Source: an uncultured Alphaproteobacteria bacterium
GTDB taxonomy: Bacteria > Pseudomonadota > Alphaproteobacteria > HIMB59 > GCA-002718135
Reading direction: 5' to 3'
DNA: 64,000 bases
NCBI GenBank assembly: GCA_902567855.1
Contig: CACFOQ010000003.1
Span: 1-64,000 of the forward strand
This document shows positions 1 to 64,000 of the stretch, in pieces. Made by a program: the position numbers and the translations under genes. Every line of letters starts with the position of its first letter. Position 1 is the first letter of the stretch. The notes under the pieces were generated by a model. It did no database searches. It was not told where the DNA came from and saw only the letters and a program-made list of their open reading frames with translations.

Positions 1-262
1 ACTAACCCGTGCCAAAGTTTTTCTTTTAATTTCAATAACTTTTTCTTAACGGCACGGATAGAACACCCTTATTCTATTTAATTTCACTTTAACGTATAGG
101 AAAAAACAAAATCAAATTCAAATGGGGTGTTCTCGTGTTCCCCGTGCTGAGCAATCGGCTGTTAACCGTTTTCTCATTAGGTTGGTAATATCCACATCAA
201 AATATATATGAGGCCAACCCACCAAATAATATTTCCAAGTAACCAACAAATCATAATACCTC

Positions 263-1249
263 CTAACCAAGTTTAGCGACAAGTTTCTCGGGGTTTAATT
301 TTGTGTAAGTGTTTAACAACACCATAGGATTTTTATGTCCTGAGATTAATTGAACCGTAGGAACGTCTAATCCCTTTTCTTCGAACATAATTGTAATTGC
401 ATGACGTCTTAGGTCATGCCAACGTAGGCCTTTTATCTTTGCTCTCTTTAATGCTTGTCGCCACCAAAACTTTAATGAGTGTCTAGTCATTGGAAACATA
501 CGTCCATTAAATTGTCTTGGAAGAGAACATAGAATAGTAAATGCTTTTTGGCTTAACGGTATTGTTCTATCTTCGCCGTTCTTTGTGTCATACAAAGTTA
601 CTAATCTTTTCTTAAAATTAATATGCTCGTATTTAATCTTAAGTAATTCGCCCTGGCGTACTGATGTTTCAATAGAGAATTGGACCATAGGTTTTAAATA
701 AATGTTTTCACTTAACGCACACGCCTCAATCAAACGTGATTGTTCATCATTTTCTAAGACCCTTTTCCTCGGCTTATCTTCCGTTTCTCTCTTCATCATC
801 TTACAAGGGTTATGAGGAATATAAATACCCCAATCATTGATAGCCGTTGAAATAACAACACTAATAAAATTAAAGTCCTTGTTGTATGTTGCTGACTTAA
901 CTTGATCGCAACGTCTATCTCGAAATTCGGCTAAGTGTTTAGTCGAAAATCTAAGTAGGTTTATATCGCTAATAGTATCTTTTAATAATTGGCCTACTCT
1001 ATATTCTTCGTTACGCCATTGTTTCTTAGCTTTATGTTTATTCTCTCGAATATAACGTTTAAACAAATCGCCTAACGTATTCTTACTCGCTTCGCTATAA
1101 TCGGTTGTTAACCCGGTATCTATATTTCGTTCTTGCTGACGTCCCCACTTAGACGCTTCAGCTTTAGATTTAAAAGATTTTGTTAACGTTTTAAAACCTT
1201 GTCGGCGCACAACCGTTTGCCACTTTTTGTGATGCTTTCTAACGTGCAT
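263..1249 (-). CDS. Tyrosine recombinase / phage-type integrase
   Basis: C-terminal catalytic pattern R..E (SVRQGELLKIKYEH), HDLRRHAIT, SGHKNPMVLLNTY; adjacent to a tRNA-Gly fragment. Confidence 0.93.
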   Translation of the reverse strand: MHVRKHHKKWQTVVRRQGFKTLTKSFKSKAEASKWGRQQERNIDTGLTTDYSEASKNTLGDLFKRYIRENKHKAKKQWRNEEYRVGQLLKDTISDINLLRFSTKHLAEFRDRRCDQVKSATYNKDFNFISVVISTAINDWGIYIPHNPCKMMKRETEDKPRKRVLENDEQSRLIEACALSENIYLKPMVQFSIETSVRQGELLKIKYEHINFKKRLVTLYDTKNGEDRTIPLSQKAFTILCSLPRQFNGRMFPMTRHSLKFWWRQALKRAKIKGLRWHDLRRHAITIMFEEKGLDVPTVQLISGHKNPMVLLNTYTKLNPEKLVAKLG

Positions 1250-1270
1250 TTCATCTCACTTTCTGAACGT

Positions 1271-1292
1271 GAGAGTGTCGAGAGAGTGTCGA
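1271..1292. repeat. Perfect 11-bp tandem repeat (gagagtgtcga x2) upstream of the integrase; overlaps an inverted repeat TCTCAC-N9-GTGAGA (1254-1274)
   Basis: Direct reading of sequence. Confidence 0.85.
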
Positions 1293-1375
1293 GATTACCT
1301 TTTCACTACCTACTTACTAAACTATTTGGCTTAAACGCTATGCAAACAAGGAATCAAAAATCTTGTTACACGACT

Positions 1376-1412
1376 TTGGCAAGGTTGCGCTCTACCCCTG
1401 AGCTACGCCCGC
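1376..1412 (-). pseudogene. tRNA-Gly(GCC) 5' half: acceptor 5' strand, D-arm and anticodon stem/loop (GCGGGCGTAGCTCAGGGGTAGAGCGCAACCTTGCCAA); 3' half not recognisable
   Basis: Reverse complement matches tRNA-Gly 5' half up to the end of the anticodon loop, then diverges (AGTCG cannot pair with CAACC; no CGCCCGC 3' acceptor strand). Confidence 0.75.
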
Positions 1413-1496
1413 TTTAAAAAGAAATAACATTAATAAAATTAATGAAATTTAGTTTAAAAAAACATAATGTTTATTTCAAATTATATATAAACACAA

Positions 1497-2006
1497 ATGC
1501 TTAGTGAAAAAAAATTACTCGATTTAATTGACAAAAAAGGCATAAATTCAAAGGTATATACTCATGAACCATTGTCTACTGTGGAAGAATCAATGAAACA
1601 CAGGGGAGAAATAGAGGGCGCACATTCCAAAAACCTGTTTTTTAAAAATAAAAAAAATGAATTTTTTTTATTTTCTTGCCTAGAAAATACTATTGTAAAT
1701 ATTAAAAAAATTTCAAAATCTCTGTCTCTTGGAAATGTATCTTTTGCAAATGAACATTATTTGTCTTTATATTTAGGTGTAAAACCAGGAGCGGTAACAC
1801 CTTTTGGATTATTAAATGATATTGAAAATAAAGTTGTTTTTTTTTTAGATAGTAATTTTTTTAATTACAAAATTGTAAACTTTCACCCCCTTACCAATAC
1901 ATCTACTATTAGTATGAATATTAATGATTTTATAAATTTTCTTATTGAAAATAAAAAAAAGGTAAATATCTATGATTTTAATAACTATTCTCGTATAGAG
2001 TCTTAA
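1497..2006 (+). CDS. YbaK/ProX-type aminoacyl-tRNA deacylase
   Basis: HSKNLFFKNKK..., LYLGVKPGAVTPFGLLND pattern typical of the family. Confidence 0.85.
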   Translation: MLSEKKLLDLIDKKGINSKVYTHEPLSTVEESMKHRGEIEGAHSKNLFFKNKKNEFFLFSCLENTIVNIKKISKSLSLGNVSFANEHYLSLYLGVKPGAVTPFGLLNDIENKVVFFLDSNFFNYKIVNFHPLTNTSTISMNINDFINFLIENKKKVNIYDFNNYSRIES

Positions 2007-2016
2007 TATAAACGAT

Positions 2017-2883
2017 ATGAATGAAAATTTAAATATTCTGGAAATTAATGAAGCTGATTTTGATGAAAAAGTCCTTAAAGACTCATCCGTTTCTTTAGTA
2101 TTAGTTGATTTCTGGGCCCCTTGGTGTGGACCTTGCAAACAATTAACTCCTCTTCTAGAAAAAGTAGTTAATAACTCCAGTGGAAAAGTAAAACTAGTAA
2201 AAATAAATATAGATGAAAATCAACAAATCGCTGCCCAATTAAGAATTCAATCAATTCCTGCAGTATTTGCATTTAAAGATGGACAACCGGTAGATGCCTT
2301 TCAAGGTGTTATCCCAGAAAAAAAAATAATTGAGTTTATAGAAAAATCTTTAGGAGAAAAAATTGAAGAAGATCACACTGAGTTTTATAAATCAGTTAAA
2401 AGTTTAATTGCAAATAATGAATATAATGAAGCAAAAAATTTATTAGAAGATTTTATAGCAGAATATCCTAAAGAGTTTGAGAGTTTTGCCCTATACATCA
2501 ACTGCCTTAGTGGACTTGAGCAATTTGATAAGGCTGATGATTTTTATCAATCTTTAAGTGAAGAAGCTTTAGAAAATAATGAGGTTAAAGGAGCCATAAA
2601 GAAACTTTCAATAAAGAAAAAAAATTCTAAAGGTCCCACCCTAGAAGAACTAATAAATAAGTTAAAGAATAATCCTTCAGACATTAATATTATTATGGAT
2701 TTAGCTGATAAATATTTTGCAAGTGATATGATTGATGAAGCTTTTAATCTATTGCTACAGAACTATAAAAATCACAAAGATAAAATTAAAATTAAAATTA
2801 TTGAATTCTTTAGCGCACTAGGAAATGATCACTTAAAAACAATAGAGTATCGTAAAAAGTTTTCTTCCATAATGTTTTCTTGA
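2017..2883 (+). CDS. Thioredoxin-domain co-chaperone with C-terminal TPR-like region (YbbN/CnoX-like)
   Basis: VDFWAPWCGPCKQLTPLLEKV thioredoxin motif plus helical repeat tail. Confidence 0.88.
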   Translation: MNENLNILEINEADFDEKVLKDSSVSLVLVDFWAPWCGPCKQLTPLLEKVVNNSSGKVKLVKINIDENQQIAAQLRIQSIPAVFAFKDGQPVDAFQGVIPEKKIIEFIEKSLGEKIEEDHTEFYKSVKSLIANNEYNEAKNLLEDFIAEYPKEFESFALYINCLSGLEQFDKADDFYQSLSEEALENNEVKGAIKKLSIKKKNSKGPTLEELINKLKNNPSDINIIMDLADKYFASDMIDEAFNLLLQNYKNHKDKIKIKIIEFFSALGNDHLKTIEYRKKFSSIMFS

Positions 2884-2890
2884 CCTCAAA

Positions 2891-3499
2891 ATGTCTATAA
2901 AATTTGATTTACCAATATTTCCTTTAAGTGGAACAATACTTTTTCCTGAAACTAACCTGCCGCTAAATATATTTGAAAAGCGATATTTAAAAATGGTTGA
3001 TTTTGTATTATCTACTAATAAAAAATTTGGAATGATTCAGCCAAAAGATAGGGGCGGTTTATATAAAATTGGATGTATTGGCAAAATCATATCATATGAA
3101 GAAACTGGTGATGGAAGATATTTAATTAATATTCTGGGCGAACAATATTTCCAAGTCTTGAATGAAAAAAAAACCGAAAATCTTTTTAGAACAGTTGAGG
3201 CAAAAGAGTTTGCACCTGATAAATCAGAAAAAAAAATAACAATAAATGATCAAACTAAACGCTCTCTTATACAAAAATATGTTAATTTCGTTAAGTCTTC
3301 AAAATATGAAGTTGATTTTACTTTTTTAGAAAAAATTGAAACATTGGCTCTAATAAAATTTATTGCTATGGCAGCACCCTTTGGAGCAGCAGAAAAACAA
3401 ATGTTGCTAGAGACATACCATTCTGATGGTTTGGTATCCAAGCTTATCACATTGTTTGATTATTATAGTAGTAGTAATAATAACAAATCTTTAAACTAA
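2891..3499 (+). CDS. LON N-terminal (substrate-binding) domain protein
   Basis: LPIFPLSGTILFPETNLPLNIFEKRY motif. Confidence 0.85.
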   Translation: MSIKFDLPIFPLSGTILFPETNLPLNIFEKRYLKMVDFVLSTNKKFGMIQPKDRGGLYKIGCIGKIISYEETGDGRYLINILGEQYFQVLNEKKTENLFRTVEAKEFAPDKSEKKITINDQTKRSLIQKYVNFVKSSKYEVDFTFLEKIETLALIKFIAMAAPFGAAEKQMLLETYHSDGLVSKLITLFDYYSSSNNNKSLN

Positions 3500-3501
3500 A
3501 A

Positions 3502-4683
3502 CTAAACTCCCATGGCATATTTGGTAATTTGGTTTTTTATTTTTTTTGTTTTATTTATAAAAAAGAAACCACTTTTTCTAATAAGATTTATTTTTATACT
3601 TTCATCTAAAAAAATAGAATTTAATTTATCGGTGACTTGATAAAGTGAATATGCATGATGATGAGAAAGGTTATGATAATTTTTACAAACAAAATCTATT
3701 CCTAAATCTAAGCCATTCTTTTTAGCATCGGTAATAATTTTTAATAAATTTTTTACATCTCTTACACCTAAATTCCATCCTTGACCTGCAATGGGATGCA
3801 AAGAATGAGCAGAGTCTCCGACATATACTAACCTTTTATCATAAAACTTTGTATTTATATGTGCAGATAAATCAAAAACTTTGGTATCAAAAAAATTAAT
3901 TATTTCTCCAGTATAATCAAAAATTTTTTCTTCTAATATTTCTTTTCTTAAAGTTGGGTTTGTTTTTAAAAGATTTTTAGAAAAACTACTTGGATTGCTC
4001 CAAATTAATGATGAGTTATAAGTATTATTTTTTAATGACTTCATTGGAAGTAAGGCAAGCGGGCCTGATTTTAAAAAAATTTCATATGCTATATTGTTAA
4101 GGTTTTTTTTATGACTAAAATTTGTAACAAAGGCACTATGATTATATTTCTTTTTGAAAGCAGGTGTTCCAAAAATTTCTCTAATAAAACTATTTTTTCC
4201 ATCAGCACTGATTAAAAGCTTAGAAACAATTTTCTTATTACCAGAAAAAACTATTGTATTTTCTTGATTTGTTTCAATTTTTTTAAGTGGGGTATTTTGT
4301 AAAATTCTGAGATTGTGTTTTAATTTTAATAATTTGATTAATTCATATTTAATTTTACTATTTTTAACTACATAACCCAAGTTTCCTAAATTTTTTGAAT
4401 TACTAAAATTTATCTTTCTAGATATATTGCGATCAAAAACTTTAATGGTTTTTATTTTTTCACAGTGTTTATAAATACCTTTCCATATGCCTAATTCTTC
4501 AAAAAATAATTTTGAACCTTCAGCAATAGCAGTTGTTCTAAAATCTTTTTTATTTAAATCTGAAAAAATAATACCCTTATCAATTAACAAAATCCTTAAT
4601 TCAAGGGAACTTAAAGCACAAGCTGTCAAAAGGCCGGTCAAGCCTCCACCTACAATTACTACATCAGTTTTAATTTCTTTCAT
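3502..4683 (-). CDS. FAD-dependent ubiquinone biosynthesis hydroxylase (UbiH/UbiF/Coq6 family)
   Basis: DVVIVGGGLTGLLTA Rossmann motif; YVGDSAHSLHPIAGQGWNLGVRDV. Confidence 0.9.
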   Translation of the reverse strand: MKEIKTDVVIVGGGLTGLLTACALSSLELRILLIDKGIIFSDLNKKDFRTTAIAEGSKLFFEELGIWKGIYKHCEKIKTIKVFDRNISRKINFSNSKNLGNLGYVVKNSKIKYELIKLLKLKHNLRILQNTPLKKIETNQENTIVFSGNKKIVSKLLISADGKNSFIREIFGTPAFKKKYNHSAFVTNFSHKKNLNNIAYEIFLKSGPLALLPMKSLKNNTYNSSLIWSNPSSFSKNLLKTNPTLRKEILEEKIFDYTGEIINFFDTKVFDLSAHINTKFYDKRLVYVGDSAHSLHPIAGQGWNLGVRDVKNLLKIITDAKKNGLDLGIDFVCKNYHNLSHHHAYSLYQVTDKLNSIFLDESIKINLIRKSGFFFINKTKKIKNQITKYAMGV

Positions 4684-4748
4684 AATTTCCTTCGAATTAC
4701 CTTAATCTATATATAATACAAATAAATAATATTTACTAAGTTGCTGTA

Positions 4749-6974
4749 ATGCGTCTATTTATAACTGAAAAAATAAAAGCCCTTATTTTTATAATTTTTT
4801 CTATATTTTCTTTTATTTCACTCATATCCTTTAGCCCTAACGATCCTGGAATAAATTTTGTAGGCGATAACGATGAAATAACCAATATGATGGGCATATT
4901 CGGAGCATACTTTGCCAGTATTTTGTATACTTTTTTGGGTTACTCTAGCTACTTACTGCCAGTTTTTTTTATTACTCATGGTTCTATTTCTCTCGCAAGA
5001 AATAAAAGGGGGGTAGTTGCAATAAAATTAATAATTCTCTTGTTTGGAATAATTTTGTTAAATTATAGTATTTATGTTTTAGATAATAGTTTTTCTCTAT
5101 TAAGTATCTTTTTAAATGATGTTTCTAGTTCTTTGTTCGAAGAAATATTTGACTCGAAATTTTTTAGTCAAACAATATCAGTTGTACTAGGATTATTTTC
5201 TATACTTTTAATAATGTATAGCATCAATATAAACTTAAAATATTTTTCAAAATCGAGTAAATTTATCTACAATATAACTATAATAATTGCGCTACCAATA
5301 AAATTAATTTTATTGCCCTTGAAAATATTTAAAAATAAAAAACCAATTGATAATTTAACAATTAATAAAAAAAATAATAAACGAAAGGTCGAGCCAACAA
5401 TTTTAACGGGTTTTAAAAATAAAAAAGTTTTTTCAAAACATAGTGTATCTCAAAAAACTTTTGGTGAATCAAATTATATTTTACCAAATATAAATTTATT
5501 AAAAAAATCAGTTCAACAAAAATTATCTTCAAGGGAATTAGAAAAAATTAATTTAGATCTATCTAGAAAATTAGAATCAACACTAGAAGAATATGGGGTA
5601 GAAGGAAGGATTGTAAACTACAAGTCTGGACCTGTGGTAACTTTGTTTGAGTTTGTGCCAGCGGCAGGTGTTAAAACTAGTAAAATTGTTGGTTTATCTG
5701 AAGATATTGCTAGGGCTATGTCATCAATAAGCACAAGAATAGCGGCTCAGCCAGGGAAAAATAGTGTTGGCATTGAAATTCCTAATCAAAAAAGAGAAGC
5801 GGTTCTCTTAGGCGACCTAATAGATGATCAATACTTTAAGAATAGCGAGGAAGGATTAATTCTGGCTTTAGGAAAAAACATATCTGGTGAAAAAAAATTT
5901 ACAAATTTAGAAAAAATGCCCCACTTACTAATTGCTGGAACAACAGGATCGGGTAAATCTGTAGGTATTAATTCAATGATTATTAGTTTGTTATACAAGT
6001 TTACTCCTAGTGAGTGCAAATTAATTCTTATTGATCCTAAAATGCTTGAGCTCAGTGTATATGAAGATATTCCTCATTTATTGACTCCAGTTGTTACAAA
6101 TCCAAATAAAGCTGTTTATGCTCTTAAGTGGGTAGTTAGAGAAATGGAAACTCGTTATAGATTAATGAGCTCACTAAATGTTAAAAATATAAATTCTTTT
6201 AATCTAAAAATCCTAAAAGCTATCTCTAGTGGCAGAAAACTTTATAGAGAAGCTCAAACAGGAATAGACAAAGAAACGAGAAAGCCAATTATTGAAAAAA
6301 AAGAAATCAGTCTTGAAAAAATGCCATTAATAGTCGTTATAATTGATGAAATGGCTGACCTAATGATGGTTGCAGGCAAAGAAGTTGAAAACCTTGTTCA
6401 AAGATTGGCACAAATGGCAAGGGCATCAGGGATACATATAATAGCTGCTACTCAACGGCCAAGTGTTGATGTAATCACAGGAACAATAAAGGCCAACTTT
6501 CCAAGTCGAATAAGTTTTAGAGTGGCTAGTCGCTTTGACAGTAGAACAATCTTAAATGAAATGGGGGCCGAGCAACTCTTAGGTAGTGGAGATATGTTAT
6601 TCATTGAGAACGGCGCAAGCCTAAATAGAGTACATGGTGGTTTTGTATCTGAAAATGAGATTGAATCTATAGTTGAATATATTAAATCGCAGAAAACAAA
6701 TGAAACCCAGGAAGATATAACTATAGAGAATTATGAAAATGATAAACAAGCGGGCTTAGAACTTGAATTTGCAAATAAAAATGTTGATGAATTGTATGAA
6801 AAAGCAGTAAATCTTGTAATAGATCAACAAAAAGTTTCTACTAGTTTTGTTCAGAGGTACTTACAAATTGGATACAATAGAGCTGCAAGAATTGTAGAAA
6901 AAATGGAAGAAGATGGCATAATAAGTGAACCAAGTAATGCAGGAAAAAGAAATGTGCTTACTAAGAATAAGTAA
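4749..6974 (+). CDS. ftsK: DNA translocase FtsK
   Basis: N-terminal TM segments, HLLIAGTTGSGKSVGIN Walker A, C-terminal gamma domain. Confidence 0.96.
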   Translation: MRLFITEKIKALIFIIFSIFSFISLISFSPNDPGINFVGDNDEITNMMGIFGAYFASILYTFLGYSSYLLPVFFITHGSISLARNKRGVVAIKLIILLFGIILLNYSIYVLDNSFSLLSIFLNDVSSSLFEEIFDSKFFSQTISVVLGLFSILLIMYSININLKYFSKSSKFIYNITIIIALPIKLILLPLKIFKNKKPIDNLTINKKNNKRKVEPTILTGFKNKKVFSKHSVSQKTFGESNYILPNINLLKKSVQQKLSSRELEKINLDLSRKLESTLEEYGVEGRIVNYKSGPVVTLFEFVPAAGVKTSKIVGLSEDIARAMSSISTRIAAQPGKNSVGIEIPNQKREAVLLGDLIDDQYFKNSEEGLILALGKNISGEKKFTNLEKMPHLLIAGTTGSGKSVGINSMIISLLYKFTPSECKLILIDPKMLELSVYEDIPHLLTPVVTNPNKAVYALKWVVREMETRYRLMSSLNVKNINSFNLKILKAISSGRKLYREAQTGIDKETRKPIIEKKEISLEKMPLIVVIIDEMADLMMVAGKEVENLVQRLAQMARASGIHIIAATQRPSVDVITGTIKANFPSRISFRVASRFDSRTILNEMGAEQLLGSGDMLFIENGASLNRVHGGFVSENEIESIVEYIKSQKTNETQEDITIENYENDKQAGLELEFANKNVDELYEKAVNLVIDQQKVSTSFVQRYLQIGYNRAARIVEKMEEDGIISEPSNAGKRNVLTKNK

Positions 6975-7563
6975 AAAAAAATTAATTTTTCTCTTACTTT
7001 TTTTGTTTATAGCTTTTTTGCTACCAAATCAAAGTAATGGAAATCAAACTATTCTAAGTTCAAAAATATCAAATTATTTTTTTAAAATTAATAATTTTAC
7101 TTCAAATTTTATTCAAAGTGATTCTGATGGAATTCAAGAAGGAAATATTTATCTTAGCAACAAAGTTAAAAGAATAAAAATTCATTATAACAAACCTTCG
7201 AATATTGTTTTTGTTTTAAAAAACAACAAGGCAATGTATTTCAATGTAGACTTAGAAGAGGTTGAGTATTTTAATACTAAAAATTCTATAGCTGATATTT
7301 TTTTTAAGGTTTTTTATGACGAAGAATTTTTTTATAATTCAACAATTATTGAAAAAAATAATACAATAGAAATAAAAAAAAATATTATTGCAAATGAAGA
7401 AGAAAAGGAAATTCTTATTTTTTTTGAAAAGAATCCACTTATAATAAAACAAATAAAAATTAAGGAAAATGAGGGTTATAGGGTTATGACTTTTGTTGAT
7501 CCAAATTTTAATATTTCATTTAAAAAGAATTTTTTTAGTATTGCTAATCCGTTGCTAAATTAA
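6952..7563 (+). CDS. lolA: Outer-membrane lipoprotein carrier LolA-like protein (start chosen at internal ATG)
   Basis: Signal peptide, LolA-like fold pattern (FIQSDSDGIQEGNIYLSN), position after ftsK. Confidence 0.75.
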   Translation: MCLLRISKKKLIFLLLFLFIAFLLPNQSNGNQTILSSKISNYFFKINNFTSNFIQSDSDGIQEGNIYLSNKVKRIKIHYNKPSNIVFVLKNNKAMYFNVDLEEVEYFNTKNSIADIFFKVFYDEEFFYNSTIIEKNNTIEIKKNIIANEEEKEILIFFEKNPLIIKQIKIKENEGYRVMTFVDPNFNISFKKNFFSIANPLLN

Positions 7564-8163
7564 CTTTTTAATCTTTAAACTATCATTTTTAACAGAAGAT
7601 ATATTAAGCCCACTATCTATAGACAAAAACTTATTTCTAATTCTTGTTAGATGAGAATCTAAAGATTTTGTATCTACAATTTTTTGTAAATTTAAAATTT
7701 TCTCTTGTATGTAATCTTTTTTAATCACTTTATTTTTAAAAAAAATTTTAATTATCTCAAATTCTTTTTCTGTAACATATATTTTTTTTTGATTGTTAGA
7801 ATTAATTAGAAAACTATCTTGTGACAAATGAATATCTTTATATGAGATATTTGTTTCTTGATATTTTTTTGTCAATATTTGAAATGTTGAAATATTTGTT
7901 GGATAAAAAATTACATTATAGATTGAAGGAATTTTATCTTGCAAAGATTTATGAGCAAAGACTTGAGAATTTTGGTTATTTGGATTTTCTAAAATTTTAG
8001 TGAGATTGTTTTTTGATATATCTTTTTGTAAAATTATTAATTTTAAATCATTAAACTCATAAGGTTTTTCCATTTCAATAAAATTAAAATTAAAATTTTT
8101 TTCTAAAAAAATTATTATGTTATCCTTGTTTGTTAAGTTGCTTGCAGAAAAATTAATTTTCAT
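7555..8163 (-). CDS. Winged-helix (OmpR/PhoB-like C-terminal) DNA-binding protein with degenerate N-terminal domain
   Basis: C-terminal KIYVTEKEFEIIKIFF...SLDSHLTRIRNKF winged-helix pattern; start set at 8163. Confidence 0.6.
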   Translation of the reverse strand: MKINFSASNLTNKDNIIIFLEKNFNFNFIEMEKPYEFNDLKLIILQKDISKNNLTKILENPNNQNSQVFAHKSLQDKIPSIYNVIFYPTNISTFQILTKKYQETNISYKDIHLSQDSFLINSNNQKKIYVTEKEFEIIKIFFKNKVIKKDYIQEKILNLQKIVDTKSLDSHLTRIRNKFLSIDSGLNISSVKNDSLKIKKLI

Positions 8164-8818
8164 AATTTCTATTTCCAAATAATAATGTTCCAATTCTAAT
8201 ATATGAGGCCCCACATTTAAGTCCGTCAATGTAATCATTGCTCATTCCCATGCTAAGATGAATTAAATTATTTCTTTTTGCAATATCATTTAGATTTTTA
8301 AAATAAAACTTAGGATTTTTATCTATAGGGGGTATGCACATCAAGCCAGTAATATTTAATTTTAAATCTTGCTTACAATATTTTATAAAATCATCTGCTG
8401 CTTCTGGCAAAATTCCACTTTTGGTTTTTTCTTTGCCTATATTTACTTGAATAAAAAAAAATTTATTTTTAATTAATTCTATATGTTTACTAAACTCTTT
8501 GGCAAGTTTTTCTCGATCAAGGGTTTGGAATGAGTCAAATATTTTAATAGCGTTTTTAACTTTATTGGTTTGAAGCGGACCTGTTAAATGGAGCTCTAAG
8601 TCTTGAAAGTTGTTTTTTAAATTCAAAAATTTTTTTTCAGCTTCTTGAACTCTGTTTTCACCAAAAATTCTAATTCCGTGATTTAGAGCTATTTTAACAG
8701 ATTCAGCTGAATGATTTTTAGAAACTGCAACCATTTTTATATTTTTAGTACTATATTTGCTTATATTTTCTAATATCTTCTGATAATTTGAGGAATTAAA
8801 GGTCATTTTATGTTGCAA
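8153..8818 (-). CDS. YggS family PLP homeostasis protein
   Basis: MVAVSKNHSAESV, FGENRVQEA, SMGMSNDY, IRIGTLLFG motifs. Confidence 0.93.
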   Translation of the reverse strand: MQHKMTFNSSNYQKILENISKYSTKNIKMVAVSKNHSAESVKIALNHGIRIFGENRVQEAEKKFLNLKNNFQDLELHLTGPLQTNKVKNAIKIFDSFQTLDREKLAKEFSKHIELIKNKFFFIQVNIGKEKTKSGILPEAADDFIKYCKQDLKLNITGLMCIPPIDKNPKFYFKNLNDIAKRNNLIHLSMGMSNDYIDGLKCGASYIRIGTLLFGNRNYEN

Positions 8819-8887
8819 AAATACAACATTTTTTAAAAAAAAACATAAATTTTGTCTTAAAATTCGAAAAAGGTTGAGTTTTTGTGT

Positions 8888-8940
8888 AGATGTTCATCTG
8901 TGTAAAAATAACTTTTACACTATTAATGAATATTCATTAA
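8888..8940. promoter_or_regulatory. Porin leader with three consecutive inverted repeats: AGAT-GTTC-ATCT, GTGTAAAA-N5-TTTTACAC (8900-8920), TTAATGAATATTCATTAA (8923-8940)
   Basis: Direct reading; lies just before the AAAGGAG ribosome-binding site of the porin-like gene. Confidence 0.6.
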
Positions 8941-8957
8941 CTCAAAAGGAGTAAATT

Positions 8958-10037
8958 ATGAAAAAAGAACTATTAATCGCGTCTGCTCTAGTTGGATCTT
9001 TGGGTTTAGCTGGTGTAGCTGAAGCGGCTTCTGCTACTATGTCAGGACACAATCGTGTTGGTGTTGTAGGAAAAGATGCTGATAACGCAACAAATGGATC
9101 TACTAACGCTTCAAGCAGACAGTCTACTTTTTCTGTTAGCTTATCTGAAACTACTGATGGTGGTATTGGAATCTCTACTGGTTTTGACCTTTCAGAGGAA
9201 GCTCAAACTTTGGACCAAAGTGGTATAACTCTTACTTTCACAAGTGGTGCTAAACTGGACTTAATTGAAGCAGGTAATGCTGCAAATACTCATTTAGCTT
9301 CAGTTCCTGGTGCTTCAGGTGAAATGGGAATTTCTGCTGCTACTGATACTAACGCTCCAACTACCCTAACTTTTGCTAGTGGTGGTGATAACGTTGGTTT
9401 TGAATTCCACACTGCTGCTGATGCATTCGGTGTTGATGGTTTAAAAGCAAGTGTATCTTTCTCAGATAACAGTGATGCTGCTAACACTACTGCTAATCAT
9501 ACTGACGCAGGAATGATGTCAGTGGGTGCTTCATATGTTACAGATGCTGGTGATACTACAGTAACTATTGGTGGTGGTTTATACCAAGGTACTACGACTT
9601 CAACTACTTCACTTTATGAAGATGAAGGTTTTGCTATTGCGCTTTCTGCTGTTACAGGCGATTTAACTGTAGGTGTTGGTTATGCTGATGGTACTAACGT
9701 TGGACAAGCTACTTCAGCTGCTAATGTCGATGGTCAAACTGATGGTTATGCGGTAACTGGTGCTTCAGTTGTAAAAGCTGGTGCTAAATATGTAAGCGGA
9801 GATATTACTTTTGCTGTAGGCGTAACTGCTGGTGAAGGTAACGATGGTGACATCGCTGCTGCTGTTTCAGGATCTGATGACTCTTATGATGCAACAAGTG
9901 CAAGTATTTCTTACGCTGTTGCTTCAGGTGTTACTGCAGTTCTTGGTTGGACTGATGTATCTCGTGATGACAATGGTTCAGCGGCATCTGATGCTTCTGG
10001 ATCTTCATGGTACGTTGGAGCAACTGTAAGCTTCTAA
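8958..10037 (+). CDS. Outer-membrane porin-like beta-barrel protein
   Basis: Signal peptide (MKKELLIASALVGSLGLAGVAEA), Gly/Thr/Ser-rich alternating strands, C-terminal ...WYVGATVSF aromatic end. Confidence 0.85.
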   Translation: MKKELLIASALVGSLGLAGVAEAASATMSGHNRVGVVGKDADNATNGSTNASSRQSTFSVSLSETTDGGIGISTGFDLSEEAQTLDQSGITLTFTSGAKLDLIEAGNAANTHLASVPGASGEMGISAATDTNAPTTLTFASGGDNVGFEFHTAADAFGVDGLKASVSFSDNSDAANTTANHTDAGMMSVGASYVTDAGDTTVTIGGGLYQGTTTSTTSLYEDEGFAIALSAVTGDLTVGVGYADGTNVGQATSAANVDGQTDGYAVTGASVVKAGAKYVSGDITFAVGVTAGEGNDGDIAAAVSGSDDSYDATSASISYAVASGVTAVLGWTDVSRDDNGSAASDASGSSWYVGATVSF

Positions 10038-10059
10038 TATACCTATAAAATTTTATATA

Positions 10060-10087
10060 AAAGCGGCCTTAGGCCGCTTTTTTTTTG
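10060..10087 (+). terminator. Rho-independent terminator
   Basis: AAGCGGCC-TTA-GGCCGCTT stem followed by T-run. Confidence 0.93.
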
Positions 10088-10122
10088 TTTATTTTACTCA
10101 AGCATTATTATACTAAAGACTA

Positions 10123-10734
10123 TTGATGAATAAATTTCCGCTTACATTGCTGTTATTAATTGCCCTATTTTTTTTCACATCTTGTGCTGGTGATAAAGAA
10201 AAAAAAGATACTTCTGAATTATATCAAAAAAGCCAAACTCGTGGAGCAATTATTGAGAGGGCAGGTGTAACAATGGGAAGCGATACCACAGCAAAAGGAA
10301 GAAAGCTACAAATGGAAGTTGCAGAAAATAAACTGCAAAGTGGGGGGGGATTGTTTGGAAAAAAAGGTGGTCTTGACTTGCTTAATCAAGATAAACAAAC
10401 AGCCTCAATAGGAGTTGGTATGCCGATCAATCCATATTTGTGGAAAGCAAGTCTCGAGACAATAAGTTTTATGCCTTTGTCTTCTGCTGATCCTTTTGCA
10501 GGACTAATCATTACTGATTGGTACTCGCAAAATAAAACAAATGAGCGATGTAAAATTAACATTTTTATAAGAGGTGTAGAACTGAAAACTTCCAATTTAA
10601 AAGTTAATTCTTTCTGCCAAACACTTTCTGATACAAATAATTGGATTGGTGATGAAACAGATATTGAGATTAATGCTCAAATTGAAAATGCAATTTTAAA
10701 TAAAGCAAAAAAACTCAAACTTTCAACAAATTAA
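10123..10734 (+). CDS. DUF3576-type lipoprotein
   Basis: Lipobox (FFFTSCAG); position directly upstream of leuS. Confidence 0.75.
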   Translation: MMNKFPLTLLLLIALFFFTSCAGDKEKKDTSELYQKSQTRGAIIERAGVTMGSDTTAKGRKLQMEVAENKLQSGGGLFGKKGGLDLLNQDKQTASIGVGMPINPYLWKASLETISFMPLSSADPFAGLIITDWYSQNKTNERCKINIFIRGVELKTSNLKVNSFCQTLSDTNNWIGDETDIEINAQIENAILNKAKKLKLSTN

Positions 10735-10737
10735 ATC

Positions 10738-13275
10738 GTGTCTTCTCGATACAATCATAAAAAGGCTGAGGCTTATTGGCAGGAAGTATGGGATCAAAAA
10801 AAAATATTTAATGTCAAAGCTGATAAAAACAAAAAAAAATATTATGTATTAGAAATGTTTCCGTACCCCTCTGGGAAAATACATATGGGCCATGTTAGAA
10901 ATTATGCTTTAGGTGATGTAGTTTCAAGATATAAAAAGATGAATGGGTTTAATGTTCTCCATCCAATGGGGTGGGATGCTTTTGGTTTGCCAGCAGAAAA
11001 TGCAGCATTAGTTGAAAAAAAACCCCCTTCAAAATGGACATACAACAATATCAACGTAATGCGTTCTCAATTAAAATCTATGGGTCTTTCACTAGATTGG
11101 TCAAGAGAAATAGCTACATGTCATCCAAAATACTATCAACATGAGCAAGCTTTTTTTATAGATCTATTTAACAATGGATTAGCATACAAAAAAAAATCTT
11201 TAGTAAACTGGGACCCAATTGACCAAACAGTTTTAGCAAATGAACAGGTTATTGATGGCAAAGGTTGGAGGTCGGGGGCTCCAGTAGAGTCTAAAGAGTT
11301 GTCTCAGTGGTTTTTAAAAACAAGTGCATACTCTGAAGAACTTTTAAGCTATTTAAATGAATTAGATAGGTGGCCAGAGAAAGTTAAAATAATGCAATCT
11401 AACTGGATAGGAAAGTCAGTAGGTGCAGAAATAACATTTGAGATATCGAATTCTAATAATTATTCTACTAACTTATTAAAAGTATTTACCACTAGGCCTG
11501 ACACTATTTTTGGAGCAACCTTTTGCGCCATATCTTTAGAACATCCTTTGGCTAAAGAAATTATTAAAAAAAATCCTGAGGCTAAAAATTTTCATACATC
11601 TTGTTCAGGCGTTGATATTGAAAAAGAAAAATTAGGATTTAAAACAGAAATTTTAATAAAACATCCTTTTATAGAAAATAAAAAAATTCCCTTATTTTTA
11701 GCTAATTTTGTTTTAATGGATTACGGTTCGGGGGCAATATTTGGGTGTCCAGCCCACGACCAAAGAGATTTGGATTTTGCTAATAAATATAATTTAGAAG
11801 TTATTCCTGTTGTTCTTCCAAGTGGAAAAAAAGAAAACGATTTTAAAATAACAAATGAAGCGTTCGTAGGAGAAGGAAGGCTAATAAATTCATCTTTTTT
11901 AAATGGCTTAGAAATCGAACATGCTAAAAATGAAATTATTAAAAATTTAAAAAATATTAATTGTGGTAAAAATAAAACAACCTATAGACTAAGAGATTGG
12001 GGACTTTCTAGACAAAGATATTGGGGCTGTCCGATTCCTATGTTGTATAGAGAGGATGGCAAAATAATACCTGTTTCTAAAAAAGATCTTCCTATAACAT
12101 TACCGCCAATCAGTGGGTTGGGGGGAATTAACAACGAGCTTAACAATATAGATTCTTGGAAAAATACTGTATGCCCCGAAACTGGAATGAAAGCGACAAG
12201 AGAGACGGATACTTTTGATACATTTTTTGAATCTTCATGGTATTATTTAAGATATTGTAATCCCAGAAACAGCAAACCTTTTCTTAAAGAAGATATTAAT
12301 TATTGGTTACCAGTTGACCAATATATAGGTGGAATTGAACATGCCATACTTCATTTATTATATTCTAGGTTTTTTGTTAAGGCGCTTAGAGATTTGGGGC
12401 ACATTAATATTGACGAACCGTTTGAAGGTCTTTTTACCCAAGGTATGGTAACACACCAAACTTATAAAAGTAGAGATGGTGGTTGGCTTGCTCCAGAAGA
12501 GGTAATTAGAGAAAATGACAATTTCATAGATTTAACAAATAATCATGTAAGTGTTGGCAAGGTTGAAAAGATGAGCAAATCTAAAAAGAATGTTATAGAT
12601 CCAAGCAAAATCATAGATATGTATGGGGCAGATACAGCAAGATGGTTTATGCTATCTGATAGCCCCCCAGAAAGAGACCTAGAGTGGACAGAATTTGGTA
12701 TTTCTAGTTCTTATAGATTTATAAACAAAATATGGGAACTTTCTTCAGTGTTGTTTTTAAATAATTATAAAGAAGAAAATGGCTCTGATGATAATAAAAT
12801 TAAAACTGATATTAATAACACAATAAAAAAGGTAACTGATAACATTAATTTGTTTCATTATAATAAGGCTATTGCCAATATTCATGAGTTTATTAATAAT
12901 GCACAAAAATTTATTATAAATAAAACTGTATCCAAAAAAGAGGCAGTTAATTCTTTTAAAAAGCTTTCGTTAATTATTCAGCCATTTATACCTCATTTAA
13001 GTGAAGAAATTTGGGAAAAATTTGGTGGAAATGGACTAGCAATCGAACAAGGATGGCCAAAAGTAAACGAAAGTTTATTGGTAAAAAATTTCAATATTGC
13101 CATACAAATAAATGGCAAAACAAAAGATGTTCTTTCAGCAACAAAAGAGCTAGATAAAGATAGTGTTGTTAACATTTTAAAAGAAAATAATAAAATATCA
13201 AGATTGCTAAAAGATAAAAGGATTGTAAAAACAATATATGTTTCTGGAAAAATTATTAATTTTGTTACAAATTAA
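10738..13275 (+). CDS. leuS: Leucyl-tRNA synthetase (GTG start)
   Basis: [16 protein letters not shown] (HIGH) and KMSKSKKNV (KMSKS) motifs. Confidence 0.98.
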
Positions 13276-13774
13276 AAATATCAATAAATGCATTCTATTT
13301 TTTTTATTTTTTTTATATTCATGTTCTAATTTTGATTTTGTTTATAAAAATAATGGAACAGGCAATGAGATATCTATTACAGAAATTTTAATTACTGGTT
13401 CAAGTGATGATATAATTAAAAAGATCCTATCCAATAAATTTTTATTAAATGATGAATCTGATGGTTATAGATTGTCAGTAAATTCAAAAATGGAAACAAA
13501 AAGCATCGTCATAGAAAATGATCAAACTGCAAGCACAGTAGAAATAAAATATATCTTGAGCTATGACTTATTTGATCATAAAAAGGACTGTATAGTATTT
13601 AAAGAGATTATTGGTACTCTATCAACTTACAATTCAAGAGCTGAAAGTTATAATTTTGGGTCTGATTTAAGCAAAGAACAGGTAGCTGAACAGGTTATTC
13701 ATGATAATATAAATAAATTCACATACCAAATAAACACAAAAGGAAATGAGCTCGAGTGTATAAATGAGGGTTAG
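13238..13774 (+). CDS. lptE: LPS-assembly lipoprotein LptE-like
   Basis: Lipobox LYSCSNF; position between leuS and holA. Confidence 0.7.
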
Positions 13775-14720
13775 GCCTGAAGAGATAATTTTACAGAAAT
13801 ATTCTATTGATAAAAAAAATGGCTTTTTTTTATTGTGTGGAAATGAAGATACTTTTATTGATAAAATAAATGAATTGATAATAGATAAATTAAAAAAAAA
13901 TGATTACCCAGAGGTTATAAAAATTAATGAAAGTGTAGATTTAGAATCTACTTTAATTTCTAATACTGCATCATTATTTTCAGAAAAAAAAATATTCGTT
14001 CTAAGCAATCAACTAAAACTTGATTTGGATACTATAAAAAAAATTGATCTAACTGATAAGGTAATTATAATTATAGATAAAAAAATTAAAAATTCCTCAA
14101 AAATAAAAACATACATCGAATCTCACCCTAATTACGTATGCATAACATGCTATAAATTATCCCGTGAAAGCAAAAAGTTAATTTTAGAGTATAATCTTAA
14201 GCTTAATAAAATTGAAATTGAAAGGGATGCATATTGGTATTTTGTTGATAATTCAGATGATAGATATAAATTGTTTGAAAACGAAATAACTAAAATTATA
14301 AATTTTGATAATAAGAAAATATTTTTAAACGATCTTATTTCTTTAATCTCAAAAAACTCAAATGAAGATATTGATAAATTATTTTTTACAATTTTGTCTC
14401 CTCAAAAAGAAATTATTTACACATCTCTTGCAAACATTAACTCTTCAGGAGATAGTTTTGTTCTCATACAGAGAATTAAGTATTATCTGAATTTGATAAT
14501 GTCTATAGAAAATGTAAATGATATAAATATAGTTTTTCCTAAATATCTTTTTATGAAAAAAGACAAATTCGTTGAAATATACAAAAAGTTAAATTATGAA
14601 AGAATATCGAAGATTATAATTTTAATCAAAAAAACTGAAATTTTACTGCGAAAAAATACTGCGATGCATCTTATTATAACCCAAAGATTTTTGTTAAATT
14701 TAAAAAAAACTATTAGTTAG
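13764..14720 (+). CDS. holA: DNA polymerase III delta subunit
   Basis: HolA-like pattern (FLLCGNEDTFIDKI) and synteny with leuS-lptE. Confidence 0.82.
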   Translation: MRVRPEEIILQKYSIDKKNGFFLLCGNEDTFIDKINELIIDKLKKNDYPEVIKINESVDLESTLISNTASLFSEKKIFVLSNQLKLDLDTIKKIDLTDKVIIIIDKKIKNSSKIKTYIESHPNYVCITCYKLSRESKKLILEYNLKLNKIEIERDAYWYFVDNSDDRYKLFENEITKIINFDNKKIFLNDLISLISKNSNEDIDKLFFTILSPQKEIIYTSLANINSSGDSFVLIQRIKYYLNLIMSIENVNDINIVFPKYLFMKKDKFVEIYKKLNYERISKIIILIKKTEILLRKNTAMHLIITQRFLLNLKKTIS

Positions 14721-14721
14721 T

Positions 14722-15561
14722 TTATTTTTTAAGTCTTTTCATTATGTCATCTAGCTGATCAAGATCTGAATAAAATAATGTCAAAGACCCCGAGGACCCT
14801 TCTTGGTTAAAATGAATAGAAGTTTTAAGCCCAATTTTTTCAGAAAGTTCATTTTCTAAATCAGCAATATTAGGATCTTTAAATTTTTTATTGCTTTTGT
14901 TTTTTTTATATTGTGAGGTGTTTTTTTCAGTTTCTCTAACGCTTAATTTTTTGTTAATTATTTCTTTTGCAAGAACATTTGCATTGGGAACGCCAATTAG
15001 AGCTCTAGCATGTCCCATAGATAGTTTTCCTTCAATTATATAATTTAAAATTTCATCGTCTAGCTCTAAAAGTCTAAGTGTGTTAGAGATGTGACTTTTG
15101 CTTTTACCAATAACAGAGCTTAAAGAGTCATATCCTGTATTTTTATTATCTAAAAGTTTCTTGTAGGCTTTGGCCTCCTCAACAGCGTTTAAATTTTCTC
15201 TTTGTATGTTTTCAATTAAAGCTGCTTCCTGAGCTTCATTGTCTGTCATTTCTTTAACAAGTGCTGGAATTTCATGCAATCCTGCAATTTGAGCCCCCCT
15301 CCATCTTCTTTCCCCTGCAATTATTTCATATTGTTGTTCTGATTTTTTTCTCACAACTATCGGCTGTAAAACTCCTTGAGATTTAATTGAACTAGCAAGT
15401 TCCTCGAGTTCTTCTTTTTTAAAATCTTTTCTGGGTTGATCTTTGTTGGCCTTTATTTCAGATATATTAATAAGCTTAAAATTTTGGATATTTTTTTCAT
15501 TTTTACCAGAAGAAAGTAATGCCCCCAAACCTCTTCCTAGTTTTTTATTTTCTGAAATCAT
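14722..15561 (-). CDS. parB: Chromosome partitioning protein ParB
   Basis: LGRGLGALL N-terminus, IVRKKSEQQYEIIAGERRWRGAQ, ENIQRENLN. Confidence 0.97.
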   Translation of the reverse strand: MISENKKLGRGLGALLSSGKNEKNIQNFKLINISEIKANKDQPRKDFKKEELEELASSIKSQGVLQPIVVRKKSEQQYEIIAGERRWRGAQIAGLHEIPALVKEMTDNEAQEAALIENIQRENLNAVEEAKAYKKLLDNKNTGYDSLSSVIGKSKSHISNTLRLLELDDEILNYIIEGKLSMGHARALIGVPNANVLAKEIINKKLSVRETEKNTSQYKKNKSNKKFKDPNIADLENELSEKIGLKTSIHFNQEGSSGSLTLFYSDLDQLDDIMKRLKK

Positions 15562-15568
15562 TTATTTA

Positions 15569-16327
15569 TTATTGGTTTAAAATTACCTCTTTTGCAAGAC
15601 CTATATATGCTTGAGAACCAGCACATTGGGTATCATATAGCAAAACTGGTTTGCCATGGCTTGGTGCTTCAGAAATTCTAACGTTTCTTGGTATAACAGT
15701 CTTGTAGACCTTGTTTTTAAAATGACTTCTTACATCTTCTTCAACCAAGGAACTTAATGCATTTCTTTTGTCAAACATGGTTAGAACCACCCCTTCCAAA
15801 TCAATATTAGAATTCAATCCTGATTTAATAGTGTCTATAGTGTTAGTAAGTGCGCTTAAACCCTCTAGAGCAAAGAATTCACACTGCAATGGAATAATTA
15901 CTGACTTTGAAGCAACTAGTCCATTTATTGTTAAAAGCCCAAGTGCAGGCGGACAATCTATGAAAATAAAATCATAACCAGTTATTTTTGATAAAATTTT
16001 TTTTAGAACTTCTTCCCTATTTTCTATCTCAGCTAATTCAATTTCAGAAGCAGCAAGATCTATTGATGAAGATATTATGTCTAGTTTTGGAATAGAGGTT
16101 TTTTTAATACTCAAAACATCAAACTCTTGATTGGTTAATAATTGATATAATGAAGGTTCTCTATTCTCTTCTAAAATTCCAAGACCAGTACTGGCATTTC
16201 CTTGAGGATCTGCGTCAACTAACAATACTCTCTTATCAATAGCAGCCAAGGCTGTTGCAAGATTTATAGCAGTTGTTGTTTTTCCCACTCCACCTTTTTG
16301 ATTAGCAATTGCTATTATTTTTGTCAT
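15569..16327 (-). CDS. parA: Chromosome partitioning ATPase ParA
   Basis: IIAIANQKGGVGKTTTAINLA deviant Walker A, DADPQGNAST. Confidence 0.97.
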   Translation of the reverse strand: MTKIIAIANQKGGVGKTTTAINLATALAAIDKRVLLVDADPQGNASTGLGILEENREPSLYQLLTNQEFDVLSIKKTSIPKLDIISSSIDLAASEIELAEIENREEVLKKILSKITGYDFIFIDCPPALGLLTINGLVASKSVIIPLQCEFFALEGLSALTNTIDTIKSGLNSNIDLEGVVLTMFDKRNALSSLVEEDVRSHFKNKVYKTVIPRNVRISEAPSHGKPVLLYDTQCAGSQAYIGLAKEVILNQ

Positions 16328-16328
16328 A

Positions 16329-16934
16329 TTATAGTTTCTTTAGATTTCGAATAACAAGTAAGCTTCCCCCCTTATCAGAAAGACTAACATGTTTTTGGTA
16401 TTCAAATTTCCAAATTTTAGTTGCATCTAATATTTCATCATTAACAGTTTTGCCTTTTAAAAAAATAAGAACAGTATTTTTTTTTAAAAAATTATGTGAG
16501 TAAGTAAAAAGTTTGCTTAGATTTGCAAGTGCACGTGATGTTATAATGTCATACTTTTCTTTTTCTTTATTCTCAACCCTATCGAGTACTATTTTAACTT
16601 TTAAATTCATCTCTTTTTTTGTTTTTTCTAAAAATTTTATTTTTTTATTATTTGAATCAACCAAGGTAACGTTTTTGCACCCCATAATACTTAGTAGTAA
16701 CCCAGGAAGTCCGGCTCCGGTCCCCATATCTAAAATAGAACAGTTATAATTATTAAGTGTTGGTAAAATTTGTAAACAATCAAGAATGTGTCGGTTCCAT
16801 GTATCTTCTAATGTTGAACTACCAACTAAGTTGGTGTGTTTATTATATTTTTTAAGATTAAAAATATATGTATCTAATAATTTTTCTTGGTGACTGTTGA
16901 TATTAAATTTTTTTATTATTTCTTCTTTAGTCAA
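16329..16934 (-). CDS. rsmG: 16S rRNA (guanine-527-N7) methyltransferase RsmG
   Basis: DMGTGAGLPGLLL motif, synteny. Confidence 0.94.
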   Translation of the reverse strand: MTKEEIIKKFNINSHQEKLLDTYIFNLKKYNKHTNLVGSSTLEDTWNRHILDCLQILPTLNNYNCSILDMGTGAGLPGLLLSIMGCKNVTLVDSNNKKIKFLEKTKKEMNLKVKIVLDRVENKEKEKYDIITSRALANLSKLFTYSHNFLKKNTVLIFLKGKTVNDEILDATKIWKFEYQKHVSLSDKGGSLLVIRNLKKL

Positions 16935-16937
16935 GTT

Positions 16938-18818
16938 TTATGCCGCTTTAGTATTTTTTTGTTTTTTTACAAATCTTAGTAAGGCAATTATTGCGGCAGG
17001 TGTTACACCAGAAATTCTAGATGCAGCACCAAGTGTTGGTGGTTGCGTAGTTGTAAGTTTTTCTATGATTTCATTAGAGAGGCTTCCCACTTTTTTGTAA
17101 TCTAGGTTAGTTGGAATAATTAATTCTTCTTCTTTTTTGAAATCAATTATATCCTCTCTCTGTCTGTTAAGATATCCAGAATACTGGGATTCAATTATTA
17201 TTTGTTCAGATATTTCTTCTTCAATTTCTTTTGTTTCTGGCCAAATTTTGTTGATATGCTTGAATGATATATTTTTATAAGAAAGTAATTCAAATGCAGT
17301 TCTCTTTTTTCCATCGTGATTTATTTTAATTCCTTTTTTAGACAATTCATTCGGAGATATTTTTTTAGACCTAACCAAACTAAAGCTACTTTTAATTTTT
17401 TCAATTTTTTCTTCAAATATAGTTTTTCTTATTTTACCAACACAACCAATTTTTATACCTAGTGGCGTAAGCCTTTGGTCGGCATTATCTGCTCTTAAGA
17501 GAAGCCTATATTCTGATCTCGATGTAAACATTCTATAAGGTTCTTTTGTTCCCTTAATAACCAAGTCATCAATTAAAACGCCAATATACCCATCTCCTCT
17601 ATCTAAAACAAAGGTTTCTTTATTATTACTAACCAAAGCAGCATTTATTCCAGCCATAATTCCTTGGGCCGCCGCCTCTTCATAGCCTGTCGTTCCATTA
17701 ATTTGTCCTGCAAAAAAAAGGTTTTTGATCTTTTTGGTTTCAAGGGAGTGATAAAGCTCTTGAGGACTAACATAATCATACTCTATTGCGTAACCGGGTT
17801 TAATTATTTTTGCTTTTTCAAGCCCTCTTATTGAGTGAACGAACTCTTCTTGTACAGCTTCAGGAAGAGATGTTGATATTCCATTTGGATAAATAACCTC
17901 ACTTTCAAGACCTTCGGGCTCAAGAAATATTTGGTGACTATTTTTATCAGAAAATTTTCTAACCTTGTCTTCAATAGATGGGCAATATCTTGCCCCCATT
18001 GATTTAATCTCTCCTGAATACATGGGGGACAGATGGATGTTGTTATTTATAATTTTGTGAGTATGATCATTTGTATTTGTTAAAAAACAAGAGATTTGTT
18101 TAATGTGTATAAGTTTGTTGATAAAAGAAAATGGTTTAATAACTGAGTCTGGTTTCTGTTCACTTAAATTGTTGAAATTTATAGATTTTTTATCAATTCT
18201 TGGTGGTGTACCAGTTTTCAATCTGCCTATTGAAAACTTTAGTCTTTCTATTGATTTTGCTAAATTTATTGCAGGTTTATCTCCAACCCTTCCTGCTCCA
18301 TAGCTTTTTTTGCCTATTCTGATTAGGCCTCGTAGAAAGGTACCCGTTGTTAAAACAAGTGTTTTTGATTTAATTTCTCCAATATTTTCAACTAAAACAC
18401 CCTTTAATTTGTTGTTAGTAAGAATAATATCTTCAACTGAACCCTCCAAAATATCCAGACTTTCTTGTTTTTTAACAATATCTTGTATAGATTTTTTATA
18501 TAAAACCCTATCTGCCTGGGCTCTAGGGCCTTGTACTGCTGGCCCCCTGCTTAGATTTAGCATTCTAAATTGTATACCAGAATTATCGATTGCCCTGCCC
18601 ATTATTCCATCAAGAGCATCAATTTCTCTAACCAAATGGCCCTTTCCAAGACCTCCAATAGCAGGATTACAAGACATTTCACCTATTTTTTCAATTTTAT
18701 GAGTAATTAACAAGGTGTTGCTTTGCATTCTCGCAGAGGCACACGCTGCTTCGACTCCAGCATGACCGCCTCCAATAACAATTACATCATATATTGTGTT
18801 TTTAATGTTTTTTTTCAC
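16938..18818 (-). CDS. mnmG: tRNA modification enzyme MnmG/GidA (GTG start)
   Basis: YDVIVIGGGHAGVEAACASARM, CNPAIGGLGKGHLVREIDALDG. Confidence 0.98.
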   Translation of the reverse strand: MKKNIKNTIYDVIVIGGGHAGVEAACASARMQSNTLLITHKIEKIGEMSCNPAIGGLGKGHLVREIDALDGIMGRAIDNSGIQFRMLNLSRGPAVQGPRAQADRVLYKKSIQDIVKKQESLDILEGSVEDIILTNNKLKGVLVENIGEIKSKTLVLTTGTFLRGLIRIGKKSYGAGRVGDKPAINLAKSIERLKFSIGRLKTGTPPRIDKKSINFNNLSEQKPDSVIKPFSFINKLIHIKQISCFLTNTNDHTHKIINNNIHLSPMYSGEIKSMGARYCPSIEDKVRKFSDKNSHQIFLEPEGLESEVIYPNGISTSLPEAVQEEFVHSIRGLEKAKIIKPGYAIEYDYVSPQELYHSLETKKIKNLFFAGQINGTTGYEEAAAQGIMAGINAALVSNNKETFVLDRGDGYIGVLIDDLVIKGTKEPYRMFTSRSEYRLLLRADNADQRLTPLGIKIGCVGKIRKTIFEEKIEKIKSSFSLVRSKKISPNELSKKGIKINHDGKKRTAFELLSYKNISFKHINKIWPETKEIEEEISEQIIIESQYSGYLNRQREDIIDFKKEEELIIPTNLDYKKVGSLSNEIIEKLTTTQPPTLGAASRISGVTPAAIIALLRFVKKQKNTKAA

Positions 18819-18826
18819 GTGAAATT
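18811..18826. promoter_or_regulatory. parS-like site (ttTTTCACGTGAAAtt)
   Basis: Perfect 12-bp palindrome TTTCACGTGAAA, core of consensus parS TGTTTCACGTGAAACA; overlaps the mnmG GTG start. Confidence 0.88.
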
Positions 18827-20147
18827 ACTTTCCTATACAAAAATCAGAGAATATTATATCCAAAATATCCTCAATATCAACATTTCCAAATAAATTTCCT
18901 AATTCTTTTATAGAAATTCTAATATCTTCTGCAATCAGATCTATATTTTTGTCATTTTTTGCATTTTTTAGTTGCATATTTACCTTTTTAATACACCTTA
19001 AATGTCTTTCACGTGAAATATAGCCTTCTTCTTTCAAGGTTTTCGGAGAAATTTTTTTGTTTATAATTTTTAAAAGTCTATCAACGCCAAAGCCAGTTTT
19101 TGAAGATATATTGTAAAAATTACCATTAATAAATTTTGATTTTCTTAAATCTTGTTTTGACTTTACAAAAATAGTATTTTTAAAATTTTTGAATAATACA
19201 ATATCTGATTTTTTTTCAACAAATACTAAGTTTAGATCAGCTTCTTCTGCCGCTTTAAATGCCAGCTCAATTCCAATTTTTTCTACTTCATTTAATTTGC
19301 TTAATTTTTTATGCACAGATCGTATGCCAGCTGTATCAATAAATCTTATTGGTAGTCCATTTATATCAAGAAAAGATTCAAGAAGATCTCTTGTAGTTCC
19401 TGGGATGTTTGTTACAATAGAAATATCTTTGCCAGAAATATAGTTTATAAAACTTGATTTACCTGTGTTTGGTTTGCCTAAAATAACAACAATAAAACCA
19501 TTTCTTATTGACTTTCCAATGTTGGCAGTAGAAATAAGAGAGTTTGTTTCTTTAATATTGTTCTCTATTTGTTCTTGAATTTCTTTATATAAATTTTCTG
19601 GAAGCTCTTCGTCAGCAAAATCTATTACTGCCTCTATATTCGCTAAAGTTTTTTTTAAATTATTAAAAATTTTTTTTGATTTGGCAAAAAAAAATCCAGA
19701 CAGATGGCTAATCGCTTGCTTTCTTTGCATTTCTGTTTCAGAATTTACTATATCAGCAATTGCTTCGACTTGAGTCAATTCAAGCTTATTGTTTTCAAAT
19801 GCCCGTCTGGTAAATTCACCTGGTTTTGCCAACCTTAACATGGACCTCTTTTTTAGTTCTTCAAATAATTTTTTTACCACGGCATTTCCTCCATGGGTTG
19901 ATATTTCTACCATATCTTCACCAGTATAGCTTTTTGGCTTTTTATAAATTGTTGTTATAGTTTGATCAATTAACTCACCAGAACCAGAGAAGATTTTGGT
20001 TAGTTTTGCTTCTCTTTGTTTCTGGATTTTTGAAGCTGATAAAGAGTTTATTATTTTAATACTACTTGGGCCAGATATTCTTATAATGTTAATTGCTGCC
20101 TTTCCAGGACCTGAAGCTAAAGCAAAAATTGTATCTTTTTTTTTCAT
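18825..20147 (-). CDS. mnmE: tRNA modification GTPase MnmE/TrmE
   Basis: GKPNTGKSSFINYISG, DTAGIRS, C-terminal FCIGK. Confidence 0.97.
   Translation of the reverse strand: MKKKDTIFALASGPGKAAINIIRISGPSSIKIINSLSASKIQKQREAKLTKIFSGSGELIDQTITTIYKKPKSYTGEDMVEISTHGGNAVVKKLFEELKKRSMLRLAKPGEFTRRAFENNKLELTQVEAIADIVNSETEMQRKQAISHLSGFFFAKSKKIFNNLKKTLANIEAVIDFADEELPENLYKEIQEQIENNIKETNSLISTANIGKSIRNGFIVVILGKPNTGKSSFINYISGKDISIVTNIPGTTRDLLESFLDINGLPIRFIDTAGIRSVHKKLSKLNEVEKIGIELAFKAAEEADLNLVFVEKKSDIVLFKNFKNTIFVKSKQDLRKSKFINGNFYNISSKTGFGVDRLLKIINKKISPKTLKEEGYISRERHLRCIKKVNMQLKNAKNDKNIDLIAEDIRISIKELGNLFGNVDIEDILDIIFSDFCIGK
19005..19020. promoter_or_regulatory. Second parS-like site (tcTTTCACGTGAAAta), inside mnmE
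   Basis: Perfect TTTCACGTGAAA palindrome. Confidence 0.85.
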
Positions 20148-20223
20148 TTAAGGTGAAGTGAAATAAACCTTAATTTAATACAAGTCTATAATTTATAAAA
20201 TTTGATATATGATTTTTATGTTT

Positions 20224-21060
20224 TTAATTTAGATAGCCAAATTTTTTCATTGTTTCAGCAAAGCTTTTTTCTATATCTTGGGCATGTTCGATAGATAAGT
20301 CTTTTTTCCATTGGTTTTTTTTACCAACATTAAAAAACTTTGTTCCATATATAGATTCTTCAAACCCCAATTCTGTTTCCATTTTCTTTAAATTGGTAAA
20401 ATTTGTGCTTTTCGTAACATTTATAATTTTTTGATCTGTAAAAACACCCTCTACTCCAACACTTTTTAAAAACATGATAAGCTGCATTATTGTCTGCATC
20501 GGTTTGTCAATCATGTCTTCATATTTAAGAACAATTTTTGGATAATTGGGAATTAACCATGAACTTACGTGATAATCCCAACGTGACCAATGTGTAAAAT
20601 ACTGGTTTTCTTTATTTTTTACAGTAAATTTTTCATCTTTTATAATTTTAACCACATCATCAATTTTTAAACCTGAAAATTTAGAATATGACAAAACAAC
20701 GTCTCTTGGGTCTCTAACGATATAAATTGCACACTTTGTTGTTTCTTGATTTGTATAGTCATAGCCATCTATTTTAATGTTTGCAGCATGGGTTTTAAAA
20801 AATTTTAGGGTATTTTTTTTATTAAATATTTTTTGAGCCTTAATTCTAAGCTTTGCTAAAGTTGTAAGATCATATGTTGATATTTTTTTTTCTTTAGTGA
20901 CTTCATCAAAATAAAAAGGTCTATCAAAAGTGTTTATTTTCTTTAGTGTGTTAAAATTAAAATTACCGTCATCTGTATAAAACAAACTACACAAAACTGA
21001 TCTGACCCAAGTATTCCCACTTTTTGGATACGAAGCAATCCAGATAATGTTTTTATCCAT
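20224..21060 (-). CDS. Sulfotransferase-domain protein
   Basis: WIASYPKSGNTWVRSVL PAPS-binding P-loop; YIVRDPRDVVLSYSKFSG. Confidence 0.9.
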   Translation of the reverse strand: MDKNIIWIASYPKSGNTWVRSVLCSLFYTDDGNFNFNTLKKINTFDRPFYFDEVTKEKKISTYDLTTLAKLRIKAQKIFNKKNTLKFFKTHAANIKIDGYDYTNQETTKCAIYIVRDPRDVVLSYSKFSGLKIDDVVKIIKDEKFTVKNKENQYFTHWSRWDYHVSSWLIPNYPKIVLKYEDMIDKPMQTIMQLIMFLKSVGVEGVFTDQKIINVTKSTNFTNLKKMETELGFEESIYGTKFFNVGKKNQWKKDLSIEHAQDIEKSFAETMKKFGYLN

Positions 21061-21103
21061 CTGGTTCTATTAATAGTAAAGTATAGTTAAAAAAAGAATA
21101 ATT

Positions 21104-22369
21104 TTAAGATTGGTTTTTGGTGCCCATGCTTTGAAAGAAATCATTATTTGTTTTAGAATCTTTCATTTTGTCTAAAAGAAACTCCATAGCCTCAGTTGTT
21201 CCCATTGGAGCTAAGATTTTTCTAAGAATAAAGGTTTTTCCAAGCTCATCTTTGTCTAAAAGTAGCTCTTCTTTTCTTGTAGCAGATTTTCCAATATCAA
21301 ATGCAGGGTATGTTCTTTTTTGACTTAATTTTCTATCAAGTACAATTTCACTGTTGCCTGTACCTTTGAATTCTTCGAAAATAACCTCATCCATTCTACT
21401 ACCAGTTTCAATAAGGGCGGTAGCAATAATAGTTAATGATCCTCCTTTTTCTACATTTCTAGCAGCACCAAAAAATCTTTTTGGTCTTTGAAGTGCATTA
21501 GCATCAACACCGCCTGTTAATACTTTACCGCTTGATGGAACAACAGTATTATAAGCTCTTCCCAACCTTGTTATAGAATCTAATAAAATTACAACATCCT
21601 TTTTATATTCAACCAAACGTTTTGCTTTTTCTATAACCATTTCAGCAACCTGAACATGTCTGGATGCAGGCTCATCAAAAGTAGAACTAATTACTTCTCC
21701 ATTTACTGATCTTGCCATATCAGTTACTTCCTCTGGTCGTTCATCTATTAAAAGAACCATAAGCCTTGTTTCAGGATTGTTTTTAGTAATTGCATTAGCA
21801 ATTTTCTGCATTATAATTGTTTTTCCTGTAAATGGTTGAGCAACAATCAATTGTCTTTGTCCTTTACCCAATGGTGCAATAATATCTATAATTCTTTCTG
21901 TTAAATCTGGCATTGGTTTTTCTTGTTCAAGTTTAAACCTAGATTCAGGATATAAAGGAGTTAGATCTTCAAAATTAATTCTGTTTCTTACTTGATTTGG
22001 ATCCTGATCATTAATTGAAATAATTTTAATGAGCGCAAAATAACGCTCTCCATGCTTGGGAGCTCTTATTTCCCCCTCAATACTATCACCGGTTCTAAGA
22101 CTAAACTTTTTTATTTGACTTGGACTAACATAAATATCGTCAGGTCCAGGTAAATAATTTGATTCTGGAGACCTTAAAAAACCAAAGCCATCTTGCATAA
22201 TTTCTATTGCTCCTATTCCAGTTATAGTTTCACCATCAATTGCTATTTTTTTTAAAATAGCAAACATCAAATCTTGTTTTCTTAATGAAGATGGATTTTC
22301 AATACCAAGTTCATCAGCTTGTTTTAATAAGTCTTCTGGCTTTTTTATTTTTAAATCTTGTAAATTCAT
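21104..22369 (-). CDS. rho: Transcription termination factor Rho
   Basis: [43 protein letters not shown]. Confidence 0.98.
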
Positions 22370-22379
22370 AATATTTTTA

Positions 22380-22781
22380 GTGGGGATTGTTTAGATAAGA
22401 AAAATTATTAATATTTAAAAAAAACTATAAAGTCAAAATAATATTATAATATATTTAAATATGTTGTTTTAGTTGGCAGTATTAAAAAGAATAATAATTT
22501 TTTTTGCTTATATTTTGAGGAAAATTATACAATATTAATAAATTAACCAATAGGGTATGAAAAACCTTAAAAAAAAAGATAAATAGCTGTTTTTATTAAG
22601 TTTTAGCTCATTTCATATGTTTATAACATGTTTGTCGAAAAATGATAAATAAACAAATTAACAGGTATTAATAATTTTAGACTTATAAAAAAAATTATAA
22701 AAAAAGATGTATATAAAAATGATAAAAATTTTAAAAAAAAAAAAAAAAATAATACCGTGAATAAAACACCCAGTTATTAAC
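22380..22781. other. Candidate chromosomal replication origin (oriC) region
   Basis: ~400 bp extremely AT-rich gap between divergently oriented rho (-) and maf (+), close to parAB and two parS sites; only weak DnaA-box-like sequences (TGTTTATAA 22619-22627, TTATTAACA 22774-22782). Confidence 0.5.
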
Positions 22782-23390
22782 ATGATTTTTAACAATAAAT
22801 TTGTATTAGCCAGTACTAGCAAATCAAGATATATTATATTAAAAAATACCGGCCTCTCTTTTTCTAGACATGCTCCACTTTGTGATGAAAATAAACTTAA
22901 AAAAGAATTGTTAATAAAAAAAACTACACCAAAAAAAATTTCCTTAGAGCTAGCAAGGTTAAAAGCTTTTAGTATAAGTAAAAAAATAAAAAATAAAACA
23001 ATAGTAGGCTCTGATACCGTAATATTTATAAATAAAAAAATTTTAAATAAAGCCAAAAATCTTAGAGAAGCCAAAAACAAAATAAAACTAATGGCTGGGA
23101 AAAAACACTCTATATATTCGAGTGCGTCTGTTTTTTACAACAAAAAAGAAATTTGGAACAAAACCCAAAAAACAACCGTTAAAATAAGAAAGTTAACAGA
23201 TAAAGAAATAAATATATATTTATCAAATGCAGGCACGCAAATACTAAGCTCTGTTGGTTGTTATCAGATAGAAGTGGGGGGAGCAAATATTATTGAGAGC
23301 ATACAAGGTGACTATTTTAATGTAATGGGTTTCCCACTTTTTCCTTTTTTAAATTTTTTAAAAAAGCTTAATATAAAAAAACTAAAATGA
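22782..23390 (+). CDS. maf: Maf-like nucleotide pyrophosphatase
   Basis: FVLASTSKSRYIIL, VGSDTVIF, GCYQIEVGGANIIESIQGDYFNVMGFPL. Confidence 0.95.
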   Translation: MIFNNKFVLASTSKSRYIILKNTGLSFSRHAPLCDENKLKKELLIKKTTPKKISLELARLKAFSISKKIKNKTIVGSDTVIFINKKILNKAKNLREAKNKIKLMAGKKHSIYSSASVFYNKKEIWNKTQKTTVKIRKLTDKEINIYLSNAGTQILSSVGCYQIEVGGANIIESIQGDYFNVMGFPLFPFLNFLKKLNIKKLK

Positions 23391-24211
23391 AAAAAGCATA
23401 TGTTATTGGAAAAAATGCAAGCAAAAGCTTGTCACCAACAATATTTAATTATTGGTTCAAAAAATACAACATTGAAGGAGAGTATGGATTTAAAGAGATC
23501 GATGAAAGTAATTTTAACAATGTTGTCTCCACCACACTAAAAGAGAAAGATCTTTGCGGGCTTAATATTACAATTCCTTTTAAAGAAAAAATTATTGAAC
23601 ATTTACATTCTATTGATAAAAATGCGGAACAAATAGGCGCTGTTAATTGTGTTAGCAAAACAGAAGAAGGGTTTGAGGGCACCAACACAGATTGGATAGG
23701 TTTTGAAGAATCAATTAAGTGGCAAGAAAAAAACGGAATTAGCAAAATAAATAAAAAAGAAATCGCGCTTGTGATTGGATACGGTGGTGCAGCTAAGGCG
23801 ATTATTTACTCATTAATAAAAACAGGATTTAAAAAAATTAGGGTTTTCAATAGAGATTTTGCAAAAATTGAAAATTTAAAAAAAATAACCCCCCATAAAC
23901 TTGAGGAGTTTGAAAATTATTTTAAAGAAGCCGATCTTGCAATAAACACCATACCTATAAACTTTAGCAAGGACCTTAAGCTAAATATACCAACAACTAT
24001 AGCTGATGACAATCAATCAACCCCACATGGTTTTGATGCATGCTACAACCAACAAACATTTTTTCTAAATCATATTAATTATAGAAAGCAGTTTTATGGT
24101 TATCATATGCTAATCCACCAAGCTGCCCCATGTTTTCATAGGTGGTTTGGTATAAGGCCTGAGATTGATGCTAAATTGGTGAGCCTTCTTGAAGAACTAA
24201 TAAAAACATGA
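23387..24211 (+). CDS. aroE: Shikimate dehydrogenase
   Basis: GKNASKSLSPTIFNYWF, GLNITIPFKEKI, GTNTDWIGF. Confidence 0.96.
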   Translation: MKKAYVIGKNASKSLSPTIFNYWFKKYNIEGEYGFKEIDESNFNNVVSTTLKEKDLCGLNITIPFKEKIIEHLHSIDKNAEQIGAVNCVSKTEEGFEGTNTDWIGFEESIKWQEKNGISKINKKEIALVIGYGGAAKAIIYSLIKTGFKKIRVFNRDFAKIENLKKITPHKLEEFENYFKEADLAINTIPINFSKDLKLNIPTTIADDNQSTPHGFDACYNQQTFFLNHINYRKQFYGYHMLIHQAAPCFHRWFGIRPEIDAKLVSLLEELIKT

Positions 24212-24813
24212 CAATATTTGTAGGAATAACAGGGAGTATAGCAACAGGAAAAAGCACAATAGTAAAGTTTTTGCAAAAAAAAGGATATAAGGTTCATGAT
24301 TCTGATTTAATTGTTAACAAAATATATTCTCAACCAAATAAAAAGCTTTTTAGTACTTTAAAAAACATAGGATTAACTAATTCTATTAAAAACAAAAAAA
24401 TTGATAAAAAAGTTATCAGAGATGAAATATTTTCTGATAAAGCAAAGAAAAGGGAATTAGAAAAATTTATTCATAAAGAAGTAAGAATATCACGAAATCT
24501 TTTTATAAAAAAAAACAAAAAACAAAAAAACAAAATTATATTTTTTGATATACCACTTCTTTTTGAAGCAAAGTTAACTCATGTTTGTGATTATATAATA
24601 TTGCTTTATGCACCTAAAAAAATAAAAATTGAAAGAGCCCTAAAAAGAAAAAACATTAATAAGGAAGATATTATTAGAATATTAAAGAGTCAAATTGATG
24701 ATAAAATTAAAAAAAAGAAGTCAGATTACGTTATCAACACATCGAAACAAAAAAAACATTCTTTTAAAATGATTTTAGAAGTTATTAGTAATATATTGAA
24801 GCAAAATGCGTGA
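24208..24813 (+). CDS. coaE: Dephospho-CoA kinase
   Basis: VGITGSIATGKSTIV P-loop; FFDIPLLFEAKL. Confidence 0.96.
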   Translation: MTIFVGITGSIATGKSTIVKFLQKKGYKVHDSDLIVNKIYSQPNKKLFSTLKNIGLTNSIKNKKIDKKVIRDEIFSDKAKKRELEKFIHKEVRISRNLFIKKNKKQKNKIIFFDIPLLFEAKLTHVCDYIILLYAPKKIKIERALKRKNINKEDIIRILKSQIDDKIKKKKSDYVINTSKQKKHSFKMILEVISNILKQNA

Positions 24814-25495
24814 AATAGTTTTAGACACTGAAACGACAGGATTAAACTTTGACCAAGGAGATCGAATAATTGAAGTTGGGTGTGTTGAGTTATATAACCA
24901 TATTCCAACAGGAAAGACTCTTCAATTTTTTTGTAATGTACAAAAAAAAATCAGTGAAGAAGCATCAAAGATTCATGGAATTACAAATGATTTTTTAAGC
25001 TCCCACCAAACATTTAAAGAAAATGCTAACAACCTAATTAATTTTCTTAAAAATGATACACTTGTTATTCACAATGCTTCTTTTGATATAGGTTTTATAA
25101 ACAATGAATTAAAAATAATTGGCCTACCAGAACTCAAAAACAAAATCATAGACACCGTTTTTTTAGCAAGAAAAAAACTAAACACAAGAATTGCAAATTT
25201 AGATTATCTTTGTAGAAGGTTTGAAATTGATTTAAGTGAGAGAAAGTTACATGGGGCACTTTTAGACTCTCACCTTTTGGCTGAGGTATATCTGGAATTA
25301 AATGGAGGAAAGCAAATTTCTATGGAGCTTTATGACACTGACAAAAAAACAGGAAACAAAGAAACAAACAAGACCAAAAAAAGTCATAAATTCATCAAAA
25401 TTCAATTAAATCAAGAAGAGTTGTTGCGGCATAAGTTAAATTTAAAACAAATAAAGAACCCACTTTGGGAAAAATTTACTACAAAAAACAACTAA
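24806..25495 (+). CDS. dnaQ: DNA polymerase III epsilon subunit
   Basis: REIVLDTETTGLNFDQGDRIIEVG, HNASFDIGFINNEL, HGALLDSHLLAEVYLEL. Confidence 0.97.
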   Translation: MREIVLDTETTGLNFDQGDRIIEVGCVELYNHIPTGKTLQFFCNVQKKISEEASKIHGITNDFLSSHQTFKENANNLINFLKNDTLVIHNASFDIGFINNELKIIGLPELKNKIIDTVFLARKKLNTRIANLDYLCRRFEIDLSERKLHGALLDSHLLAEVYLELNGGKQISMELYDTDKKTGNKETNKTKKSHKFIKIQLNQEELLRHKLNLKQIKNPLWEKFTTKNN

Positions 25496-25513
25496 ATTAA
25501 CTATATATATTTT

Positions 25514-26092
25514 ATGGTTTATGAAGGCTTTCAATTTTTTGATATAATTGTATTTGCTGGCATTGCAGCTTTTTTAATTTATAGACTAAGAAATGTTCTT
25601 GGGAAAAGAAGTGGTTTTGAAAAAAAAATAGGCAAACCTCAACCAAGAGAAAAAGAAATTAATTCCACAAAAAATATTCCTCAACTTAAAGAAAATGAAA
25701 CCAAGCTATCTAAAGCATATGAAGTTTTAACTGATTTCGATCATAAAAAATTTCTAGAAGGAGCAAAGTTTGCTTTTGAAACAATAATTAATGCCTTTAA
25801 CAATAGTGATAAAAAAACTTTAAAAAATTTATTAACAAAAGATGTTTTTTTAATTTTTGAAAACGCAATAGAGGAGAAAAAAAACAACCCAAATTATCAA
25901 TTCTATTCAATCGTAGTAGACGAGGTAACTAATGTGTCAGTAATTGATAGTTTAATAAATATAACAATAAAAATTACAAGTGAGCAATTTAAAGACAACG
26001 ACGAATCAACTATATCAAAAAAACAAGACACTTGGACCTTTCAAAAAAAAATAAACAGCAATTCACCAATCTGGTTATTATCATCAACTTAA
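25514..26092 (+). CDS. Tim44/TimA-like protein
   Basis: N-terminal TM, Tim44-like domain pattern, synteny downstream of dnaQ. Confidence 0.85.
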   Translation: MVYEGFQFFDIIVFAGIAAFLIYRLRNVLGKRSGFEKKIGKPQPREKEINSTKNIPQLKENETKLSKAYEVLTDFDHKKFLEGAKFAFETIINAFNNSDKKTLKNLLTKDVFLIFENAIEEKKNNPNYQFYSIVVDEVTNVSVIDSLINITIKITSEQFKDNDESTISKKQDTWTFQKKINSNSPIWLLSST

Positions 26093-26098
26093 ATCATT

Positions 26099-26548
26099 TT
26101 GGAAAAATTTTTATCACTTAAAAAAAAAATAAAAAAAAATGAAGGCTTTAGAAATGAGGCCTACTTAGATTCTCTTGGTTATCCAACTATTGGTTACGGA
26201 CACCTGATAACCAAAAAAGAAAAGAAAATGTTCCAAGCTAAATTTTCAAAAAAATTTCTTTCAAGATTGTTTGATAAAGACTTTAAGAAAGCTTTAACAG
26301 CCTATAAAAAAAATTTTAACCACAGAAAACACTCAAAAGATACCAAAGAAGTTTTAATTGAGATGATTTTTCAACTTGGAATAAAAAAACAAAAAAAATT
26401 TGTGAAAATGAACAGCCATATACAAAACAATGATATGTTTTTAGCAGCTCTAGAAATGAAGAACAGCTTATGGTACAAACAAACACCAAAAAGAGTAGAT
26501 GGATTAATAAAACTTCTTTTAAAAAAAGAATATGAGAAAAAAAGATAA
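26099..26548 (+). CDS. Phage-type lysozyme (GH24 family), TTG start, no obvious signal peptide
   Basis: KKNEGFRNEAYLDSLGYPTIGYGHLIT retains the E/D/T catalytic pattern of T4-type lysozymes. Confidence 0.88.
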   Translation: MEKFLSLKKKIKKNEGFRNEAYLDSLGYPTIGYGHLITKKEKKMFQAKFSKKFLSRLFDKDFKKALTAYKKNFNHRKHSKDTKEVLIEMIFQLGIKKQKKFVKMNSHIQNNDMFLAALEMKNSLWYKQTPKRVDGLIKLLLKKEYEKKR

Positions 26549-27095
26549 AGAAGCCTTTTTAAGATCAATAACAGGAACAAAACCTATTCAAAAGAAAGAT
26601 AGTATAAAAAAAAGTATTTTAAAAAATGAAACCCCAAATACAGAAAACATAAAAACAAAAAAAATTATTATAAAAAACTTAGTTAAATCAAATGTTACAA
26701 CCACAGGAACAAATAAAAACAATAAAAACAAAATAGAAATTACTAAAATAAATAAAAAACTAAAAAAAGGAAAAATACCCCCTGACCAAAAAATTGATTT
26801 TCATGGACTATCTTTAATTGAAGCTGAGGAACTACTATGTAATACAGTGACAAATTGTTATAATATAAATAAACGATGCATACTATTTGTAACTGGAAAA
26901 GGTGTTAACAAAAAAGAGACTAACTATAGAACTGAAACAAAGCTTTATTATGGAAAAATAAGGAATGCATTTGATTCTTGGATAAGAAAGCCAGAAATTG
27001 AAAAATACATACTTAGTGTAGAGCAAGCCAGCATGGAATATGGGGCGGACGGCGCATTTTTTGTTTATTTAAGAAAAAAACCTAGGGCTTCTTAA
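26532..27095 (+). CDS. Smr/MutS2-type domain protein
   Basis: IDFHGLSLIEAEELL, FVTGKGVN, GADGAFFVYLRK. Confidence 0.88.
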   Translation: MRKKDKEAFLRSITGTKPIQKKDSIKKSILKNETPNTENIKTKKIIIKNLVKSNVTTTGTNKNNKNKIEITKINKKLKKGKIPPDQKIDFHGLSLIEAEELLCNTVTNCYNINKRCILFVTGKGVNKKETNYRTETKLYYGKIRNAFDSWIRKPEIEKYILSVEQASMEYGADGAFFVYLRKKPRAS

Positions 27096-27741
27096 CAGTA
27101 AAAATTGAGCCTTTAAATTTTATATTTATTTTATACGGAAGTTTTTCATCAGAGTTTTGAAATATTTCTAAATACTCAAGGTCATTCTTATTATGATCAG
27201 CCCATATATTTATATAATTTTTTATTAATACTTTAGTATAATTATTATTTTTGTTAGGCGATAATACATATAACCTTCTCCCATCAATTGTTTTAGAATC
27301 TAAGTTATTTAAAAAAATATTTAAAAAAGATGTCAGGGGATCACTATGGCTCTCTAATCCTAAAAAATTAATTCTTGCAAATTCTTTTTCTTCAGGTTGA
27401 ATTTTTAAATCCATAATTTTATTGTTTTCAAAGACCAGATTAATATTTCTTTGTTTATTTTTAGTTTTCCATTCCTGAATATATTTTTCAGGAACTAAAA
27501 TATCATTTTTTATAATACCACTGGTTTCATAATAACCCCTAAATTTATAAACTAAAGAAAGCGGCCCCTTGCTTTTAAGATTTATAACAGTTGTGTAAGA
27601 GTCTTTTTCTAATTTTAATTGCCAATCTAAATTACCAATAGTGATTCCCTTAGTTTTTACAGCATAATTTTCCTTAAACTCTTTTGCCTCAATGGATTCA
27701 AAGGCAATAAATAAACAAACGAAACTAAAAAGTAACTTCAT
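27082..27741 (-). CDS. DUF3108 domain protein (exported)
   Basis: Signal peptide; family-like pattern GPLSLVYKFRGYYETSG; start set at internal ATG. Confidence 0.65.
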   Translation of the reverse strand: MKLLFSFVCLFIAFESIEAKEFKENYAVKTKGITIGNLDWQLKLEKDSYTTVINLKSKGPLSLVYKFRGYYETSGIIKNDILVPEKYIQEWKTKNKQRNINLVFENNKIMDLKIQPEEKEFARINFLGLESHSDPLTSFLNIFLNNLDSKTIDGRRLYVLSPNKNNNYTKVLIKNYINIWADHNKNDLEYLEIFQNSDEKLPYKINIKFKGSIFTVKKP

Positions 27742-29116
27742 ATATATTAATTGGGATTTTGTTAAACAAGACACTTATTGTGTCTATTTTGTTTATTTTT
27801 TTATTTTTTTTAAGATAATCTAGTTGAGTTTTGTTACCTATAAACAAAAAATCTTCCGAAAAATTTTCATTAAGAGGATTTGACATTTGAAAATGATTAG
27901 AAATTTTATTTTTTGGATTATGTGGCATATACATTTTTATTTTTGATTTTCTAAAAATATATCTTAGATTAGAATAAAGCATTCTATCTTCAACAACCAA
28001 TTTTTTATTATCTTTTAGGTGTTTTTCATCAATTAGTTTTGCAAAAGAAGAGACTCCATTTATTCTATCAAAAAAAGATAGTGAAGAAGATGATGCAATT
28101 AAAAAATAAAAAACTAAACAAAAAATAAAATTAAACAAATTATTAATAAAAATTATTTTTTTTGAAGAATCAAAAACTTGATTAATCATTAAGATAAAAA
28201 AACTAATTAAAGCAACCGCTGCCCAATTAGCATTTGCTCTAACAAGTATGCTTTCTAACAAAACAATTAAAAAAATTGGAACAGAAAAAGACAATAAAAA
28301 CTTTGTTTCAAAGCTAGGTTTAATTTTTTTTATTATAAAAATAAAAATTATAAAAAGCAACGGGCTTAGCATTAATATTTGTGATAAAAGGAATTCAAAC
28401 CCATGAAATAAATTTATTGTTGCTCTATTTAATCCAGCATTTTCTGATGTGTGCATGAGGGTTAACCACCCAACATTGTTATTCCATATAATATTAGGCA
28501 ACAAAACCAAAATCAAAGAACTAATAAATATTAACAAATTATTTTTTTTATTACAGAAAATAAAACGAGTTTTTTTATCTAAAAATATTAATACCAGTAT
28601 AGAGATTAAGAAATATACAGCCGCATATTTTGTTAAAAATGAAATACCAACAAAAATTCCTAAGATACAAAAATTAATTTTTAAGGGATTTTTAATAGAC
28701 TTTAAAAAAAAGAGTAAACTTATTGACCAAAAAAATACCAAAAAAACATCTGTTGATAATAAAAAAGAGGAAAAACTAACTGCGGGCATCAAATAAAACG
28801 ATGCAGCAGTTAATACCGCTTGGTTTTTGTTGTTAAATAGTTCTAAAGATAACAAATAAACAACATATCCAGATATTATATAAAATATAATTGGGATTGT
28901 TTTAATTGTTGCAAATGTATTACCTAAAAAAAAAGTAAAAAAACTTATTATCCAAGCAACAAAAGGAGGCTTTGAATAATAACCAAAATCTAAATTTTGA
29001 GACCAGATCCAATATTGAGCTTCATCACCAAAAAGATCAAAATTTGTAAAGTATATAGCTATTAATTTTATCAGCAAAGATAATGATAAGATAATAAATG
29101 TGCCCTTAATGTACAT
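27725..29116 (-). CDS. GT39/ArnT-like polyprenyl-phosphate glycosyltransferase (multi-TM)
   Basis: N-terminal DLFGDEAQYWIWSQNLDFGYYSKPPFVAW typical of the family. Confidence 0.9.
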   Translation of the reverse strand: MYIKGTFIILSLSLLIKLIAIYFTNFDLFGDEAQYWIWSQNLDFGYYSKPPFVAWIISFFTFFLGNTFATIKTIPIIFYIISGYVVYLLSLELFNNKNQAVLTAASFYLMPAVSFSSFLLSTDVFLVFFWSISLLFFLKSIKNPLKINFCILGIFVGISFLTKYAAVYFLISILVLIFLDKKTRFIFCNKKNNLLIFISSLILVLLPNIIWNNNVGWLTLMHTSENAGLNRATINLFHGFEFLLSQILMLSPLLFIIFIFIIKKIKPSFETKFLLSFSVPIFLIVLLESILVRANANWAAVALISFFILMINQVFDSSKKIIFINNLFNFIFCLVFYFLIASSSSLSFFDRINGVSSFAKLIDEKHLKDNKKLVVEDRMLYSNLRYIFRKSKIKMYMPHNPKNKISNHFQMSNPLNENFSEDFLFIGNKTQLDYLKKNKKINKIDTISVLFNKIPINIYEVTF

Positions 29117-29118
29117 TT

Positions 29119-30438
29119 TTAAAATCTTTTATTATATATTTTAAATTGTGCGAAGCTTAAGAAATAAATTATTAGTCCTGACATTAAAATATCACTGAAA
29201 AAATGCCCACCCTCCGATATTCTTACGGCGCCCAGAATTGTCCCTGACAACAAAGATAGCCAAAAAAACAATCTTTTTTTAGTTATTAAATAAAGGACTA
29301 TTAATGAAAAACCTACGGAAGCATCACCAGAAACAAAAGAACAATTTGCATTACATGCATCGGAATATTGAAACCATGCTGAAAAATTTTCTCCTCCCCC
29401 AAGCTCTAAGATATCATTTGGTCTGGCCCTTCCCCAAAAACCTTTTAACAACAAATTAACAACAATAATTAAATTAAAAAAAACTGAAGAAAAAATAAAA
29501 ACTATATCTTTCAAAATAAACTTAAAACCAAAAAATATATTTTTTACAGGTACATATAATGAAACAATAGGACAAACAAAAATATAGATAATCAACAGTG
29601 GAAGAAATATTTTTCTAACAATAACTGAAGTTAAACTAAAACTCTCAATGAAAAATTTTTGATTTCCTTCATAAAAAAGACCACTAATATAAATATCTAT
29701 ACTGCTTCCAACACTTACATAAAACACAGATATTAAAAAAACAATTATTGATAAAAAAAAGTAATTTGAATTAACCGCTTTAATTTCAAAAATTTTTGAT
29801 TCAATTTTAAACTTTTTAAAAATTAATAAAGTTAATTTTATTCCTATAGATGCAATAACTATACCTCCTATTACATCAGTTAAAAAATGAGCGCCTACTA
29901 TTACTCTACTTAAACCCACAATTAATGCAAAAAAAATATAATAAATTTTAAGTTTGGGGGTAAGCATTGATAAAACAAGGGCAACTATAAAAATTGTTGA
30001 TGTATGGCCAGAAGGAAAAGAGTGCAAAGAAGATTCTAAACTAAAAAATTCAAATCCAAATAAGTCACTTTTTGAAGAGTAACTCGGTCTTGGCCTACCA
30101 ATAATATGCTTTATTAATTGAGTTAAAGCACCAGTTAATAATGTGGCTGTAAAGAAAAAAATAAAAAAAGTTTTTAAATTTTGAATAAATTTATTTTTTA
30201 TTATAGATTTAGATAAAAAATAACTAATTAAAAAACCTAAAATAGAAATAACAAAAAACCATAGTGAATCCCCTATTTCAGTAATATTAACAAAAAATTT
30301 TTTTAAATAAATATTGTTCAAAGAACCAATATATTCATAAAATAAGCTATAGATCTTTATATCTGTATTTCCTAAAATGAAAATATGTATCAACAAAAGA
30401 GCTATAATTATTAACTCAATTTTTATTTTTTTTATCAC
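29119..30438 (-). CDS. Tandem double-domain PAP2 phosphatase
   Basis: Domain 1 KHIIGRPRP / SFPSGHTS / SRVIVGAHFLTDV; domain 2 KGFWGRARP / SFVSGDAS / RISEGGHFFSDI. Confidence 0.88.
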   Translation of the reverse strand: MIKKIKIELIIIALLLIHIFILGNTDIKIYSLFYEYIGSLNNIYLKKFFVNITEIGDSLWFFVISILGFLISYFLSKSIIKNKFIQNLKTFFIFFFTATLLTGALTQLIKHIIGRPRPSYSSKSDLFGFEFFSLESSLHSFPSGHTSTIFIVALVLSMLTPKLKIYYIFFALIVGLSRVIVGAHFLTDVIGGIVIASIGIKLTLLIFKKFKIESKIFEIKAVNSNYFFLSIIVFLISVFYVSVGSSIDIYISGLFYEGNQKFFIESFSLTSVIVRKIFLPLLIIYIFVCPIVSLYVPVKNIFFGFKFILKDIVFIFSSVFFNLIIVVNLLLKGFWGRARPNDILELGGGENFSAWFQYSDACNANCSFVSGDASVGFSLIVLYLITKKRLFFWLSLLSGTILGAVRISEGGHFFSDILMSGLIIYFLSFAQFKIYNKRF

Positions 30439-30476
30439 GCCTGATGGTTAGGCAATGTTTTTTTAAAAATCAATTA

Positions 30477-31790
30477 CTAAAGAATAAATTTTGAAAGATC
30501 CTGGCTTTTAATAAGCTCTCCCAGGTTTTTTTCTACATATTCTGTATCTATATTTATGCTTGTAGGCCCAATATCTGAGGCAGTGAAACTAATTTCTTCT
30601 AATAGTTTTTCCATTATTGTATGAAGTCTTCTTGCTCCAATATTTTCTACATTTTGATTTATCTCTGTAGCTAATTCAGCAATTTTATTTATACCGTTAT
30701 CATCAAAAATTAAGTTCACTTTTTCTGTACCCAATAAGCCAACATATTGTTTTATTAAGCTGTTTTGAGTTTCAGTAAGTATAAGTTTAAAATCTTCTTT
30801 TGACAAAGAATCTAACTCTACTCTAATTGGAAGTCTTCCTTGAAGTTCAGGTAGCATATCAGAGGGCTTTGATAAATGAAAGGCCCCAGATGCAATAAAC
30901 AAAATATAATCAGTTTTAACTGTTCCATGTTTGGTAGCAACAGTTGTTCCTTCAATTAGTGGAAGAAGATCTCTTTGTACCCCTTCCCTCGATACATCCC
31001 CAGACCTTTTGTCATTTCTAGAGGTAATTTTATCTATTTCATCAATGAAGACAATACCGTTTTGTTCAACCTCTTGTAGAGCATTCTTAATAATTTTATC
31101 ATTGTCTAATAATTTTTCTGTTTCTTCTTGAAGTAAAAAGGCATGAGATTCTTCCACTGTCATTTTTTTATTTTTTTTAGGTTGTGGAAATGATTTTCCT
31201 AAAACATCTCCAAGGTTAATCATTCCCATTTGAGAGCCAGGCATCCCTGGTATATCCATTGTTGGCATATTAAAAGAGTTGCTTGCAGCGATTGCTATTT
31301 CAACTTCTTTTTCATTTAATTCACCGCCTCTTAGTTTTTTTCTAAAACTTTCTCTAGTTGCTGGACTAGAAGATTTTGATACCAAAACATCCAATATTCT
31401 TTCTTCAGCATTTTTTTCAGCTTTCGCCTTAACTTCTATTCCCATTTGAATTTTTGTTTGGTTGATACTAATTTCAACAAGATCTCTAATTATTTGCTCA
31501 ACATCTCTTCCAACATATCCAACTTCAGTAAATTTTGTAGCTTCTACTTTTATAAAAGGGGCGTTTGCAAGTTTTGCTAATCTTCTAGATATTTCAGTTT
31601 TGCCACACCCTGTAGGACCAACCATTAAAATATTTTTTGGAAGTATTTCTTCTTTTAGATTTTCAGGTAATTGTTTTCTTCTCCATCTATTTCTTAAAGC
31701 AACTGCTACAGCTTTTTTTGCATTTTTTTGACCAATGATAAATTTATCTAATTCAGAAACAATTTCTCTAGGACTAAAACTTGATTCCAT
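30477..31790 (-). CDS. hslU: ATP-dependent protease ATPase subunit HslU
   Basis: [44 protein letters not shown]. Confidence 0.98.
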
Positions 31791-31791
31791 T

Positions 31792-32340
31792 TTATAAATT
31801 TATTTCTTCAATTACAATGTTGTGATTAGTATATATGCATACATCAGCAGCAATATTTAAAGATTCTTTGGCAACCTCTTTTGCTGAAAGATTTGTGTTT
31901 TTTATTAATGCTTTTGCTGCACTAAGTGCGTAAGGACCACCTGAACCTATGGCCAATATACCATCATCAGTTTCTATAACATCACCAGTCCCAGAAAGCA
32001 GAAGACTAACATCTTTATCGGCTACGATCATCATGGCTTCTAATCTACGTAAATATCTATCTGTTCTCCAATCTTTAGCTAATTCTACACAAGCTCTTTT
32101 GAGTTGACCCTTATATTGATCTAATTTTGCTTCTAATCTTTCAAATAAAGCAAAAGCATCTGCTGTAGATCCAGCAAACCCAGCTATGACAGCATTATCA
32201 ACTCCTAATCGTCTTACTTTTTTTACATTCGCCTTCATTACTGTATTTCCAAGACTTGCTTGTCCGTCTCCTGCAATTACAACTGATTTGTCTTTGCGAA
32301 TACCAACTATAGTTGTTGATTTTATTAAGTTTTTTGCCAT
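31792..32340 (-). CDS. hslV: ATP-dependent protease subunit HslV
   Basis: [28 protein letters not shown]. Confidence 0.98.
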
Positions 32341-32357
32341 TAATTACCCAATCTTAT

Positions 32358-32385
32358 AGATGGTTATTTAAATTATTTTATCAAG
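32358..32385 (-). promoter_or_regulatory. Heat-shock (RpoH-like) promoter candidate for hslVU: CTTGAT-N16-CCAT
   Basis: Same motif and spacing as the element upstream of dnaK. Confidence 0.5.
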
Positions 32386-32433
32386 TAATTGAACTGGAAT
32401 ATAATAACATTCGCTGATAAAGAGCATTTTATT

Positions 32434-33021
32434 ATGAGAACAGCGAGCATAGAAAGAAATACAAAAGAAACTAAAATTTCTTGTTCAGTTAATATTGATG
32501 GAGCAGGCAAATCAGAAATTTCCACTGGAATAGGTTTTTTTGATCATATGCTTGAGATCGTATCACACCACAGCTTAATTGATATAAGCATAAAAGCAGA
32601 TGGAGATATACATGTAGACCTACATCACACAGTTGAAGATGTTGGATACTCTCTTTCTCAATCAATTCTAAAAGCACTTGATAAAAAATTAGGCATTAAA
32701 AGATACGGTTTTTACTACATCCCAATGGATGAGTGTTTATCAAGATGTGTTTTAGATTTTTCTGGAAGACCTGAGCTGGTTTGGAAAGTCAATCTAGATT
32801 TAGAAAAAGTTGGAGAAATGGATACAGAACTATTCCATGAATTTTTTAAAGCGTTTTCAAATGAAGCTAAATGCAATTTGCATATTGAAAACTTATACGG
32901 AAAAAATAATCACCATATAATTGAATCATGTTTTAAGGCTTTTGCTAGAAGTTTAAGAATTGCCGTTGAAATCGATGAAAAAATTAAAGACATAATTCCT
33001 TCATCAAAGGGTGTTATTTAA
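32434..33021 (+). CDS. hisB: Imidazoleglycerol-phosphate dehydratase
   Basis: RNTKETKISCSVNIDGAG, GIGFFDHMLE, DLHHTVEDVG. Confidence 0.97.
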   Translation: MRTASIERNTKETKISCSVNIDGAGKSEISTGIGFFDHMLEIVSHHSLIDISIKADGDIHVDLHHTVEDVGYSLSQSILKALDKKLGIKRYGFYYIPMDECLSRCVLDFSGRPELVWKVNLDLEKVGEMDTELFHEFFKAFSNEAKCNLHIENLYGKNNHHIIESCFKAFARSLRIAVEIDEKIKDIIPSSKGVI

Positions 33022-33028
33022 CTTTTTA

Positions 33029-33664
33029 ATGAAAAAAAAGGTAGCTATAATTGATTACGGTTTGGGAAACATTGTATCTGCCCAACAGTCTTTTATAAAA
33101 GACGCAAAGGAACACAACCTAAATGTTGATGTTGTTATTACAAATGATGTAGAAACAATAAACAGCTCTACCCATATTGTTCTTCCGGGACAAGGGGCTT
33201 TTAAGTCATGCATTGAAGGCCTAAAGTCCATTGATGGAATGATTGATTCTCTTGAAAAAAATGTATTAAATAAAAAAAAACCATTTTTGGGTATATGTGT
33301 TGGTATGCAACTTCTTGCTGAGGAGGGCAGAGAAAATGGAAATCATGATGGTTTGGGTTGGATAAAGGGTTCTACAAAGAAATTAAAACCAAGCAATTTA
33401 AAACTTCCTCATATGGGGTGGAATAATGTTAATGTTATAAATAAAAATTTTGATATGGATTTTCCTATAGATAATCTAGATTTTTATTTTGTTCATAGTT
33501 ACTACTTTGATTGTTTTGATAAAAAAAATATTATTGCAACAACAGATTATGATCTGAATTTTCCTTCTATAGTAGGTAAAGAAAATATATATGGTGTTCA
33601 ATTTCATCCTGAAAAAAGCTCAAACCAAGGACTAAGATTAATTAATAGTTTTTTAAAATTATGA
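33029..33664 (+). CDS. hisH: Imidazole glycerol phosphate synthase glutamine amidotransferase subunit
   Basis: VAIIDYGLGNIVS, GICVGMQLLAEEG, GVQFHPEKSS. Confidence 0.97.
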   Translation: MKKKVAIIDYGLGNIVSAQQSFIKDAKEHNLNVDVVITNDVETINSSTHIVLPGQGAFKSCIEGLKSIDGMIDSLEKNVLNKKKPFLGICVGMQLLAEEGRENGNHDGLGWIKGSTKKLKPSNLKLPHMGWNNVNVINKNFDMDFPIDNLDFYFVHSYYFDCFDKKNIIATTDYDLNFPSIVGKENIYGVQFHPEKSSNQGLRLINSFLKL

Positions 33665-34197
33665 CAACAAAACCTCAAAAAAAAATTACAATTAAAACCG
33701 AGATATTAAAATCAGTTTCTGAAGAAGATCTTGCCGATTTATGCAATATTACTGAAGAGGCTATTAAAGCAGGAGGTGGCTTTGGTTGGATAAAAGTACC
33801 CCCAAGAGAAGTGTTAAATAAATATTGGAAAGGGCTTGTTGTGGTGCAAAACAGAATATTAATTGTTGGTAGACTCAATGAAGCCATAGCAGGAACATTG
33901 CAGTTAGCTCTGCAACCAACAAATAATGAGGCACAAAAAAAAATAATCAATGTCTCTTCTCATTTTGTAGCACCTTGGGCCAGAGGTTATGGTCTTGCTA
34001 AAAATATGATAGATTATGCGGAAAATACTGCAAAAGAAAAAGGAGCATCTTGTGTTCAGCTTGATATTCGTGAAACACAAGAAGCAGCAATACAACTATT
34101 TAAATCTAAAGGATATGAACAATGGGGATCTAATCCAAGTTATGCAATCGTGGAAGGCAAAACTATTTCAGGTTTATATTTTTATAAAAATATTTAG
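33661..34197 (+). CDS. GNAT-family N-acetyltransferase embedded in the his operon
   Basis: VAPWARGYGLAKNMIDYAENTAKEKGASCVQLDIRETQEAAIQLFKSKGYEQWG. Confidence 0.88.
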   Translation: MTTKPQKKITIKTEILKSVSEEDLADLCNITEEAIKAGGGFGWIKVPPREVLNKYWKGLVVVQNRILIVGRLNEAIAGTLQLALQPTNNEAQKKIINVSSHFVAPWARGYGLAKNMIDYAENTAKEKGASCVQLDIRETQEAAIQLFKSKGYEQWGSNPSYAIVEGKTISGLYFYKNI

Positions 34198-34934
34198 TGA
34201 AATTTATTCCAGCAATTGACCTTAAAGATAACAAGTGTGTTAGACTTAAGAGGGGCAAGGAAGAAAACCTAACTATTTTTAATGATGATCCAGTTAATCA
34301 AGCTATGTTTTTTGAAAAAAATGGATGTGAAAGAATTCATATTGTTGATTTAGACGGAGCCTTTGGGAGAGCAGAGGTAAATAAAAAAACTATTCTTAAT
34401 ATAAGAAAAAATACAAAATTAGAAATCGAACTTGGTGGAGGCCTAAAGAATGAAAAGGACTTAGATTTTTGGATTAATCAAGGTATAGATTTTTTAATTG
34501 TAGGCTCCTTGGCCGTTAATAATAAAATATTAATAAAAGAAATATCTAAAAAACTTAAAAACAAATTATATGTTGCTCTAGATGTTTTGCATAAGCATAT
34601 TATGATTAAAGGCTGGGTTGAAAGTTCACAAGTTACCATTGATCAAGTTTTGAAAGATTATGAACCTACTGACATTAAAGGTTTTATATTAACAGACGTT
34701 GATAGAGATGGAATGCTTGAAGGTTTAAATGTTGACTTAATCAAAGAAAATATTCTTAAAACCAATAAAAATATTATTGTTGGTGGAGGATTATCAAACT
34801 ATGATGATCTTATTAATTTAAAAAAAATTTCATCTTCAAACTTAGAGGGAGTTATTGCTGGGAAATCTTTTTATTCAGGAAATATTGAGATTACCAAAGC
34901 AATAAAGATACTTGAAAACAATGCTCAAAACTAG
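34197..34934 (+). CDS. hisA: HisA isomerase (GTG start)
   Basis: [41 protein letters not shown]. Confidence 0.96.
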
Positions 34935-35679
34935 AATAATACCGTGTTTAGATGTTAAAAACGGCAGAGTAGTCAAAGGAATAAATTTTTTGGATTTGAT
35001 TGATGCGGGAGACCCTGTAGAACAAGCAAAAGTATACTCTGAAGTAGGTGCAGACGAGATCTGTTTTCTAGATATTAGCGCTTCAATTGAAAAAAGAAAA
35101 ACTATGATAAATATTGTAGCCAAAACAGCAGAACATGTCTTTATACCTCTGACAGTTGGTGGGGGTATTAATGAAATTGAAGATATTAGAGCATTACTTA
35201 AATCTGGGGCTGATAAAGTTTCAATTAATACAGCTGCTATTCTTAATGAAAATTTAATCAAAGATTCATCACAAAGATTTGGTAGTCAGTGCATAGTAGC
35301 TGCCGTAGATGCAAAAAAACAAGATAATGACTGGATTGTTTATTCTCATGGAGGAACCAAAAATACGGGTATAAAAGTTTTTCAGTGGCTTGAAAAACTT
35401 CAACAGTTAGGAGCAGGAGAAATTTTATTAACCTCCATGGATAGAGATGGTACAAAAAATGGATTTGATTTAGAATTATTAAGAAAGTCTACCGACTTAT
35501 TAACCATCCCAGTTATTGCTAGCGGAGGGGTTGGCAATCTTACACATTTTGAAGAGGGGGTTACAAAAGGAGGAGCTAGTGCACTTTTGGCTGCATCTGT
35601 TTTTCATTTTGCAGAATTTAGTATAAAAGAAGTTAAAAAATTTTTAGATGATAAAAAAATACCAGTTAGGATCAATTAA
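34912..35679 (+). CDS. hisF: Imidazole glycerol phosphate synthase cyclase subunit
   Basis: [29 protein letters not shown]. Confidence 0.98.
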
Positions 35680-35982
35680 ATGAAAGAGGAAGTATATTTT
35701 TTGCAAGAACTTTTTTACACAATTCAAAAAAAATCTAAAAGTAAAGAAAAAAAATCTTATACAAAAGCATTATTAAAAAGTGGAAAAAACAAAATTGCTC
35801 AAAAAGTTAGTGAAGAAAGTTCAGAGCTAATTATTGATTATTTAAATGGATCTAAAAAAAGAACAATAGAAGAAGCCTCAGATTTAATTTATCATCTTTT
35901 TGTTTTGCTGCATTCTAAAAATATAAAACTTGAAGATATAAAAAAAGAATTAAAAAATAGAAGCAATGTACGACGAAAATAA
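35680..35982 (+). CDS. hisE: Phosphoribosyl-ATP pyrophosphatase
   Basis: KIAQKVSEESSELIID, EEASDLIYHLFVLL. Confidence 0.93.
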   Translation: MKEEVYFLQELFYTIQKKSKSKEKKSYTKALLKSGKNKIAQKVSEESSELIIDYLNGSKKRTIEEASDLIYHLFVLLHSKNIKLEDIKKELKNRSNVRRK

Positions 35983-36316
35983 TATTTTTGCTAAAATTTT
36001 AAGAAAAGAAATACCGTGTAAGCCAATATATGAGGATGATAAGGTATTTTTTTTTAACGACATAAATCCTCAAGCCAAAATACATATTTTGGCAATACCC
36101 AAAATGTCAGTAACTGATTATAATGACTTTATATCAAAAGCTGACAATGAAATGATAAAATATTTTTTTGATAAAATTAATGAAATTGCAAAAAAGCATG
36201 GATTACTTGATAGTGGATTTAGGCTTGTAACAAACAACGGCAGAGATGCCAATCAGGAGGTTCCTCATTTTCATATTCATATTTTAGGTGGAGAAAATTT
36301 AAAAGGAATAAAATAA
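35966..36316 (+). CDS. HIT family protein
   Basis: NIFAKILRKEIPCKPIYEDD, HFHIHILGG. Confidence 0.95.
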   Translation: MYDENNIFAKILRKEIPCKPIYEDDKVFFFNDINPQAKIHILAIPKMSVTDYNDFISKADNEMIKYFFDKINEIAKKHGLLDSGFRLVTNNGRDANQEVPHFHIHILGGENLKGIK

Positions 36317-36898
36317 TTACTCTTTTATAACCACATAATTAACTATTTCTTTTACCCCCTTAATAGTTTTTGTAACCTCAATTATTTGATCTAATTGTTC
36401 TGGTCTGCTTGTAATACCTGCTATATAAACTTTACCCTTAATTGTTTCAAAATTATAACTTAGAGCTCTTAAGCCAATTGTTTTAGCAGCCATACCTTTA
36501 ACCTGAGTTGTAATCCATAAATCATTTGCATATTCTTTTATTGTGGTTTTACTTCCTATCTCAATTTCATTTATGACCTCTCTAACCCCATCAACTTCCC
36601 AAACTTTTCTTACAGCTTCAATTCTTATTTCTTGCGTATCAACTATTCCAGTTAAAAGCACTCTTCCTTCAATAACACTTGTGTTAACATTAACAAAAAG
36701 ATTGGTACTTGAGCTTAATAGATTTGAAGAAATATTAATTTTTATAGTTGCATCATCAACAACGGTTCCTAGTGTTCTATCTCCTTCAGCAACAACCATA
36801 GTAGTAGCTCCTCCGCTTGCAAGAACACCGCCTGGCGAACAACTATATAGAGTTGACAAACTAAATAATATGAAAACTGAGAAGAGTATTTTAATCAT
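36317..36898 (-). CDS. BON-domain lipoprotein
   Basis: Lipobox (TLYSCSPG) and two BON-like repeats. Confidence 0.85.
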   Translation of the reverse strand: MIKILFSVFILFSLSTLYSCSPGGVLASGGATTMVVAEGDRTLGTVVDDATIKINISSNLLSSSTNLFVNVNTSVIEGRVLLTGIVDTQEIRIEAVRKVWEVDGVREVINEIEIGSKTTIKEYANDLWITTQVKGMAAKTIGLRALSYNFETIKGKVYIAGITSRPEQLDQIIEVTKTIKGVKEIVNYVVIKE

Positions 36899-37730
36899 CT
36901 TTAATCAATAATGCAGCACTATAAATTTCTTTTTTTGAAATATTTGTTAACTTATGTACTATTCCAACGACTTCAGTCAAAGAAAATTTTTTCAATAACT
37001 TTTTCATTTGTTTATTTATATTATTACTTATCCTAATATTATCTCTTGATTTAACTTTTGCTGCTATTATCACAAACTCCCCCTTTAATTTCTTGGTGTC
37101 TTTAGAAATAATTTCTATAATTTTTTTTGGAGTGCCTCTATAAACAGCTTCATTTTTTTTAGTAATTTCTTTACAAACTGATACATTATAAGCATCATTT
37201 TTTGATAATAATTCTAGAAAAGACAACAATCTTGAACCAGAGATAAACATCACCCCAGTAATTGAAGCTTCTGAAATTCTTTTAATTAAATCTTTTGTTC
37301 CGCCTATATTTTTTGGAACAAAACCATAAAAAATAAAATTATGAATGGGTAATCCGGATAATTGCAGAGATGGAATTATAGAAGAAGCACCTGGAATTGT
37401 AGTAATCATTAAACTTTTATCAATATAATCTCGAACTAAGTTATATCCTGGATCTGAGATTAAGGGAGAACCTGCATCTGAAATAAGTGCTATTGAGGAA
37501 TTACGTTGATATTTCTCTATTCTCTTAATAAGCGATATTTCATTATAATCATGTAACGATAGTAATTTCTTTTTAATGCCTAAGTTGTTAAGTAGTTTAA
37601 GAGAATGATTTGGGTTTTCACATATAACAATGTCTACTGATTCTAAAATTAATTTTGCCCTTGTGCTTAAGTCCGCCAAGTTGCCTATAGGTGTAGAAAC
37701 TATATATAATCCTATTTCTAAACTATTCAT
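36891..37730 (-). CDS. rsmI: 16S rRNA 2'-O-ribose C1402 methyltransferase RsmI
   Basis: GLYIVSTPIGNLADLSTRA, ALISDAGSPLISDPGY; start set at ATG 37730. Confidence 0.93.
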   Translation of the reverse strand: MNSLEIGLYIVSTPIGNLADLSTRAKLILESVDIVICENPNHSLKLLNNLGIKKKLLSLHDYNEISLIKRIEKYQRNSSIALISDAGSPLISDPGYNLVRDYIDKSLMITTIPGASSIIPSLQLSGLPIHNFIFYGFVPKNIGGTKDLIKRISEASITGVMFISGSRLLSFLELLSKNDAYNVSVCKEITKKNEAVYRGTPKKIIEIISKDTKKLKGEFVIIAAKVKSRDNIRISNNINKQMKKLLKKFSLTEVVGIVHKLTNISKKEIYSAALLIKDD

Positions 37731-38982
37731 CTCCTTTATATTTATATTTATCATTTCTTGTGCGCCAGTAAATAATTCAACAAATTCATCTTTGATAAAA
37801 AAATATCCAAACAAAGTTGAAGAAAAAAAGGAAAAAAAACCACTAACTAAAAAAAATATTACCGAAGAAAGGCCTATAAAAACTTCTCAAAATATAATTT
37901 TTAATGAAATGGAAATTCTTCTACCAGAATTTTTGGATGAAATTATTTCGAAAAATTTGATAAATTCTTTTGAACTATCAATTTATAAAAAAGAAATAAA
38001 CAATATTCAATTAAATATAAATAAGTACTATAATCTTGATGAGCTAGAAAAAATATTAGAAAAAAAAGCTACTTCGGGAAAAATATTTATAGGAACTTTT
38101 GATTCTGATTCTACAAAGCTCATAAAAAAATATTGCAACAAAGGCATAATACTTTTTTCATTTACAGTTGACGAAAGTTTGTCTGGAGATTGTATATTTT
38201 TAATAAATTTCTTTCCAAAAGATGATCTTGAAACAATCTTTAATTATTTTCCTAATGGCTCAAAGATAGCGTTATTGTATCCTGAAAATTTTTATGGATT
38301 TCATATCAATGAAATTATTGATGATGTGGTTTCTAAAAGTAAATCAATTATAGTCGCCAGAGCTTCTTACAATGAAGATCTTTCAAATGCGAGAAAGGCT
38401 ATAAAGCAATTAGGTAAATACGAGTTAAGAAAAAAAGAACTAGAAAGACAAAAAAATATTTTAAAAAATAAAAATGATGAAATTTCAAAAAAAGCTCTTA
38501 AAAAAATAGAAAAATTTGAAACTGCAGGCAATGTTGATTTTACACATTTAATTTTACCTGATTATAGTATTCGGCTTTTAGAGATTGCTCCATTACTTCC
38601 TTTTTATGATATAGATCCACAAAAAGTACAATTTGTTGGAACTGGCGTTTGGGATGATAAAGCATTTTTTACAGAACCGGCTCTACAAGGTGCAATATTT
38701 AGTGGAATAGAAGAAATGCATAGAGACGAATTTTTCTCTGACTACACCTATGTTTACAAGGAAAGACCCCTAAGAACCGCGACTATACCCTATGATTTAG
38801 TTGGAGTTTTGTCATATTTAGTAAATGAAAATTTTAGCATTCAAGAAACTTCAAATCTTTTAAATAGTGGAAAAATCAAATTTGATGGAATTGATGGAAA
38901 ATTTTATTTTTTAAATAATGTTATTTCTAGAGAGCTAAACATTTTAAAAATTCAAAATGGATATGTTAAAAAATTAAATTGA
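37630..38982 (+). CDS. LppC/LpoA-like penicillin-binding protein activator (lipoprotein); exact start uncertain
   Basis: Lipobox FIIFIISCAPV-like segment, periplasmic-binding-like fold, position next to rsmI. Confidence 0.7.
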   Translation: MSTDSKINFALVLKSAKLPIGVETIYNPISKLFISFIFIFIISCAPVNNSTNSSLIKKYPNKVEEKKEKKPLTKKNITEERPIKTSQNIIFNEMEILLPEFLDEIISKNLINSFELSIYKKEINNIQLNINKYYNLDELEKILEKKATSGKIFIGTFDSDSTKLIKKYCNKGIILFSFTVDESLSGDCIFLINFFPKDDLETIFNYFPNGSKIALLYPENFYGFHINEIIDDVVSKSKSIIVARASYNEDLSNARKAIKQLGKYELRKKELERQKNILKNKNDEISKKALKKIEKFETAGNVDFTHLILPDYSIRLLEIAPLLPFYDIDPQKVQFVGTGVWDDKAFFTEPALQGAIFSGIEEMHRDEFFSDYTYVYKERPLRTATIPYDLVGVLSYLVNENFSIQETSNLLNSGKIKFDGIDGKFYFLNNVISRELNILKIQNGYVKKLN

Positions 38983-39561
38983 ATTTGTTAAATATTTTGA
39001 TAATTTTTTTATTGCAACCGCTCTATGGCTTAATAAATTTTTTTGTCTAAGGCTCATTTCACTAAAAGTAAGACTCATACCGTTTGGGACAAAAATCGGA
39101 TCATATCCAAAGCCATTTTTTCCTTTAATTTTTAGAGATATTTTTCCATAAACCCTTCCCGTAAAAAATAATTGTTTATTTATATTTAATGTTAGGCATA
39201 TAGAAGTTTCAAAAAAAGCTTCGTATTTATTTTTATTTTTTACCACATCAATAATTTTATTTAAAACTGAATTTATTTTATTATCTGATTCAAGATATTT
39301 TTTTGAATTAATGCCAGGCCCACCATTTAATGCATCAATACAAATTCCAGAGTCATCAGCAAAACATATTTTATTAAATTTTTTAAAACCATAAATAGAT
39401 TTTATTTTTGCATTATCTTTAAATGTTTTGCCGTTCTCTATAGGTGAAACTGTATTTTTATAATCATTAAGGCTCAGTAGTTTATAATTAAACTTTATAA
39501 AGAGATTAGAAATTTCTTGGATTTTATTTTTATTATTAGAAAAAAAAATAATTTCTTTCAC
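38974..39561 (-). CDS. rdgB: dITP/XTP pyrophosphatase (RdgB/HAM1)
   Basis: FADDSGICIDALNGGPGINS, GFGYDPIFVPNG. Confidence 0.95.
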   Translation of the reverse strand: MKEIIFFSNNKNKIQEISNLFIKFNYKLLSLNDYKNTVSPIENGKTFKDNAKIKSIYGFKKFNKICFADDSGICIDALNGGPGINSKKYLESDNKINSVLNKIIDVVKNKNKYEAFFETSICLTLNINKQLFFTGRVYGKISLKIKGKNGFGYDPIFVPNGMSLTFSEMSLRQKNLLSHRAVAIKKLSKYLTNSI

Positions 39562-39565
39562 TATA

Positions 39566-40279
39566 TTATACTGACAAACATTTTTTTTGTTTCTCTATTA
39601 TTTCAGAGACTCCTTCAGATGCAAGGTCAAAAAGTAAATTATATTGTTCTCTACTAAAAAAGTATTCCTCGCCTGTTGTTTGAATTTCAGCGATTTTTCC
39701 ACTTTCACAAATAACAAAATTTCCATCTACTTGTGCTTTAGAATCTTCTTCATAGTCTAGATCTAAATTAGGTTTATCATCAATAATTCCAACTGAAACT
39801 CCAGCTATAAATTCTTTAATAATGGTTTTTTCAATATTGAAATTTTTTTTAACTAAATCTACTGCTTGATAAAGAGCTACAAATCCACCACTAATAGATG
39901 CAGTTCTTGTTCCTCCATCAGCTTGTATAACATCACAATCTATTTTTATTTGTCTTTCTCCTAAGTTTTTTAAATTTATTATTGATCTTAGGCTTCGTCC
40001 AATTAATCTCTGAATTTCCTGGGTTCGTCCTGCTTGCTTACCTTTTGCTGCCTCTCTATCAATTCTTGAATTTGTTGATCTTGGCAGCATACCATATTCA
40101 GCTGTTACCCAACCTTTTCCTGAGTTTTTTAACCAATGAGGAGTTTTTTCATCAACTGAAGCAGTGCACAAAACATGAGTATTGCCAAATTTTACCAAAC
40201 ATGAGCCCTCTGCATGGATGTTTACACCAGTTTCAAAGGAAATTTCTCTCATTTCTTTAAAGGTTCTTTTTGCTCTCAT
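39566..40279 (-). CDS. rph: Ribonuclease PH
   Basis: GSCLVKFGNTHVLCTASV, CDVIQADGGTRTASISG. Confidence 0.97.
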   Translation of the reverse strand: MRAKRTFKEMREISFETGVNIHAEGSCLVKFGNTHVLCTASVDEKTPHWLKNSGKGWVTAEYGMLPRSTNSRIDREAAKGKQAGRTQEIQRLIGRSLRSIINLKNLGERQIKIDCDVIQADGGTRTASISGGFVALYQAVDLVKKNFNIEKTIIKEFIAGVSVGIIDDKPNLDLDYEEDSKAQVDGNFVICESGKIAEIQTTGEEYFFSREQYNLLFDLASEGVSEIIEKQKKCLSV

Positions 40280-40330
40280 TTTATTATTTTAATTTTTTTT
40301 TTGTATTTTTTTATTATAGAGTTATTTTCT

Positions 40331-41377
40331 ATGTCAGAAAACCTTTATGTAAAATTAAATGACAGATCAAAACAAATTTTTAAAACTGTTGTTGAGACTT
40401 ACTTGGAAACAGGCTCCCCTTCTGGATCAGAAAAAATATTAAAAAAAGGATCAATAGATATTTCTTCAGCATCTATTAGATCAATTTTAGCTGATTTACA
40501 GAAAGAAGGTCTTTTGTATGCCCCTCATACTTCTTCTGGAAGGCTGCCAACTGACAAAGGTATGAGATTATTTGTAGATGGTTTATTAGAGTTTGGAAGG
40601 CTTACAAAAAATGAACAAGCAAACATAAAACAAAAATGCTTATCAAAAGGAAATTCTTTTCAAGAAGTTCTAAGCGAAGCTTCAAAATTGATATCTGGCC
40701 TATCCAGTCATGCCGGTATAGTTTTAGCACCAAAATACCAAAATAATATAAAGCACATTGAATTTATAAGACTAAATTCAAGTCAGGTTATGTCAATTAT
40801 AGCAAGCACTAATGGGCAAATTGAAAATAGAATAATTGAAGATGAAGGAAAGTTTAACGAAAGTATTTTGAGAGAAATATCAAATTTTTTAAATTTTAAA
40901 TATAAAAATCAACCTATGGAAGAAATACAAAAAAATATTCAACAAGATATTAATTATTCAAAAGGAAGGCTGGAAATACTATCAAAAAATTTAGTTAAAA
41001 AAGGAATTTTAGAACTAACTCCTGATTTAAAAAATCCATATATATTTTTTCATGGCCAATCATCCCTCTTAAATGATGAAATAGTTTCTAAAGATTTAGA
41101 TCAAATTAGAAAGTTGTTTGATGATATTGAAAATAAAACAAGTTTTTTAGATATACTAGAAAATACCAATTCTGCTAAAGGAGTACAAATATTTATTGGG
41201 TCACAAAATTTTTTATTTAAACACTCTGGTCTTTCTATGGTAATGGCCCCATATAAAGATAAAGAACAAAAAATTATAGGAGCTATCGGAGTTGTTGGTC
41301 CAACAAGGTTAAATTATGCTAAAATAGTACCTTTGGTTGACTATACATCAAAAATTGTTGGAAAGGTTTTAAGTTAA
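40331..41377 (+). CDS. hrcA: Heat-inducible transcription repressor HrcA
   Basis: LNDRSKQIFKTVVETYLETGSPSGSEKI, LYAPHTSSGRLPTDKGMRLFVDG. Confidence 0.95.
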   Translation: MSENLYVKLNDRSKQIFKTVVETYLETGSPSGSEKILKKGSIDISSASIRSILADLQKEGLLYAPHTSSGRLPTDKGMRLFVDGLLEFGRLTKNEQANIKQKCLSKGNSFQEVLSEASKLISGLSSHAGIVLAPKYQNNIKHIEFIRLNSSQVMSIIASTNGQIENRIIEDEGKFNESILREISNFLNFKYKNQPMEEIQKNIQQDINYSKGRLEILSKNLVKKGILELTPDLKNPYIFFHGQSSLLNDEIVSKDLDQIRKLFDDIENKTSFLDILENTNSAKGVQIFIGSQNFLFKHSGLSMVMAPYKDKEQKIIGAIGVVGPTRLNYAKIVPLVDYTSKIVGKVLS

Positions 41378-42024
41378 TGCAAGATAAAAAAGAAAACAAA
41401 AATTCAACTCTAGAAGATGAAGCAGATTTTTTAGATTCAACAAAAGATAATCAAAAAGAACAAAAAGACAATACATTAGAAGAAAAAGAAATTGCATCAG
41501 AAAATCAGAGCCTAGAGAATAATGATAATGATGAAATTGAAAAGTTAAGTGAAGAATTAGAAAAGTTGAAGGAAGAAAAATTAAGACTACTTGCTGAGAT
41601 GGACAATCTTAGGAAAAGATCAGAAAAAGAAAAATTAGACTCTATAAGATATGGTAGCATTAATCTTGCTAGAGATATTTTATCACCTGGAGATAATTTA
41701 ACACGTGCTCTAGAAGCAATCCCAGAAGATGAAAAAACCTCAGAAAAATTTAAAAATTTAATTGATGGGTTAAATATGGTTCAAAAAGAATTTTCCACGA
41801 TTTTAAGCAAGCATGGTGTAAACAAAATAGAGGCAATTAATACTAAATTTGATCACAACCTTCATCAAGCTATGGTTGAGCTAGAGGATGATACAGTGGA
41901 TGAAGGAACTGTTGTTCAAGAGATGCAATCTGGATATACCATGCACGATAGGTTATTACGTCCATCGATGGTCGCAGTATCAAAAAAACCTGCAAAAAAA
42001 GATAATAGTAAAAAAAATGACTAA
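41377..42024 (+). CDS. grpE: Co-chaperone GrpE
   Basis: LLAEMDNLRKRSEKEK, LHQAMVELEDD. Confidence 0.96.
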   Translation: MQDKKENKNSTLEDEADFLDSTKDNQKEQKDNTLEEKEIASENQSLENNDNDEIEKLSEELEKLKEEKLRLLAEMDNLRKRSEKEKLDSIRYGSINLARDILSPGDNLTRALEAIPEDEKTSEKFKNLIDGLNMVQKEFSTILSKHGVNKIEAINTKFDHNLHQAMVELEDDTVDEGTVVQEMQSGYTMHDRLLRPSMVAVSKKPAKKDNSKKND

Positions 42025-42049
42025 TTTTTAATGTTTTTTTAGTCTTATC

Positions 42050-42077
42050 CTTGTAATTTTAATCTTATTTCCCATAT
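42050..42077 (+). promoter_or_regulatory. Heat-shock (RpoH-like) promoter candidate for dnaK: CTTGTA-N15-CCCATAT
   Basis: Resembles CTTG...CCCAT sigma-32-type promoters; upstream of dnaK. Confidence 0.55.
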
Positions 42078-42141
42078 TTCAACTAGAATATTGAAAAATT
42101 CAAAAAATATTAATTAATTCAAAAAGGACAAAAGAAATTAT

Positions 42142-44067
42142 ATGGCAAAAGTTATCGGTATAGATTTGGGCACTACAAACTCTTGTGTAGCTGTTATGGA
42201 AGGTAAAGAGGGAAAAGTAATAGAAAATTCAGAAGGTACAAGAACCACTCCTTCTATGGTTGCATTTACTGAATCCAAAGAAAAACTAGTGGGACAATCT
42301 GCAAAACGTCAAGCTGTCACTAATGCTGAAAATACTTTATTTGCTATTAAGAGATTAATTGGAAGAAGCTTTACTGATGAAATAGTTACAAAAGATAGTG
42401 GCTTAGTTCCCTATAAGATCATAAAGGGAGATAATGGAGATGCTTGGGTAGAAGCTCGTGGTGAAAAATACAGCCCAAGTCAAATAAGTGCTTTTGTTTT
42501 ACAAAAAATGAAAGAGACTGCTGAAAGTCATCTAGGAGAAACTGTTACGCAAGCAGTAATAACTGTTCCGGCTTATTTTAATGACTCTCAGCGTCAAGCT
42601 ACTAAAGACGCAGGGAAGATTGCCGGATTAGAAGTTTTAAGAATAATTAATGAGCCAACAGCTGCTGCTCTTGCTTATGGTTTAGATAAAAAAAAGACTG
42701 GCACAGTTGCTGTATATGATCTTGGTGGTGGAACATTTGATATTTCTATTTTAGAAATTGGAGATGGAGTATTTGAAGTTAAATCAACTAATGGAGACAC
42801 ACACTTAGGTGGGGAAGATTTCGATTTAGAAATTATTAATTATTTAGCTGATGAATTTAAAAAAGATAACGGCATTGATTTAAGACAAGATAAACTAGCC
42901 TTGCAAAGATTAAAAGAAGGTGCGGAAAAAGCTAAAATTGAATTATCAAGTAGTACAGAAACCGAAGTTAATTTACCTTTCATAACTGCTGATCAAAGTG
43001 GACCTAAGCATTTAACAATAAAACTATCTAGAGCAAAGCTAGAAGCTATTATAGGAGAACTTTTGACTAAAAGTTTGAAACCATGCGAGATGGCACTTAA
43101 AGATGCGGGCCTTAAAGCTTCAGACATTGATGATGTAATTTTAGTTGGTGGTATGACTAGAATGCCTAAGGTAATGGAATTAGTAAAAAATTTTTTTGGT
43201 AAAGAGCCTAACAAGGGGGTAAATCCAGATGAAGTGGTTGCAACAGGTGCAGCTATTCAAGGAGGTGTTTTACAAGGTGATGTAAAAGATGTTCTTCTTT
43301 TAGATGTCACACCTTTGTCTTTGGGAATTGAAACTTTGGGCGGTGTTTTTACTCGTTTAATTGACAAAAATACAACTATACCAACTAAGAAAAGCCAAGT
43401 ATTTTCTACTGCTGAAGATAACCAAAGCGCTGTTACAATTCGTGTATTTCAGGGCGAAAGAGAAATGGCCGCTGATAATAAGCTTTTAGGTCAATTTGAT
43501 TTAGTGGGAATACCCCCTGCTGCTCGTGGAATGCCACAAATAGAAGTCACATTCGATATAGATGCAAACGGAATAGTTAATGTATCAGCCAAAGATAAAG
43601 CTACAGGAAAAGAACAACAAATTCGCATTCAAGCTTCAGGAGGTTTAAGCGATGAAGATATTGAGCGAATGGTTAAGGAAGCTGAAGAAAACGCTGAATC
43701 CGATAAAAAGAAAAGAGAATTAGTTGATACAAGGAATCAAGCAGATAGTCTTGTCAATGAAACTGAAAAAAATATTAAAGAACACGGTGACAAAGTTTCT
43801 GAAGAAGACAAGAAAAAAATTGAAAGTGATATTGAAGAATTAAAAAAAGTCAAAGACGGAGAAGATCTAGAGGTTATTAAATCTAAAACAGAACAATTAG
43901 TTCAATCTTCTCTTAAACTCGGCGAAGCTATTTATAAACAAAACCCTCAAGGTGGAGCACCACAACCTGATCCTTCCGGAGATGAACCTTCTTCAGATAA
44001 AAAAAATGATGAAAAAGTTGTTGATGCAGAGTTTGAGGAAGTGGATGAAAATAAAAAAGATAAGTAA
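42142..44067 (+). CDS. dnaK: Molecular chaperone DnaK
   Basis: [35 protein letters not shown]. Confidence 0.99.
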
Positions 44068-44090
44068 ACTTATAAATATATAAGGGCTAA

Positions 44091-45221
44091 ATGGCTGATA
44101 GAGATTTTTATGAAATTCTTGGTCTTTCCAAGAATGCTAGTGATAGTGAAATTAAAAAATCTTACAGAAAACTTGCTATGAAATATCATCCTGACAGAAA
44201 TCAGGGAAATAAAGAAGCTGAAAAAAAATTTAAAGAAGCAAGTGCGGCTTATGAAATTTTAAAAGATCCAGAAAAAAGATCTGCTTATGATCAGTTTGGC
44301 CACGATGCATTTAGACAAGGTGGACAAGGTGGAGCACAAGGATTTGGAGATTTTGCTGGAGGTTTTTCAGATATTTTTGAAGAATTTTTTGGAGGAGGTT
44401 TTGGACAAAGTTCAAGACAAAGAGGGCCTGCCAGAGGAAGTGATTTGCGTTATAATATGACCGTTTCATTACAAGAAGCATATAATGGAAAAAAAACGGA
44501 AATAAGAATTCCAGGATACACAAGTTGTAATGCTTGTAATTCAACAGGAAGTACAGACAAGTCTGGTCCAAGTACATGCTCTACATGTGATGGGCATGGT
44601 AAAGTTAGATCAACGTCAGGTTTTTTTTCAATAGAAAGACCATGTCCAACATGTGGTGGTGAGGGTTACTCTATAAAAAATCCATGTTTAAAATGTAATG
44701 GATCAGGTCAAGTAAAAAAACAAAAAACCATCTCTGTTTCTATTCCAGCAGGCGTTGATACTGGCACAAGAATAAGAATTTCTGGTGAAGGAGAGCCTGG
44801 CCAAAAAGGGGCTGGCAATGGTGACTTGTACATTTTTGTACAAGTTCAAAAAGATAATCTTTTTGAAAGAGAGGAAGAAAACATATTTTGTCAAATACCC
44901 ATTTCTATTACTACAGCTATACTTGGAGGAGAAATAGAAGTTCCTACAATTGATGGAAAAAAAGCAAGATTGACTATTCCTTCAGGCACTCAATCTGAAA
45001 CACAGTTCAGATTAAGAGGTAAGGGCATGAGTATATTAAGACAAAGCAGAAGAGGAGATATGTACGTAGAAACAAATGTAGAAATTCCAGTAAATCTTAA
45101 CTCAAAACAAAAATCGATATTGAAAGAATTTGAAAATGAGGGAGGTACCTCCAAATCACACAACCCCAAATCTCAAAGTTTTTTTAAAAAAATTAAGGAA
45201 GTTTGGGAAGATTTAACTTAA
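44091..45221 (+). CDS. dnaJ: Chaperone DnaJ
   Basis: J-domain HPDRN, G/F region, four CxxCxGxG-type zinc motifs. Confidence 0.98.
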   Translation: MADRDFYEILGLSKNASDSEIKKSYRKLAMKYHPDRNQGNKEAEKKFKEASAAYEILKDPEKRSAYDQFGHDAFRQGGQGGAQGFGDFAGGFSDIFEEFFGGGFGQSSRQRGPARGSDLRYNMTVSLQEAYNGKKTEIRIPGYTSCNACNSTGSTDKSGPSTCSTCDGHGKVRSTSGFFSIERPCPTCGGEGYSIKNPCLKCNGSGQVKKQKTISVSIPAGVDTGTRIRISGEGEPGQKGAGNGDLYIFVQVQKDNLFEREEENIFCQIPISITTAILGGEIEVPTIDGKKARLTIPSGTQSETQFRLRGKGMSILRQSRRGDMYVETNVEIPVNLNSKQKSILKEFENEGGTSKSHNPKSQSFFKKIKEVWEDLT

Positions 45222-45262
45222 TCCCTTTTCAATTCTAGCTCATCAAAGTATAAGAAGTTTTA

Positions 45263-46072
45263 ATGACAAAAATAAAAATAGCAGTAGCAGGATGCCTTGG
45301 CCGAATGGGACAAGAACTATCAAAAAAAATAATTGCTAACAATAAGTTAGAATTTGTTGGTGGTTTTGAGCACAAAAAACATAAAAATATAAATAAAGAA
45401 TTTAATAAAGTCTCTGAGATTCAATCTTCAAACTTAATTCACTCAAATCCAACTCCTTCTATTAAACTTGCAAATGTTTTAATTGATTTTACAACACCTC
45501 AATCTACGTTGGAGAATATAAAAATTGCTTCTTTAAATAAAACTGCTGTAGTAATAGGTACAACTGGCATCTCTGGTGCTCAGAAAAATAAAATTAAAAT
45601 TTTTTCAAAAAAAATACCTATACTTATGTCTTCAAATATGAGTCTTGGAGTTAATTTACTTTTTAATCTTGTTAAACAAACCTCTTCAGCATTAAAAGAA
45701 ACTGATTATGACATTGAGATAGCTGAAACACATCATAAGCATAAAAAAGATGCTCCTTCAGGAACAGCCCTGTCTCTTGGAGATTATGCAGCTCTAGGTA
45801 GAAAAACTTCATTAAATAAATCAAAAATTTTAGACCGCACTAAAAAATTAAGCTTAAGAAAAAAAGGTGATATTGGTTTTTCTGTAACTAGAGGTGGAGA
45901 GATTGCCGGAGAGCATACTGTTAGTTTTATTGGTGAAAATGACAGAATTGACTTAGTTCATAAAGCAAACAACAGATCAATCTTTGTAAAAGGCGCTCTT
46001 GATGCCGCTATATTTCTTAGTAAAAAGAAATCAGGATTTTATACAATGAATGATTTATTATTTAATAAATAA
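45263..46072 (+). CDS. dapB: 4-hydroxy-tetrahydrodipicolinate reductase
   Basis: IAVAGCLGRMGQEL, ETHHKHKKDAPSGTAL. Confidence 0.96.
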   Translation: MTKIKIAVAGCLGRMGQELSKKIIANNKLEFVGGFEHKKHKNINKEFNKVSEIQSSNLIHSNPTPSIKLANVLIDFTTPQSTLENIKIASLNKTAVVIGTTGISGAQKNKIKIFSKKIPILMSSNMSLGVNLLFNLVKQTSSALKETDYDIEIAETHHKHKKDAPSGTALSLGDYAALGRKTSLNKSKILDRTKKLSLRKKGDIGFSVTRGGEIAGEHTVSFIGENDRIDLVHKANNRSIFVKGALDAAIFLSKKKSGFYTMNDLLFNK

Positions 46073-46090
46073 TATTCTTTAAAATTTTTA

Positions 46091-46624
46091 TTAACTCAAA
46101 TCAAATTTTTTATAACAATTTTCAATATTTACTTTTTCTTTAATTAAGTTGCCTTTTTCATCTCGCATTTCAAAGTAGTTAACTTGTGGCATAGGTATAG
46201 TAGAATTGAAAAACAAAAAAAGCCTACATGTATCACTATCAAAACGCATAGTTTGTGTATTACCATCTAGCCTAAATAAATTAGGGTCACCTAGGCGCAT
46301 ATAAATTTCATTTATAGTTTTGCCAACAAAGTTTATTTTAATTACCTCTTTTTGTTTTTTAACAACTTTTTTCTGACGTGTTTTTTCCACTTCTACAATT
46401 TCTTTTTCCTTTTTTACAGCACTAACTTTTTCCTCAAGACTAATATTTTCATTTATTGATTCTTCTTCTTTTTCTTCAATTTCTTCTTCTTTTTCATTTT
46501 TTCCAGCGATTTTTTTAACAGATGTTTCAATGCTACTTGAGACTTTGGATACCCCCTTAGCCACCTCAATTGTAGCGCAACCGTTTAAAATTAAAATAAA
46601 TGTAAAAAAGAAAAATATACGCAT
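46091..46624 (-). CDS. Uncharacterised lipoprotein with charged Lys/Glu linker
   Basis: Lipobox (LILNGCAT), E/K-rich low-complexity segment, conserved-looking C-terminus. Confidence 0.6.
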   Translation of the reverse strand: MRIFFFFTFILILNGCATIEVAKGVSKVSSSIETSVKKIAGKNEKEEEIEEKEEESINENISLEEKVSAVKKEKEIVEVEKTRQKKVVKKQKEVIKINFVGKTINEIYMRLGDPNLFRLDGNTQTMRFDSDTCRLFLFFNSTIPMPQVNYFEMRDEKGNLIKEKVNIENCYKKFDLS

Positions 46625-46662
46625 TGCTCTATAGTTAAATTAATTATAATAAAAAACACATA

Positions 46663-47283
46663 ATGCTTACATTAATCAAATCTCCATTCCTAGAATATAA
46701 ATTAACAATTCTTAGAAACAAAAGAACAAAAAATTCTCTTTTTAGACAAACAATGAATGAAATAAGCTATTTAATTGCTGCAGAAGTACTAAAACATATA
46801 AAATTTAAAAAAATAAAGATACAAACCCCAATACAAAATACTAGCGGTAACGAAATTTCTAACCCCCTTATAATCATTCCAATTTTAAGAGCAGGACTTG
46901 GTTTAGTTGAAGGGTTCGTTAAATTTTTACCAAATGTAGAAAAAGGTCATATTGGTCTCTATAGAGATGAGCAGACATATCAACCTGTTGAGTATCTATG
47001 CAAATTGCCAAAAGTAAATAATAAGACTATTTTGGTCCTTGATCCCATGTTGGCAACTGGAAATTCCTCATCAGCTGCAATAGATCTTATAAAAGAACGA
47101 GGAGTAAAAGTGAAAAATATTAAACTTATATCTTTGTTGGCAGCTCCAGAAGGTATTAAAAATATTCGTAAAAATCATAAGGATCTCCATATTTTTACTT
47201 GTAGTCTTGATAAGGGACTAAACAAGAAAAAATATATTGTGCCAGGCCTTGGAGACGCTGGTGATAGGTATATGGGTACCTAA
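46663..47283 (+). CDS. upp: Uracil phosphoribosyltransferase
   Basis: IIPILRAGLGLVEGFVKFLP, LVLDPMLATGNSSSAAI. Confidence 0.96.
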   Translation: MLTLIKSPFLEYKLTILRNKRTKNSLFRQTMNEISYLIAAEVLKHIKFKKIKIQTPIQNTSGNEISNPLIIIPILRAGLGLVEGFVKFLPNVEKGHIGLYRDEQTYQPVEYLCKLPKVNNKTILVLDPMLATGNSSSAAIDLIKERGVKVKNIKLISLLAAPEGIKNIRKNHKDLHIFTCSLDKGLNKKKYIVPGLGDAGDRYMGT

Positions 47284-47395
47284 TTACAAATTTATTCAAT
47301 TTATCCACTATCTCTTTTTTTAAATAATTTTTTTTTGCTATAAAAATGTTATCAGGGTGTATCTATAAATAATTCAGAAAAGGGAGACTTTTGGT

Positions 47396-48373
47396 ATGAA
47401 AAAATTTTTAAATATTTTTGTTATTTCTTTTGCACTTGTTTTCTCTACAAGTACATTTGCTAACAAAATTGGAGTAATTTACGACTCTGGTGGTAAATTT
47501 GATAAATCATTTAACGAATTAGCATATAATACTGCTGTAAGAGTACAAAATGAATTAGGCTGGGACATGATTGAATTTGAGGCAGCTAACAACACTCAAA
47601 TTGAACAAGGTATGAGAAAAGTTGCTGATAGAGGTGCTACTTTAGTTGTTGCAATGGGTTTTGCTCAAGCTGATGCGGTTGCTGCTATAGCTCCACAATA
47701 TCCTGATGTTAATTTTGTTGCGGTGGATGTATGTTGGGTAGATGATCCTGCAGGAAATATTTATCAAGCTTGTTACTTAGAGCATGAAGGTTCATTTCTG
47801 GTAGGGGTAATTGCTGCTATGGCATCAAAAACTGGAACAATAGGCTTTGTTGGTGGAATGGATATTCCATTGATCAGAAAATTCCAAGGTGGTTATGAAC
47901 AGGGCGCTTTATATGCTAATCCTGATATTAAAATACTAGCAAACATGACAGGGACAACTCCTGAAGCTTGGAACAATCCAACTAAAGGTGCTGAGCTTAC
48001 AAAAGCACAAATTGATGGTGGCGCAGATGTTGTTTACCAAGCAGCTGGTGGAACTGGTATCGGAGTTCTTCAGGCTGCTGCGGATGCTGGAATTTATGGC
48101 ATAGGTGTTGATACTAATCAAAACTGGATGCATCCAGGAAGCATGTTAACTTCTATGTTAAAGCGTTTGGATCTAACGATCTTTGAACAAGCTGAAAGAA
48201 CTGCTGCTGGAACTTTTGAGCCAGGTATTAATATTCTTGGGCTTGCTCAAGGAATGGTCGGATATGCTACTGAAGATGGTCAGGTAACTGCTGAAATGGC
48301 TGCAGCTGCCGATGCCGCTGCTGCGGGTATTAAAGACGGCTCTATAACAGTTGCAGACTGGTCACAAGAGTAA
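47396..48373 (+). CDS. BMP-family (nucleoside-type) ABC transporter substrate-binding protein
   Basis: Signal peptide; IGVIYDSGGKFDKSFNELAYNTA; VGFVGGMDIPLI-like segment. Confidence 0.94.
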   Translation: MKKFLNIFVISFALVFSTSTFANKIGVIYDSGGKFDKSFNELAYNTAVRVQNELGWDMIEFEAANNTQIEQGMRKVADRGATLVVAMGFAQADAVAAIAPQYPDVNFVAVDVCWVDDPAGNIYQACYLEHEGSFLVGVIAAMASKTGTIGFVGGMDIPLIRKFQGGYEQGALYANPDIKILANMTGTTPEAWNNPTKGAELTKAQIDGGADVVYQAAGGTGIGVLQAAADAGIYGIGVDTNQNWMHPGSMLTSMLKRLDLTIFEQAERTAAGTFEPGINILGLAQGMVGYATEDGQVTAEMAAAADAAAAGIKDGSITVADWSQE

Positions 48374-48417
48374 TTTAGACAAAACATTTTGGTGAGACCT
48401 AAATAAAATATATATTT

Positions 48418-49938
48418 ATGGTCTCACCTATTTTAGAACTAAAAGATATAAATAAATCTTTTGGCCACGTTCACGCTAATAAAAATATTAATTTACAAAT
48501 AAATAAAGGCACAATCCACGGAATAATTGGTGAAAATGGAGCAGGTAAATCAACCTTGATGAGCATTGTTTTTGGTCTTTATCAGGCTGACTCAGGAACA
48601 ATAAATATTAACGGAAAAGAAATTAAGTTAAAATCACCACGTGATTCAATTTTAAGTGGAATAGGTATGGTGCATCAGCATTTTATGCTAGTTGAAAATT
48701 TTTCAGTTTTAGAAAATATTATTTTAGGCTTTGAAGGTGAGTTTGTTTTTGGAAAAAATTTAGACAAAGCAAAAAAAGATTTAAAAAATTTATGTGATAT
48801 GTATAAACTTAATATTGATCTTGAATCTACCATCTCTGATTTATCAGTAGGATTTCGCCAAAGAGTTGAAATTCTTAAATCTTTGTACCGAGGCGCTGAA
48901 ATACTTATTTTGGATGAGCCTACTGGTGTATTAACTCCTCAGGAAGTAGACGAACTTTTTAAAATTTTGCGTTCTTTAAAAGAAGAAGGAAAAACAATAG
49001 TTTTAATTACCCATAAGTTAAATGAAATTATGGATTTAACTAGTGAGGTTTCTGTTATGCGCCAAGGGGAGATGGTTGGTCACAAAAAAACAGAGTCTAC
49101 TAATAAAGAAGATTTAGCAGAAATGATGGTTGGAAGAAGTGTTTTACTAAGAATAAATAAATTATCTACAAAGCCTGGTAATGCAGTTTTTAGTGTAAGG
49201 GATTTAGTAGTCAAAGATGATTTAGATGTTACTAGAGTTAAAAATGTAAATTTAGATATTCATGAAGGAGAAATATTAGGACTTGCCGGAGTTACTGGTA
49301 ACGGGCAAACAGAATTACTAGAGGCTTTGTCAGGTATAAGAAAAATTGAATCAGGTGAGATTCAGCTTTTTAATGAAACTATTTCTAATAAAAATAATTT
49401 TTTTGATCCTAAAAGTTTAAAAGAAAAAGGTTTGGCCCATGTTCCCGAAGATCGCCAAAGAATGGGACTCGTTACTGATTTTAAAGCATATGAAAATTTA
49501 ATTTTTGGCTATCATCATCAAGAACCATTTTCAAAATCATCTGTTCTTAAAGAAAAAGAAATATTGTCTTTTTCAAAAAAAGTGATGGAAGAATATGATG
49601 TAAGACCAAGATCACCCAATTTAATTACTTCTAATTTTTCTGGCGGCAATCAACAAAAAATTATTTTAAGTCGTGAGCTTAATGAAAATCCAAAGGTTTT
49701 ATTGGTTGGCCAACCAACAAGAGGTGTTGATATAGGGGCAATAGAATTTATTCATCAACGACTAATCGATATGAGAGATAAAGGCGCGGCTATACTTTTA
49801 GTTTCTGTTGAGTTGGAAGAAGTATTATCTTTGTCAGATAGAATTATTGTCATGTTTGATGGAAAAATTGTTGGAGAAAAAATCAACAAAGATGTAACTG
49901 ATCGAGAGTTAGGATTATTAATGGCAGGAGTTGCTTAA
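48418..49938 (+). CDS. ABC transporter ATP-binding protein (two ATPase domains, nucleoside/sugar type)
   Basis: GENGAGKSTLMSIVFG; second domain GVTGNGQTELLEALSG. Confidence 0.95.
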   Translation: MVSPILELKDINKSFGHVHANKNINLQINKGTIHGIIGENGAGKSTLMSIVFGLYQADSGTININGKEIKLKSPRDSILSGIGMVHQHFMLVENFSVLENIILGFEGEFVFGKNLDKAKKDLKNLCDMYKLNIDLESTISDLSVGFRQRVEILKSLYRGAEILILDEPTGVLTPQEVDELFKILRSLKEEGKTIVLITHKLNEIMDLTSEVSVMRQGEMVGHKKTESTNKEDLAEMMVGRSVLLRINKLSTKPGNAVFSVRDLVVKDDLDVTRVKNVNLDIHEGEILGLAGVTGNGQTELLEALSGIRKIESGEIQLFNETISNKNNFFDPKSLKEKGLAHVPEDRQRMGLVTDFKAYENLIFGYHHQEPFSKSSVLKEKEILSFSKKVMEEYDVRPRSPNLITSNFSGGNQQKIILSRELNENPKVLLVGQPTRGVDIGAIEFIHQRLIDMRDKGAAILLVSVELEEVLSLSDRIIVMFDGKIVGEKINKDVTDRELGLLMAGVA

Positions 49939-51056
49939 TGGCAACTGCAGTTGATAAAACAAAAGTTCCTTGGTGGGTTGCAAACTTAATTGTTCCTCTT
50001 GTAAATTTACTTTTGGCACTTTTAGTTTCTGGACTATTTATATTTATTGCAGGCGAAAACCCCTTTCAAGCTGTTAGACTTATAATTTATGGATCATTTG
50101 GCTACATAGAAGGTTTTGCCTACACTCTCTATTATACAACAAATTTTATTTTTACTGGATTAGCATTTGCCGTAGCTTTCCATTGCCGTCTTTTTAATAT
50201 AGGGGGTGAGGGACAAGCATATATAGGTGGCTTGGGCGTATTCCTTGTTGCAATAAATTTTAGTTTTTTACCTGTTCCTGTAGTATGGTTATTGGCTACA
50301 GCAGGAGCAGTAGTTTTTGGTGCAGCTTGGGCATACATACCTGCTTATCTTCAGGCAAAAAGAGGAAGCCATGTTGTAATTACAACTATTATGTTTAATT
50401 TTATAGCTTCGTCTTTAATGGTATTTTTACTTGTTGATGTAATTAGGGATTTTAAACAAATGGGTCCCCATACAGTAGCACTTCCTAAAGAATTATGGTT
50501 TCCGACTTTTAAAGAGTTAGCCCATTTATTTGGAGTAAAGATAAGATACTCACCGCTGAATCTATCTTTTTTAATTGCAATAGCTGCTTCTTTTTTTGTT
50601 TGGTTTTTAATTTGGAAAACAAAATGGGGATATGAAATGCGAGCAGTTGGACACAATACGAAAGCAGCAATCTATGCTGGAATTTCTCCTCACAAAAATA
50701 TTATTATAGCCATGTTAATTTCTGGAGGTCTTGCGGGCATGTTAGGGATCAACGAAATTCTAGGCGTACATCACAAAATCGTTGCTGGATTCCCAGCAGG
50801 ATATGGATTTACAGGAATCGCAGTGGCTTTAATGGGAAGAAATCACCCTGTAGGAATATTTCCTGCAGCTTTTCTTTTTGGCATTTTATATCAAGGAGGA
50901 TCGGAAGTGACTTTTGATATGCCTAATATTACAAGATATATGTTTGTTGCTGTACAAGGAGTAATTATTTTATTTAGTGGTGCTTTAGAAAACTTATTTA
51001 GACCCCAGATTGAAAGTTTTTTTGTAAATCGAATTAACAAAGAGGAAATGGCGTAA
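49938..51056 (+). CDS. ABC transporter permease (nucleoside type)
   Basis: Multi-TM, FNIGGEGQAYIGG motif, operon position. Confidence 0.92.
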   Translation: MATAVDKTKVPWWVANLIVPLVNLLLALLVSGLFIFIAGENPFQAVRLIIYGSFGYIEGFAYTLYYTTNFIFTGLAFAVAFHCRLFNIGGEGQAYIGGLGVFLVAINFSFLPVPVVWLLATAGAVVFGAAWAYIPAYLQAKRGSHVVITTIMFNFIASSLMVFLLVDVIRDFKQMGPHTVALPKELWFPTFKELAHLFGVKIRYSPLNLSFLIAIAASFFVWFLIWKTKWGYEMRAVGHNTKAAIYAGISPHKNIIIAMLISGGLAGMLGINEILGVHHKIVAGFPAGYGFTGIAVALMGRNHPVGIFPAAFLFGILYQGGSEVTFDMPNITRYMFVAVQGVIILFSGALENLFRPQIESFFVNRINKEEMA

Positions 51057-52027
51057 TGGACAGTTTAGCGGATATTGCTTCATTATTAAATTCAACATTT
51101 AGAATTTCTACACCATTGGTGTTTGCAGCAATGGCTGGACTTTTTGCTGAAAGATCTGGTGTGATAGATTTTGGATTAGAAGGAAAGATGCTTGCAGCAG
51201 CTTTTGTTGCGGCTGTTGGTTCATATTTTTTTGGATCCCCTTGGATGGGACTACTTTTAGCGATTTTAGCTTGTGTTAGTCTTTCCATGTTACATGGTTT
51301 CGCTTCAGTTACTCATAAGGGAGATCAAGTTGTATCTTGTGTAGCAATAAACATTTTAATGATTGGTTTAACTACTGCATTAGCTGCAGCTTGGTTTGGC
51401 CAAGCTGGACTGACGCCTACGCTTACAAGTGATCAAAGATTTTTAGAAATAACCCTACCTTTTGCAGACGCCTTACAAGATATCCCAATCATTGGTTTAA
51501 TTTATAGTGATATCATAAGTGGTCATTATATATTTGTATATATCGCCTATTTATCTGTTCCTATTGTATTTTGGATTGTATTTAAAACTAGTTTTGGGTT
51601 AAGGCTTAGAGCAGTAGGCGAAAATCCAAGTGCAGTTGATACTGCAGGAATAAATGTATTTTCAATGCGATATAAGGCGCTTATGGTAAATGGAGTTTTA
51701 ATTGCTTTCGCTGGGGCACATTTATCGACTGCAGTTAATGCTAATTTTTTTAGAGAAATGTCTGCAGGTAGAGGATACTTAGCTTTAGCTGCTTTAATTT
51801 TTGGAAAATGGCATCCTAAAACAGCTTTAATTGCTTGTTTATTATTTGGTTTTACTGATGCTCTGCAAATTAGGTTACAAGGAGTTGAGTTACCAATGAT
51901 AGGGACTATACCTGTTCAATTAATCCAGGCAATACCATATATTTTAACAGTGGTTCTTCTCGCAGGATTTGTAGGAAAAGCAATTGCGCCTAACGCAATT
52001 GGCCAACCATATATTAAAGAGAGATAA
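51056..52027 (+). CDS. ABC transporter permease (nucleoside type)
   Basis: Multi-TM, FAERSGVIDFGLEGKML motif, operon position. Confidence 0.92.
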   Translation: MDSLADIASLLNSTFRISTPLVFAAMAGLFAERSGVIDFGLEGKMLAAAFVAAVGSYFFGSPWMGLLLAILACVSLSMLHGFASVTHKGDQVVSCVAINILMIGLTTALAAAWFGQAGLTPTLTSDQRFLEITLPFADALQDIPIIGLIYSDIISGHYIFVYIAYLSVPIVFWIVFKTSFGLRLRAVGENPSAVDTAGINVFSMRYKALMVNGVLIAFAGAHLSTAVNANFFREMSAGRGYLALAALIFGKWHPKTALIACLLFGFTDALQIRLQGVELPMIGTIPVQLIQAIPYILTVVLLAGFVGKAIAPNAIGQPYIKER

Positions 52028-52102
52028 AATTTCATGATATTCCAAAACGTTTTAGATAAATCTGGAATTTATTTTTTTTTTCACTATATGTTCAAGTAAT
52101 AT

Positions 52103-52516
52103 ATGAGCTTAAATACTGTAGATAAAAATTTCCTTCGTGAAAATGGTTTAAAGCCAACCGCACAAAGATTAGCAATATATAAAATTTTATTTAGTGAAGG
52201 TGACAAACATTTTACAGCAGAAGAAATAAAAAAACTTGCTATATCTAAAGGCTTTAAAATTTCAGTTGCAACAATTTACAATAACCTAAATCATTTCGTT
52301 GAAGCTGGTCTATTAAAGAAAAGACAAGTCGATAATAACCGATCTTATTTTGATAATAATGTAAGCGATCATTTTCATCTTTTTGATGAAGAGACAAATA
52401 CGCTTACTGATATTCCGCCCTCTTCTGTAAAATTTGCTAAACTACCAAAATTACCTAAAAATAAACAAATAAAAAATATTAATTTGGTAATAAATATTAA
52501 AAAAAATCCAGTTTAG
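52103..52516 (+). CDS. irr: Fur-family regulator, Irr-like
   Basis: LKPTAQRLAIYKILFSEGDKHFTAEEI, ISVATIYNNLNHFVEAGLLKK, YFDNNVSDHFHLFDEE resembles Irr. Confidence 0.82.
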   Translation: MSLNTVDKNFLRENGLKPTAQRLAIYKILFSEGDKHFTAEEIKKLAISKGFKISVATIYNNLNHFVEAGLLKKRQVDNNRSYFDNNVSDHFHLFDEETNTLTDIPPSSVKFAKLPKLPKNKQIKNINLVINIKKNPV

Positions 52517-52528
52517 AATTATTCTAGT
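52512..52528. promoter_or_regulatory. ICE-like (Irr box) operator TTTAGAA-TTA-TTCTAGT upstream of katG
   Basis: Near match to the Irr/ICE palindrome TTTAGAA-N3-TTCTAAA, 3 bp upstream of a TTGACA -35 (52532) with TAAATT -10 (52554). Confidence 0.65.
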
Positions 52529-52565
52529 CTATTGACATTTTTAATTATAGACTTAAATTAAATGA

Positions 52566-54713
<2,148 letters not shown>

Positions 54714-54718
54714 ATTTA

Positions 54719-56440
54719 TTAAAAATTATTACATTTAAATAAAGTTATGTTTTTAATTTTTATTGGATTAATTTCATAAATCCATCTAGGATATTTTGAA
54801 TCAATCAATTTACAATTATTTTGTGAAGAAAAATGTTTTGATGTGTCAAAGTCTTTTGTTAAAATTAATACATCAGAATTAATTTTTAGCTTTTTGGTTA
54901 AAGATTGAATTTCATCAACGTTATCAGATTTAATTAAGTGAACAAAAAATTCATTTTTTTCAGTATTTTTTAAATTTATTTTAAAATTAATATATCCATT
55001 GTTGTTTTTCCATAAATTGTGTTCAAATTTCACACAATCACTTTTTTGACAAAAACTATTCCTTAGTAATATTTCTTTGTTACCAACTTTTTCATAGTAA
55101 GATATTTCATTAAATTTAAAATAGTAATTAGTTGATATATTTTTAATATTAAATGGATTTAGAGATTCATAATATTTAACAGAATTAGTAGAGTTAATAT
55201 AATATACGTCACGTATGTCACTAAAATATATATTTTTTAAAATTTTTAATTCTGAAGTTTGACTAGTAAAAGTAAAAAATATTAATCCAAAAAAATTTAA
55301 GACTAAAGTTATTCTAATAATAACATTTTTGATTTGTTTATTGATTCTAGTTTTATCAAGAAAATAACAAATAAAAAAAGGAACAAACACCAAAACAGGA
55401 TAAATATATCTTAGTTCCTTATGAGGAACTAATGAGTGGATAATAAAATAAGGTAAAGTTGCCCAAACAATAATATTTCGGTAACCAAAAAACCAAGTAT
55501 ATAAAAGGCTTATAACTATTAAAATACTAATTGGTGGAAAATACTTAAATAGAGTTAAATAAAAGTAACCAAAAAAAGGATGATTAGACCAATCTGAGCT
55601 AGAATAGAAATCATTACCACTTCCGTATAAGAAAAACTGAATTGATGGTGTTTTATCAATTATATAATTTAAATCAAAAAAATTTATTTTAGTTATAAAA
55701 TTTTTTCCTTCTAGGCCCCAGAAATTAGTAAGCTGTTCTATGAATATTAATATAATAATTCCAAATATTATAAAAATTAGATTAGATATTTTTTTGCTAA
55801 GAAAATTATTTTCAAAAAATAAAATCCAAAACAATATAAAGGCTATAGATACTCCTACATTATATCTAAACACAAATGCACAACCTAGAAGCATCCCAAA
55901 GTTTATTAGTTTTGTTATGTTTAATTTACTCGTGTTTATTAAATAGTAGGATAAGGCAATTATTAAAAAAGATGTTGATAGATTTTCTGCTGAAGTTCTA
56001 GCATGTAAAAGTGGAAAAAACCAAAAAAGAAAAATAAATATAAAATAAAATTTTTTTATATCGTCGTCTTTAATATATTTTTTTGTTGCTTGATAAAAAA
56101 AATATATTGCCCCAAATCCCAATAGAGAACTAAGCAGTTTTAGAATAAATGTGATTGAAAAGAAATTTGTTAGATTAAAAAATAATAGTATTTTTGCAAT
56201 AACAAAATATATAAAAGGTTGAAACCAGGATCTAATTATTAAGCTAGAACTATTTACAGAATCTTTATCAGTATTAAGAAAACAAGGATCTGATTGATAG
56301 CCTAATTTAAAATTAACATACTCCAAAACACATGACTGCTCATCTGCATTTAGCCAACCTGTACTAAAATAACTTGCCAAAATATGGGAAAAAAAAGAAA
56401 TTAAAATTATTAAATTAAATTTACTTTTTATTAAGTTCAT
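54719..56440 (-). CDS. Multi-TM glycosyltransferase, GT22/ALG9-PIG-B-like
   Basis: N-terminal GWLNADEQ, PHKELRYIYPVL resembling the HKExRF motif of GT22 enzymes. Confidence 0.7.
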   Translation of the reverse strand: MNLIKSKFNLIILISFFSHILASYFSTGWLNADEQSCVLEYVNFKLGYQSDPCFLNTDKDSVNSSSLIIRSWFQPFIYFVIAKILLFFNLTNFFSITFILKLLSSLLGFGAIYFFYQATKKYIKDDDIKKFYFIFIFLFWFFPLLHARTSAENLSTSFLIIALSYYLINTSKLNITKLINFGMLLGCAFVFRYNVGVSIAFILFWILFFENNFLSKKISNLIFIIFGIIILIFIEQLTNFWGLEGKNFITKINFFDLNYIIDKTPSIQFFLYGSGNDFYSSSDWSNHPFFGYFYLTLFKYFPPISILIVISLLYTWFFGYRNIIVWATLPYFIIHSLVPHKELRYIYPVLVFVPFFICYFLDKTRINKQIKNVIIRITLVLNFFGLIFFTFTSQTSELKILKNIYFSDIRDVYYINSTNSVKYYESLNPFNIKNISTNYYFKFNEISYYEKVGNKEILLRNSFCQKSDCVKFEHNLWKNNNGYINFKINLKNTEKNEFFVHLIKSDNVDEIQSLTKKLKINSDVLILTKDFDTSKHFSSQNNCKLIDSKYPRWIYEINPIKIKNITLFKCNNF

Positions 56441-56471
56441 TTATCTTTAGAGTAAGTTTATAAATTTTATT

Positions 56472-57419
56472 ATGAACACTATCAAACATACGAATAAAAA
56501 AATATCTATAATTGCACCTTTTTTCAATGAAGAAGAAAGTTTACCAATTTTTTTAGAAGAAGTTTTAAATATTGTTAAAGAACTGGTTGGGTATAATTTT
56601 GAAATTATTTTTATAGATGATGGAAGTACTGATAATAGTCTTGTTTTTCTAAAGGAAAAGGCCAAAGAAAACAAAAATATTATTGTTCTTGAGCTATCAA
56701 GAAATTTTGGGAAAGAGGCTGCTTTAACTGCTGGGATAGATATGGCTATTGGATCAGCAATCATTCCAATAGATGTTGATTTACAAGATCCCCCGATATT
56801 GATCAAAAAGATGATAAAACAATGGGAGTCTGGATCAGATGTTGTTCTGGCAAAAAGGGAAAATAGATTAAATGAAAATTTTTTAAAAAGAATATCTGCA
56901 AGTTTTTTTTATAAAATTTATAGTTTCTTTGTCGGTAATTCGAAAATCTCAAATGTAGGTGATTTTAGACTGATTGATAAAAGAGTAGTAGATAATATAA
57001 AAAATTTAAAAGAAAAAAATAGGTACATGAAGGGCTTATTAAGTTGGCCTGGATTTTCATCTGCAGAAATCCCCTATACTCGCAACAAAAGAAAAGCAGG
57101 AAAGTCAAAATTTACTTTTTTAAAATTGTTAAACCTGGGTTTCGAGGGAGTTACTTCTTTTAGTATATTACCTTTAAAATTTTTTACGACTATAGGTTTT
57201 ATAGGTATTATTTTTTCTTTCTTTTTTGCAATTATAATTTTGCTTCAAAAAATATTTTATGAAAATTTTATTGAGGGCTACGCTTTTTTGATTCTATTAA
57301 TTTTATTTTTTGGAAGTTTACAATTATTAGGTATTGGAATTCTTGGTGAATATATAGGTAAAATATACATAGAGACTAAAAACAGGCCAATATATATTAT
57401 TAAAAACAGATATAATTAG
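56472..57419 (+). CDS. GT2 family glycosyltransferase (dolichol-phosphate mannosyltransferase/GtrB-like)
   Basis: ISIIAPFFNEEESLPIFLEEV, DDGSTDNSLVFL, SRNFGKEAALTAGIDMA, two C-terminal TMs. Confidence 0.95.
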   Translation: MNTIKHTNKKISIIAPFFNEEESLPIFLEEVLNIVKELVGYNFEIIFIDDGSTDNSLVFLKEKAKENKNIIVLELSRNFGKEAALTAGIDMAIGSAIIPIDVDLQDPPILIKKMIKQWESGSDVVLAKRENRLNENFLKRISASFFYKIYSFFVGNSKISNVGDFRLIDKRVVDNIKNLKEKNRYMKGLLSWPGFSSAEIPYTRNKRKAGKSKFTFLKLLNLGFEGVTSFSILPLKFFTTIGFIGIIFSFFFAIIILLQKIFYENFIEGYAFLILLILFFGSLQLLGIGILGEYIGKIYIETKNRPIYIIKNRYN

Positions 57420-57427
57420 AGATAGTT

Positions 57428-58156
57428 TTGGATTCAGAATCTTTTTTAGAAATGTCAAGATTTGAAAAAAATCATTGGTGGTTTTGTGGACGTAGAAAAA
57501 TTATTGATTTGTTTTTAAAAAAAATAGAATTAAAAAAAAATGCTGAAATTTTGGAGATTGGTTGTGGCACTGGCTCTAATTTAAATATGTTAAAAAATTA
57601 TGGTTTTGTTTCTGCTATAGAACCAAGCGAAGAAGCTATTCATTATTTAAAAAAAAAGGATCTTACTTCAGTAAATTTTAATAAAGGCAAGTGTCCAGAA
57701 GATTTGGATTTTGAAAATAGATTTGATTTAATTTGCATGTTTGATGTTTTAGAACATATTGATGAGGATAGTGAAACTTTATCAAAAACAATTAAAGGTT
57801 TAAAAAACAATGGTAGATTATTTATAACTGTCCCAGCTTATCAATGGTTATGGAGTCAGCATGATATTAATTTAATGCATAAAAGAAGATATAACAGCAA
57901 TACATTAAAAAATTTAATAAAAAATTTTGATATTAAAATAGAGCATATAACTCACTTTAATACTATTTTATTTCCCATAGCATTATTGGATAGGATGACT
58001 CAAAAAATTATAAAAAATAATAATAAAAATAACAAATTTCCCAATTATTTTTTAAACGTTTTATTTAAAATAATCTTTAATTTTGAAAAAACATTGTTAA
58101 AGTTTTTTTATTTCCCTTTTGGTCTTTCATTGTTGCTAATTGTAAAGAAAGTTTAG
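57428..58156 (+). CDS. Class I SAM-dependent methyltransferase (TTG start)
   Basis: ILEIGCGTGSNLNML; DLICMFDVLEHI. Confidence 0.9.
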   Translation: MDSESFLEMSRFEKNHWWFCGRRKIIDLFLKKIELKKNAEILEIGCGTGSNLNMLKNYGFVSAIEPSEEAIHYLKKKDLTSVNFNKGKCPEDLDFENRFDLICMFDVLEHIDEDSETLSKTIKGLKNNGRLFITVPAYQWLWSQHDINLMHKRRYNSNTLKNLIKNFDIKIEHITHFNTILFPIALLDRMTQKIIKNNNKNNKFPNYFLNVLFKIIFNFEKTLLKFFYFPFGLSLLLIVKKV

Positions 58157-58181
58157 TATGCGTCTCGTGTACTAGGTTGAG

Positions 58182-58205
58182 CTCCTAACCTCCAGATCCG
58201 TAGTC
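58182..58205. repeat. Direct repeat copy 1 (ctcctaacctccagatccgtagtc): degenerate tRNA-Arg(ACG) 3'-half sequence
   Basis: 24-bp exact match with 58683-58706; reverse complement covers anticodon loop to 5' T-stem of tRNA-Arg. Confidence 0.9.
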
Positions 58206-58288
58206 CGTTACCCGTGCACTAGATTGTAGTACATATACGGAATTACGGGAAAAATCATTCGTTAAATGAAAAAAAATGATTTTGAAGT

Positions 58289-58310
58289 GTTCCATAAGTG
58301 GTCCATAAAA
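58289..58310. repeat. Imperfect 11-bp tandem (tgttccataag / tggtccataaa), possible recombinase arm-type sites
   Basis: Direct reading; located between the two tRNA-derived repeats. Confidence 0.45.
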
Positions 58311-58357
58311 TTATTTGTTATTGAATAGACAATAATTTTAAACTATGAAATTATAAA

Positions 58358-58579
58358 ATGAGTTTTATAAAAAAATTCTTTAATATTATTAAGAAAATAT
58401 TGTTGATAATTTTTTCTTCATATTTTTCTGTAATGACTATATTTTGGTTATTAAAGTGGTTCTCATTACCCGAAAATATTTCCGCTACAAGTTCAGGATT
58501 TTTATTTGGTAAAATATTAGGAAATTTAATTCCAGCTTTAATTCTTATTTATTTCACTCGAAGATCATTTAAAAAGTAA
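58358..58579 (+). CDS. Small predicted membrane protein (73 aa) in the tRNA-Arg scar region
   Basis: Hydrophobic segments and basic ends; no family recognised. Confidence 0.5.
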   Translation: MSFIKKFFNIIKKILLIIFSSYFSVMTIFWLLKWFSLPENISATSSGFLFGKILGNLIPALILIYFTRRSFKK

Positions 58580-58659
58580 TTTTTGAATACGGAGTGATCC
58601 GTAAGTATTCCGAATTGATAATTTATTTTCGGAACAGTAATTAAAAGTGGCTTGTACCT

Positions 58660-58711
58660 TGGCGCGCCCGAGAAGAGTCGAACTCCTAACCTCCAGATCC
58701 GTAGTCTGGCG
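58660..58711 (-). pseudogene. tRNA-Arg(ACG) 3' half (anticodon arm, T-arm, acceptor 3' strand, CCA) without a 5' half
   Basis: Reverse complement CCAGACTACGGATCTGGAGGTTAGGAGTTCGACTCTTCTCGGGCGCGCCA; upstream sequence is cupin coding DNA, not a D-arm. Confidence 0.85.
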
Positions 58712-59108
58712 ACCATTCTTTTGGTGCTAATTCAAAATCTTTGTAATCAAAGGCTGGAGCAACAGTACATCCTATTAGGGAGTATTTCCCATTACTTTTC
58801 ATACTAAACCATGAACCTGCCTTAATAATCAAATGATTATTCTCATCCTTTTCAATATTGTGTCCAAGAATTTTGGTCACTGAACTTTTTCCGTCTTCTG
58901 AAATAAATACAGACAAAGTGTCTCCACTATAAAAATGCAATATTTCATTTTTAGTTAATTTATGCCAATGGGAGTTTTGATCTTTTTTAAGTAAATAATA
59001 AATTAAGCTAACATTGTTATCTTTGTCACGAAATGATTCTGAAAAATATCCTCCTTCAGGGTGGGGAATCATTTTTAATTTTTCAATTAATTTTTCTGGA
59101 TCACTCAT
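58686..59108 (-). CDS. Cupin superfamily (DUF985-like) protein
   Basis: MIPHPEGGYFSESFRD, SHWHKLTKNEILHFYSGD, GCTVAPAFDYKDFELAPKEW; C-terminus encoded by the tRNA fragment. Confidence 0.88.
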   Translation of the reverse strand: MSDPEKLIEKLKMIPHPEGGYFSESFRDKDNNVSLIYYLLKKDQNSHWHKLTKNEILHFYSGDTLSVFISEDGKSSVTKILGHNIEKDENNHLIIKAGSWFSMKSNGKYSLIGCTVAPAFDYKDFELAPKEWSPDYGSGG

Positions 59109-59126
59109 AAATAAAACCTGGTATTA

Positions 59127-59717
59127 TTATATTAAATGACCAAGTTTTTTTATTTTTGTTGATATATATTTCTCATTATATTTATTAGTGTCTGAAGTAA
59201 TAGAAACTCGTTGATTAACAACTATACCCATATTTTTTAATGCATTTATTTTTTTTGGATTATTTGTCATTAAATCTATTTTTTTTATTCCAAGGAAATT
59301 AATCATATCTGAAATATTTTCATATTCCCTTTCATCTTCTTTAAATCCTAATTGATGATTTGCTTCTACTGTATCAAATCCTTTATCCTGAAGATTATAA
59401 GCCCGAATTTTGTTCGATAATCCAATTCCTCTTCCTTCTTGTTGCAGATAAAAAACTACACCACGACCCTTTTCAGCAATTTGTGTCAAAGATTCTGTTA
59501 ATTGATACCTGCAATCACAACGCATACTAAAAAATGATTCTCCTGTTATACATTGAGAATGTACTCTACATAGAACAGGTTCATTAGTTAATAAGTCGCC
59601 CATACTTATTGCTAAGTGATCTTTAGAATTCTCTTCATCAGTAAATGCATGAACTTTAAATTCACCTAGGTCAGTAGGCAGTTTACTTGTTTCAATAAAT
59701 TTCAATTTTTTTTCCAT
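59127..59717 (-). CDS. ribA: GTP cyclohydrolase II
   Basis: RVHSQCITGESFFSMRCDC, YLQQEGRGIGLSNKIRAY. Confidence 0.95.
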   Translation of the reverse strand: MEKKLKFIETSKLPTDLGEFKVHAFTDEENSKDHLAISMGDLLTNEPVLCRVHSQCITGESFFSMRCDCRYQLTESLTQIAEKGRGVVFYLQQEGRGIGLSNKIRAYNLQDKGFDTVEANHQLGFKEDEREYENISDMINFLGIKKIDLMTNNPKKINALKNMGIVVNQRVSITSDTNKYNEKYISTKIKKLGHLI

Positions 59718-59758
59718 TTTTAACTATGCTTTAATCTTTTATTTATTTTTGTAAATAA

Positions 59759-60235
59759 TTATAATTTAGTAGGATTGGGTGAGTCACCATAAACATCTTT
59801 TGGATCAAAAACCTTTTCTCCTTCTTCAAATTTTAGCTTTATTTTCTTAAAATTTTTATTTTCAATAGAAATACTTCTATAAAAACATGATCTATAACCT
59901 ACATGGCAACTAGCCCCCCCTTTAACTTGCACTTTGAGCCAAACACTATCTTGATCATCATCAATTCGTATTTCTTTTATCTTTTGGACAAGCCCACTTG
60001 TTTTTCCTTTGTGCCAAATAGTATTTCTACTTCGAGAATAATATACGGCCTCACCAAAAGTAATTGTTTTTTTAAAAGCTTCCTCGTTCATAAACCCCTG
60101 CATTAATACTTCTCCTGAATCGAAGTCAGTTGTAACAACAGGTATTAATCCATCTTTATCAAACTTGGGAGCTAGGTCAGTAGATTCTTCTACTTGTTCT
60201 ATTGATTTTCTTTTTTTAAATTCAATTTCAGACAT
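59759..60235 (-). CDS. hisI: Phosphoribosyl-AMP cyclohydrolase
   Basis: VLMQGFMNEEAF, YYSRSRNTIWHKGKTSG, GASCHVGYRSCFYR. Confidence 0.95.
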   Translation of the reverse strand: MSEIEFKKRKSIEQVEESTDLAPKFDKDGLIPVVTTDFDSGEVLMQGFMNEEAFKKTITFGEAVYYSRSRNTIWHKGKTSGLVQKIKEIRIDDDQDSVWLKVQVKGGASCHVGYRSCFYRSISIENKNFKKIKLKFEEGEKVFDPKDVYGDSPNPTKL

Positions 60236-60241
60236 AATTTT

Positions 60242-61243
60242 TTATTTCAATTTTTTTGCTATATCTTTTGCAAAATAAGTAAGTATACCATTTGCACCAG
60301 CTCTTTTAAAAGATAAAAGGCTTTCCATAATAACCTTATCTGAATCTAACCAATTCTTTTTAATAGCAGCCATTATCATTGCATATTCTCCAGATACTTG
60401 GTACACAAACGTGGGTATGTTAAAAGTATTTTTTACTTTATGAACTATATCTAGATAAGGCATTCCTGGTTTGATCATTACCATATCTGCTCCTTCTAAT
60501 ATATCTAACTCAACTTCTCTTATAGCTTCATCGCTGTTAGCCGGATCTAGTTGATAGGTTGATTTTGTTGCTCCTGCTAGTTTTGAACCGATTGCATCTC
60601 TGAAGGGTCCATAAAATCCTGATGCATACTTTGCTGCATAGGATAATATTTGAGTATTAATAAATCCTGCTTCATCAAGAATTGAACGAATATGCCCTAC
60701 TCTTCCATCCATCATATCTGAAGGAGCAATAATATCACATCCAGCTTGCGCTTGAATTAAGGCTTGTTGTCCTAAAACTTTTAATGTTTCATCATTATTA
60801 ACTTCATCATTTATGACTAAGCCATCATGTCCATGATCAGTAAAAGGATCTAGAGCAACATCAGTAATAATTCCTAGGTCAGGGAATTCATTTTTTACTG
60901 CTGTAATGGATCTACAAACCAAGTTATTGTTATCAATAGCATTTGATCCTTTTGAGTCTTTTAATGAAGAGTCTATATAGGGAAAAATTGCTATAGCCGG
61001 TATTTTTAATTTAACAGCTTGTTCAGCTTCTTTAATTAGTTCGTCTATAGAATTTCTATAAATTCCTGGCATTGAGGAAATTTTATCTTTAATTTTGTTT
61101 CCTTCAGTTACAAATAGAGGCCATATTAAATCATTAGTTGTTAAAATATTTTCTGAAATAAGTTTTCGTGAAAATTCTTTCATACGGTTGCGCCTTAAAC
61201 GTGTAGAAGGAAAAGAAAAGTTACTTAAAGATTTTTTTTTCAT
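60242..61243 (-). CDS. hemB: Delta-aminolevulinic acid dehydratase
   Basis: ALDPFTDHGHDGLV, IIAPSDMMDGRVGHIR, MIKPGMPYLDI. Confidence 0.97.
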   Translation of the reverse strand: MKKKSLSNFSFPSTRLRRNRMKEFSRKLISENILTTNDLIWPLFVTEGNKIKDKISSMPGIYRNSIDELIKEAEQAVKLKIPAIAIFPYIDSSLKDSKGSNAIDNNNLVCRSITAVKNEFPDLGIITDVALDPFTDHGHDGLVINDEVNNDETLKVLGQQALIQAQAGCDIIAPSDMMDGRVGHIRSILDEAGFINTQILSYAAKYASGFYGPFRDAIGSKLAGATKSTYQLDPANSDEAIREVELDILEGADMVMIKPGMPYLDIVHKVKNTFNIPTFVYQVSGEYAMIMAAIKKNWLDSDKVIMESLLSFKRAGANGILTYFAKDIAKKLK

Positions 61244-61245
61244 AA

Positions 61246-63183
61246 TTAATTTTTATTTAATGTTTCATTTTTTAATGATTTAATAAATTCATCTAATTTA
61301 TAAACCTTAGATTCTTGACTTCCTAATCGTCGAACAGAAACAGTTTGTTCTTCTGCCTCTTTTTTACCGATAGCCAAAATTGCTGGAACTTTTAAATTGC
61401 TATGTTCTCTAATTTTATAACCAATCTTTTCGTTACGAGTATCTATTTCTACGCGTATTTTTTCTGATTTCATTTTATTTAGTACTTCGTAACCATAATC
61501 ATCAGTATCAGATGTAATCGTTGCTATAACCACTTGAACTGGGGATAACCAAATTGGTAAATGGCCAGCATAGTGCTCTATTAAAATACCAGTAAACCTC
61601 TCTAAAGAGCCAAAAAGAGCTCTATGTAACATTACAGGAGTTTTTTTCTGACCATCCTCATCAACAAAAGTAGCACCTAAACGTCCTGGTAAATTTAAAT
61701 CCACTTGCAAAGTACCACATTGCCAATCTCTACCTATGGCATCTCGAAGAACAAACTCTAATTTTGGTCCATAAAATGCACCCTCACCAGGGTTCAAAGA
61801 ATATTCCAAATCAGTTGCTTCCATAGCATCTTTTAGTGCCTGTTCAGACTTATCCCAAACCTCATCATCACCAACCCTTTTTTCTGGCCTGTCAGAATAT
61901 TTAATTCGAACATCATTAAAGCCAAAATCTTTGTATATACTTAAAATTAAGTCACAAACTTTTTTACTTTCACTAGTAATTTGATCTTCAGTACAAAAAA
62001 TATGTGCATCATCTTGAGTAAAGGCTCTAACTCTCATTAACCCATGTAGCGCACCTGAAGGTTCATATCGATGAACTTTTCCAAATTCAGACATACGAAG
62101 AGGAAGATCACGATAACTTTTTAAGCCTTGTTTATAAATTTCTACTGCACCTGGACAATTCATAGGTTTAATAGCAAATATTTTTTCTTCTTTGGCTTCT
62201 GTTGTAAACATATTCTCACCAAATTTCTCCCAATGTCCTGATTTTTCCCATAAAGATTTATCCATCATATCTGGGGTGTTAGTTTCAACATAATTTTCTT
62301 TGTCTTGTCTATCCCTCATATAGTTTATGAGTGATTGAAACAGCGACCATCCTTTGGGATGCCAAAAAACAGCCCCAGGCGCTTCCTCTTGAAAATGAAA
62401 TAAATCCATTTCTCTACCTAATTTGCGATGGTCTCTTTTTTCTGCCTCTTCAAGTTGATGCAAATAATCTTTAAGTTCTTGGTCATTTCTCCATGCAGTA
62501 CCATAAATTCTTGTTAACATAATATTACTTGAATCACCTCGCCAATAAGCCCCAGCAACTTTCATAAGTTTGAAACTTTTACCAATATGTTTTGTTGAAG
62601 GCATATGAGGTCCTCTGCACAAATCCAACCACTCACCTTGTTTGTAAATTGTAATTACTTCATTTTTTGGCAAGTCATTAATAAGCTCAACTTTATAATT
62701 CTCTCCCTTTTTTGTAAAAAATTTTATAGCCTTTTCTTTAGACCATTCTTCTCTTACAAAATTTTCATTTTTATTAATTATTTCAACCATCTTTTTTTCA
62801 ATTTTTTTAAAATCATTTGTGGTAAAAGGTTCTTTTCTCGCAAAATCATAATAAAAACCATTTTCTATAGATGGTCCAATTGTAACTTGAGTACCTGGGA
62901 ATAATATTTGTACTGCTTCTGCCATTACATGAGCGCAGTCATGTCGAATAATATCTAGAGCATCACTATTGTCTTTAGTTAAAATTTGAATTTCAGAGTC
63001 ATCTTCAATTGTTCTTGATAAATCTAATATTTCTCCATTAACTTTAAAAGCTATAGCTGCTTTAGATAGAGACATTGAAATTTGTTTAGCAATATCATGG
63101 CCATTTAATCCTTTCTCTATCTTGCTAGATTTTCCATCAGGAAATTTAATATTTATTAAATCAGCCATTATATACTTCTCCAA
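61246..63183 (-). CDS. thrS: Threonyl-tRNA synthetase
   Basis: TGS domain, [33 protein letters not shown]. Confidence 0.98.
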
Positions 63184-64000
63184 ATAGTACCCTCGGAAGT
63201 GTCTTCAATTTCAACTCCTTCTTTTTTAAGTTTTTTTCTAATTTCATCTGCCGTATCAAAATTTTTGTTGCGTCTAGCTTCATTACGATCTTTTATCAAC
63301 CTTTCTATAGTATCTTGATTAATATTTTTTGATTGACCATAACCAAGCCAAGTATCTGGGTTTTTCTGGAGAATTCCAAATATTTTTCCTATCTCCAAAA
63401 GATTGAACTTAATTTTTTGTTTTGTTTTTACATCAGCATTATTAATACCATTAGTTAGCATATTGAGCTCAGCAATAACTTTAGGTGTATTGAGGTCATC
63501 ATATAGCCCGTTTATAATTCTTTCTTCTATTTCATTTTTTTCTGCATAGGCATCAACCTTTTCTAGATCCTTTAGGGTCCTATAAAATCTATCTAACATG
63601 GTACTATTTTGCTTAATGATATCTCTTGTCCAATTAAGAGGCTGGCGATAGTGAGCTGATAGCAGAGTTAATCTTAGCACTTCGCCTTTATATTCTTTTA
63701 CCAAGTCATGAACCAATTTAATATTACCAATGGATTTGGACATTTTTTCTCCCTCTACATTTACAAACCCATTGTGAAACCAATACTTTGCAAAGGATTT
63801 TAAATCATCATTATTTTTATGGGCCGCACATGTTTGCGCAATTTCGTTTTCATGATGAGGAAAAATTAAATCAGCTCCCCCACTGTGTATATCAAATGGT
63901 AAGCCCAAAGTTTTTTCTGACATAGCTGAACATTCTAAATGCCATCCTGGCCTTCCTAGTCCCCATGGAGACTCCCATCCCGGTAAGGGTGAAGGACTTG
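63168..64000 (-). CDS. cysS: Cysteinyl-tRNA synthetase (partial; 5' end beyond window)
   Basis: [23 protein letters not shown]...[29 protein letters not shown]; frame stays open to position 64000. Confidence 0.96.

Follow-up and report, generated by a model that had tools for sequence, protein, structure and literature searches.

Why does a stretch of about 0.5 kb, holding one small reading frame, lie between two tRNA-Arg 3'-half fragments, on another contig than the intact tRNA gene? We addressed this question in a 64,000-nucleotide stretch of DNA from an uncultured alphaproteobacterium (the window). The 24-bp direct repeat reported in the earlier note was confirmed as exact at 58182-58205 and 58683-58706, and could be extended to 30 bp at 93% identity. 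About 5e-10 exact occurrences of such a 24-mer are expected in a 1.35-Mb genome of the same composition, and a chance origin of the repeat is therefore excluded. The 14-mer CTACGGATCTGGAG, with one mismatch or none, was found at three sites in the whole assembly, namely the two copies in the window and a scar after lepA. The features referred to below are as follows.

57428..58156, plus strand: methyltransferase gene, on the far side of the insertion site from the cupin gene; the same neighbour in G001 and G002
58158..58205, minus strand: probable relic scar of an earlier cassette, about 48 bp, made up of core and tail CTAGTACACGAGACGCA; present in G002, absent in G001
58182..58205, minus strand: second core (copy 1), part of the older scar that received the cassette; the same core is at the unoccupied G002 site
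58206..58706, minus strand: integrated cassette, 501 bp, end of copy 1 to end of copy 2; site empty in G002 with flanks 88% and 90% identical, and ends that recur in relatives
58206..58285, minus strand: conserved cassette end, type A, immediately before the core
58286..58307, minus strand: left tandem 11-bp repeat pair, presumed integrase arm sites
58358..58579, plus strand: 73-aa membrane-like ORF, the sole cargo, no relative found
58588..58603, no strand: palindrome TACGGAGTGATCCGTA, overlapping the right arm pair
58593..58614, minus strand: right tandem 11-bp repeat pair, presumed integrase arm sites
58660..58706, minus strand: tRNA-Arg(ACG) 3' half, anticodon loop to CCA (copy 2), serving as attachment core and right cassette end
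58686..59108, minus strand: Cupin_5 (DUF985) gene (Pfam PF06172, E = 1e-37), whose 3' end is the insertion site
C2:16555-16600 of the window's own genome (L137, L166): scar where a cassette was lost, immediately following the stop codon of lepA, TCTACGGATCTGGAGCTTGGGTATCG, 16/19 to cassette ends

Copy 2 reads on the minus strand as 47 nt (58706-58660) from the anticodon loop to the CCA end, and all 47 positions are identical to the tRNA-Arg(ACG) 3' half of many sister-genus genomes, in agreement with the clean T-arm, acceptor and CCA described for it. Also as described, the tRNA 5' half was absent from both copies; ARAGORN found no tRNA gene in the window, and an Rfam search returned nothing above threshold. 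The genome-wide look for an intact tRNA-Arg(ACG) that had been proposed located the gene at C1:133426-133502. Compared with the 47-nt half, it carries three mismatches in the anticodon stem (ATCATAAGG versus ATCTGGAGG), with the T-arm and acceptor identical.

Related genomes were compared for an empty site, again as had been proposed, in a series that comprised three genomes of one genus: G001, G002 and the window's own (G000). In G001 the site is unoccupied and the junction between the cupin and methyltransferase genes reads TGGTCGCCAG-GTTA-AACTTT, without any tRNA sequence; the cupin gene there ends in SPG and a stop, whereas that of the window ends in tRNA-derived codons (DYGSGG, stop). The G002 junction contains the piece of about 48 bp, CTACGGATCTGGAGGTTAGGAGTTCAACC followed by CTAGTGTGCGGGATACG, and the window contains this piece and exactly 501 bp more. 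Since G002 has the site without the 501 bp, exactly this length is inserted in the window; its borders can slide because of the 24-bp repeat, and are drawn here at the ends of copies 1 and 2. Over its final 19 nt, the piece of about 48 bp matched cassette ends at 14 of 19 positions in G002 and at 15 of 19 in the window, a level that was reached by none of 20,000 random 19-mers. Because its tail resembles the conserved cassette end, the most plausible interpretation is that an earlier cassette left the piece behind as a scar and that the 501 bp are a second insertion, into the core of this older scar. It is equally possible, with only three genomes compared, that G002 lost the cassette through clean excision.

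These comparisons supported site-specific integration and bore out the serial integration proposed earlier, in that a 501-bp cassette stands on an older scar, but the target was the 3' end of a protein gene and not a tRNA. Integration at one tRNA was unsupported, as the intact tRNA-Arg is on another contig, its core differs, and nothing is inserted behind it in this genus. What had been described as decay of copy 1 after the core is the junction with the older scar, which is also present in G002. The reading of copy 1 as a randomly decaying tRNA fragment was dropped, since G002 has this scar too.

The 501 bp contain no integrase and only one ORF, which may not be a real gene because no relatives of it were found. 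This ORF and the 11-bp tandem repeat at 58286-58307 were both present as noted; a second, similar pair at 58593-58614 had been overlooked. The window cassette has the repeats GGACCACTTATGGAACACTT and GGAATACTTACGGATCACT at its two ends, respectively, so that the core has putative direct-repeat arm sites on both sides, which is the layout of a tyrosine-integrase attachment site. Of the two readings offered earlier, an integrase-less mini-element was supported. A decayed island end was unsupported because the interval keeps its two ends, similar arms on each side and an open ORF, and the site is empty in a relative.

When the interval was sought elsewhere, both ends recurred, next to identical tRNA halves, in genomes of the same family, but the middle did not. 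Cassettes in these genomes have, in the tRNA sense, the order tRNA half, spacer, tandem 11-bp pair, short palindrome, cargo, tandem 11-bp pair, about 80 conserved bp, and the next tRNA half. Three types of cassette end were seen. The 14 type A ends had a mean identity of 79% over 80 bp, compared to 51% for control stretches taken from further inside cassettes. The 11-bp repeats vary from one cassette to another, yet the two ends within a cassette match each other, with a mean local score of 11.9 within cassettes versus 8.3 between them (19 cassettes; permutation p = 5e-5, or 1e-4 without type B); the window cassette taken alone ranked only fourth of the 19. The arm pair GGAACACTTnnGGAACACTT was present at eight places in 163 genomes, six of them in cassettes and two in one unrelated coding gene. 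An arm-pattern match in G084/G089 lay inside an ordinary coding gene and was set aside. A class-wide search of 387 genomes with the type A end matched only the window's genome, and at that depth this end looks restricted to the order to which the genome belongs. A phage collection gave no match to most of the cassette, the matches listed being to the tRNA-Arg 3' end or to a short AT-rich stretch, and a plasmid search gave no matches.

Behind tRNA-Arg(ACG), genomes of the sister genus carry cassettes of about 0.7-5 kb, each of which closes with a further 47-nt tRNA half; a gene for a protein of 340-355 aa and groES-groEL come next. Five 47-nt cores occur within 4.3 kb in G046, and other relatives have the same tRNA-Arg(ACG) and following genes with nothing between them, which represents the empty site. 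Many cassettes in the rows are 0.7-1.5 kb long and have no integrase. The cargo of the rows includes pilin-like proteins, sulfotransferases, a methyltransferase, and HNH, MORN-repeat, trypsin-like and NAD(P)-binding proteins. The pilin-like proteins of several cassettes (in L088, G019:C12, and L078, G046:C5) have a near-identical N-terminus (MNKGFSLIELLVVVAIIGILAAVGIVAYSGYT) and diverge afterwards, and by their sequences look like a swappable pilin set. In G007 (L154, G007:C13), katG and two further genes fill the space from tRNA-Arg(ACG) to the conserved gene pair; katG of the window (52581-54713) is away from any tRNA. Contigs in L149, L152, L158 and L080 stop at or near a 47-nt tRNA half, and since several relatives' contigs end in this manner, cassette rows are probably under-counted.

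Evidence for movement came from cassettes shared between genera. Both G002, behind lepA, and G090, behind tRNA-Arg(ACG), have an integrase-less cassette with a single gene for a 248-aa protein, and their copies showed 98.2% identity over 891 bp; the copy in G097, again behind tRNA-Arg, was 96.5% identical to that of G002. The groEL identity for the same pairs was 84% and 82%, respectively. A 133-aa cassette gene was 88.5% identical between two families, and a LepA fragment had 64% protein identity when the window's family was compared with the other one. In this other family, behind tRNA-Arg(CCT), G127 (L091, G127:C35, flipped 4238-4990) has a cassette of type A that holds the 133-aa gene, and the cassette carries an exact 47-nt copy of the 3' half of that tRNA, i.e., the same design with a different tRNA. 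The comparisons of the 248-aa and 133-aa cassettes therefore indicate that integrase-less cassettes move and that their target can change. The bacteria studied here, with their small genomes, appear to swap genes by means of such cassettes. These sequence comparisons show the insertion with its two ends, the unoccupied site and the older scar, as well as the rows in relatives, the recent transfer of an integrase-less cassette and the matching of arms within cassettes.

The tRNA-Arg(ACG) gene is in its conserved place before groES-groEL in all three genomes of the window's genus, and the site behind it is empty in G000, G001 and G002. Cassettes or scars are found instead behind lepA and behind the cupin gene; the 3' end of lepA has two cassettes in G002, is unoccupied in G003, and in the window's genome bears the scar listed above. 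Among the genomes inspected, an insertion was present behind the tRNA in 12 of 16 genomes with a matching anticodon stem versus none of nine with a changed stem (p = 0.0005), and in 8 of 12 versus none of nine in a stricter genome set (p = 0.005), an association that is suggestive only, because the genomes are related and hence non-independent and the classes were assigned by the analyst. We infer that the stem change caused the move away from the tRNA.

No integrase adjoins the cassette in the window. The earlier note would have been refuted by relatives that show the same arrangement but include no integrase bearer; this does not apply, as G043 has a larger element with a tyrosine integrase directly behind tRNA-Arg(ACG) (L090). 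Upstream of integrase genes in relatives the arm-palindrome layout of the cassettes recurs, with a tandem 11-bp pair followed by a motif such as TTTCAGAAAGTGAG and the start codon. Such a layout is that expected of arm-type tyrosine integrase sites. No further member of the L090 integrase family was found in the rows among the cargo proteins scanned, no integrase bearing the arm sequence of the window cassette was found when the arm pair was sought in 163 genomes, and integrases of the phage collection had at most 37% identity among the matches listed. The window does encode a tyrosine integrase (263-1249, minus strand), 57 kb from the cassette, which is 59% identical to the L090 integrase and has tandem 11-bp arms at 1272-1293; since its arms differ (CTCGACACTCT), it was set aside as the mobiliser. 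The contig begins 262 bp past this integrase, and the other end of the integrase element is therefore missing. Its locus (263-1412, minus strand) lies behind only the 5' half of a tRNA-Gly(GCC) (1377-1412), and an intact tRNA-Gly(GCC) was absent from the tRNAs found in the 82%-complete assembly. Integrases of the same family at four loci of relatives (L107, L110, L111 and L115) are located behind tRNA-Leu, tRNA-His and tRNA-Ser, and only the 5' part of the tRNA is recognisable there. From these sequences, some elements seem to break the tRNA or to rebuild it from the other side.

On the whole, the interval is likely to be a single non-autonomous integrative cassette of 501 bp, with its own attachment site and one small ORF, moved by an integrase supplied in trans; a circle of 501 bp is very small, which counts against this reading. 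We infer the trans-acting integrase, the circle and the binding of arms as follows. A tyrosine integrase provided in trans by a phage or an integrative element would bind the arms of the circular cassette and join its anticodon-loop core, by recombination, to a matching core in the chromosome. The junction of the 501-bp circle would consist of the cassette end CTAGTGCACGGGTAACG joined to GACTACGG...GCGCGCCAAGGTACAAG. In the sister genus the core would be tRNA-Arg(ACG), and as every insertion would rebuild the tRNA and leave another usable core, cassettes would pile up in rows. In the window's genus, where the anticodon stem is changed, cassettes would enter the 3' ends of the cupin and lepA genes instead, and deletion between core and cassette end would leave a reusable scar. 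In the window, a new cassette may then have entered the core that remained of an older cassette after most of it was deleted. We also put forward, tentatively and at less than even confidence, a wider system, integron-like but without attC, of integrase-less circles from below 1 kb to a few kb, in which a tRNA half is the target, an 11-bp arm code would choose the visiting integrase, and protein-gene 3' ends and old scars would be used once the host tRNA core changes.

Alternatively, a larger integrase-bearing element could have entered at this place and then shrunk by internal deletion, in which the integrase and most of the cargo were lost, with the interval as its collapsed remnant. Deletions of this kind occur, as the scars at cupin and lepA are cassettes cut to about 40-50 bp, and integrase-bearing relatives of the same design exist. 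The interval nonetheless still has its two ends, the two arm pairs and an open ORF, and integrase-less cassettes of 0.7-1.5 kb are common; three genomes share near-identical copies of one of these, at two kinds of site, and it is therefore the small form that moves. We therefore regard a collapsed remnant as unlikely. A stack of two 3' fragments, neither of which has a 5' half, would also fit the boundary of a decayed island, with the fragments as random accretion leftovers at a nearby tRNA-Arg since lost or moved, but tRNA-Arg(ACG) is in a conserved place on another contig in all three same-genus genomes, and the cupin-methyltransferase junction of G001 has no tRNA sequence, which makes such an origin highly improbable. 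That the two 24-bp copies are an assembly artefact has the slimmest chance of all: contigs of G006, G008 and G089 end at or near the 47-nt core, showing that the core can break assemblies, but synteny with G001 and G002 is kept on either side of the insert, which is itself a whole cassette with its two ends, and a wrong join would not produce this.

Streamlined bacteria have few mobile-element genes, yet their gene content differs. If the cassette reading is true, an element made up of only an attachment site and a gene, with a borrowed integrase, would allow genes to be gained at nearly no genome cost. The arm repeats would predict directly which integrase mobilises which cassette, and the anticodon-stem change would be a natural experiment on an altered target tRNA.

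Several known systems resemble this arrangement. In the tRNA-Lys islands of 'Ca. Methylopumilus', as far as the published account describes them, repeats of the tRNA end separate cassettes, with units from 330 bp (PMC10872708), and tRNA direct-repeat cassettes are described in 'Ca. Actinomarinales' (PMC7771536). Like these additive flexible genomic islands, the cassettes of the relatives are adjacent to a tRNA, bear repeats of its 3' end and vary in number between strains of streamlined aquatic bacteria; transfer of cassettes between genera is reported there too (PMC10872708, PMC7771536). The window unit is likewise bounded by tRNA 3'-end repeats, with the 501 bp absent in G002, but it lies at the cupin 3' end and not at a tRNA gene, where its relatives' cassettes are. 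The genomes compared here represent another clade, probably the marine HIMB59/AEGEAN-169 order to judge from genome size, gene content and relatives. For the phosphate islands of HIMB59, no tRNA is reported at the borders (PMC10734472). The ssrA-specific islands of Dehalococcoides, 15 of which lack an integration module and were proposed to be cis-mobilizable, are similar, in the part of the report concerned with them, in their tandem arrangement behind a single RNA gene, the 3' end of which is repeated at the border of each island; they differ in using serine recombinases and ssrA and in carrying dehalogenase genes (PMC3146451), whereas here the known family member is a tyrosine integrase and units go down to 0.5 kb.

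A CIME also has attL and attR flanks and no recombination or transfer genes, as does the window cassette with its two att sites, but is moved in cis by an adjoining element. The cassettes here stand alone with no integrase neighbour, and a helper in trans is therefore indicated. Tycheposons are similar as tRNA-targeted cargo elements of marine bacteria, but are given as 4-200 kb with a tyrosine recombinase in the one account consulted (PMC10872708), compared to 501 bp and no recombinase in the window. Unlike a phage satellite, the 501 bp hold no regulatory or replication genes. In their working the cassettes are like integron gene cassettes, i.e., rows of small recombinase-less units with the recombinase encoded elsewhere; they differ in having tRNA 3' halves and paired arm repeats at their borders and in forming rows beside a tRNA. 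Islands of tRNA-flanked cassettes are thus already known, and the sub-kb, arm-coded form with its sites away from the tRNA is a variant of them. What it adds to the islands, as the cited accounts describe them, is matched tandem arms and conserved ends on sub-kb units that carry no integrase, together with insertions and scars at protein-gene 3' ends where the tRNA core has changed.
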